Below are positions 1 to 64,000 of a stretch of 64,000 nt of DNA, piece by piece. Made by a program: the position numbers and the translations under genes. Numbering within the stretch: the stretch's first letter is position 1; every line of letters begins with the position of its first letter. The notes under the pieces are model-generated. The model made no database searches. It was not told where the DNA came from and was given only the letters and a program-made list of their open reading frames with translations. Source of the DNA: Sinotaia quadrata (lineage: Eukaryota > Mollusca > Gastropoda > Architaenioglossa > Viviparidae); assembly GCA_028829895.1 (NCBI GenBank), contig CM054179.1, forward strand, positions 41,867,617 through 41,931,616. Direction: 5' to 3'.

Positions 1-90
1 TTCTCGGCATTTAAGGTTAAGCTTATTGAACTAATGAAAGCGTCTTCAGACTCCATTGAATTCTAAACTCCTTTCAACGTAAACTGAAAT
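1..90 (+). repeat. Dispersed repeat, copy 1 (cut by window edge)
   Basis: This segment aligns by eye with 2862-2929 in the same orientation. Shared blocks are TTCTCGGC, ATTGAACT, ATGAAA, GTCTTCA and AACTCCTTTCAA. The copies differ by substitutions and by short insertions here. It may extend left of the window. No coding potential was recognised. The sequence beyond each copy does not align, so I do not call the pair LTRs. Confidence 0.5.
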
Positions 91-117
91 TGCACGAGCC
101 AGACAACTATCAAGAGT

Positions 118-189
118 GAGTCCACTTTCATGTGGTCTAATTGTGTCACGAACGAGTCCACTTTCATGTGGTCTAATTTTGTTACGAGC
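118..189 (+). repeat. 36-bp tandem duplication
   Basis: Two consecutive 36-bp units start with GAGTCCACTTTCATGTGG, at 118 and 154, and differ at a few bases. A nearby short duplication (CCTGCCCAGCAAT, around 219-253) suggests local slippage. Not a gene. Confidence 0.75.
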
Positions 190-975
190 GGATTCCTGCT
201 CTTCTCGAGTTGTCTTTCCTGCCCAGCAATAAATGTTTTTCCTGCCCAGCAATCAATGAAGAACGAGCAAATACGAAAGACCAACAGTCATTTTCATAAT
301 TTTATAATTTCCTGCTTATAATAAATGAGAATATTTTAAGGTTTGTTATCTTCACTGAGTACGTCTGTGTTTATTCTCCTGACATTAAGACGACAAAATC
401 TCGAAAAATAAAACCCATATAAAAGCGAACTTCTGCAAACAATCCCAGTTCATGATATGATATGGTGTGACATGACGTGACGTGACGTAATGTAATATGA
501 TATTAAATATGCATGACACGAGAAGAATGACGGAGTCAGATACGTTTCATACGCACAGAGAAAAAAATTGAAACGTACAAGATATAGTTCATTAAGGTAA
601 CTTTATTTTGCACTGAGGTAACTCTAAAAATAAAAGTGTATGAAAAATCGTGTCGTTGACGTAACTCTATCTGGTGTAGTAATATTGAACTGAAACAAGA
701 CAAGTCCTCCAAGATATATACATACATGAAATGCAAATTCAAATTTCTTCTTTCATTGTCCGAATACATCATCAAAACATGTCTTCATTCATTGACAGAC
801 ATTAAGGGATACGAAGCTAACAAAGTGTGTAAATAATATCACAACTAATTAACATGACGGTAATTTAAACTCATTTCATCAGGAGAACGTACAGACAACA
901 GTAATTCCCCTTTTCAAGGGGAGCAGCATAGGAAAAGGGAAATTAAAGGAAATCGTAGACTGCATGGACTCTCTC
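190..975. other. No recognisable feature
   Basis: AT-rich unique-looking sequence with stop codons in all frames. Around 473-500 there is a short run of TGACGTGA/TGACGTAA-like words, but no array and no gene. Confidence 0.5.
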
Positions 976-1023
976 GGACTATAACAATGTACAATGGACT
1001 ATAACAATGTACAATGGACTATA
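976..1023 (+). repeat. 20-bp short tandem repeat
   Basis: GGACTATAACAATGTACAAT begins at 976 and 996, with a partial third copy at 1016. Confidence 0.75.
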
Positions 1024-1275
1024 TGAACTTGCATAGATTCTTCATAAAAATAAATACACCCATGAAAAGTAGATGCTGAAAGTAATGGATACTTGTCATA
1101 AATATTTATTTATCTTTGTATTCAGCGTAAACCTTTCCTGTATGTCTGAGATGTATGGTCAGTCATATAAAGGCGGCTGGTGCCAACACAAGTTTAGTTT
1201 TGAACCTGTTTTCGTCATTCATAGAGTCCCTTTAATTTCTGTATTACATGCTATTTTGTACATTAATTTCTCTTC

Positions 1276-1431
1276 TAATTTCCTAATACCGATAATAGAT
1301 ATAGGCCTATAATTCTTATATTTTTACTAATTTCCTTATACCGATAATAGATATAGGCCTATAATTCTTATATTTTTACTAATTTCCTTATACCCATAAT
1401 AGATATTAGCCTGTAATTCCTATATTTTTAC
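1276..1431 (+). repeat. 52-bp minisatellite, 3 copies
   Basis: Units begin at 1276, 1328 and 1380 with TAATTTCCT. Each contains the self-complementary stretch ATAGGCCTAT or a decayed form of it. Copies 1 and 2 are nearly identical and the third is diverged. Confidence 0.8.
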
Positions 1432-1707
1432 GCAATATGTATTTTATCGTATGCTTGCTATTATATTAAAAGTAGGTTACTAGTTTATTGTATTTTATAT
1501 TGCGTATGTAGTTGACTAGTTTTCTGTATATTTATTTTGAGTATTTATGGTATTTATTTTTGCATTATGTTAATAAGGTTTCATTGTTTGTCAGTGTTTT
1601 AATAATGCACGTTGGGAGGGGGGGGGGGAAGAGCTTTCCGTTCTTCTCCACTCTATGTACGCATGCGCGTGAGTATTCACTTTTAAGGGATATGCTGAAA
1701 TACCTGA

Positions 1708-1752
1708 CGCGCACGCACGCACGCACGCACGCACACACACATGCACACAGTG
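1708..1752 (+). repeat. (ACGC)n/(AC)n microsatellite
   Basis: A run of ACGC tetranucleotides passes into AC dinucleotides. A poly-G run (1616-1628) lies about 80 bp upstream. Confidence 0.85.
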
Positions 1753-2861
1753 ACACATTCACAGATGTAAGCCTACATATATGCAAGCCCCTCCCCCCAA
1801 GTTATGCTTAAAAATGTCGGGTAATGTATGCCTATTAAACAGAAGAATGAAATATACATTTGTCAAAACAAAAAAAAAAGATCACATACCTATCTCCCTT
1901 GTTATTTACACCAACACATCATACATACAAAAAAATTCTCATGAATTAACTTGTAATGACCTGCATGCAGATAATTTAATCATAATCTCGAACTAAATAG
2001 TGCAATCTGGATCTTACAGGTATCTCTAACTACTGTGTACAAATCTACCTAATTTCCATTAGGCGGAAAAAAGGATTAAACAGAGTCACGTGACTAAATA
2101 TGTGGAAAGCCTAATGCTTTACGTAGAGTGCAATTTTGAACGCAGCCGTGGGGAACGATTGCTCCACAAGCAACCAACTTAGTTCGCACCACTGGAAATC
2201 AAACGCAGACCACACGCTAGGAATGAATCTAAATGCACAACATCCGGGTCTTGTGGCAACTTTTGCTAGGCGAGCAAAGATGTTGTGAACCGAGAAACAT
2301 TTCTTCGACAGTGAAGATGATTATATACACATTTACATAGTTTAAAATAATATTTAAATGTGCAAGATAATGTGAAACAGCCTGCTATATAATATATTTA
2401 TTGACACGAATAAATAATAACAAATATAAATGCTCTTATTAAATAACTAGGTTTAACAAACATAATAAACATTCCTAGAACATGCACAAAATCTGTTCTT
2501 TTCTCAATCTCTTGTTATAAATTTCAAAATCAACAAAGGACAAACCCTTTGAGGGTTTTACGTATGAGATAGCTGGTGAATGGTGAATTGTAAACACACA
2601 CCCCGCCCAAAGAAAAATCCATAAGATTTAAATAAACAACGACAATTGTCGCAGAATATGCCCCATGGACTCCAACGCCCACACATCCTGCAGGAAGTTA
2701 TTGAGAAACCAACAAATCAAATTGTGAAACAAAAAAACGCGAATTGCGTATGATAAATATATTCTCGCAGTGTCGTTAGAGACATTAAAGTATACAGTTT
2801 GCGCTTTATCTGCTGATTTCACAAAGTATGTTTCTGTTGATTATAAACAGTTTGTGCTGTG
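1753..2861. other. No gene seen; one GTCACGTGAC palindrome
   Basis: AT-rich unique-looking sequence. The only point feature noted is a perfect GTCACGTGAC palindrome at 2085-2094 (an extended E-box of the CLEAR/M-box type). Open frames here are short and have no recognisable domains. Confidence 0.45.
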
Positions 2862-2929
2862 TTCTCGGCGTTTAACATTGAACTGATGAAAAATGTCTTC
2901 AAAAACTCCTTTCAAGGTCAATTGAAATG
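2862..2929 (+). repeat. Dispersed repeat, copy 2
   Basis: Second copy of the sequence at 1-90, same strand, about 2.86 kb away. It is shorter by two internal gaps. Confidence 0.5.
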
Positions 2930-3059
2930 AACTTTTCTCGACGTGGATTGAAACAAAGGGGACTGCTAAGATTCTTAAATTTCGAAAATTCTCGAAAATA
3001 AGCGAATGCTTAGGTAAGTAAAAGTATATCACTGATTTAAACATTTATTTAATAATACA

Positions 3060-3300
3060 AATAATACAAATACACAGTATCTTTAAATTGCTGAAAACTA
3101 CTTTGCTGATCGAAAAGATATTTAGACATCTGTAACTTATGGAGCAGGGGGAGACAATCTTGGACCGACTGACTTAAATAATACAAATACACAAAACTCC
3201 ACTGCTGAAAACTGCTTTGCTGATGGAAAATTGCTCGACTGCTCGACATTTCTGACTTAAGGAGTCAGGGGAGGCAATCTTGACGTTCATAACGGGATTG
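3060..3300 (+). repeat. ~118-bp tandem duplication
   Basis: Two diverged consecutive units share ATACAAATACACA, CTGCTGAAAACT.CTTTGCTGAT, and a purine-rich GGAGNCAGGGGAGNCAATCTTG segment. The second unit starts near 3178. Confidence 0.65.
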
Positions 3301-3479
3301 ACTTAAAAAACAGAAGGAGGAAATCTGGGTGATCAAAACGGGACTTCCAGATCGAAGCTGCTATCATCATCATTTTTTCGTCACTGTCTTTCTGATATCT
3401 TTGCTCTTCGAAACAAAGTCATTCTTACCCTTGACTTATTTACAATAAATAAAATAAAATAATTTAAGTCTGAATTTTT

Positions 3480-4320
3480 ACTTAGTAAAAAATGCACATA
3501 TTTATATTTTAAATCTGAACTTTGCTTACAAAAGAATCCATATTTTTACACTTTAGATCTGCACTTTGCTGACTAACGAACCCATATTTTTAAGCTATAG
3601 ATCTGGATTTTCCTTACTAAAGAACCCACATTTTTCACATTGTCTGTCCCTCTCTATATGTTTTCTATTTACTGAAAGACCCATAAATTTTCAGTCTGTC
3701 CCTCATTATCCTGCTTCCTAAAGAACTTATTATACCTTTGCACTCAGTAAGTAGCAATCCATCATTCTGACGCTATGCCTGATAGCCTTTACTCTCGGTA
3801 CTACTCGAGTCTCTCCCTACACTCTGCGTACTTAAGAGTCCATACTTTTACACTCGAGTCTCTCCATTCACTCTGCGTACTAAAATGCCCATACTTTTAC
3901 ACTCGAGTCTCTCCATTCACTCTGCATACTTAAGAGCCCATACTTTTACACTCGAGTCTCTCCATTCACTCTGCGCACTAAAATGCCCATACTTTTACAC
4001 TCGAGTCTCTCCATTCACTCTGCGTACTAAAATGCCCATACTTTTACACTCGAGTCTCTCCATTCACTCTGTGTACTAAAGGTCAGTCAGTCTTTTCTGC
4101 TTACAAAAGGATTCATAAATTTACACTCATGTCTGCTAATGTATGGTTTGTTTACTAACGGACCATAAGCTTAAATGATGTCTGCCAATCTATGTTCTGT
4201 TTACAAAAGGACCCATTAGCCAATACTATGACAGTTAACACATTCTCTGTTTACAAAAGGACCCATTAGCTAATACTATGACAGTTAACACATTCTCTGT
4301 TTACTAAAGGACCAACATCT
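3480..4320 (+). repeat. ~49-50-bp minisatellite, homogeneous core at 3821-4085
   Basis: The core consists of 49-bp units whose ACTCTGCGTA-type landmark starts at 3821, 3870, 3919, 3968, 4017 and 4066. The left flank (3480-3800) has decayed units built around ACCCATATTTTTACA. To the right, 4201-4310 holds two 50-bp units starting TTACAAAAGGACCCATTAGC. The 64-codon open frame over the core is an artefact of the repeat. Confidence 0.8.
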
Positions 4321-5099
4321 ACACACTTATTTGCAGCCTGTCAGGATTACGCTGCCGGTGAATAATGCCTATAAATTACATATTTAACCATAATGTGTCT
4401 ATTCATCAAGAGGAACATAAGTGGTAAGTAGATTTATAGTGAATTCATAGTTCACCTCAATTGCCAGCCGCACACGAGAGAGGCACGGCTAATAACTCCA
4501 ATCCACGACTTCCGGTATGCAAATCGCACCAGATCGAGGCTGCAGCACAGGCTGACGTGAGAGTGCTTCGTTGTGCGGCCAATTTTGTCGGCGGAAACTG
4601 AACTCGCGAAATCTGCTCTTTTGTCCTAATGGTTTATGCAGCTGTCAAACAAACTTTAAATATTAATCAAGAGCAGACTTGAAGATTACGATCGATATTT
4701 TTTTTCGCTCTAAGCCAGCAGAGCTGTTACCAAGGTAAAGGCGTCTGATTAGGGTGTATGGGCTTGAGTCAGATGTTCAGGAGAAGTGAATGTTGAAAAT
4801 ATTTGGGTATTACAAATAAAATTAAAAATACCTTTTAAAAAAAGAGGAAAAAGAGAAAAATAAAATAAATTGATGGGTAGGATGTCTGTGTCTTGTGTAG
4901 GAGAGAGAAGAGCTGAATAATGGTTTGTGTGTTAAAGTTACAATTTTAAGTGAAGGGTAGTTCTGTTGGGGTCGATTTTGTTCTTCAGATTATAATTATC
5001 TGATTGTGTGTCAGTCAAACATGACTTTGAAAATACAATTAAAAAGAAAACACACTTTCTCTAAAATATGAAGGAATTTCGCGCCTCTCCTCCAACAAA
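4321..5099. other. No recognisable feature
   Basis: Mixed-composition sequence; 4440-4600 is relatively GC-rich with several CpGs. No open frame with recognisable domains and no repeat was identified. Confidence 0.4.
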
Positions 5100-5715
5100 A
5101 TGTCAGTTGCATAGAAAGACAAAGCCTCTCTCGTTTACTCTCTTCTTAACTTTCTCTTCTCGTCTCTCTATCAGTTTTTCCTCTCTTCCACTCTCTTAAC
5201 TTTCTCTTTTCGTCTCTATATCTGCTTTTCCTCCTTTTACTCTCTCTCTCTCTCTCCCTTTCACTGCACTCGCTTCTCCCTCATTCTCCCTTCCCTTTTC
5301 ACTTCTTTCTGTCCCCTTCTTTTTCCTCTCCCCCTCTCTCCTCTCGCTCATTCCCTATCGTCGAATCTTTCTGTCTCTTCCTCCCGATTTGTCTTCTTCC
5401 TCTCTCCCCTATTTTTATGTTATCTCTTCCTGTCTCTTTCTATCGAACTGTATCTCCTTTCCTCTTTCCTCTGAATGTCTTCTCTTTCCTTCTCTGTCTT
5501 TCCCTTCTACCCCTCTCCTTTCTTTTCTCCATCCTCCTCCACTCACGCTCTCTCTCTACTTCTTTTTCCCTTATCGCCCTCCTCAATTCTCTCTCTCTCT
5601 CTTTCTTCCTTCTGTCTCTGAACCCCTGCTCTTCATCCATTTTTTACTTTCCTCCCTATCTCTTTCTTTCTTTTCTTACTCTCCCCACGTCCCACCTCCA
5701 TCTTCCCTTCCCGTT
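5100..5715 (+). repeat. ~600-bp pyrimidine-rich (CT) tract
   Basis: The plus strand is dominated by imperfect CTCT/TTCC/TCCC runs for about 600 bp, with purines rare. Open frames here read as Ser/Leu/Phe/Pro on plus and Arg/Glu/Lys on minus, as expected for such composition, and are not genes. Long polypyrimidine:polypurine tracts can adopt triplex (H-DNA) structure; that is inference here. Confidence 0.85.
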
Positions 5716-7374
5716 GTCTGTGTTACTACCGGGAAAAGTGCCACGGTGTGGTTCTTCGACAGCGAGTGGCCAGACCTAATTCCAACTTGCAATCGATCGG
5801 TAGTTTCCGAAAAAAAAGATAATGCAATAATTATTACCATATTCCAACGACTTCAAAAGTTTGCATCCAGAATGACATGTATAGACACATTTATTGCAAT
5901 CGTCAAAATATTCCCGAAACTCCTGCGTCAAACGGACGTTTCGGATGAATGCTGCATTTAGAGCATAGATTACCGAGACATTTTCAAAGGCACCAGGCCG
6001 TTGCTGAATTCCAGAACCCCCAAAACAAGAACTCATAACTATATAGTCCAATAACTTCAGGAAAAAAAATTAAATTAAATTAAATCAAACTTTACTAAGA
6101 ATAAATTTTTAAAAAGTAGTAAATGTCATTTTACAGTACATGTTAAAATATTATCTTACAAAAAAAAAAGCAAAAGACTATAGTTTATATTGCTTTCTGA
6201 AAGAATTCGAAAGTATTACGCACAAACCAATTCGTTTAAGAATTTAAAATAAGTCTTCGGGAACAATTTAAGTCATAGCTGCACTACTTATGCTGATCTT
6301 TTTGAGGTTAAATTTGCTGGTACTTGTTTTCGTTTTATACGTTTTGCTCTTACCTTACTTGATTTTATTTATTTATTTATTTCTAACTCCTTCAGATCCA
6401 TACTGTCTATTAAAAAAAAATCATATTGGTTGGCCAGAGTGCGTTCACTTCAGCACTCAGCACTGCATGACCCTGCAGAGAAAAATAAATATCTCTGCTG
6501 GCAGCTATGGTGTCTATGAGAGTAAAAACTCAACCAAACATAGAAAAATGAGCTCTTAGTTAAGAATGTTGTAAAAGATAAATAAAGAACAATGTTTAAT
6601 CAGTTGCAAACTAGCAACATTCGAAACAATACGACATTCTCAGAAATGCATCCATGAACCAATTGTACTAGTTTGATGGAAGCTAAATTAAGCTTTTGTA
6701 AAAATAGATTTACTTGTTAAGTTTGTACAGTAATGCAAGGTTTATACATAAGTATGAATTTTATTTCAATGTACCTTGGGAATCATAAAGGATAAAGCAT
6801 TTATAGATTACAAATAGTCTATTTTACAGAACATCGTGCAGATGAAAGGTGTATTGCGGCTTATGGGGTGAGTGAGAGCGTAAAACATATAGACTATATT
6901 TGTGGCACACTCTGTCCCTTCGTGCGAGTGAGCCTTAAGTAGAGAAATAAGCAATGACTTTTTTTTAAGATGACGTCAGTCTCCCCACGCGTCTCGGTTC
7001 TTTGAGTAGTAATGACTATACTGTGACCACTTTTTCCTCTGTGGTTCTATAAACAGTTCGAACAAAACGATGTCAGCTTGCTACGTAGCAAGTCAACCAA
7101 ACTGTAGGAGGGCAATTAACCCACTAGAAAATTAATTTTCTTTGAAAATTTCCATTAATTGATTGTTAATCATGCAAATCGAAACGTAGCTAACTACAAA
7201 ATAAAAACAATTTGCTTATGTTTAACAACTTACTACATTTTATGGCGATTAGTGTCTCTAGAAAATCAGTCAATCTGAACAACTTAAATAACTTATTAAA
7301 AATTTTGCAATAATATTTACTTAGTATAAAATCAGTTGTTGATGTCTAATAGTGTGATGTTGATTAGTAAAGTA
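5716..7374. other. No gene seen; one CRE palindrome
   Basis: AT-rich sequence with short A-runs. A perfect TGACGTCA palindrome lies at 6971-6978. No open frame has recognisable domains. Confidence 0.4.
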
Positions 7375-7760
7375 TAAAAAAATCAGCCAAATATACTAGA
7401 GAATCAATCAAATAACATACTAAAGAATCAGCCAAATAACATACTAGAGAATCAGTCAAATAACATACTAGAGAATCAGCCAAATATACTAGAGAATCAA
7501 TCAAATAACATACTAAAGAATCAGCCAAATAACATACTAGAGAATCAGTCAAATAACATACTAAAGAATCAGCCAAATAACATACTAGAGAATCAATCAA
7601 ATAACATACTCGAGAATCAGTCAAATAACATACTAGTGTTTTAATCAAATAAAATACTAGTGAATCAGCCAAATGGCATACTAGAGAATCAGTCAAATAA
7701 CCGACTAGTGAATCAGTCAAAAAATCGTACTAGTGAATCAGTCAAATAATGTCCCAATGA
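7375..7760 (+). repeat. 24-bp minisatellite, ~15 copies
   Basis: Units resemble AGAATCAGTCAAATAACATA followed by CTAG, with 21-bp variants missing one triplet. Both lengths are multiples of three, which keeps a minus-strand frame open as an 8-residue repeat (DSLVCYLA/T). Copies decay towards the right edge. I read it as non-coding satellite. Confidence 0.85.
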
Positions 7761-9657
7761 ATCGGTTCAGAAAACGTGCTAATAATCTTGTAAGCTAAAC
7801 ATGGTGTCATTTAATTTTTAATAAGCAAAATGTGTCCAGAATCTAAAAAAATAAAATAAAAATAAAAAGCATCAACCAAGAATAAACGAAGAAAACATAT
7901 CTACTACACTTATTGTTTAAATTTTAAAAAAATCGTGCACAGCCGTACCTTTTGTACAATAAAATATTAAAATAAGTTTAATCTGCATATTGTTGAAGAA
8001 GTATAAAGAGACATATAACAACCCATGTATTTAAACTCACACAATAGAAACAAAGTGGGTGAGGAGTTACATTTTTCTGTTTACCTTTCTCTCTCTTTTT
8101 TTGTTGCATTTTTAGCGAGAAGAGTACTATTTAGCTCCCTTTCTTTATCGGTCGTATCACCTACCCGCTGCTAGTAAACGAGACTTTAAAGATAGTATTT
8201 GTCACTGACAATATACACGTGCAGACAGACAGCAAAACACAGGAGCAAAGATAAAGAAACAAAGCCCTCAACCTTAATACTGTCTGTATAAACATATTTT
8301 CTTGGACTGATACTAAAATCTGGTCCCTACACACTGGTGAAACAATGCATGCGAGAATATTCAAATTGATTCAGTTCATTGAAGTCGTGCCTGCTCTCGG
8401 GTACACCAGTCTTTCGTATAAAGTGTCAACTCTGCAAGAAGTCTTGAGGACAACGCTTCGTCGCTAAAAAGAGTTCATGTTAGGACATTAGTTTCTCATT
8501 TGCTGTTTATTGGTAATATAGTTGTCCTAAATTCTGGTCTCCACGCTGCATATTTGTTCGTGTTGTTAACTACAAAGTGCAAATAACAACATTTACGTTC
8601 ACACACGTGAATACGACTTGGCAAACTAACAGCAACCACCCAGATGCATAAATATGTGTATAAATAAATAAATTTGTGTAAGTAAACAATTCTATATACA
8701 ACTTTTCTATCACATTGCCAACAGTGTCCTCTAAGATCACGTAAAATACAAACAGTTCTAATTAAAAGGTATGAGAAATTCAAACAGATTTTCATTTCAG
8801 TGTTAAGCATTTTCATTATTATTACAAACAACACAACAACAACATTAATATCTCTGAGTCGACCACTAGCGTGCTTCGCGAAAACCATTTACTCGTCACT
8901 TCTAACTCGTCCATCTCTCACTGTCTTTCGTTGTCTGGAACCTAAAATCACTGCTTCCAGTGAAGAAGCAATTTACACTTAAATAAATTATTGCCTTTAA
9001 TTCTTATACCAAATGAAGAACAACATGAATTTCTTTCTTTGATGAAATTATCTTTCATTGTAGACAAACACATTGGATGGCCAGTCTTCTAACTCTGTGA
9101 ATGAGAGGCCCGAAGTCCTCACTGTAAAGAATATGTAGGACGTAAAATGATTGGACTGTTCACTCGAGTGCAAACAGTTTTACTCCGATTCTCGTCATTG
9201 GCCACGTCTGTTCACACTCAACAGAGACTATTACACACATGAACTTCAGGAAGATTCTTGACGTCATAATGACGTCTCAAGAGTCAATTGCGTCACATTC
9301 TTAGTCGGCCAGGCGTTGGCATGGTCGTGTCTCATCTTTGCGTTTGCTTTGCGAACTGAAACATAAACAAGCTCTACTGTTTAGCCAAATGCAAGAGGCT
9401 GCTCTTAAGGTAGATAGCACAATAAGGAAGACATTGGGTGGAAAGCAAAATACGTGGCAAAGACAAAACAAAGACATGATAATGATGTACAAATATAGAC
9501 AGACAGTATATAATTTTTAAGAATATGTACATAAAAATGAATGTGAAATGGTGATTTTTCAGTCCTCAGAAACACCGCATTACCTGGAAGTAAATAACAT
9601 ACAAAATACTAATCAACAGACTTAAAACAAACATAACTGTATGAACATTTGAGCTCC
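7761..9657. other. No gene seen; one CRE palindrome
   Basis: Unique-looking AT-rich DNA. TGACGTCA lies at 9259-9266, followed closely by an imperfect second site (AATGACGTCTC). The minus-strand frame at 8496-8888 (130 codons) has no recognisable domain or plausible start context and I do not annotate it. Confidence 0.4.
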
Positions 9658-9775
9658 ACATACCATAACATAACATAATATAACATAACATAACACAATA
9701 TAACATAACATAACATAACATAGCAAAACAAAACATAACATAACATGACATAACATAGCATAACAGACAGTAATT
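9658..9775 (+). repeat. (TAACA)n pentanucleotide microsatellite
   Basis: About 115 bp of TAACA/CATAA pentamers with occasional substitutions. It explains the Cys/Tyr/Met-rich frames on the minus strand. Confidence 0.9.
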
Positions 9776-10037
9776 ATCTCTGCACCAGAATGACATTTCA
9801 TTAATAGACAGCATGCGCTTTGAAGAAGATCGATGAAGTAGTACGGTTTGCAGACTATTAGAAATATGACGTAATTTTTCATTAGTATTATCACGTTCAT
9901 CATTTGTCATCATCATTATCGTATATTAATAACCATTATCTTCCATAGTCTTCTTTTTTACTATTATTATTAATTCAAGACTTCTGTTGACTCTCACTTG
10001 TGTAAAAAAGTCTCGGAATCTTACCAAGATTCTGGGA

Positions 10038-10367
10038 GATCCAAGGTTTTACGGAGGATGTGGGCATGTCCGAGAAGTGCTGCTTTTAGTAGTGGGGCAA
10101 GTCTGTGGTTTCCAGGTAGTTTATTCAGATAGCCTTCCAATTCAGAAGCTATGTTCCCCAAGGCTCATATCACTATTATTATTATTATTATTATTCAGCC
10201 TCTTTCTACTTCTGTTTAACTATCGGTTGTGATCCAAGGTTTTACGGAGGATGTGTGCACTTCCCAGGAGTGCTGGGAAGGAGTGGGGCGTGTCTGTGGT
10301 TTCCAGGAAGTTTATTTAGATAGCCATCCAACTCAGATGTTATGTTCCCCAAGGCTCCAATCACTAG
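10038..10367 (+). repeat. ~137-bp direct duplication flanking a (TTA)n spacer
   Basis: Copy 1 (10038-10174) and copy 2 (10231-10367) both start GATCCAAGGTTTTACGGAGG and both end near CCCCAAGGCTC..ATCACTA. They differ at roughly one base in eight. The spacer includes an ATT/TTA trinucleotide run (about 10170-10193). The unit is unusually GC-rich and complex for this window and could be a fragment of an interspersed element; I do not recognise it. Confidence 0.8.
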
Positions 10368-10949
10368 ATTTATCACATCTGCTTTTACATTCCACAATCT
10401 CTGAATTTCTAATCTGAAGTCTTAGTATTTTTCTATTTTTTCTCTTTCCTTTGTTTTTATATTATTATTATTTTAGAGATAGTACATTGACTATTATAAG
10501 GTTTTCACAGTTGAATTACGCATATCTTGTTCTATTGTCACATTGACTTTCACAATTAACTGTGCCGCAGTTAACTTTGTCAATGTCTCTCCATTTCGTT
10601 AATACTCATACAGTTACTGGGCTTGCTATATTTAGGTCACGATTTTGTCAGTTTGAAAATATGTTGCTTTACTTATGTGTATGCACTAGGAGACCGAGTC
10701 CTGTTTCTGTGTTTGTGCACTCTAGACAATATACCTGCATGTGGTTGAAATCTTATGCAACGTTGCAGTATGCATGCGTGTAGATTTTAGGAAATGAAGT
10801 TTTGTGAAAATATTTTACTGTGTCATTTATCATTGCAAGAGAAAACGTCGCCTACTAAAGATCAGACACTGCTTGGTGTAGAAATCTTCTTTACGCAAAA
10901 CATGACAACAGTTTAGAGAGAACAGGAAATTGATAGTTAAATAAAAACA
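10368..10949. other. No recognisable feature
   Basis: AT-rich sequence with T-runs and short frames only. Confidence 0.4.
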
Positions 10950-11027
10950 TAAAGTGAGAAGGAGAGAGAATGATAGAAAGAGAGAGAATTAGAGAAGAAG
11001 TAGAGAAAGAATGGAAGAGCTGGGGGG

Positions 11028-11080
<53 letters not shown>

Positions 11081-11290
11081 GAGAAAGAGAGAAGTAGAAG
11101 AAAAATAAGAGGTAAAGAGAGAAAGCGAGAGAGAGAGAAGAAGAAAAAGAAAACGGGAAGAGAAAGAAAGGAGAGAAAGACACAGAAAGAAATTATAAAA
11201 CAGAAGTTAAAGAGTGAGAAAAAGAAAGAGAGATACAGTAAATGAGAGAAAGAAAGAGAGAATGAGAAAAAAAGTGTGTGAAAGATAAAG
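10950..11290 (+). repeat. ~340-bp purine-rich (GA) tract with pure (AG)n core
   Basis: An A/G-only tract with a run of G (11022-11030) followed by uninterrupted AG dinucleotides to about 11074, then degenerate GAAA/GAGA. The 169-codon minus frame (Ser/Leu/Phe-rich) and the Arg/Glu/Lys plus frame are composition artefacts. Confidence 0.9.
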
Positions 11291-12339
11291 AAGAGAGCAC
11301 GCGAGGCAATACGAGAGAGAACGATGCTCCAGAAATCAGCAAGGCAGAGAGGGATGGTGCCTATCTGCACACATGCTGTTTTGTACTGGACTGAAGCCAC
11401 GCCAAAATGTTATTAGTGCCAATGCTCTATAGATGTTTTCACTTGCTGCCGTATGATAAACACAAATAACACTACAGATGGAAGTATAGAACATTACGTC
11501 ACAACACCCAAGGTGTTCAAGGTGTCCTCTGAATCCAAGGAATCTGTTTAGAATCTTTCAATCAATGCCATTTTATTTTGGGTCGTCATACACTAGTAGG
11601 AGGCGAGATATCTGTCTCTTTAATTCAGGTGGTGACGTCACTTAAGACGTGAAGTGTACTTTACCTTAAAATATGAAGTGCGCGTCACCTAAGATTAAAA
11701 ACTGGTCGGCGCCTTACAAACAGTTCTACATCAACTTAAAATAGAGCCTGAGAGTTATGGTGGAAAATTGGACGACCGAGCGCAGACTTTAGGTGCTAGT
11801 TAAAATTCCAAAAGGAAGAGAGAAGGACCGCGCTAATCTTAAGTGCTCGCTGTTCCTTAGATCTGTTTTCTCTGTGTGCTGAAGATTTCAGACCAGATGG
11901 ACCGGACCTAAGTAGATGTTTTTGCGGTAATCGTAAATAATGAAAAGATAACCGACACTTTGAATGCCGAGATTGCGTAAAGTTCGCTCAAGTTCATCAC
12001 AGGGAATGCCAGTTTGATGTGATGGTAAACCTTTGCTTTGTTCGACTCTGCAATTGGTGTTAAAGTGTTTTTTTTTTCTTTTTTCTTTTTGAGTTATTGT
12101 ATTTTGTTGATATCATACTGTTATTCTAGGAAACAACAATGTAAGTGTTGGAACTTGTGGCCAATAGAAAGAACTCTCAGTCTTTTTTTCTTTTGTCTAT
12201 CTTAACAATTAAACAGCATGTAAGTGTACCTCCGAATATCTGACTGTTTTCTGTTTTTTTTAAAATTTAATTTGTGCAGTGAAAAGCAAGAATGCTTTCT
12301 GTGTTACTATCCATTGCTTCGATTATAAACTATGAAAAG
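11291..12339. other. No gene seen; one CRE palindrome
   Basis: TGACGTCA at 11633-11640 sits in a stretch with related words (AAGACGTGAAG, GTGCGCGTCACC) over the next 60 bp. No open frame of interest. Confidence 0.4.
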
Positions 12340-13020
12340 TAAGACTGGTGTCTGTATTGTTATCAAATGTTTCATTAAGTAGTAAAAAATAAGACCGTGG
12401 TCTGTATTGTTAGGAACTGCTTCAGTAAATACAATGAAAAGTAACACCTTTTGTATTGTTACCATCAGTTTCAATAATACAAAGTAAGACTGTTTTTATC
12501 TGTATTGTTGACAACCGTTTCAATACCTGCAATGAAAAGTATTTCTGTTGTCTGTATTGTTGACAACCGTTTCAATACCTGCAATGAAAAGTATTTCTGT
12601 TGTCTGTATTGTTGACAACCGTTTCAATACCTGCAATGAAAAGTATTTCTGTTGTCTGTATTGTTGACAACCGTTTCAATACCTGCAATGAAAAGTATTT
12701 CTGTTGTCTGTATTGTTGACAACCGTTTCAATACCTGCAATGAAAAGTATTTCTGTTGTCTGTAATGTTATCAACTGTTTAATTAAATGCAATGAACAGT
12801 AACAATGGTGTCTGAGCCGTTAGAGATTGCGTCATTAAATACAATGAAAGTAAGATATTTTTATGCATTGTTATCAATGGCTTTATTGAATACAATTACT
12901 ATAGTCTATTAATAGTTATCAGCTGTTTAATTAAATACAATGTTGAGTAAGAATGATATCTCTATTGTTCACAACTGTTTAATTAAATACATGAAAAGCA
13001 AGACTACTATTGGTAATGTT
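12340..13020 (+). repeat. ~52-bp minisatellite with homogeneous core
   Basis: The core copies start TCTGTATTGTTGACAACCGT at 12499, 12551, 12603, 12655 and 12707 and are virtually identical. Flanking units on both sides retain the order GTCTGTATTGTTA...TTTCA.TAAATACAATGAAAAGTAAGAC but are heavily diverged. The homogeneous-centre, decayed-edge pattern fits expansion by unequal exchange. Confidence 0.9.
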
Positions 13021-13998
13021 ATCAACACTATCTTCTTAAATATAGCAAGCTAAGATTTATAAAATGTATAATGCTTTATTTTGCTGTTTCTTATTTAATA
13101 AAAAGAGCAATTAAGTTTATAGAAGAATATAATACTTTCATATTTTTATTAGCTTTAGCGTGTTAGATATTTTGGTATATAACAAAAATAAAGAATTATA
13201 TAGATGTCTATTTAGTATTTATAAATTATAATATAAATTTTATTTATGAGTTTGTGTGTATATATGTATATATACATGCCGGTGCACAAGCAGATGTGAA
13301 CAACCCGCCTGATTTTTCTAATTAAGGAAATCGAGCTCTTTGGCTAGGATATCTACAATGGCTGCATAGGTGAGCAACAGAATTACCGCCACCTGCTACA
13401 AGCAATACCTGGCTTGCAATGGTTATCTCCACTTTCAAAACAATGCTTCCATTAGTAACTCAATGTACTGGCAACTTTCCTATAAATATCTTCTATTTCT
13501 AAACATGCACAAGACCATTGCAAAAAAGTATTCCAGCCGAGTTTACGTAAATCAAATAAATCTGTCTCTATTTTCAGCAACAATTTCAATAAGAATGCAA
13601 TAGGTAGTTGTCTTGTGCAAAATAAATCAAACAAAACAAATGAACTTGACATAATCACGATATACAATCATGCATGTTAGCTGTAAATCAACAAATCGAT
13701 AGAAATTAGGCGTGCAATTCCACGTGTGTCCATAGTCTGAACACGCATTCGCAGACACCATTTAAAATGTCGAATCACCTAAGCAATCATTCAAAGACAA
13801 ATTATGACGTCACAGACGATAAAGACGAGCATAAGCGTTTGCTTTTGAGAGAAAAACGTGTTTTGTTTCTCTTTCAAAGGTCAGGCTAAGCAATTATTCG
13901 TAGAACAATTGTGACGTCACAAATACTAATGGCATGCAAGATTTTTTTGCTTGGTGGAGTAAAAGGGTTCCTTTTACTCTTAAAGGTCACATAGACAC

Positions 13999-14001
<3 letters not shown>
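13021..14001. other. No gene seen; two CRE palindromes 107 bp apart
   Basis: Perfect TGACGTCA sites lie at 13805-13812 and 13912-13919, each followed by CA (TGACGTCACA). They share a loose context (CAATCATTCAAAGACAAATTATGACGTCAC versus GCAATTATTCGTAGAACAATTGTGACGTCAC, aligned by eye in pieces), so part of this may be an old duplication. No gene. Confidence 0.45.
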
Positions 14002-14033
<32 letters not shown>

Positions 14034-14062
14034 ATATGTCTGTCTCTTTCTCTCTCCTATTA
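14002..14062 (+). repeat. (CT)n microsatellite
   Basis: A pure TC/CT run of about 30 bp followed by degenerate TCTGTCTCTTTCTCTCTCC. Confidence 0.9.
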
Positions 14063-15262
14063 AATAAGTGTTTCGTGTGTAAAATCTAGGGCTGAGAGGC
14101 TCGTCAAAAAAAGATCAATGCATCGTCTACACGAACCTGCGTATTCTGTGGAATCGATTAGTCCTTGAACTCAAAAGAAGTCTATTATCTACGGATATAA
14201 ACAAAAGACGTCATTTGAGTTCCAAATCCACCTGCAAAACTTGGTACGCAGGTTAGTGTGAACGAAGCATAAGGAAAGTGACAATGTGGTGTAAACAAGC
14301 TCTAGTGTGAACGAGGTGTAAACATCACGGCTCGGGAGTGCCAAAAGAAAGGCGACATTAAGGCCTAAATAAACTAAAACAATCACTCTTCTCGTCTCCC
14401 ACCCCAAACACACACACATTTCCTTTTAAAAATTGAGATGTTAGCGCTGAATTTCCGACGGAGTCATAAAGACTACTAAAACTCTCGCCATACCTAGTAC
14501 CCCAACTATGTGGTCTAATGCACGTCACCTATTCAAAACGGCAAGCCTCGGAACCTGGCGTTGCGTTAAAGAAAACACCACACGGAAATGAAAATAATCT
14601 CCCTTTGTTTCCCTTTAACAGGTGGCCAGGTAAAATGCACACGTGGTGTAGTTTGCCGCATATCCTCGCATTTGGAGAAAAGACGTTAGTATCACAAAGA
14701 TTGCAGGCCGACAGAATGAAAAATAAACATATAGACCTAATACCAGTTGGACTAAGTATTAAGAGTGCTAAGGCAGCAGAATAGTTTTGGGCCGTGTAGA
14801 CATAGCTCTTTATTTAGCACCATACTGGTTTGCAGTTAATTCTGAAGATAGGTCAAAGTTCACTTAATTATTGTAATTGTGGACGTCGAGGGCGCAGGGT
14901 AATTATACTCCTGTGAACAGTGAACAGTCTGCAGATGACAGTAGTAAGCTTCTAAAATTGGTACGAAAATGTGAATCTCGTGGAAAGTAGAGAATGTCAT
15001 CATAACCCAAGGACCGTTCGAGAGTAGGGATAGGCACATTTACTCCGCCACAGACTGTAACATACCAATGCGACAGCGTAACTGTAAGCTTCGTGAAATA
15101 AATTGTAAATTAGATTATTCTTAGATTTAAGTAGTTTACAGTGAACTATTTTGGTAGCTTACTTCAAGTGAATTAAAATCCAATGTGATATAATAATTAC
15201 TATCATAAAACTAAACAGTCCCTAAAAGATATCCTTATCCTACTCTCGGAAAAGAAACAAAC
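14063..15262. other. No gene recognised
   Basis: Unique-looking DNA of mixed composition. The plus frame 14518-14784 (88 codons) is the cleanest here but shows no domain and no splice or promoter context that I can defend. Confidence 0.35.
15021..15055 (+). repeat. Short piece of an interspersed repeat
   Basis: AGTAGGGATAGGCACATTTA and the following CTCCGCCACAGAC resemble the end of the repeat at 49380-49412, and the reverse complement of 58291-58325. The similarity is short, so membership is tentative. Confidence 0.35.
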
Positions 15263-15361
15263 AAAAATTGAACTGATCTGTAATTTGTCATACTGGTAAA
15301 GCTTGCGAAACACGCAGAAATTGAATTGATCTGTAATTTGTGACACTGGTAAAGCATGCAA
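15263..15361 (+). repeat. ~54-bp tandem duplication
   Basis: Two units share AAATTGAA.TGATCTGTAATTTGT.A.ACTGGTAAAGC.TGC. Copies differ by a few substitutions. Confidence 0.75.
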
Positions 15362-15577
15362 AGGACTCTTAAGACCGAGCTGAACCAGGTTATGTAAAGA
15401 CTATTATTTCTTATCTCTAATAACTCCATTTCTTTTCTCTGGTAAGACTATCCTGTGATTAGTAAAGACTATATTGTTGAATTGCATTTTAAGACTGTTG
15501 TCATAAAATTATCCGAACATGGGTTCGTAGAAATATCGATATAAAGTAATCTATTTCAGTGTAATTATGATATAAAA

Positions 15578-15935
15578 ATTTGATTGTTGATTTAATAAAT
15601 TTATTGACCTTCTTATGCATATTGATAATCTTATATCGGAGAAGAAAGTGGGTGGATAGGAGCTCGCTAAATATAGATTAAAGTCGGATTTGTCTTCTCC
15701 TTTAGTAAAAGGTTTTCCGTCTACGGAACATTGTGCGACAGTAAATATTTATCTTTATTGTTGTAGAAGAGAGAAAACGTTTACAGCGCCCATATATCCG
15801 CCAAGTCTGAGAGACGAGGTGTGTCTGCTGGAGGATCATTAATGAAATAAATTAAGATTCTCATCACTTGTAATTAATTATGAAAGATTAAATAATAATA
15901 ATAATCATTTTCATTAACTAAGTGTCGTTGGCGTC
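15578..15935 (-). repeat. ~355-bp interspersed repeat, copy A (minus)
   Basis: Read on the minus strand from 15935, this aligns along its length with 48046-48398 on plus. Landmarks in order are GACGCCA, AGTTAATG, TTATTATTTAATC, AATTACAAGTGA.GAGAATC, CCAGCAGACA, GTCTCTC..ACTTGGCGGAT, TCTATATTTAG.GAGC, ATCCACCCACTTTCTTCTCC and ATTAAATCAACAATCAAAT. Identity looks around 75-80%. There is no coding capacity. It is probably a non-autonomous transposable element; I could not assign terminal repeats. It ends about 70 bp left of the CACTA element's duplication site. Confidence 0.75.
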
Positions 15936-16008
15936 ACACAGTCAAAAGAAGTAAAGAAGGGAGCATTGTAATTATTGGGTATGACCTTGAGTTTATTGTT
16001 TGCGATTA

Positions 16009-16052
16009 CACTATGTAACACAATTTTTGTTCCTGGCTTCTAAGTGTTATAT
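16009..16052 (+). repeat. Left terminal inverted repeat of the CACTA element
   Basis: CACTATGTAACA (16009-16020) is identical to the inverted right end. Then (C)AATTTT, a gap relative to the right end, GTTCCTGG (16029-16036) and AAGTGT (16042-16047) align in the same order. The base triplet immediately outside is TTA. Confidence 0.8.
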
Positions 16053-16577
16053 TTCAATTGCTTATGTCTAAAGTACGTGAAAAAATGACTTCATTAAGCA
16101 CAAACTTTGCTTACACGACAACAGCACGAAGAAAACTCGGTTTTTTGTGAAAATAGAACGATTTCTTTTCATTTTCGTCATTATGATCAGGTAAAAACAA
16201 AATTTGCACAAGGAATAGACAAACAGTTGGAAACCACTCAACAAGGTTCAGAAATGTGTAGATTTTCTAGATTTACGATTGTACTGTGAATCACTCTCTC
16301 GAAGTAGCCCCCAAATGTAGTCCCCCATCATGTTTTCGTTATACTGTCCTTGGTAACGACACTCAAAGTTCAATATATCTTGATGAAAGCGCTCGCCTTG
16401 CTCCTCCGAGTAAGCGCCCATGTTCTCCTTGAATTTGTCGAGATGCGAATCAAGGATATGAACTTTCAGAGACATTCTGCATCCCATTGTGGCGTAATTC
16501 TTTATGAGAGTCTGCACCAACTCCACATAGTTTTCAGCTTTGTGATTACCTAGGAAGCCCTGAACAACTGCAACGAA

Positions 16578-16583
16578 ACTGCT
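16578..16583 (-). other. Internal deletion junction in the transposon gene
   Basis: The minus-strand frame passes directly from a serine-rich RLFIDSSSRS segment to SFVAVVQGFLGNH. In relatives as I remember them these blocks are separated by well over 100 residues. The frame is kept across the join, and serine codons (AGC AGT) at the join allow short microhomology. The missing part probably held the catalytic core. Confidence 0.55.
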
Positions 16584-17172
16584 CCGGGATGAACTGTCTA
16601 TGAATAGGCGCCATTCAATAGGATTACATGCAATACCTATAGCCTGGAATAGACCGGCAACATCGTTGCAGAAGCACAGCCCATCACGCTGACTGAAGAA
16701 GTTGGAGAATCTTTGATGCTTCCTCTGATCTGTGACTTGTACGCTATCATCAACCAAGTTCCACTGTTTGAGCCTGGATATCAGAAGCTCAGCATTCGAT
16801 TTCGTAAGCCCGAGGTCCCTAATTAAATTGTTCACGTCTTTCTGGTTAGAGAAGTACGGCTTTCTATCCCCAACTTCAACTGCAGAATCGTAGTCCATAT
16901 CTCCAGTATCTGCCTCGCTATCTGACTTGCTGCTGTCTCCTGAAGATGGCCGATGCCGCTAGGAGGAGTCGGAACAGGCAGATCGGGGCTGTGTGGTACT
17001 GGGGCAATGGAAGAAGGTATGTCCAGATAAACGATCTGAGGGGCATTTTTGCCGGTGCGACAATTTTGGGGGTTTACCATGCAGAAGTAGCAGTTGCTTG
17101 AATGGTCCGTCGGCTCTCGCCAAATTCGCGGGATAGCAAACTTCATGGCTCGCTTCTCTCCTCTGTACCAAC

Positions 17173-17395
17173 CTGTAACATAGCACATAATAATACATAA
17201 GAATTATAATAATTTGAGGGCAGGAAATTTCAAAATATGGAACGATTTCAAGATGGAATGTATTTGCCTACAGTACACGACTTATGACAAAACTTTGTAA
17301 ATTACAACTCTTTGAAATGAACTCGATCTAAAGCATTGAAATTTTATGAAAATAAATTAAAACACATCTAAGCGAGAAGCAACTGTTCAGTTTAC
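17173..17395 (-). other. 223-bp GT-AG intron of the transposon gene
   Basis: On minus, exon 1 ends ...CTTGAAG, then GTAAAC begins the intron. It ends TGTTACAG before GTTGGTACAGAGG of exon 2. Joining restores a continuous frame reading LEGWYRGEKRA. An intact, frame-restoring intron argues against a processed (retroposed) origin of this copy. Confidence 0.85.
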
Positions 17396-17650
17396 CTTCA
17401 AGTGTTTTCTTGCAATATTCGCATGTGAAATGCGGTGCCCAAGATTTGTCTTGGTCCCCGACCGGCACGCCGAAGTATGCCTTGTAGGCCTCGCACATTA
17501 TACGACTTGCTTCCACTGAATACTTTTTCGCTCTTGTCTTTATGAATTGTCCGCACACATAGCAGAATGAATCAGCTGGATGCAAACAATCTCTTGATGC
17601 CATATCAAATAAATAACTTCTCATGGAATCTTGGTTCGAGACACCTGTGC

Positions 17651-17657
17651 TTTTATA
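17651..17657 (-). promoter_or_regulatory. TATA box of the transposon gene
   Basis: Minus strand reads GTATAAAAGC, with TATAAAA at 17657-17651. It is 47 bp upstream of the MASRDC start codon and 18 bp downstream of the heat-shock-element array. A start site about 30 bp downstream would fall near 17620-17627, giving a very short 5' leader. Confidence 0.7.
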
Positions 17658-17675
17658 CTTGTACAGCTACTTTTG

Positions 17676-17768
17676 GAACGTTCAAGAACGTTCTAGAAAG
17701 TTCTGAGAGTTTCTCGAAAGTTCTGGAAGTTTCTTGAACGTTCTAGAGTGTTCAGGAGAATTGTAGAA
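17676..17768 (-). promoter_or_regulatory. Long heat-shock-element (HSF-binding) array
   Basis: Alternating GAA and TTC triplets occur in strict 5-bp phase from 17676 to 17768. Of 19 slots, 15 are perfect; the exceptions are 17706 (AGA), 17746 and 17756 (GAG) and 17761 (TTG). Canonical heat-shock elements need only three such units (nGAAnnTTCnnGAA). The array lies just upstream of a TATA box and the gene's start, in the layout of animal hsp70 promoters. HSF binding is inferred from the motif. An alternative is that this is a subterminal transposase-binding repeat, but no similar array is seen at the left end. Confidence 0.85.
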
Positions 17769-17824
17769 ACACGTGGACAACTCTAGCAGTTCAGGGAGGA
17801 AGCTCGGCATTGAAAGCAAATCGA

Positions 17825-17837
17825 GAATTTTCTCGAA
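17825..17837 (-). promoter_or_regulatory. Second heat-shock element (three perfect units)
   Basis: GAA at 17825, TTC at 17830 and GAA at 17835 form one complete nGAAnnTTCnnGAA element in the same 5-bp spacing, 57 bp beyond the main array. A further TTCnnGAA pair is at 17887-17894. Confidence 0.7.
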
Positions 17838-17935
17838 CACACGCGATTTTCCAAATTTCATTGTCCCGGTCACAGAAGCAAAGTTTTTCTGGAATAACAG
17901 TGATTTCCTTTCTGTTCTAGACCTAACGGATTAGA

Positions 17936-17989
17936 AAAACACACTTTCAACCCAGGAACAGAACAAAAGTGAAAATTTGTTACATAGTG
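17936..17989 (-). repeat. Right terminal inverted repeat of the CACTA element
   Basis: Read on minus from 17989: CACTATGTAACA, AATTTT, an 11-base insertion relative to the left end, GTTCCTGG (17959-17952), then AAAGTGT. TTA follows immediately outside on plus (17990-17992). Confidence 0.8.
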
Positions 17990-18348
17990 TTATCATTGCC
18001 TATGGTAAAAATAAGCAACACACCGTTAAGTTAATGGGAAAAATCACGCAAAATAAATCCACAGGGCTTTTATAACCCTAAGCAAACACTGCACACACAC
18101 ACACACACAAACACACCTAAATACAGATAAAATAATATAGCTATTCTTAAACAAATTATGCTTGACAATGGCTAGTGATAAGTGAAAAAGTTGTAAATCA
18201 TTCTGTGGTGTACTCCCCCCACCCCCACCCAGAAATAAAGGCGTGTCCGATTTCTCCAAATATCAAGAAGTTTAGTGATTTAATTTGTTCACCCCATTCC
18301 ATCTCTAAATAGATACAGGCGTTAAGTTGTGCGAGAACGACATTTAAG

Positions 18349-18482
18349 TGTTCAAAATCGGTTATAATTTATCACTCAACATCACGCAAAAGTAAAAATA
18401 GAATCAACAGCACAGTGTTCAAAAGCGGTTATAATTTATCACTCAACATCACGCAAAACTAAAAATAGAATCAAACAGTACA
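18349..18482 (+). repeat. 67-bp tandem duplication
   Basis: Two units starting TGTTCAAAA.CGGTTATAAT at 18349 and 18416 are almost identical over 67 bp. Confidence 0.85.
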
Positions 18483-18881
18483 GCCGTTCGCTTTTTAAAA
18501 TGTCTATCTTTACACGACGAGGCATTTATCACTTGAAGTAATATGCATTGTATCTGAGCAAGAGGGATTTCTCTGCTTTGGGTGCCATGGTTACACCTGT
18601 ATAAAGATGTGTAAAATTACCTGCAGAAGTGAGTTGCAGCGTTTTATGCACCGTCATTGCGAATATCATCAGGTATGGACATGAAAGAATGATTTCCTCG
18701 TGGACAATTTCATTGTTGAAAGAAGGCAAAGATTTTCCTGGAAGCAGTTGCACAGAAATGTGAAGCAAACACTTTCCTGCTAACAGCTGCTTATTGATTT
18801 GAAGCAAAAATATTCCTGTGAATCTTTCCATTTACGCACGACAAGAAAGATTTTCCTGGAAGTAAATTTTATTGAGATTTG
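18483..18881. other. No gene recognised
   Basis: Holds several scattered TTTTCCTGGA/TTTTCCTGCT words (about 18735, 18773, 18810, 18851) that look like decayed outer units of the duplication that follows. The 100-codon minus frame is not recognised. Confidence 0.4.
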
Positions 18882-19060
18882 ACAAAGAGACTTTTCCTGG
18901 AGTGTAATCTCATTTAGATAAGACACATACCGTTTTTGGTTTGCGTCTGCATACAGTTATATAGCAAAGACTTTTCCTGGGAGTGTAATCTCATTTAGAT
19001 AAGACACATACCGTTTTTGGTTTGCGTCTGCATACAGTTATAAAGCAAAGAGTTTTCCTG
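18882..19060 (+). repeat. 80-bp tandem duplication with a decayed third unit
   Basis: CTTTTCCTGG starts at 18891 and 18971, each followed by GAGTGTAATCTCATTTAGAT and AAGACACATACCG. A third CTTTTCCTGG-like start (GTTTTCCTGGGAGTG) is at about 19051. Confidence 0.8.
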
Positions 19061-19548
19061 GGAGTGGGATAGGTGGTTAACTTTTAGTTAGGTTCGAGCA
19101 CAAGACTTTGCTAAGGCAATCTCACTGAGATAAGACGCAAACACTTTCCAGAAAAAATTTTAATTAGAAAGATGTAAAAAAAAAAAAATGTTTGAAAATC
19201 ATGTGTTTAAGATGCCATGCATGCCTGCTTTCAAGAAGGTCGCCTTGCCTTTCAACTTTAAAAAGAAAAATGCACACTTTTGCGGAGGCTACATGGTTTT
19301 GGCATAATAAACGTACTTTCGAGGAGATAGTATTATATTATTGGAACTTGTAAAATAAAAACTTCCTGCAGGTCGTGTGCTCTTGATATGTGGTAAATGC
19401 ATTGGGCTTAAAGTACGTTAATATCAGTTCGAGTGTGTGTGGGGTGGGTGGGTGGGACGGGGGATGGGTGGGGGAAGTGGAGGGGGAACCAGAGTGCCAA
19501 CAATTTTCGACATAGATTTACAACTTTCTGGGTAGTGGCATGCTTGAA
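19061..19548. other. No gene seen
   Basis: Short A-run near 19177 and a GTGGGTGGGTGG-type G-rich stretch at 19436-19490 on plus. Nothing else identified. Confidence 0.4.
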
Positions 19549-19975
19549 ACTCGCTGTGGGCACTTTTTAGACGTGATAAAGATGGACAAAGGTAAAAACT
19601 GTGGGCACTTTCTAGACGTGATAAAGATGGACAAAGGTAAAAACTGTGGACACTTTCTAGACGTGATAAAAATGGGCAAAGGTAAAAACTGTGGACACTT
19701 TCTAGACGTGATAAAGATGGACAAAGGTAAAAGCTGTGGACACTTTCTAGACGTGATAAAGATGGACAAAGGTAAAAACTGTGGACACTTTCTAGACGTG
19801 ATAAAGATGGGCAAAGGTAAAAGCTGTGGACACTTTCTAGACGTGATAAAGATGGGCAAAGGTAAAAACTGTGGACACTTTCTAGACGTGATAAAGATGG
19901 GCAAAGGTAAAAACTGTGGGCACTTTCTAGACCTGATAAAGATGGGCAAAGGTAAAAACTGTGGACACGTCGTTT
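19549..19975 (+). repeat. 45-bp minisatellite, ~9 copies, open in several frames
   Basis: Units read CACTTTCTAGACGTGATAAA followed by GATGGRCAAAGGTAAARRCTGTGGR. Since 45 is a multiple of three, the plus strand is open as a 15-residue repeat (CGHFLDVIKMDKGKN) and two minus frames are also open. Between-copy changes (GAC/GGC, AAC/AGC) change residues, giving no sign of protein constraint. I treat it as satellite DNA, not a gene. Confidence 0.9.
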
Positions 19976-20064
19976 AAACATAACTTGCTCGTACATACTG
20001 ATGCTAAGGCTACAGCAGCCGTCTGCAGCTTGCAAATTTATTGTCGAGACGGGTGGTCTTTAAT

Positions 20065-20078
20065 GTCACGTGACGTCA
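20065..20078 (+). promoter_or_regulatory. Fused GTCACGTGAC / TGACGTCA palindromes
   Basis: GTCACGTGAC (20065-20074) overlaps TGACGTCA (20071-20078). The first is an extended E-box of the CLEAR/M-box type, the second a perfect CRE. No gene start is visible nearby, so function is unknown. Confidence 0.4.
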
Positions 20079-20726
20079 TCATTTTGTCCTATGCGTTTTA
20101 CTTAAACAGATCGGCGCCTTAAAATCACGTGCTGTTAGGTACATTTACGTAATATCTGTGTTCGAGACAAGGCGGAAGTGCCAATAGAAGGAGAACAAAC
20201 AATTTAAAGATGTGTCCGCATATAAAGCTACGTCATAAGGAAAGCGATGCTAGAAAGGTAAACTATAATTAAAATGTCAATAAGAGAAATGGGCAACAAC
20301 AAAGAGCAATAAATATGCTAGCAATGATAAAAGTTGATAATATTTTGAATATATATATTTTTTGAATATAAAATATAAACAAGAAATAATAAAATGTGGA
20401 CACTAAAAAACTGAGCATTAGTAAGGAAGAAGAGGGAGGCAACCAATTACTCAACGAGTAATAATGAAGTTAGAAATAAGAAAGTGAGCAAAAATAAAGT
20501 GGGAACAATACAATAAGTGGGTGGTAATAAACTGGGCACGGGAATGTAGAGAAAAACTGCTGTTTCAAAATAAAAGGGCAACAGAAAAGTTGGCCCATTT
20601 ATACTGAGAGAAACACTAGACTAGTTGAGAATAAATGGACAAAATAAAGTCGTCAACTAGAAGTGATAAATAATACAAGAGGGCGAAATTGCAAATCGGG
20701 TGATAAACTAAGTGGACTGTAAGTCT

Positions 20727-20927
20727 AAAAGGGCAATGATAAAGAGGGCAATAATAAAGAGGGCAATAATAAAGAGGGCAATGATAAAGAGGGCAATGAT
20801 AAAGAGGGCAATGATAAAGAGGGCAATGATAAAGAGGGCAATGATAAAGAGGGCAATGATAAAGAGGGCAATGATAAAGAGGGCAATGATAAAGAGGGCA
20901 ATGATAAAGAGGGCAATAATAAAAAAC
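20727..20927 (+). repeat. 15-bp minisatellite, ~13 copies
   Basis: Perfect to near-perfect AAAGAGGGCAATGAT units, with GAT/AAT variation only. All frames stay open, producing a five-residue repeat (KRAMI on plus). Around it, 20500-20720 has scattered GGGCAA words suggesting older decayed units. Confidence 0.95.
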
Positions 20928-23749
20928 CGTAAGCGTGCACAAATGATATGCTAAACCAAGATCATTGCACACGGTACGACTGGACACTAGCCAACTCGGG
21001 CAAAAACTGGAAAACTAGTTTATTATTCTCGAACAGCGCGAGTACGGCAGTCGTTAAGCACCCCGTCCCCTCTCTGCCCGTCTTCAGGGTTCTCCACAGA
21101 AGTGCAGCCTCCGTTTACAGGAGAAAGAAAGAAATAAACGTTATACGATGTGAAGATAGACGGCACGGGTCCCTCGACAATTATTCTGTTTGGAGTACAT
21201 GTATTTCACTGTGAGATTTACAACAACAAAAAAATTAACAACTCTAGGCGAGACGTCACGCCTCTTGCAACATACATCGCACTTTAATACTGTCTGCCAA
21301 TTTGTCTTTTTTATTAGACAAAAAAAAAACATGGACATATTGCTACATTCGCGAAGTGTTGTAGAAGCGTTTATCTCAGCACTTTTCGATTCCCGGTGCT
21401 CGCATCCTCCAGGATTATCTTTCTACGTCGCTTCCCTTCTTCCCACCCTCCCATACACTTTTAGTGAATGACATATGAATTTTGGTGAATTAGATTCTAT
21501 TCAACCGAGTGAGTACCTCCTCCCCCCCTCCCCCGCAGTCTTCCCCATTTTAGTGACGTAAAGTAAATACGTCTATGGATCACAAATGAGAAATCATCCA
21601 AGGATGATAATTTGTCTGTTATCATTTTAAAAAAATAATATTATTTTTTAAAACACTTTCTCACAGGAACTAGCAGTTTCTACTTTTATCACGGGTGGAA
21701 TGTCACGTGTCAAGTAGCTTATACCAAGCGGAACGAAACGGCAGACTCAGGGTGTACTGAACTGAGGAGCACTATTTTTTACCTTCTTAAAATGTCAAAG
21801 TTTCTGAGAATGAATGTTAATGCTATCTTAAAATAGGAAAGTAATATAGCTAAAATGGCATTTAATTAATAGACGAAAACGCGGACAAAAGAGAAGGCAA
21901 AGAATTAAATACTCTTAATAATCAGATTTTTTTAAAAAGTCCTGCAGTAGGAAAAACCTTGGAGAAAATCTATTTTCTTCCTCCTCATCAGCAGGCAAAT
22001 ATAATAAAATATCATACTCGTTGTTCACATATATTAAAAATAAAAGGCTATTTCTTCAGATAATTTACGATATTCACTGACAGTTCTTTTATATGACTGC
22101 AACTTTTAAAAATAACAGTAAAAATTGATGCTGGTCGCGTGAAAAACTGGCTGAGCTTTGTCGAGTGCTTATTTCACGTGGCATTTGACTTCGAAAGGGG
22201 GAGAGAATCCAAGAATGCTTAGAGCATACAAGGCACCAAGATTAATCATACAAAGGAAGAATGGTCTTAACCAAATGCGCGTTAACAGCAACAAAATTTG
22301 CCGTTGGAAGCACAGCACCCATTTTTCCTTTGAACCGTGTACTGCGCCGTTGCTGTTCTCCAAGCAGTGGTCGCACCTGGCTCCTGTGCACCCGATAAAA
22401 TTCGCAACAAAGATGCACCAAGAAAGGGGGGACAACCCATAAGGCATCGGAATAGCTTCGCACCAAGTTAAGCGCCTAATGTCTTTGGAGCTGCTGGTGC
22501 TAGTGGCTGTAAGCTATAGACTAGTTATGACAACACGCACAGTTTACTATAGGGGATAACTGAATACAGCAGAAACCGATATCGACCTCAGTGGCGAATA
22601 TAATGAACGAGTGAACCGAAGACAAACAGGACTTCCAGTGCAGTGATCGGTTTTGTTTTCTCTCTGTGATCTCTTGGGTTGTATTGCGTTGCATTATGCA
22701 CAAAGTTTCTTCTTTCTCTTTGGATCGGAGCCAAGTCAGTAGCATGGCATACTGGTCGGGAGAAGGGCGAGTATTTATACTATTTGTTGTTGTAGGGATT
22801 TTAGGACGTCATACCTGCATTATAGGTTGTAATGCAATACGAACTCCATATCATCTGTTGCAACCCACACGCTGCGACAGAGTACAATAACCTGTCCCTA
22901 AGAAGCTTATGAACAGATATTATGACGTCACTTGCTAATCTTTACGTAATATACCTCCTTCCCTCAGTTTTGCGTTCGTCATGGCGTCAGTATATTTCAC
23001 ATATGTCAGTGTTTGCTTTTTCCCTTTTCAATCCATATAACTTATTGCCCATGTAGGCCATCCTGCTCAAATGAACCATAAAGCTTGCTCACATTTTAAA
23101 TAAGCACTCCATTAAGAAAAGCTGGCTTCTCTAAGAGAGAAATGCGCTGGGATATTTTTGTCTTTCCTTTCATAAAACCTAATCATGATGCTCTTATTTC
23201 GCTCCCTTGTTGTCCATGAAATATTCAGTGAATACTGGGAAAGAGTGATGTCACACGAGTCTTCAATTCCGTTCAATAATTTACAGAACAGACCTTTCTC
23301 CTTTGAATTAAAAATATATTATTTGTTCTTAAAGTAGCTTCCTACCAACCAAAATTGTTCTTGGAGCTAAACTGAAGGCCTTGGCTAGGAAGAAAGATCT
23401 CACTGTCACTTTCCATTTAATGTATTTTTAGTTGTGACGGAATCAGGGGAAGTGGTGGTGGTGGCCTTGGGTGTTGAAGAAATCCTCGGACTAGAAATCA
23501 CCTTGGGTAGTAGGTGTGGATGCACACCCAGACGTGCTGGAAAATTATCAGCGGGCCCATTTGTTGCGGAACAACACTCCGTTGAATCCTCTCTAGGTTA
23601 CAGACACTTGCGGCCTAGTAATCGACCTCTGATTTATTTTTAAAGGGAGGAAAGGACTAGGAAAAATGTCTGGAGTGTTAATATACTCTAGATATTCGAC
23701 GGTGTTTTTTTTACTTTCTACATATGATGTGCCAGAGACGATTGCACAC
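20928..23749. other. No gene recognised; one CRE palindrome
   Basis: The longest repeat-poor stretch of the window. TGACGTCA is at 22923-22930. Several 60-95-codon frames exist (21190-21471, 22158-22447, 22666-22890, 23434-23643) but none carries a recognisable domain, and none shows a convincing splice-site pair. It could hold short exons I cannot see. Confidence 0.35.
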
Positions 23750-23820
23750 ACATACACACACTTCGAATTTTTTTGTTGAAATAGTCTAAAAGTCTCACTC
23801 TCTCTCTCACACACACACAC

Positions 23821-23882
<62 letters not shown>

Positions 23883-23910
23883 CGAATTTTTTTGTGAAAT
23901 AGTCTAAAAG

Positions 23911-23992
<82 letters not shown>

Positions 23993-23999
23993 CGAAATA
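23750..23999 (+). repeat. Compound (CA)n/(TC)n minisatellite, two macro-units
   Basis: The order (CA)n, TTCGAATTTTTTTG, GAAATAGTCTAAAAGTCTC, (TC)n, (CA)n occurs twice, with a third start (CACTTCGAAATAC) at the right end. Each macro-unit carries its own CA and TC microsatellites of different length. Confidence 0.9.
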
Positions 24000-25599
24000 C
24001 ATACTCAACTTAGTCTCTTGCTGTCTTTCCATCTGTCTGTCTCTCTCTCCCACACACGCATACACACCTCTTAGTTTTGTTCTCTCTCTCTCTAGTTAGG
24101 ACAACATTCCCCCCACCCTTCTGACAATAGATGTTTAAATAGATTATATTTAGCAATTTGAGAGCATTGTCAACCATTATACATTTCATAATATCACAGT
24201 TTGTTTCTCTCTGCTTCAATGCCTCCTACTCAAGATAAAAAATCCGGTGACTCAATGGCGGCCCTTGACAGGATGAAGTGCCCGTTTCTTTATCGTTGGC
24301 AGAGCAACCTGTGCAGCTAACAAGTAAGAGTGCTTTCTTTCATCAATTTCAAACACCATATTGTTTATAATAATGTTAAGATGACACACATCACCAACAC
24401 TCTCTTACTCTCTCCCTCTGATTAAAAAAAAGTTCTAAGCTAAGCGCTAAGTCATGCTCAGAGAAAACAACAAGAAGTGAGATAATCATCCAAATTCTGT
24501 TACGTACTAAATGTCTACAGCCTAGCCCGAGTGCTTTCGTGTGCCTAAGAGTTAAGCAACAAGCAAACTATATGTACGTCGTTACTACAATTTTTTTTCT
24601 AACACAAAAGTGAAAGTGATAGTGCTCATAAACTAAACACGTAGCAAGAGAGCGGGTTGGGCGGGGCGGCGGTGGGGGTGGGGTGGGGTTGGACGGATGG
24701 TTAGTAACGACAGTGAAGACGTTCTAAATGGGTGTTAAGGGAGTCTACAGATTGAGGCGTGCAAAGTGCTAGTGGTGAGGTTGGAGGTGAAAGAGCACCT
24801 TGCTCCCACAGGTCAAGGTCGAACGTCAGGACGAAGGCCATGGGCAAGGTCAGTCCTGTTGCGGACCTGGGCATTATCTTTTGGAGGTTCGTAGTAAGAG
24901 TTCTTGTTCACTGATGGTAACCCTGCTGAGAGATAAGGCGATGAATCAGGTTAATAAATGTGATACTCTCAACTATATAAAACGATAAGCAAAATTACTG
25001 TACTACTTTTTATTAGATCAAAGTACTTGAATGGCATTTTTGAAATGTATTATAATATTGGATCGTGAGAATTTGGCACTCTTTAGAAGTGAAGAGGGAA
25101 ATAATGTAGGTAGTAGCACTGCTTCAACCTGACCATACATTTGTATTAGCAAACTGTTGCAACCCGCGTGTGTCGTTTTGGCAGAGGTACTGTATTACGA
25201 ATTTGACTGCACGTCTTGTCCTATGAACATGCATTCTGAATTTGGATTTGAGCTGACCCTATTTCCACCAAGCAATACGGGTTGCAGCAAATATTTGGCA
25301 TCCCTACCAGCCAGAAAATGGCATTAACGATTGCCGATATGCTTTAAGAACTTAGTCTCATCATTATATCATAATCTGTTGAAACGGGTTTGTAAGCTCT
25401 TTATAGAGATAAAATAAATGCAAACGTTGCTTAGATTTATTTTAATCACAGTAAGATCGATGAGGTTTATTGCTTACTTCTGCAAATTTAGGATTATCCA
25501 GGTTAATATTACTGGACGTTTGAATCGGGCGATGCCAAAGTGCTGGAAGACCTATCTAGGACAACAGAGACAGTTATTTCCTTTTCCAGTATCGTTCAT
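24000..25599. other. No gene recognised
   Basis: Contains a short TC-rich segment (24030-24095) and a G-rich segment on plus (24653-24700). The frames at 24800-24988 and 25418-25639 are unrecognised and short. Confidence 0.35.
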
Positions 25600-25740
25600 A
25601 AATGACAATGAGATTACCTATTTTATCTTCCATGCTTAAATGACAATGACATTACCTATTTTATCTTCCATGCTTAAATGACAATGATATTACCTATTTT
25701 ATCTTCCATGCTTAAATTATAATGACATTACCTATTTGAC
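25600..25740 (+). repeat. 38-bp minisatellite, ~3.7 copies
   Basis: AAATGACAATGACATTACCT starts at 25600, 25638 and 25676, with a diverged copy at 25714. Confidence 0.9.
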
Positions 25741-26689
25741 TTAAATTATGAATGAACATTGAAACATTGAGTGGATTAAAGGGGCTTTGATACTACATTT
25801 TTTTTAGGATTTAAATGCATGTACTACTGTTGAAAGTTTTGAATGAATGAATTTTTTTTTTAAAGTGCCAAGAACTTACAAGATCCTTTCAGAATGTATA
25901 TATTTACTGTGTTCTTTAATGAAAAAGTAAAATTTGTCACTTCATTTTGTTTCTATCTTGATTCTGAACATTAAAAAACGCATTGGACATAAAAACAAAC
26001 AGCTGCAAATTCACAGTAATTATATGGTGTAATTCTGTAACTCTGAAAAGTATGTGTTCTATAGTTCTGAGATGTATGTATAAAGTACATACAGCCAAAC
26101 TAATTTTGTAATATCACACACTATGTCCTTAAAAGGGACAAGTGGCTATTCATATAATGGGAATATCTTTTGAGCATATATGATCATGACAAGGGCATCA
26201 AAATATTCACTGGGCAACATTGGCACCCCAAACTTGCTAACACCAATGTGTGATCAGGGTGAAAGCTTAAAGACGTAACGTTAAAATATCAATCCAATTG
26301 AAAGTGTGCCAAATAGGTAAGTACGATTATAGAAAGTTTGATGTCTGCTGACAATGCCTGCTGATGTAGAAGACAATATGTTATCCAACTTCTTAATCTA
26401 TTCACGTATCGCTGACGGTGAATTACCTCTACTAAGGATTTAAATAACAAAAATAAAAGAAAAAAATAAACTGCGAGGTGAATCCGACACAGATCAAAAT
26501 GAACGTTTCCTTTGTAGTAAACATTGAAAAAAAACTTAAGTGAGGGCGAAATATATACAAAACGTTGCGAACGACCGATGCAGACCTAAGACTTAAATGA
26601 TTCGGGATACGTTATTGGAAGTATCTTGTTACAGAAAGTGAAAAATCGTAAAGAGGAAATTTAAAAGAAAAATTTTGGCAGAGTGTTCA
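25741..26689. other. No recognisable feature
   Basis: AT-rich, with A/T homopolymer runs and no frame of note. Confidence 0.4.
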
Positions 26690-27310
26690 AAAGAGAGTCA
26701 AGGCAACTGGAAGATATTACAATTAGAGAGAGAGAGAGAGAGAGAGAGAGACAAGGCAACTGAAAGATATTACAATTAGAGAGAGAGACAAGGCAACTAA
26801 AAGACATTACAATTAGATATATAGATAGATAGATAGAGTGAGTGAGAGAGAGACAAGGCAACTGAAAGACATTACACTTAGAGAGAGAGACAGAGAGAGA
26901 GAGACAAGGCAGCTGAAAGACATTACACTTAGAGAGAGAGACAGAGAGAGACAGAGAGAGAGACAGAGAGAGAGAGACAAGGCAACTGAAAGACATTACA
27001 ATTAGAGAGAGAGACAGAGAGAGAGAGACAAGGCAAATGAAAGACATTACAATTAGAGAGAGAGAGACAAGGCAACTAAAAGACATTACAATTCGATATA
27101 TAGATAGAGTGAGTGAGAGAGAGACAAGGCAACTGAAAGACATTACAATTAGATAGATAGATAGATAGATAGGTAGATTGATAGAGTGAGAGAGAGACAA
27201 GGCAACTGAAAGACATTACAATTAGATAGATAGATAGATAGATAGATAGATTGAGAGAGAGACAAGGCAAGAGACAACTGAAAGACATTACAATTAGATA
27301 GATATGAGTA
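26690..27310 (+). repeat. Compound minisatellite with internal (GA)n and (GATA)n
   Basis: About thirteen copies of ACAAGGCAACTGAAAGACAT plus TACAATTAGA are separated by tracts of GA or GATA repeats of different lengths. Some copies have GAGACAGAGA instead. The two minus frames of 179 and 128 codons (repeating MSFSCLVSLSL) are artefacts. Confidence 0.9.
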
Positions 27311-28267
<957 letters not shown>

Positions 28268-28805
28268 ATCACAATGCATATTCGTATAAATTTGATTATA
28301 AGCAATACTAAGGAAAGTAAAGCCATGAAAGTGTAATGAATGTATACAAGGTTCAACCAAATGCTGTTCAATAACGTTCAAAGCGCAGTACATGAGGTAA
28401 CTCTGGGCTCGATGGTTAAGCGCTGCATATTGAACGAAGTACATAGGGATAAACTCGATAGTCCGTGAGGCAATGCAGATGATTCAGATCTGTTGAAATA
28501 AACAATGTCCAGGAGATGTCTAAGAAGCTGGACAAAGTAGTCGCATGAGCGGAATTGTTGATATAATTTATTATGTAGACATGGAGATGGAGGGCAGGGA
28601 AAGTCCTTAGATGAAGTCAGTGCCTTGGCTAGAGAAAGTGTGTGTTGATGTGGGTAATGTGACCATTCGCGGCCAAGATGAATTTAGAAGTGGAAAAAAT
28701 GTGCACAGTGATGGAGAAGGTGCACACAGAATAATGAAAACATTGTTGGAGATGGTGAAGTGGCACCTAGACAGAGGGAACGTGCATTAGAGTTTTAATA
28801 CAGAA
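28268..28805. other. No recognisable feature
   Basis: Unique-looking sequence; nothing supported. Confidence 0.4.
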
Positions 28806-29640
28806 TGAGGTGTTGTGCAATACAGCTTCAACATAGAGTTGGAGAATGTGCAATACAGCTTCAACATAGGGTTGGGGAATGTGCAATACAGCTTCAACAT
28901 AGAGTTGGGGAATGTGCAATACAGCTTCAACATAGAGTTGGGGAATGTGCAATACAGCTTCAACATAGAATTGGGGAATGTGCAATACATCTTCAACATA
29001 GAGTTGGGGAATGTGCAATACAGCTTCATCATAGAGTTGGGGAATGTGCAATACAGCTTCATCATAGAGTTGGGGAATGTGCAATACAGCTTCAACATAG
29101 AGTTGGGGAATGTGCAATACATCTTCCACATAGAGTTGAGGAATGTGCAATACTTCTATCACATAGAGTTGGGGAATGTGCAATGCAGCTTTACAGTTTC
29201 AACATAGAGTGAGGGAATGTGCAATACAGTTTCAACATAGATTTGTGGAATGTACAATACAGCTTCCACATGAGTTGGGGAATGTACAATACAACTTCAA
29301 CATTGAGTTGGGTAATGGGCAATACATCTTCCACATAGAGTTATGGAATGAGCAATACAGCTTTACATTTCAACACATAGTTGGGGAATGTGAAATACAG
29401 CTTCATCATAGAGTTGGGGATTGTGGAATGCACCTTCAACATATAATTGGGGATTATGAAATACAGTATAAGCATAGGGGTGGGAAATGTGCAATAAAGT
29501 TTCAACATAGGGTGAGGATATGTTGAATACATTTTCAATATAGAGTTGGAGAATGTGCATATGATTTCAACATAAGAGTGAGGGAATGTGCAATACTGTT
29601 TTAGCATAGGATGAGGGTATGTGGAACGTAGAGTGGGGAA
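28806..29640 (+). repeat. 33-bp minisatellite, ~25 copies, decaying rightward
   Basis: Units read CAACATAGAGTTGGGGAATG followed by TGCAATACAGCTT. Copies from 28840 to 29110 are nearly identical, and those beyond 29200 acquire indels and substitutions. The multiple-of-three period opens two plus and two minus frames of 103-138 codons, none constrained. Confidence 0.95.
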
Positions 29641-31651
29641 ATACAGAATCATGATAAAGTTAATGAATGTGCAGTAAAGGTTCTAAGGAGAGCTAAATAC
29701 GATCCGTCACACAATTATAGCCGTTAAATTAGTACATTATTAAGCAATCACTTTCCTCCTCCTCCACCACCACCACCACCACAACCCGTCATTGTCAGAC
29801 GTATTGGTTCTTAGCTAAATCTTTTCCCTTTTTGTCTTTTTGTGGACAGAGTTGGACAGGAACTCACTCGCATTCCTCAAACTCGAAGCCAACTAGAGGC
29901 GAAAGAAAAACAAATGTCCATTTCTCCATCGAATCCATCAGTTACGTCCCTTAAGGCTTGCAATTCTTTTTTTTTTCCCCGGCATGGAGCATCGATTGAT
30001 TGTAGATGTTATACAGCCCCACATTGCAAGTGCATGCGTACTCTTTTGTCCTTCGAATGCTAACGATAGATGGCCACCCATGTGTCACATAATGGCTTAT
30101 GAAACACCCACATCTCCTCTAAAATTAGACTACATGTACATGCAAACCTACCTTCTAGAAAGGCCGACCCTTTATTCCCAGGCTGGAAACATACCTGAAT
30201 GTTCCAGACAACTGACTAAACTAACCAATCAAAGCGCAGCTCAGCCACATGAACGAATGTACCAGAAACTCACCTGTAAATCATTAGTCGAATGCAAGCT
30301 GACCATTGAGGAACACATATTTTGGCTCCAGGTGTTAACAAAGTATATTCATACAACTAGCCTTATTGCCAGTTATCCATAGAAAGAAATCATTCCTCTG
30401 TATATATTACTGCCGAAGGTATGTGGTTTTGCTTGCTTGCCTAATTAATATTATATTCATGTTTATCTCTTGACATAATCTATAATTAATTTAACATGTG
30501 AGGACAATTTCAACACACGCTGCTTGTCATGATCAGGGTGTTGAGTAAGGGAGATAATACCAGCTGCCTGTATCAACAACAGGTCGTTGCGTTTAGCAAG
30601 ACAAAAAACAAGATAAAGATGCCATGTTTAAGTGTGTTAAGAACACATTGACCCCAGTTTCATGGGAAAATAATAAGCTGCTATGTTTGTGTCAAAAACA
30701 TTGCGTTCTGAACGTTTGTGTCAAAAACATTGCGTTCTGAACGATTGTGAGGAAAGACAAGGGGAGAATGTTGAAGTATGTCTAGAAAGGCATTCTGAAT
30801 TGAAAGGAGGTAAAAGAAAGAATAAAAGCGCAAATATATCAAACTTAGGATGTCCTGATTGGAAGATAGACTAAAACACCATTTGTCCTACTTAGGTGAG
30901 AGTGGAGAAAAATCAGGTGTCACGACTTTGTGAGAAAAGAAAGGAGTATCTATTGTATGTGAGAAATTAATTAGCTTCGTTCCGCTGAGAAAAGAAATTA
31001 ATTTGGTGCCAGGACGAAACAATCCGCAGGCGTTGACGTTCGGTTAAGAAATAAACGAATTTCATAGTAGAGTAAGTAGACGAAAGTTAGCCACGAACAT
31101 TGTGTCCACCCTCCTCACCCACCAACCAACGCATCTCTGACAGAAAATTGTAGCCACAGATATTAACAAAGATCAGGCCTAGCAGCATATGTGTTACGCA
31201 AGTTTCTATTGGAGAATGTTGACTGCATTCCAGTAAAAGAAATCTGTGACGTGTGGATTGGAGAACGACAGAAGCACCTTTATCTCCAGTAGTTAGATTG
31301 GATGTTCTATTCTTAGCGACTACAACGGGTGATAACAATTCTTTGTAGCGGGCGCGTGCATACCAGCGAGTTCAAGTTCTTCGCCAGAGATATTTAGGCT
31401 CGCAGGAGGGCAGAAATAAATAACTCTATTGTGTCTGTCAGTTCCTGCTTGCATCCTTCAAAAGTCAGAAGTGTCTAAAAGGAAACGTGAATGCTATTAT
31501 GACGTTGTCACTTTATTCCATTAGGCAAAGAATAATTAATTTTCAAAAGATCGCCTGTCGTTTGGGAAAAACAGAACGGTGGGAGGATGCCCTTTAAGCA
31601 GTGGAATTTATTTTAGTCTGACAAGTTGTTTCAGGAACGATTGTTTTTAAT
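29641..31651. other. No gene recognised; small duplications only
   Basis: Contains a CAC-rich stretch (29757-29785) and a 29-bp tandem duplication, GTTTGTGTCAAAAACATTGC plus GTTCTGAAC, at 30685-30742. The plus frame 29984-30382 (132 codons) is the longest non-repetitive one in the window but shows no domain I know, so I leave it unannotated. Confidence 0.35.
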
Positions 31652-31985
31652 ATGGTACATGAATATAATCTCCCTTAGTTACGCAGTTAAGTGTTATTTG
31701 AATGTAATCTCCCTTAGTACGCAGTAATGTGGTATTTGAATGTAATCTCCCTTAGTATGCAGTAATGTGGTATTTGAATGTAATCTCACTTCACATGTAG
31801 CAATGTGATATTTGAATATAATCTCCTTTCACATGTGGTAATGCGGTATTGGAATGTAATCTCCGTTTACATGTGGTACTGAGGTGTTTGAATGTACACT
31901 CCTTTAGCAAGTAGTAGTGCTGTGTTTGAATGTACTCTCCTTTTGCACGTAGCAGCGTTGTGCTGGAAGGTAGTCTCCTTTGAGA
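31652..31985 (+). repeat. 38-bp minisatellite, ~8 copies
   Basis: Units read TGTAATCTCCCTTAGTACGC followed by AGTAATGTGGTATTTGAA. The left copies are most alike and the right copies diverge strongly. Confidence 0.85.
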
Positions 31986-32847
31986 TAGTTTCTTCTCCTT
32001 AGTTTCTTTGACCTTAGCTTAATGAGATATAGCTGAAGTTTTGACGTCATGGATCACGTGCATGATAGGCAGCCAGTCTACAAATTCACTTCACGTATGC
32101 GCTCGACTTTTGCAGCAGTTTTGGAAAAGAAAGGACCCGGCTAAAACTATCATAAATTTAGCACAGCGAAATGGTAGTATACCACTTTCATTAATAATCA
32201 AGAATGTGGAAATTACAAAATGGAAACCTAGACTAGCAACAATGGCATAAACAGTTTCTTGCCAAAGAAAGTGACAGAATGCATTCAAGCACGAAAGATG
32301 ATTTGATTAGAACAGTTGTCTTTCCTTGCTTGTGCATCAGTGCTTGCGGATAGTGATGGATAACTGATTGACCGAACTTTCCTCGGAGGACTATTGATGC
32401 ATTATGGGTAGACAAGCTCCGACAGCGACTTGCACCTATGTCTTTGGAGCTTACAGATCGGATGCCAGTGTGTCCCCCGAAGGCCAGATTGGGTCTCAGT
32501 TCACGCTCTTAGCCTGGAGGCAGCTGGTAGAAAACGATAGTGAGTTCCAATGGCATTTGGTGAGCAGTGAGTTTAAAATGCTATCAATAACTAACGAACA
32601 ATGTAATTTAGCGAGAGACTCCTTTCAGCAGGAAATGGATTTTGTTTGAACCATGCATGTAAATATCTCAAGTCAAAACACTATTTGAATATTTTCAAAG
32701 GCACTTTCCGTTTACCATTTTATTTTAATTTAAAACATCGCGATGTTATTTACAGTCGTTTGACTTTATTTGTTTGTGGAACAAAGTAAACCAGACATAT
32801 CTGGAAGTACTGTCCTACGTACGATATCTCACATTGCTACTTTGGAA
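31986..32847. other. No gene recognised; one CRE palindrome
   Basis: TGACGTCA is at 32042-32049, followed by ATCACGTGCATGAT. The plus frame 32404-32649 ends near a donor-like GTGAGC but has an in-frame stop before any acceptor I trust; not annotated. Confidence 0.35.
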
Positions 32848-34250
32848 CGAGAAATCGCTCACAGTACTATCTTTAGCACTAGAAATCGCTCACTGTACTA
32901 TCTTTAGCACTAGAAATCGCTCACAGTACTATCTTTAGCACTAGAAATCGCTCACTGTACTATCTTTAGCACTAGAAATCGCTCACTGTACTATCTTTAG
33001 CACTAGAAATCGCTCACTGTACTATCTTTAGCACTAGAAATCGCTCACAGTACTATCTTTAGCACTAGAAATCGCTCACTGTACTATCTTTAGCACTAGA
33101 AATCGCTCACAGTACTATCTTTAGCACTAGAAATCGCTCACTGTACTATCTTTAGCACTAGAAATCGCTCACAGTACTATCTTTAGCACTAGAAATCGCT
33201 CACTGTACTATCTTTAGCACTAGAAATCGCTCACTGTACTATCTTTAGCACTAGAAATCGCTCACTGTACTATCTTTAGCACTAGAAATCGCTCACTGTA
33301 CTATCTTTAGCACTAGAAATCGCTCACTGTACTATCTTTAGCACTAGAAATCGCTCACTGTACTATCTTTAGCACTAGAAATCGCTCACTGTACTATCTT
33401 TAGCACTAGAAATCACTCACTGTATTATATTTAGCACTAGAAATCGCTCACTGTACTATCTTTAGCACTAGAAATCGCTCACTGTACTATCTTTAGCACT
33501 AGAAATCGCTCACTGTACTATCTTTAGCACTAGAAATCACTCACTGTACTATATTTAGCACTAGAAATCGCTCACAGTACTATCTTTAGCACTAGAAATC
33601 GCTCACAGCATTATCTTTAGCACTAGAAATCGCTCACTGTATTATCTTTAGCACTAGAAATCACTCACTGTATTATATTTAGCACTAGAAATCACTCACT
33701 GTATTATCTTTAGCACTAGAAATCGCTCACTGTATTATCTTTAGCACTAGAAATCTCTCACTGTATTATATTTAGCGCTGGAAATCGCTCACAGTACTAT
33801 CTTTAGCACTAGAAATCGCTCACAGTACTATTTTCGGCACTATAGATTGCTCACAGTACTATCTTTGACATTTGAAATCACTCACCATATTATCTTCGGC
33901 ACTTGAAATCGCTCACAGTACTATCTTTGACATTTGAAATCACTCACCATATTATCTTCGGCACTTGAAATCGCTCACAGTACTATCTCTGGCACAAGAG
34001 ATTGCTGACAGTACTATTTTTGGTACAAGAGATTGCTGACAGGACTATCTTTGGCACTAGAGTTCACTGACAGTACTATCTCTGGCACAAGAGATTGCTG
34101 ACAGTACTATTTTTGGTACAATAGATCGCTGACAATACTTTCTTTGTCACAAGAGATTCTGGCAATACTATCTTTGGTACTAGAGTTCATTGACAGTGCT
34201 ATCTTAGAGTTCATTGACAGTGCTATCTTTGGCACTAGCATCAACTGAGA
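32848..34250 (+). repeat. 31-bp minisatellite, ~45 copies (largest array)
   Basis: Units read ACTAGAAATCGCTCACTGTA followed by CTATCTTTAGC. From 32848 to about 33840 about 32 copies differ mainly at one position (CACTG versus CACAG), with occasional CACTCAC and TATTATAT variants clustered at 33410-33770. From 33840 to 34250 the units decay (GGCACAAGAGATTGCTGACA). The non-random alternation of variants indicates multi-unit duplication. Confidence 0.95.
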
Positions 34251-34837
34251 GTACTATTAGTGCCAATAGACAAAAGGAATGCCACTGAAATCCAAACAAC
34301 TGACACTGCGTTTTACAGCCCTTTGAAGAAAGCTGGAAGAATTCAAGGACAGGAATGGTAAACCGATATTGTTTAAAGTGTGAGTCAATGAAAATTATTT
34401 CCAATTATTTTTGTCAGTCATTTGGATGGTAGTTTGCCTTTCCCACCCCCTGAAAATGAGTCCACTGTAGGGACAGCCCAATAGGTTATCGATAGGCCAA
34501 TTTGCTTGCTGCCACTTCACAAAGAAAATTTTTAAAAAATGGCAGTGAGAGGAGCACAAGTGAGAAAATACTTTTTCTCTTTTAAATATGCTTCATCTCA
34601 TTTGCAACACGAACGCGAGTACTTTCACGTAAAAATGTCGGCGAGCATACCATCTATCTTATGTATATGAGCGTGTATAGGTGATTTTATTTATAAAAAA
34701 AATAATTAGGTCACAGTAACACGCACTTAGCATACAGTTTGGGAAATCGTACACCTAGGAACGTGTATGTAATATGCAAAGATTGGAGGACAGTATTGGA
34801 AATATGTTCAAGAGGAACGGATGGATGGAGATCACTC
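34251..34837. other. No recognisable feature
   Basis: AT-rich sequence between arrays; nothing supported. Confidence 0.4.
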
Positions 34838-34965
34838 AGGTCGGATGAAGATCCACTACGGTCGGATGAAGATCCACTACGGTCGGATGAAGATCCACTA
34901 CGGTCCGATGAAGATCCACTACGGTCCGATGAAGATCTACTACGGTCGGACGAAGATCTATCACA
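34838..34965 (+). repeat. 21-bp minisatellite, 6 copies
   Basis: GGTCGGATGAAGATCCACTA plus C, six copies with sparse substitutions. The frame is open as a seven-residue repeat (RSDEDPL). Confidence 0.9.
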
Positions 34966-34988
34966 TAGCGCAGAACAATACTAACAGA

Positions 34989-35050
34989 ATTCACCTTATC
35001 CAAAATGTCTACTAATAGACATATTTATTTTAATTTTGGATAAGGTGAAT
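34989..35050. repeat. 62-bp hairpin: 18-bp perfect inverted repeat
   Basis: ATTCACCTTATCCAAAAT (34989-35006) is exactly reverse-complementary to 35033-35050. The 26-bp loop contains a second small stem, GTCT-ACTAAT-AGAC (35007-35020). It could be a fold-back element end or a structured transcript. No mature RNA can be claimed. Confidence 0.75.
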
Positions 35051-35180
35051 ATGTTATATTATTTTCTTTCACATTGTTCTCTTTATTATTATTATTCAGG
35101 CTGACTGAATTTTTCTGTTGATGCAAACCCAATGCTTGCACTATTCCAGATTGCCGACGAAGCCCATTATGAAAACCGCC

Positions 35181-35600
35181 AAGCCATCACATACAACTTA
35201 ATAGCCAGCTTGGCCAAGCCATCACATACAACTTAATAGCCAGCTTGGCCAAGCCATCACATACAACTTAATAGCCAGCTTGGCCAAGCCATCACATACA
35301 ACTTAATAGCCAGCTTGGCCAAGCCATCACATACAACTTAATAGCCAACCTGGCCAAGCCATCACATACAACTTAATAGCCAACTTGGCCAAGCCATCAC
35401 ATACAACTTAATAGCCAGCTTGGCCAAGCCATCACATACAACTTAATAGCCAGCTTGGCCAAGCCATCACATACAACTTAATAGCCAGCTTGGCCAAGCC
35501 ATCACATACAACTTAATAGCCAGCTTGGCCAAGCCATCACATACAACTTAATAGCCAGCTTGGCCAAGCCATCACATACAACTTAATAGCCAGCCTAGCC
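35181..35600 (+). repeat. 35-bp minisatellite, 12 copies
   Basis: Exactly twelve 35-bp units of AAGCCATCACATACAACTTA followed by ATAGCCAGCTTGGCC. Most copies are identical; variants AACC, AACT and GCCTA occur at the palindromic junction. Each unit boundary creates the 12-bp palindrome GCTTGGCCAAGC. Confidence 0.95.
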
Positions 35601-36792
35601 AAGTTCCAAGAGGTATATAAGGACTTTTATTCTGTTATACAGTGGCCACAAAACAAATATCGAATTGTCACAATACACTTGCGGCCATTTTAGTTTTGCA
35701 ACAATCTTTCAATCACAATTTCTTCATTTCTATAGCATTTTTCATCGATCCGTAAGTTTAAATGTATTTGTATTTTCCTTTCAGCTGTTGTCATTGTCTT
35801 AATGTCAGGTTGGAATTGGGAGTTCATAGCCGTATTTTGTGATTATTAATATTTATAATATCTTTAATTTTCAAATACTTTCTAACACTTGACACTACTT
35901 GAAGTGTGAATGGACGTGTGGGTGGCCCCGTTAAGGTTTTAGTGTGATCAAGTCTTTCCAAACACCTTTCTTAAACCCCCACACCACAAATTTGCTGTTT
36001 ACTATTCATTACATAAATAGAAACTCACACGCACAAACATATGCAGCCACACACACGCATTTTTACAGAGTGAGACACGTCAAAATGCAGTAAATCTGCT
36101 CATTGAGTTTTACTCTCGAGCACACGTCAGTGTGAACCATTTACCTGAACTTACCTGTCGTCCCTTTCCTATAAACTTAAATCCCCTTGATACCACTTGT
36201 ACGATTACAAAATAAATCCTATTCCCCTATCACACACGAAGTAAAGTGGATGCATTCATCAAAAGCCGGTTGGACGAACCTTCCCAGTAATTTTTTTTTT
36301 ACATTGAATTCGTGTTGTTTATCAGATTACCGAAACAGCAATAATGGTACTTGTTATACAAGCCAACATGATTTGCATACTTAAATCTTTCTCGTACGTC
36401 GATTTTATTGGCACTGAACACTTAATGCTAACGTTGCTGTGACATGCAGAACACCCAAAACTGCGCAGAGAGAGATTTAATTAATGAAGATAAGTATTAC
36501 ATTTTAGAAGTTTGGATTTAATTTTTGGGTCCAAGATACGATGTTTGCGTTTCGGGCCGATATTGCTCAGCTACTTTGGATGAGTTAAGTCCTTTGAGCT
36601 GATGTTCTGATACAGGGCAGCTGCTTGAAACAGGTACGTTAGCAGGTTTAGATAAGATAGACTAAGGTTCAGAGAGGAGGTCGAAATGGGTTCCTTCGGA
36701 GGGTTAAGGGAGATAGATTCTATATCATTCTCTACGCATTTCTTTCACTACTTTTCTCTCTACTTCTTATTATACATTCTCTCTCTCTCTCC

Positions 36793-36795
<3 letters not shown>
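35601..36795. other. No recognisable feature
   Basis: Unique-looking AT-rich sequence with no supported feature. Confidence 0.4.
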
Positions 36796-36831
<36 letters not shown>

Positions 36832-36833
36832 AT
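36778..36833 (+). repeat. (CT)n/(TATC)n microsatellite
   Basis: CTCTCTCTCTCTCC is followed by about nine TATC units. Confidence 0.9.
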
Positions 36834-37460
36834 CTAAAGATTGTGGCGGAACACAATATACTTCATTTGATGAAATTTTGTCTTTTGTTAGTGCGTTTGT
36901 GTGTTTGGAGGGGCATTAGATGACAACAAGTATCTATGCAATGAGTTACAAAACATTTAGACGAACCTTTACAGTTCCTCGCTCGATTCTGCCCAGGATA
37001 ATGCATCGTCACCGGATGGGTAAGGGGAGAGAGGGAAGGGGAGTCTATTTTAAGAAAATCTTCAAGAGAAACAAATACCGACAACAAGTAAAAAAAAAAA
37101 AAACCCCATAAAATCTTCATCTCTCGCGAGAAGCAACCACACCCAAAAGTAACTGACGAAACCTGGCAAGCATCCATTCAGGTAGACACTAAAAAGCAAG
37201 AGGAGATAAATACGAGGGTTAAATATGTCTTCATCCTATCTGTTCGGGTCATAGACAATTCGGAACTAAATGCTCTGTAAATATGCACTTAACAAAATGC
37301 GGCTCGACTTAGATGCAAGAAAATGTGAAAATAGTAACTCTGATTTGTAACTGTGCTTTGTATTTTATATATTAAGTTTATGTTCCCCATTATAAAAAAA
37401 ATATTATAAAAAGTCCGAAACAGACACAATAGAAGCATTAGGCATATGCACATTTACTCT
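36834..37460. other. No recognisable feature
   Basis: Short A-run at 37089-37102; no gene supported. Confidence 0.4.
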
Positions 37461-37478
37461 TGCACACGCACACACTCA

Positions 37479-37515
<37 letters not shown>

Positions 37516-37575
37516 ACACACGTTACGTAAGAAGCCTGCCGCTGTAATTATGAAGTTCACACACGTGCGTGTGCG

Positions 37576-37621
<46 letters not shown>

Positions 37622-37639
37622 TGAGTGTGTGCGTGTGCA
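37461..37639. repeat. Long inverted repeat built from CA and GT tracts
   Basis: The outer left sequence TGCACACGCACACACTCACT and following CACACAC is exactly mirrored by the complementary right end at 37613-37639. Inside are a (CA)n tract (37481-37520) and a matching (GT)n tract (about 37581-37619). The roughly 40-bp centre is unique and holds TTACGTAA. Two unrelated microsatellites would not share the same interruptions, so this is one palindrome. Confidence 0.85.
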
Positions 37640-38044
37640 TAAACATACAGACACAAAGGATTTAAAATGAATAGGTATATGCATACACACCTAAGATACA
37701 AATAAATAGTAAAATACAATAATTGAAAAGACTGAGTAGAAATAAATGAACTTCACGAATAGATCAATTTTAAGCCAAGGATAAACAACCAAACAACGGA
37801 GCGATTTAGTTGGTAATAAAATACTTTATATTACAAGTTATCTATTCATTGTCTCGTATTAAACTACAACTGCCTAAACATAAACTACGCTGTTAGTTTG
37901 ATATTAGCAATTTTAAACAATATAACAACAAAGATAATCAGCAAACGGAGAGTCACGTGACAGAAAAAACTTTTGCGACTGGTATGCTATGAGAGTCACT
38001 GAGACAAAGGGTGAATAAGTTTCATCTCGATAAATCAGCTACCA
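37640..38044. other. No gene seen; one GTCACGTGAC palindrome
   Basis: GTCACGTGAC at 37952-37961. Otherwise AT-rich with no supported feature. Confidence 0.4.
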
Positions 38045-38470
38045 TCCCCAACAAAACAAAAACAAACAAAAGAAACAAAATAATCAAGAAAAGCATAGCA
38101 ACAAGAACAAAACCAAGTCTGAATTAGCTCGTCTGTCTCCATGGCAATATACGCCAAAACAAAACAAAATATAGTTAGAACTAACGCGTCTGTCTCCTTG
38201 GTAATACACTCCAACACAACAATAAACGAGTTAGAATTAGCATATCTGTAAACATGGTAATATATTGCAATACAACCAACAACAAAAAAGTTAGAATTAG
38301 CACGTCTGTCAAGATGATAATAGTCTCCATCCCAACAAAAGAACTAGTTAAAATTATCACGTCTTTCTGTATGGCAATGTACTCCAACACAACAAAAACT
38401 AGTTACAATAATCGCATCTGTCTATTTGGTAATATACTTCAACACAACTGTTACATTCCCAAGTATTTAT
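38045..38470 (+). repeat. ~55-60-bp minisatellite family, left block
   Basis: About seven diverged units contain GTTAGAATTAGC.CGTCTGTC, ATGGTAATATACTCCAACAC and AACAAAAACTA. The same family continues at 40120-40660, beyond three other arrays. Confidence 0.8.
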
Positions 38471-38852
38471 TTAAAGACCCTGTTTCAGAATTAGGATTTT
38501 AGTTAAATAAGTTTCATTCCTCACTTATTCTGACAACAGATCAGTTGCCCAAATTCACCCTTCAGTCTAATGAAATCTTACACTCGTAGTTTAAGCCAAC
38601 AATTTAAAGACAGGCGAACTTTTATGAACAAAGCACGAACTGGGAAACAATTACAACTAATTATGCAACAATCTTCTCATTTGCGACTCTCAGCCCTCAC
38701 CCAGTCCCTATTTGGTCTTTCATTAGTCAACTACAGTAATTATAAAACAATTAAAAAGATTTAATACAAAATTAACAATAACAAGATAATCAGAGATTAT
38801 CGTGATTTCGGTCTTATCCATGCTACTGTCCGATTTGTGTTGGATTTCTAAA

Positions 38853-39644
38853 AAGAGTCACATTATAGTTCAGATTATCAGACCCTCTGCACTAAAAAGA
38901 GTCACATTATAGTTCAGGTTATCAGACCCTCTGCACTTATAAGAGTCACATTATAGTTCAGGTTATCAGACCCTCTGCACTTATAAGAGTCACATTATAG
39001 TTCAGGTTATCAGACCCTCTGCACTTATAAGAGTCACATTATAGTTCAGGTTATCAGACCCTCTGCACTTATAAGAGTCACATTATAGTTCAGGTTATCA
39101 GACCCTCTGCACTTATAAGAGTCACATTATAGTTCAGGTTATCAGACCCTCTGCACTTATAAGAGTCACATTATAGTTCAGGTTATCAGACCCTCTGCAC
39201 TTATAAGAGTCACATTATAGTTCAGGTTATCAGACCCTCTGCACTTATAAGAGTCACATTATAGTTCAGGTTATCAGACCCTCTGCACTTATAAGAGTCA
39301 CATTATAGTTCAGGTTATCAGACCCTCTGCACTTATAAGAGTCACATTATAGTTCAGGTTATCAGACCCTCTGCACTTATAAGAGTCACATTATAGTTCA
39401 GGTTATCAGACCCTCTGCACTTATAAGAGTCACATTATAGTTCAGGTTATCAGACCCTCTGCACTTATAAGAGTCACATTATAGTTCAGGTTATCAGACC
39501 CTCTGCACTTATAAGAGTCACATTATAGTTCAGGTTATCAGACCCTCTGCACTTATAAGAGTCACATTATAGTTCAGGTTCTCAGACCCTCTGCACTTAT
39601 AAGAGTCACTTTATAGTTCAGGTTCTCAGACCCTCTGCACTTAG
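38853..39644 (+). repeat. 44-bp minisatellite, 18 near-identical copies
   Basis: Units read AAGAGTCACATTATAGTTCA, GGTTATCAGACCCTCTGCAC, TTAT. The first starts at 38853 and the eighteenth at 39601, exactly 17 periods apart, so no indels occurred. Only the first unit or two and the last two carry substitutions. This is the most homogeneous array in the window and therefore the most recent expansion or the most actively homogenised. Confidence 0.95.
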
Positions 39645-39750
39645 CTGGTCATCCGACTGCGAAGTAATGGCACACACTTGTCCCCCAACAGGTACACAGC
39701 TGGATACACGGGTTTAGCAGTGGCCGTCAGTCATCGATCTTGACTCGTGA

Positions 39751-39897
39751 TCACAAGATCAGCGTCCCGTACTTGTACACAGACACAACACGCTTAGGGT
39801 CACAAGATCAGCGTCCCGTACTTGTACACAGACACAACACGCTTAGGGTCACAAGATCAGCGTCCCGTACTTGTACACAGACACAACACGCTTAGGG
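39751..39897 (+). repeat. 49-bp minisatellite, 3 identical copies
   Basis: TCACAAGATCAGCGTCCCGT starts at 39751, 39800 and 39849; units appear identical. Confidence 0.95.
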
Positions 39898-39931
39898 TCG
39901 CTCCAACGATCCCCAAGTTCAATAATATGCC

Positions 39932-40017
39932 AAGGAAACACCCCAAGGCATAGGAAACGCCCCAAGGCATAGGAAACGCCCCAAGGCATAGGAAACGCCC
40001 CAAGGCATAGGAAACAG
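39932..40017 (+). repeat. 19-bp minisatellite, ~4.5 copies
   Basis: GCCCCAAGGCATAGGAAAC repeated; a diverged first copy (CACCCCAAGG) precedes. Confidence 0.95.
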
Positions 40018-40119
40018 GTTGAACATTTGCCTGAGTCCCAATGAGAAAATAAAGAACTAAGAACCCGCTCTGGAAAAATATTATCATGTTATCAGACTTG
40101 CTAATTCTCAGTAGTTATT

Positions 40120-40660
40120 TTGTTGTGTTGGAGTATATTTAACAATGTAGACTAACATGATAATATTTCTCCATCTCAAGAAAAAAACAATTTAGAATAA
40201 TCAAATCTGTCTGTATGTAATACAGTTCAACACAACAAAAAACTAATTAGAATGAGCAAGTTTGTCACAAGGTAATATACTCCAACTCAACAAAAAACTA
40301 ATTAGGATTATCACGTCTGTCTCCATGGTAAATGTTTCACCACACTCCAACACAGCAAAATGATAGTTAGAATTAGCTCGTCTCTCTGCACGGTAATATA
40401 CTCCAACTCAACAAAAAACTAATGGTAATATACTCCAAATCAATAAAAAAAACTAATGGTAATATACTCCAAATCAATTAAAAAAACTAATGGTAATATA
40501 CTCCACTCAACAAAAAACTAATGGTATTATACTCCACTCAACAAAAAAATAATGGTATTATACTCCACTCAACAAAAAACTAATGGTAATATACTCCACA
40601 CAACAAAGAACTAGTTAGAATTATCACGTCTCTCTGTATGGTAGTATACTCCGTACTCCC
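40120..40660 (+). repeat. ~55-60-bp minisatellite family, right block
   Basis: Same unit family as 38045-38470 (GTTAGAATTA.C.CGTCTGTC, GGTAATATACTCCAA, CAACAAAAAACTA). In the middle (40400-40600) only the AATGGTAATATACTCCA..CAACAAAAAACT half is reiterated, about seven times with a ~30-bp period. Confidence 0.8.
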
Positions 40661-42119
40661 GTGAAAGACACATAAAGTAGATGGCCGCTGAAGACGGCTT
40701 CTAGACAAAGAACCACGCATTTCCTCTCCTGCAAGAGACGTTTCTATTAAATACCTCTCTAGATGCCAAACGTGAAAAATTTATGTGGAAAGAAAAGTCT
40801 GGTTTGTGACAGTTTACTGCGGCCACTCAGAGAATGTAGTGCAGACAGTGATCGTCTTGTGATTTAAAACAGGTTGATACATATTTTTTTATTTAAAAGA
40901 AATGGATTCAGAATGCATGTTTCATGACAGCATATGCCCATTGTTCCTAGTACGATGTTAAACGTAGGCTGGTCAGGGAAAGCTTGTGTCTTAAAATAGG
41001 TTATCTCTTATTCCAACACATCCAAGGATATTATATTTTTAGAGACAGACATTTTGGTTTGTGAGATGGGCTACTTTTATCTTCTCCCTTGATTTTTATA
41101 CAGAGTGAGCAAGTTTATATTTCAGATAAAGTAGGCTTGCTGACGTCATGAATAAGGGCCAATCGAAGAAACTGTCGTGCGAGATAGAATCAGAAGAGAA
41201 AACTTTACGAAACAGAACTTTTGGGACCCAGAGTGAAAATAAATCCTATAATACATATTCTGGAGAGGTACCTTTAAACAACAAAAACTGAAGGTCATGG
41301 TTGTGAAGATAGATATATTCTGGCGACACTTTTTCAAAGACATAAGGAACAGACCAAAAATACTCCCATAGGCACAAGTACACACAAAAAGAGAGTTTCT
41401 TCTAAACTTTTCAAGCTTTCTTGTGGAAAAAATGTTTACCTGCTCATGTTTTTATGAAACTATCCGAAAAATGTATTTTAAATCGGGCATTTTTCTCTAA
41501 ATGAGAGTATATTGTCAACCAATTTCTCGAGGGAAAGAAACAGATGAGTCCTAAATACATTTATCCAATCAGACAATTATGAATAATAATAAATCAACCA
41601 ATCAAACTCTTACATACTATCCAGTTCATGATAGATACCCGATGATATAAGCCCATTAATTCAATGCAGTTTCCAATAACTACTTTTAGAATAAAAGAGG
41701 AAAAAATAAATATTTTTTGTTTTAAAAGTAAAGTTTTCATTGAGCACATAAGAAGCGACTGAAGGTGTGGGTAGACATGGTAACAGATGACTTTGAAGAC
41801 GAAAACTATGTATGTATCCTAACAGTGCTACAGTTGTAATTTTACACAGTGACCACTGTCATCATGCGAGAACTATGCATCTTAACAGTGCTACAGGTGT
41901 GATTTTACACAGCGATCAAGACCATCACACATCAGTTATTTACAGACAACGTGCGGTCAGGTGCGCACAGCCGGAAGAAACTTGGTAAAAGTATAAATTT
42001 GCGCGAAGAAATTAGTAACATGCCCTTTATAATAAAACAATTTAAACTACAATACTTCTAAAAATATCATAATGTATGGCCCCGAGGACCAAATGGGATG
42101 AGCAGACAGACCACATACA
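40661..42119. other. No gene seen; CRE palindrome and a ~70-bp duplication
   Basis: TGACGTCA is at 41141-41148. At 41805-41925 two units share AACTATG.AT..TAACAGTGCTACAG.TGT.ATTTTACACAG. No supported coding region. Confidence 0.4.
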
Positions 42120-42536
42120 GTGTTCTAACAATCCTCGATAACAAATTGTGTTCTAACAATCCTCGATAACAGACAGTGTTCTAACAATCCTCGATAACAG
42201 ACAGTATTCTAACAATCCTCGATAACAGACTGTGTTCTAACAATCCTCGATAACAGACTGTGTTCTAATAATCCTCGATAACAGACTGTTCTAACAATCC
42301 TCGATAATAGACTGTGTTCTAACAATCCTCGATAACAGACTGTGTTCTAACAATCCTCGATAACAGACTGTGTTCTAACAATCCTCGATAACAGACAGTG
42401 TTCTAACAATCCTCGATAACAGACTGTGTTCTAACAATCCTCGATAACAGACTGTGTTCTAACAATCCTCGATAACAGCGTGTGTTCTAACAATCCTCGA
42501 TAACAGCGTGTGTTCTAACAATCCTCGATAACAGCG
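42120..42536 (+). repeat. 28-bp minisatellite, ~15 copies
   Basis: Units read GTTCTAACAATCCTCGATAA plus CAGACTGT; the CAG(A/C)(C/G)(T/A)GT end varies between copies and one copy is 3-bp shorter. Core bases are strongly conserved. Confidence 0.95.
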
Positions 42537-43393
42537 AGTTTGCACGTAGAAAACGATGCATTAATCCAGTAATAGGTTTGTCGGTATGTGCTAACATAAC
42601 GTCTGAGTGTCACACACAAGACATCAGAAGTCGAAGGAGCAAAACAATACAGGGAAATTAATCATCAAGAGGACCATCAAAAGGCAAAGGAGACATGGAT
42701 TGAAGACCAGTGTAAAGATATAGAAAATAATCAAAAGACAATGGATTTTATTGGTGTCCATATTATGTACTCCACTCTGTGTGTGTGTGTGGTGTGTAAG
42801 TGTAATGTCTGCGTGCATGTGTGTGTCTGTAAGTGTAACGTCTGCGTGTATTTATTTGTCTGTGAGTACAACGTGTGCGCGCGTTTATATATATATTTCT
42901 ATGTGCGCGTGCGTGTATATGAATGTGTGCGTTTGTGTATATACGTGCGTGTGTTTGCATGTATATACTAGCAAGAGAAAAACTAGAAAGATATTTACAG
43001 AAAACGTATTCTTAAAATAGCTCCAGGAGGAAGAGTTAATGGGAGTTGCTGAATCCTAAGCCCGCAGAATAAAGAACTGAAATCTGTATAGAGTATCTAG
43101 CGTTACATGTTTGTTTTTTCCTTCGGAGGTGGGGTGGTGGTCAGGAGTGGGGATTTGGAGAGGGCAGAACTCTGCCAATGTCGCCCAGCACTACAGTTAT
43201 TACCACGTTTATCCACATGAGAAAATGTAAATTTATCACGATCTTATCTGTCTCCTATCTTTATTGAATGATCATTATGTCACGTGTTCGAATGGCTGAC
43301 ATTTTCCAAAAACACCATCATTATTTGCAACTCATTTCGACAGTGCATTATAAAGCAAAAGCTGCTTTCTTCTACATCAATTTGCAAGCAATT
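42537..43393. other. GT-rich degenerate tract; no gene
   Basis: 42777-42965 is a degenerate GTGT/GCGT tract that opens Cys/Val-rich frames. The rest has no supported feature. Confidence 0.5.
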
Positions 43394-43784
43394 GTAATAT
43401 CCCTTTTGATGTTTATTCCATAGATGTATGTAAATCCTTTTTGGTGTTTGTTCTTTAGATGTGTGTAAATCCCTTTTGGTGTTTGTTCCATAGATGTGTG
43501 TAAATTCCTTTTGGTGTTTGTTACATAAATGTGTGTAAATCCCTTTTGGTGTTTGTTCTATGTGTAAATCCCTTTTGGTGTATGTTCTGTAGTTGTGTGT
43601 AAATCCCTTTTGTTTGCTTTTTTCCCATAGAAGTATGTAAACCCCCTTTGGTGTTTGTTCCATAGATGCGTGTAAATTCCTTTTGGTGTTTTTTCTATTG
43701 ATGTGTGTAAATCCCTTTGGTGTTTGTTCTGTAGTTGTGTGCAAATCCCTTTTGGTGTTTGTTCTACAGTTGTGTGTAAATCCA
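43394..43784 (+). repeat. 35-bp minisatellite, ~11 copies
   Basis: Units read TGTGTAAATCCCTTTTGGTG followed by TTTGTTCCATAGATG. Indels between units shift the frame, so the minus frames (QTPKG..TH repeats) are artefacts. Confidence 0.9.
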
Positions 43785-43847
43785 GTTTATGCAAACTTCG
43801 CCCAATTGCATTATTTTACCCTTTATTTATCTGTAACTAGTTAACCA

Positions 43848-43970
43848 TTTAGTCCTTACTGAAATTTATCTAACCATTTATTTAACAATTTAGTCCTTAC
43901 TGAAATTTATCTAACCATTTATTTAACCATTTAGTGCTTATATTTATCTAGTGAACCCATTAGGTTTTAC
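43848..43970 (+). repeat. 41-bp minisatellite, 3 copies
   Basis: TTTAGTCCTTACTGAAATTT starts at 43848 and 43889, with a diverged copy at 43930. Confidence 0.85.
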
Positions 43971-44000
43971 GTATATTTATCTAGTTAACATTTTGGTCTT

Positions 44001-44365
44001 CATGAAGCTATGTGTCTATGTTAATCTGTCCCGAATCTATGTGTCTATGTTAATTTGTCCTTGTGTCTATATTAATCTGTCCTGAAGCTATGTGTCTGTT
44101 GAATATACTGAAGCTATGTGTCTGTGTTAAGCATACTGAAGTTATGTGTCTGTGCTAAATATATTGAAGCTATGCGTCTGTGTTATTTTGTTCTTAAGCT
44201 ATTTTAATCTATTCTTTGTTAAACTGTCTTAAGCTGTATATCTGTTTATCTATCCTGATTCTGCGTGTCTGTGTTAACATGTCTTTAATCTTGCGCGTCC
44301 ATGTCAATCTATTCTGAAGTTGGGTGTCTGAGTTAATCTGCCCAAACCGTGTGTCTGTGCAATAG
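44001..44365 (+). repeat. ~22-40-bp degenerate minisatellite
   Basis: Repeated TGAAGCTATGTGTCTGTGTT and AAT.TGTCC words with irregular spacing, about ten units. Confidence 0.75.
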
Positions 44366-44753
44366 TCTCTTCAAATTTGCATGTTCTCTTGTGTTTTCGT
44401 ATCTGTTCAACCGGTTTGCTTTCTTTCTACTCTCAGTCAGTCTTTGCTTTGTTAAAAATCTGTACCATACATCTTAAATCTAAGTCTCTAGTTCGTACCG
44501 TTGTGGCGCGCCCTCCCCCCCCCCCAACCCCCTCCGGGCGCCATCTCTGCTCACTTGGCCGAGTTCTCTCCCCGAACAATTTACGTCACGTATCCGACGT
44601 TCGCTCACGTACCTTGCACCTTTTTATTTGATTTCTTGAAACGCTTGCAAAACTAAAAATCTAGTCCCTATTGCATGCATTTTGTTTTCTTTATCACACA
44701 CGTTCAGCCGAATCGAGCGCGCATGCATTATTCATTCCGTCTCTCCATTGCAG

Positions 44754-44847
44754 GAAGAAGGTTGCATTGCCACGTGTTTGCAGGCAGAAGCTGGATGGTG
44801 CCAAGGACTGTTGTAATCCTCCCCTTGGCCTGGCAGCAGCTACATTG
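44754..44847 (+). CDS. Candidate internal exon, product unknown
   Basis: A pyrimidine-rich acceptor (CCGTCTCTCCATTGCAG) precedes an open 94-bp segment ending at a GTATAG donor. In the only frame without stops it reads KKVALPRVCRQKLDGAKDCC and then NPPLGLAAATL. Codon use and GC content differ from the AT-rich surroundings. I do not recognise the peptide. The upstream 44510-44640 stretch is also GC- and CpG-richer than the rest of the window. It may equally be chance. Confidence 0.2.
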
Positions 44848-44899
44848 GTATAGTTCTAATGTCTGTAGATTCTCATTCAGCAACAGAGTCACACTGTTT

Positions 44900-45689
44900 T
44901 CAAGTTAGTAGTTAGATTTTAATACACATGCAGACATGAAAGATATTGTGCCACAAACATAACTCTGTTTCGTGTGACGAACGACTGTCAAAAATAGTAA
45001 ATAAATAAATAAATAAAACTCTGTTTCCTTTCTTTGTTATTTGCTGTGATTTTTTAGGCATATTTGACAAAAGTATTTAAATTCATTAATTAAGCATATG
45101 CACATATATCGGTCTCTTCTATTTGGTCATGTCTAATTGGTCACGTCTATTTGGTCATGTCTAATTTCATTTATATTTGTGAAGGTTTGAATCAATCTTC
45201 TCTTTAATGTGAACAATACAATATTAATTTCATTTTACAAAAATATTTGATTTGAAGGGAAAGAAACTAGTCAACTAAGGATGAGACTGAACTAAACTCC
45301 AATACAAATGCTGATTACTAAATCTTCTGATCTAAACTTTCAATTTGAGACGCCTAGAGACAGAAGACTGGGCCCAGTCGACTGAACTGAACTGCAGAAG
45401 CCGAGAAGAAAGATGAACAGCCAAAAAGTCCGGAAGACCTAAGAGAGAGACGCGAAATGAAAGCGGCAGGGGAGAAGTGGGGGAGGGGAATGGTGGAGGG
45501 GTAGCGTCTAGCGTTTGGGTCCACGTCTAACACACCCCATCCTCTCCTGCCCACGGGCACACCCATCAGCACGCTTGTCTTACTACAGACGATACGCTGC
45601 CTTTTAAACTTTCTTTGCGCTTGTTGAAGGAGTCAGTGACTAGAAAATATTTCACTACAAGCTTGTCTTTCTGTCTTTATATTTGGTGT
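44900..45689. other. No gene recognised; GC-richer island at 45340-45580
   Basis: 45340-45580 has more G, C and CpG than the surroundings and a purine bias on plus. A short (AATA)n run is at 44998-45018. No promoter or exon can be defended. Confidence 0.3.
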
Positions 45690-45691
45690 GA

Positions 45692-45735
<44 letters not shown>

Positions 45736-45976
45736 ATGTGCGCGCGCGAACGTGTGTTTGTGAATATGTGCGCGCGCATGTGCGAACGTGTGTGTGTGAA
45801 TGTGTGCGTGCGTGCGAACGTGTGTGCGTGCGGATGTGTGTGTGAATGTGTGTGTGCGACTGTGTGTGTACATGTGCGAACGTGTGTGCGTGTGAATGTG
45901 TGTGTGTGCATTTGCGAACGTGTGTGTGTGAATGTGTGTGTGTGAGCGAAGGTGTGTATGTGTGTGTGCATGTGCG

Positions 45977-46016
<40 letters not shown>
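45690..46016 (+). repeat. (GT)n microsatellite with GCGAAC interruptions
   Basis: Pure GT at 45693-45731 and 45981-46014. Between them is a degenerate GTGTGTGTGCGAACGTGTGT pattern with ~20-30-bp spacing of CGAACGTGTG. Several Val/Cys-rich plus frames and Thr/His-rich minus frames are artefacts. Confidence 0.95.
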
Positions 46017-46017
<1 letters not shown>

Positions 46018-46195
46018 TTTTAGTACGATCGACGCACTTTTCATGTAGGTTGATTGACAGCAAGGGATATATCGGCGCGAGATCAATGAGAGCCTAGATG
46101 TCTAGAGATGTGGAGTCATTCCGATTATGATTTTACCACTAATTGCTCATAAGCGAACAGTTCAGTTTACTTTATTACTTCATTTTCTTAACCAG

Positions 46196-46359
46196 AGCGT
46201 TTAACCAACCATTATTAAAGATGCTTTTGCAAACATTTACCAGCACTAACGTATTAACTTATTTTTCGTCTGCCGTTAGCGTTTAACCAACCATTATTAA
46301 AGATGCTTTTGCAAACATTTACCAGCACTAACGTATTAACTTATTTTTCGTCTGCCGTT
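46196..46359 (+). repeat. 82-bp exact tandem duplication
   Basis: 46196-46277 and 46278-46359 start AGCGTTTAACCAACCATTAT and appear identical over 82 bp, indicating a recent event. Confidence 0.95.
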
Positions 46360-47283
46360 TTCCATTGAAATATTACCATGCTTTAATAGGTTTAGTTTTA
46401 GAAACCCAACTCTAGTCCACCCTATACTTAATAGAACATGGCGATCAGCACGCCTCCGATTTCTCATTAATGTTAAAATCTTCCTATGTACATTGCTCCA
46501 AATCCGTCCTATGTCCCAATCAATGCGTCTAAACTTTCCAGTGAATTTCATTCAGAGTATTGATTCTGATACAGCACGGAAGTGTCTATATAAAAATAAA
46601 CACGTTAACAACATGTGCGCTGATGTGGATGATGGTAAGATTTCAAATTTGACACTTCGCGATATCCTCTCCTTTGATGTGATAGGCCATGATTGTCATA
46701 CATTCGCACGCAGCAGCCATACTACAGCTCTGCTGAAGTCCAGATCGCAGTAAGCTGTACAACAGGACAAGCACGCCAACACAATATACCGGCTGATTCG
46801 AGCACAAATAATCTTTGTTATGAGTTCTCAAGTTTTTATTCTTGGACCAGTTCTCATCACTCCTGTACTTTCTTCTCTCATTTTCTTTCAAAAAGTTATC
46901 AATCATCATCGTTGTCGGACACTAGTCGTTTCCTGCAAACTTTGCCTTGAAACTAAAAATCAATGCCATTCTCCAGAGAGTTGAAATATGTGTTTTTGAT
47001 GTCTTGTCATGGATGGAAATGTACACGCAATTGAAGCCTATCCAAATAGAGAAATCTGTTTTTAACATCCTGTCAAGGACAGTTCCAATAGGGTTTATTA
47101 AGAAAACCCCCCCACCAAGGAATAACTCAGAAAACATACAACTGCCATGTTGATAAGCTCAGTATGAATATCATACAACCACTGCCAAGCGCAAAATGTC
47201 CTTGTGACATTAATACACTCATTTCATCACTTCCTTAAAAACCCAGGTGTGTCAGCTGATCGCTCCCTGACGTTACGTCAGCA
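46360..47283. other. No gene recognised
   Basis: Several 70-88-codon frames on both strands, none with a recognisable domain. A C-run (47106-47113) is present. Confidence 0.35.
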
Positions 47284-47352
47284 CGTAACTGCAAGTTGTA
47301 CAGCAAACGTAACTGCAAGTTGTACAGCAAACGTAACTGCAAGTTGTACACA
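47284..47352 (+). repeat. 24-bp minisatellite, ~3 copies
   Basis: CGTAACTGCAAGTTGTACAG plus CAAA, three consecutive copies. Confidence 0.9.
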
Positions 47353-47930
47353 AATACACTGTTCGTGTTTTCTTTCCGCAGCTGGTTCTACTAGTGGAAC
47401 TCCAGTGCTTCTTCAGTCTCTTCGTCTTGAGTAGCCTCCCCTCTATCTTCGTAAAAACGTTGCAGTAAACTCTCCTAGAGCACGGTAGCTTGGGTAACCT
47501 TAACCCCTGAAACTCTGGTCATATTTCCTCATTTCCTATCATCTGCTGTGCTGATTACCGGGCTGACGGTCAGAGTACAAAGGATTTCTTATACTCTGAT
47601 TCCATGAGTTCTAAAGTAATTTTCTTGTTTCACTAATCAATACGGCGTGTCTAGTCCTCGGTTTGTAGTCAAACAAGGAAATTCACACGATTCTTTGGGC
47701 AAATTCTTTCTCCAGTGGAAGGCGTTACAGTTGTAAGGTGTTGGTCTCTAACATTCCTTACCATCTGCTTGCTTTAATGATGTTAAGTGTTTGATATTTT
47801 GTTAATATTAATATAATTAGATTGTGTGGATCCTTTAGAGTTTTCTTAAACGTTACACTCTATCAAGTCACCACTGGTGGTGATGGTAGCAATTGTTGAG
47901 GCAGTAGTAGTAGAAGTAGTAGTAGTAGTG

Positions 47931-47963
<33 letters not shown>

Positions 47964-48045
47964 ATGTCCATAGAGTGAATTAACGTAGCTCTCTTTTTTC
48001 TCTGGTTTACCAATGTTTCTTGTGAGAAAGTTCAAAAGGTCATAG
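47353..48045. other. No gene; (GTA)n microsatellite at 47899-47962
   Basis: GTAGTAGTA runs interrupted by GAA and GTG triplets. The rest is featureless. Confidence 0.6.
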
Positions 48046-48398
48046 GACGCCACCGTTACCGTAGTTAATGGTTATGATTAATATTATTATTTAATCATGC
48101 ATAACTAATTACAAGTGAGGAGAATCTTAATTTATGTTATTAATAATTCTCCAGCAGACACCTCTCGTCTCTCTCACTTGGCGGATATGCAGGCTCTGTA
48201 AATGTTTTCTCTCTTCCACAATATTAAAGACAAACATTTACCGTCACACAATATTTAAATAGGTGGAAAACGTCTTATCAAATGAGAAAAATTCATCTTT
48301 TAATCTATATTTAGTGAGCCTGCATCCACCCACTTTCTTCTCCAACATAAGGTTATCAATATGTGTAAGCAATAAATGTATTAAATCAACAATCAAAT
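48046..48398 (+). repeat. ~355-bp interspersed repeat, copy B (plus)
   Basis: Plus-strand counterpart of 15578-15935, aligned from GACGCCACCG to TTAAATCAACAATCAAAT with small indels. Both copies end without an obvious target duplication. Non-coding. Confidence 0.75.
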
Positions 48399-48603
48399 AT
48401 ACACAATATGAATATAATCAAAAGAGCATTGACGTTTACATCACAACAATGTTCAATTAAAGCTGGACAATTGTTCAGTGTATCCTAGCATAGATAAATG
48501 CAGTCTATTAATCAGAAATGCATTATCAAATTCATGGATATCGTCATGGAAATAAGAGTGGAGCTTCAGAGAAATAAAGTATATGCACAAAACCTGTTCA
48601 AAG

Positions 48604-48810
48604 ATGGCGGCTGTTGCTGGCATGTGTTTCATAGTCACATGGTTTGTAACAAATCACTGCCTGTCAAATTTAGGCGAGGTCCCACGTGTCCCTTCTAGAG
48701 GCACGTTACACAACTGTTCCAGAATCTTTGATGCACTCTCCAAGCATGCCGTAGAGAATCATTCTGAATTTCACATGTTCTACCAAGCACATTATGAGGA
48801 ATGTTCTTGA
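48604..48810 (+). CDS. Candidate small ORF with strong start context, unrecognised
   Basis: AAAGATGGCGGCT at 48600-48612 is both a good start context and a match to the YY1-type AAGATGGCGGC word. The frame from this ATG encodes 68 residues: MAAVAGMCFIVTWFVTNHCL, hydrophobic and signal-peptide-like, then a polar tail ending HYEECS. No family is recognised and no splice sites or TATA box are seen, so this is a weak candidate. The upstream in-frame ATG at 48583 has a poorer context. Confidence 0.15.
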   Translation: MAAVAGMCFIVTWFVTNHCLSNLGEVPRVPSRGTLHNCSRIFDALSKHAVENHSEFHMFYQAHYEECS

Positions 48811-49204
48811 TTTTCTATGCATGTTTACTCAACACACCACAAGGAATATTCAAAATAATCTTTGTGAATCCATGAGACCATACTCAAGTCACAATTTCTG
48901 CCATATTGGTACTCAAATGGAATTCATAGAAATCAACTTACAGCAACATGTTTTACTGATAAGCTGACAACAACACCGGATTCACACACGAACGTAATCT
49001 AGTAGAACACAGTAGCCACCATAGTACAATGTGACAAAAGTAAAACAAAAACGCCTGCCTCTCATAGGTTAATGATCGCCTTTATGACCAGACTCAAGTT
49101 ATGTTCAAATTCAAAGTAAGTACAATAGAGTACTTCAACAAAGAAACTTTTGGTCCATCCTGATTGGTTGAGGCTGTTATGAACAGTGTGAGATTATTAG
49201 TAAG
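48811..49204. other. No recognisable feature
   Basis: Unique-looking sequence; may belong to the same old insertion as the repeat that follows. Confidence 0.35.
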
Positions 49205-49412
49205 AAAAACTATTCATTATTTGGAACTGGTTTGGATTGCATCAGCAGTTTTCTAGCATATTCTGAACTCGATTTGTTTACTACTCCACTTTGACATTTA
49301 CAAAAAATGCCATCATAAGGGAGTGCCCAATGTGAGGTCACTTTGACAATTTAACAATTTATATACCAATTAAGTCTAGAAATAGGGACAGGCAAATTTC
49401 CTCCACCATAGG
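49205..49412 (+). repeat. ~200-bp interspersed repeat, copy 1
   Basis: Aligns with the reverse complement of 58291-58482. Shared landmarks in order are AAAACTA.TCATT, GCATCAGCA.T, AT.CCATAAGG.AGT.CCCAATGT, AACAATTTA.AT, and TAGGGA.AGGCAAATTT. Probably an old non-autonomous element. Confidence 0.6.
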
Positions 49413-50113
49413 TTCAAAACTCTGCAGTTAAAGTTATTCTCAGAACTCCAGGAATGGATCGAGCTCCACTTCTCCGGCCTTCACTGCTAACTTGTTCACA
49501 GCAGAATACATCTTCTCTTTGTTACGCTCTGGTTCCAGTCCTAAGTGCCTATCTGATCTCACCCTCGTTCACATTTCAAAAGCATTTTAACATTTTGAAA
49601 GCAAAGTGTGCCATGCTGTCAATTTAACGTTGGTTATCAAGGTTCATTTACCTGGAATTAGCTCTCTTTGGAGCTAAGGCACAAAGATAACAGGTGTACC
49701 TTGAAGAGGACTTCTAGACATGTTTTTTTTTTCAGCCAGAATAGCGCCGTCACTGTTCTAGCTGTACAATTGTACAGTAATTTAGAAAAGTTTTGCCTGT
49801 AGTATAAGGAGTTTATTAATGAAGATTGTGTGTATTTTATGTATAATTATTGCAAAATATTAGAAATTGTAATAGATTAGACATTTTTCTAGTCCCCATT
49901 ATTATAGCTATTCATTAACAACTATTCATGACTTATGATGTCCTACAGTTAGCTGGCTGTGACTCGTTCTAAAATCTAACAGAATAAGGAAGGGTTACGG
50001 ATTTGTAATGGATTTGGGCGGCGCCTGGAAGAGCTGGTAGAAGCAGTGAGACAAGATTGATTGGGGTAATTCACTGAGAGAATATTTCACTTCCAGTGAT
50101 GTTCCCAAGCATT
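49413..50113. other. No recognisable feature
   Basis: Unique-looking DNA; nothing supported. Confidence 0.4.
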
Positions 50114-50433
50114 GTTATTTCTACTGATATTTCTTCTGCTCCAACGCTGTTCTATTTCTATTGATATTTCTTCTGCTCCAACGCTGTTCTATTTCTATTG
50201 ATATTTCTTCTGCTCCAACGTTGTTCTATTTCTATTGATATTTCTTTTGTTCCAACTCTGTTCCATTTCTACTGATATTTCTTCTGTTTCAGCACTGTTC
50301 CATTTCTACTGATATTTTTTTCTGTTTCAACACTGTTCCAGTTCTACTGATATTTCTTCTGTTTCAACACTGTTCCATTTCTACTGATATTTCTTCTGTT
50401 TCAAAACTGTTCTATTTCTATTGATATTTATGT
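50114..50433 (+). repeat. 37-bp minisatellite, ~8 copies
   Basis: Units read TTCTACTGATATTTCTTCTG followed by TTTCAACACTGTTCCAT. Two sub-types occur in separate blocks: CTCCAACGCTGTTCTAT on the left and TTTCAACACTGTTCCAT on the right. Confidence 0.95.
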
Positions 50434-50489
50434 CTCTTTGACAAGCTATCTCTATCTGTATGTCTACCTACCTACCTATCCACCCATCT

Positions 50490-50498
50490 ATCTATCGT

Positions 50499-50590
<92 letters not shown>
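50490..50590 (+). repeat. (TATC)n microsatellite
   Basis: About 22 uninterrupted TATC units preceded by degenerate CTACC/TATC. Confidence 0.95.
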
Positions 50591-50985
50591 CCGGAGATTT
50601 TCACAGTGTTGTCACACACTTCGGGAATGGATAGACTTATTATACAATCAAGATATGTTTTTAATCCCTGTTTTAGTGACTTATGTTTTGTTTTACCTGT
50701 CTGCCTAAATGCTGCGTACTCCTGTCTTATTTACTTTTGATCCAGTAGTGATGTCCCGCCCATGTCCTTGTCTTCTGCTATGTTGTCGTCATCAATAAAA
50801 ATATCAACATTATCATCGTCGCCATCAGTTATATTATTACATTCAAAAATATTTCGATGCACACGTAAAAACTCATCTATATCTTGGCAGTAAAATACTA
50901 CACGATATTTAATAAAATGTGGATGCCTCCACACATATACACCAACAAACAAACACACCTTCTTCTTCCATTAAGGGACATTACG
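50591..50985. other. No recognisable feature
   Basis: Holds an ATC/CATCGTCG-rich segment (50780-50830) but no supported gene. Confidence 0.4.
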
Positions 50986-51156
50986 GTAAAACCGTTCACC
51001 TACTTCGGCAGCACATTATCTCATGGTGAAAATATTGATACGGATGTCAACTGCACACTTGGCAAAGTATCGGCAATGTTTGAACGATTGCAGCCAATTT
51101 GGTGTGCTCCAACCATCGACGCTTTGATAAAAATTAAGACTCTACAAAACCATCAT
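50986..51156 (+). mobile_element. LINE reverse-transcriptase C-terminal fragment
   Basis: The frame reads VKPFTYFGSTLSHGENID followed by TDVNCTLGKVSAMFERLQPIW. This matches the pattern FxYLGSxLxxxxxxDxxIxxRLxKAxxxFxxLxxxW that follows the polymerase domain in many non-LTR retrotransposon reverse transcriptases. Only about 57 residues remain. Upstream catalytic blocks are absent, so it is a dead scrap. Clade cannot be decided from this length. Confidence 0.7.
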
Positions 51157-51164
51157 CATAAAAA

Positions 51165-51395
51165 TAGTTAGAAAGGTAAGGGTAATGCTGACAGGCATGC
51201 AAAGGTAATACAAGTCAGAGAGCTAAGGGTAATGCTGTCAGAGAGGTAAGGGTAATGCTGTCAGAAAGGTAAAGGTAATGCTGCCAGAGAGGAAAGGGTA
51301 CTGCTGCCAGAGAAGTAAGGGTAATGCTGTCAGAGAGGTAAGGGTAAATGCAGAGAGAGAGAGAGAGAGGTAAGGGTAATGCTGATAGAGAAAAC
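51165..51395 (+). repeat. ~22-23-bp minisatellite, ~9 copies
   Basis: GAGAGGTAAGGGTAATGCTG plus TCA with small indels; includes a short GA run at 51352-51369. It starts immediately beyond the LINE fragment. Confidence 0.9.
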
Positions 51396-52114
51396 TAAAA
51401 TTCAGAAGTTTAAAATAAGATGCGCAACGTGTCCGGAGGTCACTTCTCATTGCCTATTGATTTAAGAACGTTTCTCAACCGTTCCTTGATTGCTTTCAAA
51501 TGCAAACGATCATGTGACTTGTCACTTGTAAATGGCTTGTTTTATGACCAAGCAAAAGACTGGGGTAGGGGTGGGGGTGGGGACATCCTAAGCATCAGGC
51601 CTAGTAGGCTGGCTGATTGTAACTTGTACTATTTTTAAATGTTTATGTTTATTATGTTTATGTAAAATTCAATGCTGCTGTATGTTGTTATTTTATGTAT
51701 TGCTTTCTTCCCGTCTCTCGTTCTTTCTCTCTGATATTTTCCTCTGTTTGTTCACTTTTCCACTGTCTCTCTCTATCATGTTCTCTATGTCTTGCGCTTG
51801 GTCTCTATGTTTGCATTATTTTCTATCTCCCTTTTCTGTCTCTCATTCTCGCTTCTTTGTATCTGCTTTTTGGTTCTTTACCTCTCTCCGTCCTTTTTTC
51901 TCGGTCTCTCTCTCCCTGTCTGGTTTCTGGATTTTCATGTCTGTCTTTGACTTGATCTCTCTCTTTCTCTCTCCAATTATTTATGTCTGAATGGCATATC
52001 TGTCTCTACCACACTTGCTCCTTTTCTCTCGTAAGCGTTCCTTTAGATCATAAATTAAAATAAATATTATTTATAGAATTTTATTATTGCTTTTTGACAA
52101 CTGAAGTCTCTGAT
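51396..52114. other. No gene; pyrimidine-rich segment 51700-52030
   Basis: The CT-rich stretch opens Ser/Leu/Phe frames that I read as composition artefacts. Confidence 0.5.
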
Positions 52115-52159
52115 CACGTGACCATTCAGGCGCAGATCGCCAGTCCGAACCAGGGCGTG

Positions 52160-52262
52160 GTCTTGTGGATTGAATAGATTATAACTGGGTGGGACTCGAA
52201 CCCTTATCACTCGCTTGCGTAGCCTGCGCCTATTTATCGCGGCTGCCTGGGAATACGGCCCT
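52160..52262 (-). repeat. tRNA-derived (SINE-like) fragment
   Basis: On minus, GGTTCGAGTCCCACCCA contains a perfect RNA-polymerase-III B box (GTTCGAGTCC, 52201-52192). About 35 bases upstream, TAGGCGCAGGCTACGCAAGC resembles an A box and D arm imperfectly. Cloverleaf pairing of the acceptor stem is not evident, so I favour a SINE head over a functional tRNA gene. Confidence 0.4.
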
Positions 52263-52991
52263 CTAAAATAATATATAAAGTATTCAAAGGTTTGTCTCAG
52301 TCTTCTGTCTGCCTGCTTCCTCGCCTCTGTGTGTTTGTCTCTGTGTTACTGTATTTCCTCTTCTTCCTCTCTCTCTCTGTGTGTGTGTGTGTGTTTCTGA
52401 CTCTGTATTTCTCTTTTCTCTCTCTCTGTTTGTGTGTTTCTGTATCTGATTCTCTTACTCTCCTCTCTTTCTCTGTGCTTCTATATATTTCTCTTCCTCT
52501 TCTCTGTCTTTCCTTTATTTCACCAAAGACTAATCCTACAAACGAAGTAGCTGATTCAGTCTTTCAAACTTCAGAAAGAAAACTGCACAAATTGTATGCT
52601 TCCATGAAAATTTAAAAAATAATAATAACATTGGCTCGCAGATACGGTGAGCACTTTTTGACACCGAGGAAATGTCGACTTTGGCTGCAGTCGTCTGGGG
52701 AATGGTTCCATAGGGTCGCCACAAAGCGCTTTGATACCCAGAGTTAAGGAAAAGACGCCCTTAACACCGGAGCTTTAACAAGCCAGGCAGGAACTCCCCG
52801 TTTGTAGCTTCATGCCCTAATACGATAAGATATTGGTTTTGGACTTAGAGAATCTCAGACCAGCGTTCATAGCAGCATAGACAAACGGCTGTTCTATGAT
52901 GGCAGTTGAGCTCTGTAAGGAAGACGATCAGAAAGAGGAGACCGAACACTAGAGAAGTAGCTGATCACTCGGTTTTCAAGGCAGTAGCACC

Positions 52992-52992
<1 letters not shown>
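52263..52992. other. No gene; CT/GT-rich segment 52290-52520
   Basis: Degenerate TCTCTGTGTG composition opens a Ser/Val/Cys-rich plus frame. Nothing supported. Confidence 0.5.

Positions 52993-53060
<68 letters not shown>
52993..53060 (+). repeat. (CA)n microsatellite
   Basis: Over thirty uninterrupted CA units. Confidence 0.95.
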
Positions 53061-54689
53061 ACACACGCACGCAATATGATATTAAAATATATAATATTCA
53101 TACGTAACGTGTATTAAAAACTATCGCTGTTTTAAAGGCGCAGTGGCCTCTGATGGTAAGTTGCACTGCGCCCGACAAACCACACATTAAAGGCTCACGT
53201 CGGATAGGAGTGTGTGCTTGTTATGCTTGCGTTCATGTGCAGGACGTGCGTGTGTATATGTAAGATTGTGCCATGTGTGTATGTCTTGGGAATGGCCCAG
53301 GAGCATATATGTGTAAGAAAGATTGTACCGGGTGTGTTTGTGTGTTGCTATTGAACATTACTTAAGAGCATACCTGTGAATGTATGACTGTTTTCGTATG
53401 ATTTTGTTTACATGTTTCTTCTACTGTGTTTCTGTCATTATAACAATCTTAAACACTAACATATTAAAAACAGAAATGACTGATGCAGTGACAAAGAAAA
53501 TACAAATATCAGTGCTAATGTCATTTTCAAAAATATATTTTGTAACAGAAGACAGTTATGTCCAATGAAAAATGGGAAAAATTAGGAAGTGAGAGTTAAA
53601 TATAAATTTTAGAAAGAAAGCTGAATAAACTACTGTTTAACTGGTTATTTTTTTCGTATCTGGACATCAGCCGCATTTCTAGGCAATATAAACGTTTTAT
53701 GATTTAGATTCGGAGGATAAATATTAACACACTTTTCCATTCACAGAATGCTAATAAAAGTCTGCATCATTCTCCGGCAATATGACAGAAACAACCCAAA
53801 CGCTACGATTAACAAGCTCATGCATCCCAGCGAAGCCGAAGCCCTGAGCGATTTCACTCGTTAAATCCTTGCTTGCTGAATTGCTGAACTAGTATACTGC
53901 AAAATTCCCTGATGTCGAATCCTGAGCACCATTGCGTTTGGATCTGCACTTCTGGACTTTCCGTCATTGTAGTTTTCGTACTCATCTGACATAACAGACT
54001 ACTGGAAAGGGGTGGGTGGGGTGGGTGAGAAGGGCGCGTCTGTATACACTTTCTTTTTTGCTGTTCCACGAAAAGCGTCTGGTGGAGTAATGGGCCTTTG
54101 CTCAAGGGTCTAGATTATGCTTCACCAACTTGCAGAGACCTAAATTCATATTCGCCCAATTTCTCTTTTTAAGTGGAAGTGTGAGAACAGGGAGGAATAA
54201 ACTAAAATGAAGAGTCCTGGGTTGAAGTTTTCAAACTGGAGACCGGCGGCCATGGGGTACAGACGAGTCATGGAATGTTATGATTTTGTCTGACTTGTGC
54301 AAAGAGTGTTTGAAAATAGTTAAGTTCCGGTTCATGTTTTAATGTCCACATTTCCTGTTTACAATACATTTCACTATGGCTTCATTTCACTTTTAATTTC
54401 GTGTTATCTTTAATTCGCAACGATCGCTACTATATTTGCGAGCCAGACTGTTTCGAATGCTCTCTGCAGTTTGATAATGTTTAGGCAAGGAATATGACCT
54501 AGACTAAACGATCGTAATTGCTTACGATTTCAGCTGAGGAAGGTGATAAGGTTCTTCATTTGTACAATTAGTGTCAAAAGTGGCGACGGTAATTATAAAC
54601 AAACGTTTAGCTTAAACATGCATACTTGTTCTTTTAACTCTTTTCTACCAGAAGGAAGTGAAGGTAAAGTTAAGAATAAGTTGTGTGCG
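53061..54689. other. No gene recognised
   Basis: Short frames only (53380-53568, 53854-54105, 54543-54758). None has a recognisable domain. Confidence 0.4.
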
Positions 54690-54692
54690 TGC

Positions 54693-54758
<66 letters not shown>
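54683..54758 (+). repeat. (GT)n microsatellite
   Basis: GTGCGTGC start followed by about thirty GT units. Confidence 0.95.
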
Positions 54759-54761
<3 letters not shown>

Positions 54762-54920
54762 TGAAAAGGACGGTTGATGACGGATGACAAGTCAGAATTG
54801 CAAAATGTTCGAACCGAAAGCAGAATAAACGAGGAAAGACAATTTGTGGTTTTGGACATTTGCACAAAATTCACTTTCTTGACCTGAAAAACATATGACC
54901 AGTTTTATAATCTAATCGAA

Positions 54921-55309
54921 CAGACTAGACACTAAGCAAAGCCCACTCCCCGACCCTGCTAACCTGACTAGACACTAAGCTAAGCCCACTCCCAGACCCT
55001 GCTAACCTGACTAGACACTAAGATAAGCCCACTCTCAGACCCAGCTAACCTGACTAGACACTAAGCTACTCCCACTCCCCGACCCTGCTAACCTGACTAG
55101 ACACTAGGCTAAGCCCACTCCCAGACCCTGCTAACCTGACTATACACTAAGCTAAGCCCACTCCCAGACCCAGCTAACCTGACTAGACACTAAACAAAGC
55201 CCACTCCCCGACCCTGCTAACATGACTAGACACTAAGCTAAGCCCACTCCCAGACCCTGCTAACCTGACTAGACTCTAAAGCCCACTCCCAGACCCTGCT
55301 AACCTGACT
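54921..55309 (+). repeat. 43-bp minisatellite, ~9 copies
   Basis: Units read CTGACTAGACACTAAGCTAA followed by GCCCACTCCCAGACCCTGCTAAC, with a shortened eighth or ninth copy. The unit is much richer in GC than the flanks. Confidence 0.95.
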
Positions 55310-56079
55310 TAAAGAAACTGTGAAGTGTCACTCGCACGTTTAGCACAAAAAATTAAATAAATTTAATAAACTAGGAATTGAACACCCTAACTTACTATTT
55401 GTTATTTGGGGTTTAAAGCCTGTTTCCAGCGTTAGTTGATTTCACGGACCAACGCTCTAGGGGCCCCATCTGTACGTCAAGCTCGGATCTCTCAAACAAA
55501 GAGCCCCATCTCTACGTCATGCTTGGATCTCTCAAACAAGAGCCCCATCACTTTGTCACTGCTTACCTGCTTGACTGCAAGCCAAAAATAACGCAAGCTC
55601 TTTACCTCTCAGCGAGTTCAAAACGTGTGTGCAAAGCGTGTTCATGCTGTGTTGAAAGCGTGTTTAAAGTGTGTTGAAAAAGCATACTTAATGTGTATTC
55701 AAAGTGGCGTTCACAGAGTTCAAAATTTAGCAAATGTTTCACTCTAAGCCGTATTTATTTGAAATGGTGTAAGCGGGGAGATGGTGTTCGATGTAAAAGT
55801 GCGATGAAGAAATGCACTGAACGAGGAAAGCAGTTGCGGACGATCTCTATTTAAGCTTTCCCGCGTACTAGGAACATCAAAGACCGTTTCCCTGTGTCAG
55901 AGTTGTCGTATTACGTCGACTTTTGTTCTTGAATTAAAAACAAATTGCGGTGAAATAGACCGACGGCTAGGTCATAATTTTATAGAATAAAAGTTTTCGT
56001 TTGTATTATCTTTTGGGAAAGGAAGAAAATAAAAAAGCATGTACTTTTATACACGCGTCTCTATGTCTGAGTTTTTTGT
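55310..56079. other. No gene; ~40-bp triplication near 55455-55560
   Basis: GAGCCCCATCTCTACGTCAT and TGCTTGGATCTCTCAAACA recur two to three times. A GCGTGTT/GTGTGTT word series is at 55628-55700. Confidence 0.5.
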
Positions 56080-56520
56080 GCTTGTGACATTACGCGTTTG
56101 TAGTTGTCTCTATAAGTGATTAGTGTGTCTGTGCCTGTGTGTTTGTGTGTGTGTGTGTGTTTATGAGTGTGATATTGTCTGTAGAAGTGGATGTACGTGA
56201 GATTCTATGTTGTTTGCGTGTGTCTGTGCATGTGTTAGCGTGTCTGTTTATTCGTGTTTGCATGTTTGTCCATGTATGTATATTTGCATGAGTCTGCGTT
56301 TGCTTGAGTTTGTGTTTGCTCACGTTTATTGTGTGTGCATATATGTATGTATTTATTTATGCATCCCTGTTTGCTTGTGTGTTTTGCGTGATTGTCTCTA
56401 TGTGACTCTCTAGTTGTATGTGTTTTTGTGTGAGCGTGTTCTTGAATATGTGTGTCTGTGTGTGTCTTTGTATTCTTGCCAGTGTTCTTGTCTGTGTCTG
56501 TCTGTGTGTGAGTGTGATTT
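56080..56520 (+). repeat. Degenerate GT-rich tract
   Basis: Loose GTGTGTTTGCGTGTGTC-type composition over about 440 bp with a short pure (GT)n run at 56143-56160. Cys/Val frames on plus and Thr/His on minus are artefacts. Confidence 0.7.
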
Positions 56521-58033
56521 CAGGGTAAGAACTCTGTTTACATCCAGAGCATGTTTACTCAAAGCAATTTCTAGTTCCATCTTCCAACAACAAAAACTGA
56601 TTAAGGAAGCCATCGGCTCGCTACAACAGATGCATGAGGTATTTGAAGATACAGACTTCATGGCTTGTAAGATGTATGCGACTGAATAGTGCGTGTGTGT
56701 GCAGGGCGGGGGGTGTAATAGAGATAGCGAGAGTTAACGGAGCGCACGGTCGTCGAGTTCGAAGTGAACTGTTAAAGCATTTACTCCAGGAAAAGGTAAC
56801 TCGTTATGTTAAAAGGGAGGCAAGGTGCGTGGCCGCAATCAAAGCACAATGTCTGACAGCGATTCTTCCAGAAATTAATTATAACCTCCTTCAATAATCC
56901 TGTGCCTGCTGAGCAACACGTCTGATGATTTTGTGAACTGAGTCGTGCTACGTATCTGAGTCATTACTCCTGTCTCGTGAACTCACACAGACGTCAAGGC
57001 AACAACAAACATGGCCGCCTAGAGGTCGCGGTTCACGGGGTGGAAGGGTGCGGCGGTAGAGCACTGGATCATTTATGCACTTTATTTTTTAATTTTAAAT
57101 TTATTTTTTAAAATTGAGACTTCAAGTGTTTTCGAGTCTAATGGCTAGAATGATGCACCCACTTTTCTAAATTTTATTAATTAGGTCTGTCATCCGGTGC
57201 AGTATATGAAAGACTTTGTTTTAAAAGTAATTGACGTCATCCAATTGAGAAGCATGACAGTAAACAGCTTATCGTTGTCACCCTGACCTAAATAAAATTG
57301 TTCGCGTGCACTAGGAGTTAAAAGGAAGAAAAGGAAAAGAATAACTATACAGAGGATGAAAAAGTCTCTCTGCCTGAAGAGATTAGACAACAGAGGGGCA
57401 TTTCTTCAAGAACCGAGTCGTACATGACAGTAGAATCAAATACTTGTTTTTCCAGCTAGAACTTGTATGGGTTTTCTGCCTTCGGTTCCGACTCGCACAC
57501 ATCTTGCACGGCATGGCATGGCCTGAATGGGAACTCGTTCCGTTTGAGTGAACCGGATTAAAGAGTGGCGGAAGCAGACAATACGGAACAATAACAGAGA
57601 TTAAGTCGATTTCTAGAACCACAGTCTGTAGAGTGAGAAAAAGGCTGCTGGGTTGGTTGTCTTCTGTCTGTTTTCTATACAATATTTCATGAAGCTCAGT
57701 TATAGAAATAGTGCAAGCTACATTGCTGATAATTATTGGTGGGGTTGGGTTGTTGGTATTGTCGGTGGTAGTTGTGTTGGCTTCCTTCTCCTCCAGAGTC
57801 TGCGTGGGGCTTTTCGTCTTAGGTCATTTTAAGTCGTGGATGGTTTTGAAGGTGCATGGCTCCTTTCACTGTATTTAAAGCCCCAACAGTCTTATTGTCT
57901 ACTTGATATCGAAGTCCCCTCCACACACACACACAAACACACAAACACTCAAAATAAAACAAAGCAAAGGGGTTATTTAATTTACCACGGAACTCTGCCA
58001 TCTTTTTTACCACGCCAAATAATTTGCACTGCA
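56521..58033. other. No gene recognised; one CRE palindrome
   Basis: TGACGTCA at 57232-57239. The 56970-57060 stretch is CpG-richer (AACATGGCCGCC, GGTGCGGCGG). No supported coding region. Confidence 0.35.
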
Positions 58034-58290
58034 TCTACATACAGTTATTAGCATTACTTTGTCTTTATCTACATATAGTTTATTAGCATTACAATACCAT
58101 TATCTGCATATAGTTATTAGCATTACAATATCATTATCTACAAACAGTAGCATTACAAGATCATTATCTACGTATTGTTGTTAGCATTACAATATCATTA
58201 TCTTCATATTGTTGTTAGCATTCGAATATTATTATCTACATATTGTTGTTAGCATTACAATATCAGTATCTACATATAGTTATTAGCATT
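58034..58290 (+). repeat. ~34-bp minisatellite, ~8 copies
   Basis: Units read TATTAGCATTACAATATCAT followed by TATCTACATATAGT, with a TATTGTTGTTAGC sub-type in the middle. It abuts the interspersed repeat that starts at 58291. Confidence 0.9.
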
Positions 58291-58482
58291 AAGTGACAGA
58301 GTAAAATTTGCCTCTCCCTACTTTAAAATTAAATTGTTATGTAAATTGCTAATTTCTTAGAGTAACCCGACATTGGGTACTCCTTATGGTGCTATTTTTG
58401 AAAGTGTCTAATTTGAAGTAAGCAGCTCCAGGCAAGAACATTCAAGATTGCTGATGTAATGCAAACTGAATGAGTAGTTTTC
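58291..58482 (-). repeat. ~200-bp interspersed repeat, copy 2 (minus)
   Basis: Minus-strand counterpart of 49205-49412. The junction with the 34-bp minisatellite is sharp: the last unit's TTAGCATT is followed by AAGTGACAGAGTAAAATTTG. Confidence 0.6.
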
Positions 58483-61132
58483 TATTGTTCAACGATCATG
58501 ATTTATGAGAATGAGACTAGTCAATGGGCTGAGCTTAAGGAGTTCTCTTGCTGTAGAAAATTCTGCTCTCTGATCACTTTTGAATTTGGTGTGGATGAAG
58601 AGAGTCCATCTTTGAAAGGCAGTCATTAGCTTGATATGACTATGTGGCCTTTTGACTTGGGTTTCAAGCTTTGGGTGTGAGTTTCAAGTTTCATGTTTCG
58701 AGTTCACAGTTACCCTTCACGTATACAGTGGTCATAAATCTGTACGAACAGGAAGGTGCGAGAATATTTGTTGTGGTGTGTGTAATGATACAGCCAAGTT
58801 AAGAAATCATGTGCATAGCACCATAGCGGATTATGGGCACTTAGGAACATATGCGTGTTAAAAAAGGAAATGCAGATCCCTATAAGCAGATTATGTAATA
58901 CACTCAAACAATAGCAGAGAGGGGTGTTGTTCTACAGCTATTGAGATGAGGACCTGATGCCAAAGGACACTATTCAAATGTCATGAGTTATTCGGACCAG
59001 TCAGCTAGAACATTCAATGACAGACTGTTGATGTGTGAATTGCCAGAGGGACTTCTCTGATAACTGCTGATGAAAGATAAGTGGGCATCTGACAAGCTCT
59101 GAGATCAGAAATCGTGTTACAATCCATATAAACATTTAAAGCCAGAATAGGTAGTCCTAGTGACCTTCGATTTGAATGTATTGATGTACGGATTCACTAT
59201 ATTATTAAATTGTTAAATATTAAATTTTTATATTTTTGTTATCCAAATTACAGAAGTTGACTAATTATTAGCAAGAGGAAGACTGAAAAGAATTGGGCTG
59301 GGGGCCAGAGTCAATGTGAATGTTTGTATGCATAATTAGTCATTATTAGGATAACGTGCCCAATTCACGCAATATTACACAGATTCATCTGTCACTATAG
59401 TTAATATCTAAACTGAGAGAATTGATTAAGGAGATTGAGTCTGGCAATCACTCTGTCGTCAGTATAGGTGTAACGTTAAAAATTAACAATCCTTAAATCC
59501 TCATGCTGAGACAGGGTCTCTAAACAAACACTGGTATGTAACATAGTCTTTAAGGTAGTTATTAGGATAGTCTTTAAGATAGTCTTCAAAACGGTGAACT
59601 GTTTTAGAAGAAAGTGAAATATGCATCTTGTGATGTGCTTGAGTTATAGAGATAATTATATCATACATCGCTTTGAATTAAAAATATATGATGCTTGTTT
59701 TCTAAATTCTCGTTTGCATTTCAAACAAATAGTTACTTATCTGCTCAGTATGCTTTTCCTTGTTGTCGTATTTTATTTTTCGTTTTCTCTCTCTTTTATT
59801 TTTACTTTTTGCGAAGGAAAGGGAGGGTAAATAGCATATTTATCTACTCCTGAGCTTCAGTTCATTTGTTTCAGTTTCCGTTCGAAGCCAGTATCTTGTC
59901 GGCCTTTTGTACGTGAAGATACAATTATCTCGTCATTACTTGGGTACCAGATAAATTAATGTCCCCTCTCACAACCTCCACCCCCGGAAATACTACTCCA
60001 AGCAAACAAGAAAAACACAGAGCGTATTTCCGCCATATAATAGTTCTACACCTAACTATACATTAGACATTAAGAGAGTGTCTTCTCTTAGTAATTTGCT
60101 TGTTGGCATAAAATATTGTCCAAGAACAGAATCAGGGTTGAGGAAAGGAGCGATGGCACTGTAACCGACCCACTTCGATATCCATCTTTCCAGTTCTACA
60201 GTTTATTGGCAGGCACTACACGAGGCCGTGCAGGTAAAAGCGCTCCTCCAGTTAATCGCCATACCTCTTCAAAAAGACGAACTAATGAATTTCATAATGT
60301 TTTGAAGTATCTGTTTAGACTCTTTAAATTCTTTAAATTAACTCAGTTCATGTTTAAAGAAACAGAAAAGCAAACGTAATATAAATAAAGAGTCCCACTG
60401 TCTTGAACTATCTGATTACGTAATTGGCAAGATGGGGGATAGACATTGCCCCACATTCTCGGCAAGGAAAGTGGTATCTAGTAACAGCGAAACGCTTTGG
60501 TTTCAGAGTGGAAAGCCATTATGCTTTCGATTGCTCGCCTCCCTTTCAGCCACAAATAAATCGCAGATTCTCTCATAGCTAACTGTGTGTACATAGCGTT
60601 CGCGGCATCTGCCAGAAAGAAAATGAATACTGAATAAATTATAAATAAATACAAATGCAAATGGAGATATACGTCCACGGTGCTCAAGCAGTTAATACAG
60701 GTTTTCCTGTTCAGATCGTGATGCAGAAATATGTTCCAGGTTATTAAAGTATCAATGACGGAAAAACGAAAGCCTCAGGCAGAGAGAGTTCGATTGGAAA
60801 TATTAGCTATACAATGCTGCATGATATCAGCATTTATATTATCAGACAGTTTGATAACTCGACATTGGTATGAATTAGTTCCTAGTTGCCTGCCATTAAG
60901 AACGGCTTAGCAAATCTAATTAAATTAATAGTCCAAGGTTGTGTACCTGATAATGACAGCACGATTGGACAGTTGTCTGTGCAGCAATCGGCTGGTGTTA
61001 GGAGCATTGAAACAACAATGCTCGTACTACACCATCTTGCATTAAAACAAACCAGTCTAGTAACGAACATATCAACAGAAGTATGGTTGTATTAAACCAA
61101 ATTTAACTAAGAACAATATGGCACTGAAAGAT
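58483..61132. other. No gene recognised
   Basis: A repeat-poor stretch. Frames at 58652-58861, 59621-59830, 60116-60379 and 60886-61095 (60-87 codons) show no domains that I know. A short triplication of TAGTCTTTAA.AT is near 59548-59590. Confidence 0.35.
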
Positions 61133-62430
61133 GGCACTCGCGCCAGTCTGCACTATAAACATTATCATAACGTTGGTGGCACTTAAGTCCGTCTACACTG
61201 TAAACATTATCATAACGTTGGTGGCACTTAAGTCCGTCTACACTGTAAACATTATCATAACGTTGGTGGCACTTAAGTCCGTCTACACTGTAAACATTAT
61301 CATAACGTTGGTGGCACTTAAGTCCGTCTACACTGTAAACATTATCATAACGTTGGTGGCACTTAAGTCCGTCTACACTGTAAACATTATCACAAAGTCG
61401 ACGGCACTCAAGCCTTCCTTCACTGTAAGCATTATAAGATTGATTGCACTAAATCCCGTCTATAGTGTAAACATGATCAAAAATTGACGGCACTGAAACC
61501 CGTCTATAGTGTAAACATGATCAAAAGGTTGACGGCACTAAAACCCGTCTACATTGACCAACATTAACACAAGTTGACTGCACTAAAGCCAGTTTGCAAA
61601 GTAAACATTAATACAAGGCTGAATGCATTAAAATTGGTCTGACACAGAAATGGGTGTACTACATTCAGCTTGGTACCGATAATTTTAGCACAAGGTTGAG
61701 TAGATCTAGATTGGTACAGAGACAATTATAACAGGACTTAGTGACTAAAATCAGTCGGTACTGAGAAAATTTATCATTGGGTTGAATGCACTAAGCAGTT
61801 CTAGTACTAAGCACGTAATCACAAAGCTGATTGCACTAAACAAGTCTAGGAATAAACTTGTTATCACAGGCTGACTGCACTAAACAACTCTAGGAATAAC
61901 TTGTTATCACAGGCTGACTGCACTAAACAACTCTAGGAATAGGTGTGTTATCAAATGGTTGGCTGCACTAAACAACTCTAAAAATAGATGTGTTATCAAA
62001 TGGTTGGCTGCACTAAACAAGTCTAGGAATAGGTGTGTTATCAAATGGTTGGCTGCACTAAACAACTCTAAAAATAGATGTGTTATCAAATGGTTGGCTG
62101 CACTAAACAAGTCTAGGAATAAACTTGTTATCACAGGCTGACTGCACTAAACAACTCTAAAAATAGATGTGTTATCAAATGGTTGGCTGCACTAAACAAG
62201 TCTAGGAATAAACCTGTTATCACAGGGCTGACTGCACTAAGCAACTATAAAGTTAAACACATTATCAGCATTTGACTATATTAAACAAGCTGGATCTAAA
62301 CTCACTATCAGAAGGTTGACTGCATTAAAAAAAGGCTAGTTTTAAACACTAATCACAGGGTCGACTGCATTAAACAAAAGGCTAGCTCTAAACACTTTAT
62401 CACAGGGTTGACTGCCCAGAATCAAGTTAG
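61133..62430 (+). repeat. 45-bp minisatellite, ~29 copies, homogeneous left end
   Basis: The left block (61133-61391) has identical units ACTTAAGTCCGTCTACACTG plus TAAACATTATCATAACGTTGGTGGC, starting at 61181, 61226, 61271, 61316 and 61361. Rightward the same 45-bp period persists with strong divergence (GCACTAAACAAGTCTAGGAA plus TAAACTTGTTATCACAGGCTGACT). A second homogenised patch is at 61935-62200. The 118-codon plus frame is a repeat artefact. Confidence 0.9.
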
Positions 62431-62936
62431 AAAAGAGAAGAAAAGAGAACAAAAGAAATAAATGACCATGCGTGCTATCCGGTTATCTTGGACGTTCTCT
62501 GTCGCTCCATCGAGCGAACTTTGTGCACATAACGTTTCTCGGTGTGAGAGGATCATCCGGTTTTATCTGGAAATTAGACCACCGGCCACGTACCGGCACA
62601 AACCACGCAACATTGACCGCTAGTCTGTAGAGGAATGCAAGTCAGAACTTGAGGAAACAGATACAGTACTGACATTGCCAGACTTAAACCTTTCGATGGA
62701 ATAAGGAGGATCACGAACTGTTTAAAAGAAGAAATAACATAATGAACAATCTGCTAGTTGGAGAAAAAACACTTGACTTCAGTAATGGAGAATGAGCAAT
62801 TAACTTCAACCTAAATAAAAGAACAGAAAAAAATTTGAAAAAAAAGTGAAAGAATTAAAAGAATAAAAACAAAATCAATAATAGAACAGTGGTATTAATT
62901 ATAAGAATAACATGACTGGGTTTGGTTAGTGTGCTT
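62431..62936. other. No recognisable feature
   Basis: Mixed sequence then A-rich (62800-62890). Nothing supported. Confidence 0.4.
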
Positions 62937-63095
62937 TATTTGTGTGTTGTGTGTTGTGGTGTGTTTGTGTGTGTGTGTTTTGTGAGTATGCGTTTTTGTT
63001 TTGTGAGTAATTTTTGTGTTTTGTGTGCGTTTCGTGTGTGTGTGTGTTTTGTGAGCGTGTGATTTTATTTCGTGTGTGCAGGTGTGTATTTGAGT
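62937..63095 (+). repeat. Degenerate GTGTGTTTTG tract
   Basis: Repeated GTGTGTTTTGTGAG/TTTTGTGTG words at irregular spacing, opening Cys/Val/Phe frames that I do not treat as genes. Confidence 0.75.
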
Positions 63096-64000
63096 GCGTC
63101 TTTACAAACCAACACGAAAGAAAGTTCCACAACTCGGTTAAAGCTGTTTACATACTAAAGATATCACGAGTCCAGTCATTTGTAGTTGGTCACGAAATTG
63201 CCCTTACATTCGCCGTCACGCAGAAGGAAGTGTGTGATCGATCACTATGGCAACATACATTAGAAGAAAAAATGTAATTGAATCATGCAATACAGACAAC
63301 ACAAGCACGGTTCAATATTTTCTCTAACAAGTTCAATGAAATTCGTGGGAAAAGCTAATTGAAGCGTGATGTTTCCAATAGATTGACACGTCTGTTCAAT
63401 CGATGCATGCCTGGCTTTCTTCCTTCTGGACATAACAGTGTCCCCATCTGCGCCCCCAAAACCCTAGCCGCAAATGTGTGTCCGGTCAAGTTACAGATCA
63501 AGCTATGACTAGTTCACACCTACAAGGGAGGCAGGGGACCATAATAAAACACAATAAGATGATTTCAGTTAATATCTTAAACCCACTTGCTCAGAGACAT
63601 ATTTTATAATGAAACATTTTAGAAACAATCGATTTGTAGTGTGGATAATATATCTATATATTAAAAAGTAAAAATAGTTAATGTTTGATGATTAGTATCT
63701 GCCAACCCTTTACAATACTTTCACGAGAGTTGTTATCGTTTATCATCATCGCCCATAGTCGCGTATGAATAGAAAAATACGAGATTACAGAGCATATAGA
63801 ATCTATGCTAAAAAAAACAAAACAACGATAAACAGTCCAGTAAGCCAGAGAGGATTAAACCTATCTTATATTTATCTGCTGAGAACTACTACAACGCTTT
63901 CTTGATTAAAAAGCTCTATTTGTCATAAGAGAGTTAAGACATTCTTAAGACAAACAAAATAAAAATGAAATCCCGCATATTGCATATGTTGTAAGACTTA
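63096..64000. other. No recognisable feature
   Basis: Unique-looking AT-rich DNA up to the window edge; no open frame of note. Confidence 0.4.

Follow-up and report, generated by a model that had tools for sequence, protein, structure and literature searches.

A dense heat-shock-element array at the promoter of a putative Chapaev3-type transposon family in the snail Sinotaia quadrata

The transposon copy and its promoter array

The window analysed here, a 64-kb stretch of Sinotaia quadrata DNA, contains a 1981-bp transposon copy at 16009–17989 on the minus strand, to which all features of the element below also belong. We classify it as a non-autonomous, probably Chapaev3-type copy from CACTATGTAACA, which is found inverted at both ends, and from 20 homologous copies of 1976–1994 bp. 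The terminal inverted repeats match exactly over 12 bases, at 16009–16020 on the 3’ side of the gene and at 17978–17989 on the promoter side, and both termini carry CACTATG. The copy is flanked by a TTA target-site duplication at 16006–16008 on the left and 17990–17992 on the right. Inside the termini, the segments 16025–16070 and 17918–17963 form a subterminal inverted match of 46 nt with 72% complementarity.

The predicted gene has two exons. Exon 1 (17396–17603) starts at the ATG at 17603 and encodes a cysteine-containing N-terminus with a weak LIM match of 20.8 bits, which is under the Pfam cut-off of 22.9; its splice site was deduced from the reading frame and from the Acipenser relative P0017. 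A predicted GT-AG intron joins the exons in frame and matches the same Acipenser protein. Exon 2 (16248–17172) carries a frameshift when set against the majority of 21 copies, and an in-frame internal deletion has removed the transposase core; the junction of this deletion, at 16581–16585, is a 5-nt overlap of the two flanking alignments to the core-carrying copies L051–L053. The ORF in the window retains the H(4)H motif and lacks C(2)C and LH, while the frame of L052, the one core-carrying copy examined for them, has all three. The sequence-only reading had described the window gene as the gene of the transposon, which needs correction: the copy encodes no complete transposase. Since the transposase middle is deleted and the frame is shifted, the window copy is a passenger and not a source of transposase.

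We also observed that the majority frame of the 21 copies, in which the internal deletion is in frame, encodes an uninterrupted 378-aa protein without the catalytic core, a possible repressor. The core-carrying copies L051–L053 show the reverse arrangement, lacking the stretch that runs from the last part of exon 1 through the intron into the first part of exon 2, and the alignments indicate that they and the window copy are two complementary deletion derivatives. In L051–L053, the leader between the TATA box and the ATG is ~43 nt longer by hand count.

Upstream of this gene, GAA and TTC triplets follow each other in turn at 5-bp steps from 17676 to 17768, forming a heat-shock-element (HSE) array of 19 slots over 93 bp. 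Fifteen of the slots are perfect, three have two of the three letters and one has a single letter; the longest uninterrupted run of perfect slots is seven. As the best-scoring segment, the array reaches 21.5, compared to 5.0 for the runner-up within the window and 6.0 for the highest maximum among 100 simulated sequences drawn from a first-order Markov chain of the window; these maxima averaged 4.2. On the gene side, the array is separated by 18 bp from a TATAAAA box at 17651–17657, which belongs to a 105-bp promoter pattern running from the array to the TATA box, and the ATG (17603–17601) lies 47 nt past the box. The array, these distances and the promoter position had all been proposed from the letters, and each was borne out. 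The same reading had noted an additional three-unit element at 17825–17837. This element exists with a score of 4.5, but by itself it is at chance level in 64 kb because the simulated mean of the maximum is 4.2.

The units of the array differ mainly within the 2-bp spacers, while the slot columns are kept: column entropy is 0.30–0.59 in the slots and 1.57–1.72 in the spacers. Among the 210 possible splits of the ten columns, at most one other equals the split between GAA/TTC and spacer, a test that is partly circular because GAA/TTC had set the register. An A precedes GAA in 11 of the 19 slots. An A before GAA in alternating 5-bp phase is an HSF-like preference, and a row of inverted nGAAn units beside a TATA box is a known heat-shock promoter design. 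With its 19 slots, the array exceeds the minimum for an HSF-responsive promoter, which we set at three inverted nGAAn units spaced in 5-bp phase, and its position near the TATA box is like that in the hsp70 genes of the host.

A tandem repeat with a period of 10/20 was detected at the array. The window as a whole holds 116 tandem-repeat rows, many of which are arrays unrelated to the HSE array, including two homogeneous ones at 38853–39643 (44 bp x 18, 99%) and 32850–34114 (31 bp x 41, 91%).

Distribution of the array among family copies

We searched the host assembly, which comprises 984 Mb in 26 contigs. Among the 120 hsp70 matches listed out of 8000 candidates scored, the closest named ones of similar length come from caenogastropods, with up to 87% for Pomacea, 85–86% for Batillaria and 83–84% for Littorina, which points to a caenogastropod host. 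With the 391-bp promoter end as query, 40 of 383 candidates were scored, and all 40 match at least 389 bases at 99–100%. The 105-bp promoter occurs with at most three mismatches at 313 places, of which the 100 least-mismatched all show 0 mismatches, while the reversed control gave none. A private satellite of this insertion was rejected on the same count. A strict pattern of seven slots was found at 371 places, compared to three for its reversed control; the 100 places listed correspond to 88 sites, and their letters are all family-like by eye.

A further search used as its query the fish relative P0004, whose sequence contains the core that the window copy lacks, and the best 116 of 1975 candidates were scored, with 78–84% identity. 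The strict-pattern list spans contig C1 and most of C2, and the comparison covers the 24 of these 116 core copies that are located there. In 21 of these 24, the strict pattern lies 253–1055 bp upstream on the same strand. Among the remaining three, L055, the only one whose promoter was read, has an array of 19 slots with 14 perfect. Altogether, 37 distinct copies were read, of which 30, including the window copy, had been picked by promoter similarity and seven by the core. All seven core-found copies (L051–L053 and L054–L057) carry the array. The form with 19 slots and 15 perfect was seen in 34 copies, that is, in 30/30 of the promoter-picked and 4/7 of the core-picked ones; the other three core-picked copies are L055 as above, L051 with 23 slots (18 perfect) and L054 with 15 slots (12 perfect). 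The array thus occurs in core-carrying as well as deleted copies and, wherever a copy was read, sits next to the TATA box. The expectation that it is shared by the family and is not private to one insertion was therefore supported.

The length variants L051 and L054 differ from the common form in steps of 20 bp with the phase held, and slippage in a 20-bp repeat would equally yield such phase-keeping changes. Slippage accounts for the size steps, but not by itself for the kept slots. In 35 copies, excluding L051 and L054, we counted one slot change and seven spacer changes (p 0.007), and 0 and 2, respectively, without CpG sites (p 0.12). The conservation of the array shows little time depth because the copies are young: each 1.98-kb copy differs by 10–29 substitutions from the majority sequence of the 21, and the window copy by 13. 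This set was picked by promoter similarity and is biased accordingly, and the low divergence at bases 1–400 was discounted because the copies were picked by resemblance to that stretch.

Other places show further variation. Five overlapping strict seven-slot matches at G000:C1:148816825-148816877 and four at C1:125780255-125780302 indicate runs of perfect slots longer than that of the window copy. Pairs of array-bearing sites in the same orientation lie 4–5.6 kb apart at G000:C3:57450036/57455596 and C2:125850016/125854011. Searches of the viral contig and genome contig collections found no related DNA of other species.

Superfamily assignment

The label given in the sequence-only reading was CACTA, and in this respect we found a better fit elsewhere. 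A 3-bp target duplication is present in all 23 copies with both ends readable, counting the window copy and excluding L051, whose 5’ end is damaged; 22 of the duplications are TWA and one is AAA, and 21 of the 23 have an A before and a T after the duplicated target. The account of Chapaev elements in PMC4079192 describes CAC...GTG ends and the motifs C(2)C, LH and H(4)H, and TWA between A and T is given there as common to all Chapaev3 elements examined. The snail element has CAC...GTG ends. Because of the TWA duplications in 22/23 copies and the presence of C(2)C, LH and H(4)H in L052, the element probably files better as Chapaev3 in the CMC group than as CACTA. Like CACTA/EnSpm elements in the strict sense, which are also in the CMC group, it has ends that start with CACTA, a feature that leaves room for other CMC groups; plain CACTA/EnSpm was rejected on the TWA target preference and the Chapaev motifs.

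The closest described relatives are Merrow and Garfield, which PMC4079192 presents as two-exon families of lampreys, fishes and insects with horizontal transfer. The gene of the snail element also has two exons, as predicted. In the complete copies described in that source, exon 1 encodes 75–78 aa and exon 2 encodes 477–484 aa, while exon 1 of the snail element encodes ~69 aa from the ATG at 17603 and no complete exon 2 was present among the copies read. Proteins of Acipenser and Lethenteron, which are hosts, or relatives of hosts, named for Merrow/Garfield in PMC4079192, share 75–84% identity with the L052 frame over 227–280 aa, and the snail is a host different from those of Merrow/Garfield. 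The word “promoter” does not appear in the main text of the same paper. Sequence searches against Pfam, NCBIfam and PDB returned no transposase family; the Pfam search, with three pieces of the window and five relatives, found no family above the cut-off, which is a weak test in that no Chapaev model matched either.

Proposed heat-shock control of the family and alternative readings

HSF-type domains, which an HSF-responsive promoter would need, are present in the host genome. An HSF DNA-binding domain scores above the cut-off at three places in the genome, one of which has an internal stop. Five hsp70 places (L058–L062) have an uninterrupted coding frame, three clustered on contig C6 and two on C1, and the 700-bp stretches upstream of all five contain HSE-like segments with two or three perfect units 10–62 bp above the TATA box. 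The HSEs in these stretches are short or imperfect only; the best score of the five, 5.5, belongs to a longer imperfect segment further upstream of L059, compared to 21.5 for the transposon array, which is thus far longer than any segment upstream of the five hsp70 genes in the same host. Since the hsp70 promoters manage with short HSEs, a length like that of the array is not needed for induction.

From the sequence, we propose that this is a Chapaev3-type family with a dense HSE promoter, whose transposase gene would be driven by stress-activated HSF and whose transposition bursts would follow, a reading that we hold with a probability of roughly 0.7. Protein-damaging stress would lead to HSF trimers, several of which may sit side by side on the array, where 19 slots leave room for about six, just above the TATA box. 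Bound HSF would then activate transcription of the transposase gene in the manner of hsp70, and the pulse of transposase, acting in trans, could serve full-length copies and internally deleted ones alike. In this way, the family would spread in stress-linked bursts, and every insertion would plant one putative HSF-binding array. The HSF binding, the heat induction and the bursts are what we infer from the promoter.

Two other readings deny the array any role in HSF binding. The array falls in the terminal 315 bp at one end of the copy, and plant CACTA elements use subterminal repeats, as in the TNPA sites of En/Spm; the array might then be the transposase’s own binding platform and resemble HSEs only outwardly. 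We consider this quite improbable. The array is single-ended, with no score above 3.5 past the first 400 bp of the copy, while the separate 46-nt subterminal match occupies both ends, which makes a transposase-binding role of the array less likely and, on sequence grounds, makes the 46-nt pair the better candidate for transposase binding. Its place directly above the TATA box and its alternating 5-bp phase with the HSF-like A before GAA also argue against a platform. The period of 10/20, the 20-bp length variants and the abundance of unrelated tandem arrays in the window would all be expected of a roleless minisatellite, in which slippage has multiplied a palindromic unit of 10 or 20 bp whose likeness to HSEs is accidental. 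Such an origin seems improbable in view of the slots, which are kept while the units differ mainly in the spacers, of the location, which is beside the TATA box in all the copies read, and of the pattern score, which does not exceed 5.0 elsewhere in the window.

The remaining alternatives accept a heat promoter or an HSF promoter and place its use elsewhere. The array may belong to a former heat promoter that is now silenced by chromatin or small RNAs, either of which could hold the copies off, or the copies may have spread through heat-independent expression in the germ line. This would suit the 20 copies retrieved by promoter similarity, all ~2-kb forms resembling the window copy, and the drift in the coding sequence of the 21 copies, where N/S is 0.54 of expectation and eight stops were found with 11 expected. 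It is at odds with the low divergence among the copies and with the stop-free matched stretch, by hand count, in 68 of the 116 scored core copies (best of 1975), and we regard it as unlikely. Comparably unlikely in our estimate is a promoter driven in the germ line by a developmental HSF paralogue and not by heat, to which the activity of animal HSFs outside heat shock and the HSF-domain matches at three host places lend some weight.

A more far-reaching version of heat-shock control of the family is a long shot. In this version, the life cycle of the family has become coupled to the heat-shock response, which the family influences in return: ~313 arrays with 19 slots each, with room for ~1,900 HSF trimers, would be the genome’s main dense store of HSF sites, sufficient to pull HSF off hsp genes or to recruit neighbours, and the core-less in-frame deletion derivative with its cysteine-containing N-terminal part could act as a repressor that is induced by heat and brings each burst to a close. 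A comparable repressor is the KP form of the P element.

Heat-responsive mobile elements with HSEs are known from several lineages. In DIRS-1 of Dictyostelium, a tyrosine-recombinase retrotransposon, the repeats contain heat-shock promoter signals. In Brassicaceae, ONSEN/COPIA78 and TERESTRA have clustered nGAAn units and strong heat induction, ONSEN is bound by HSFA2, and its four-unit element accompanies an 884–976-fold induction in two Arabidopsis species, as described in PMC5059998; these are plant LTR retrotransposons with four to six units, in contrast to the 19 slots in the snail. In the fungus Cryptococcus, according to the portions of PMC12810828 that cover CNIRT6, CNEST and TCN3/TCN12, heat increases the mobility of a subset of elements. 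CNIRT6 and CNEST share the CMC supergroup with the snail element, but the HSEs reported there are those of LTR elements, with two putative HSEs in the TCN3 LTRs, and not of CMC elements (PMC12810828). A close parallel is found in worms, where heat-induced Helitron transposase genes are preceded by 14 HSEs in C. elegans and by 85 in C. briggsae, as reported in PMC6927752. Like the snail element, these are animal DNA transposons with many HSEs upstream of the transposase gene, and their HSEs, described as tandem and overlapping, are supplied to genes; they differ in belonging to the rolling-circle superfamily with an unrelated protein (PMC6927752). Our comparison with the Helitron HSEs extends to their number and their tandem, overlapping arrangement, and we make no claim of a higher density in the snail.

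The novelty assumed in the sequence-only reading is thereby narrowed. A literature search, judged mostly on titles and abstract openings, found no paper that joins a CACTA/Chapaev or gastropod transposon with HSEs, and in this sense no animal CACTA/Chapaev case was found, while HSEs and heat induction were already known for the Helitrons (PMC6927752). HSE-carrying, heat-driven transposons are a known kind, for which the superfamily and the phylum appear to be new. If the proposed reading is true, the heat-shock switch was also acquired by DNA transposons of a second animal superfamily and in a different phylum. Since the family is recent and has many near-identical copies, stress-triggered transposition bursts are directly testable in the snail. 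The family may also have reshaped how its host responds to heat, as happened with Helitrons in worms.
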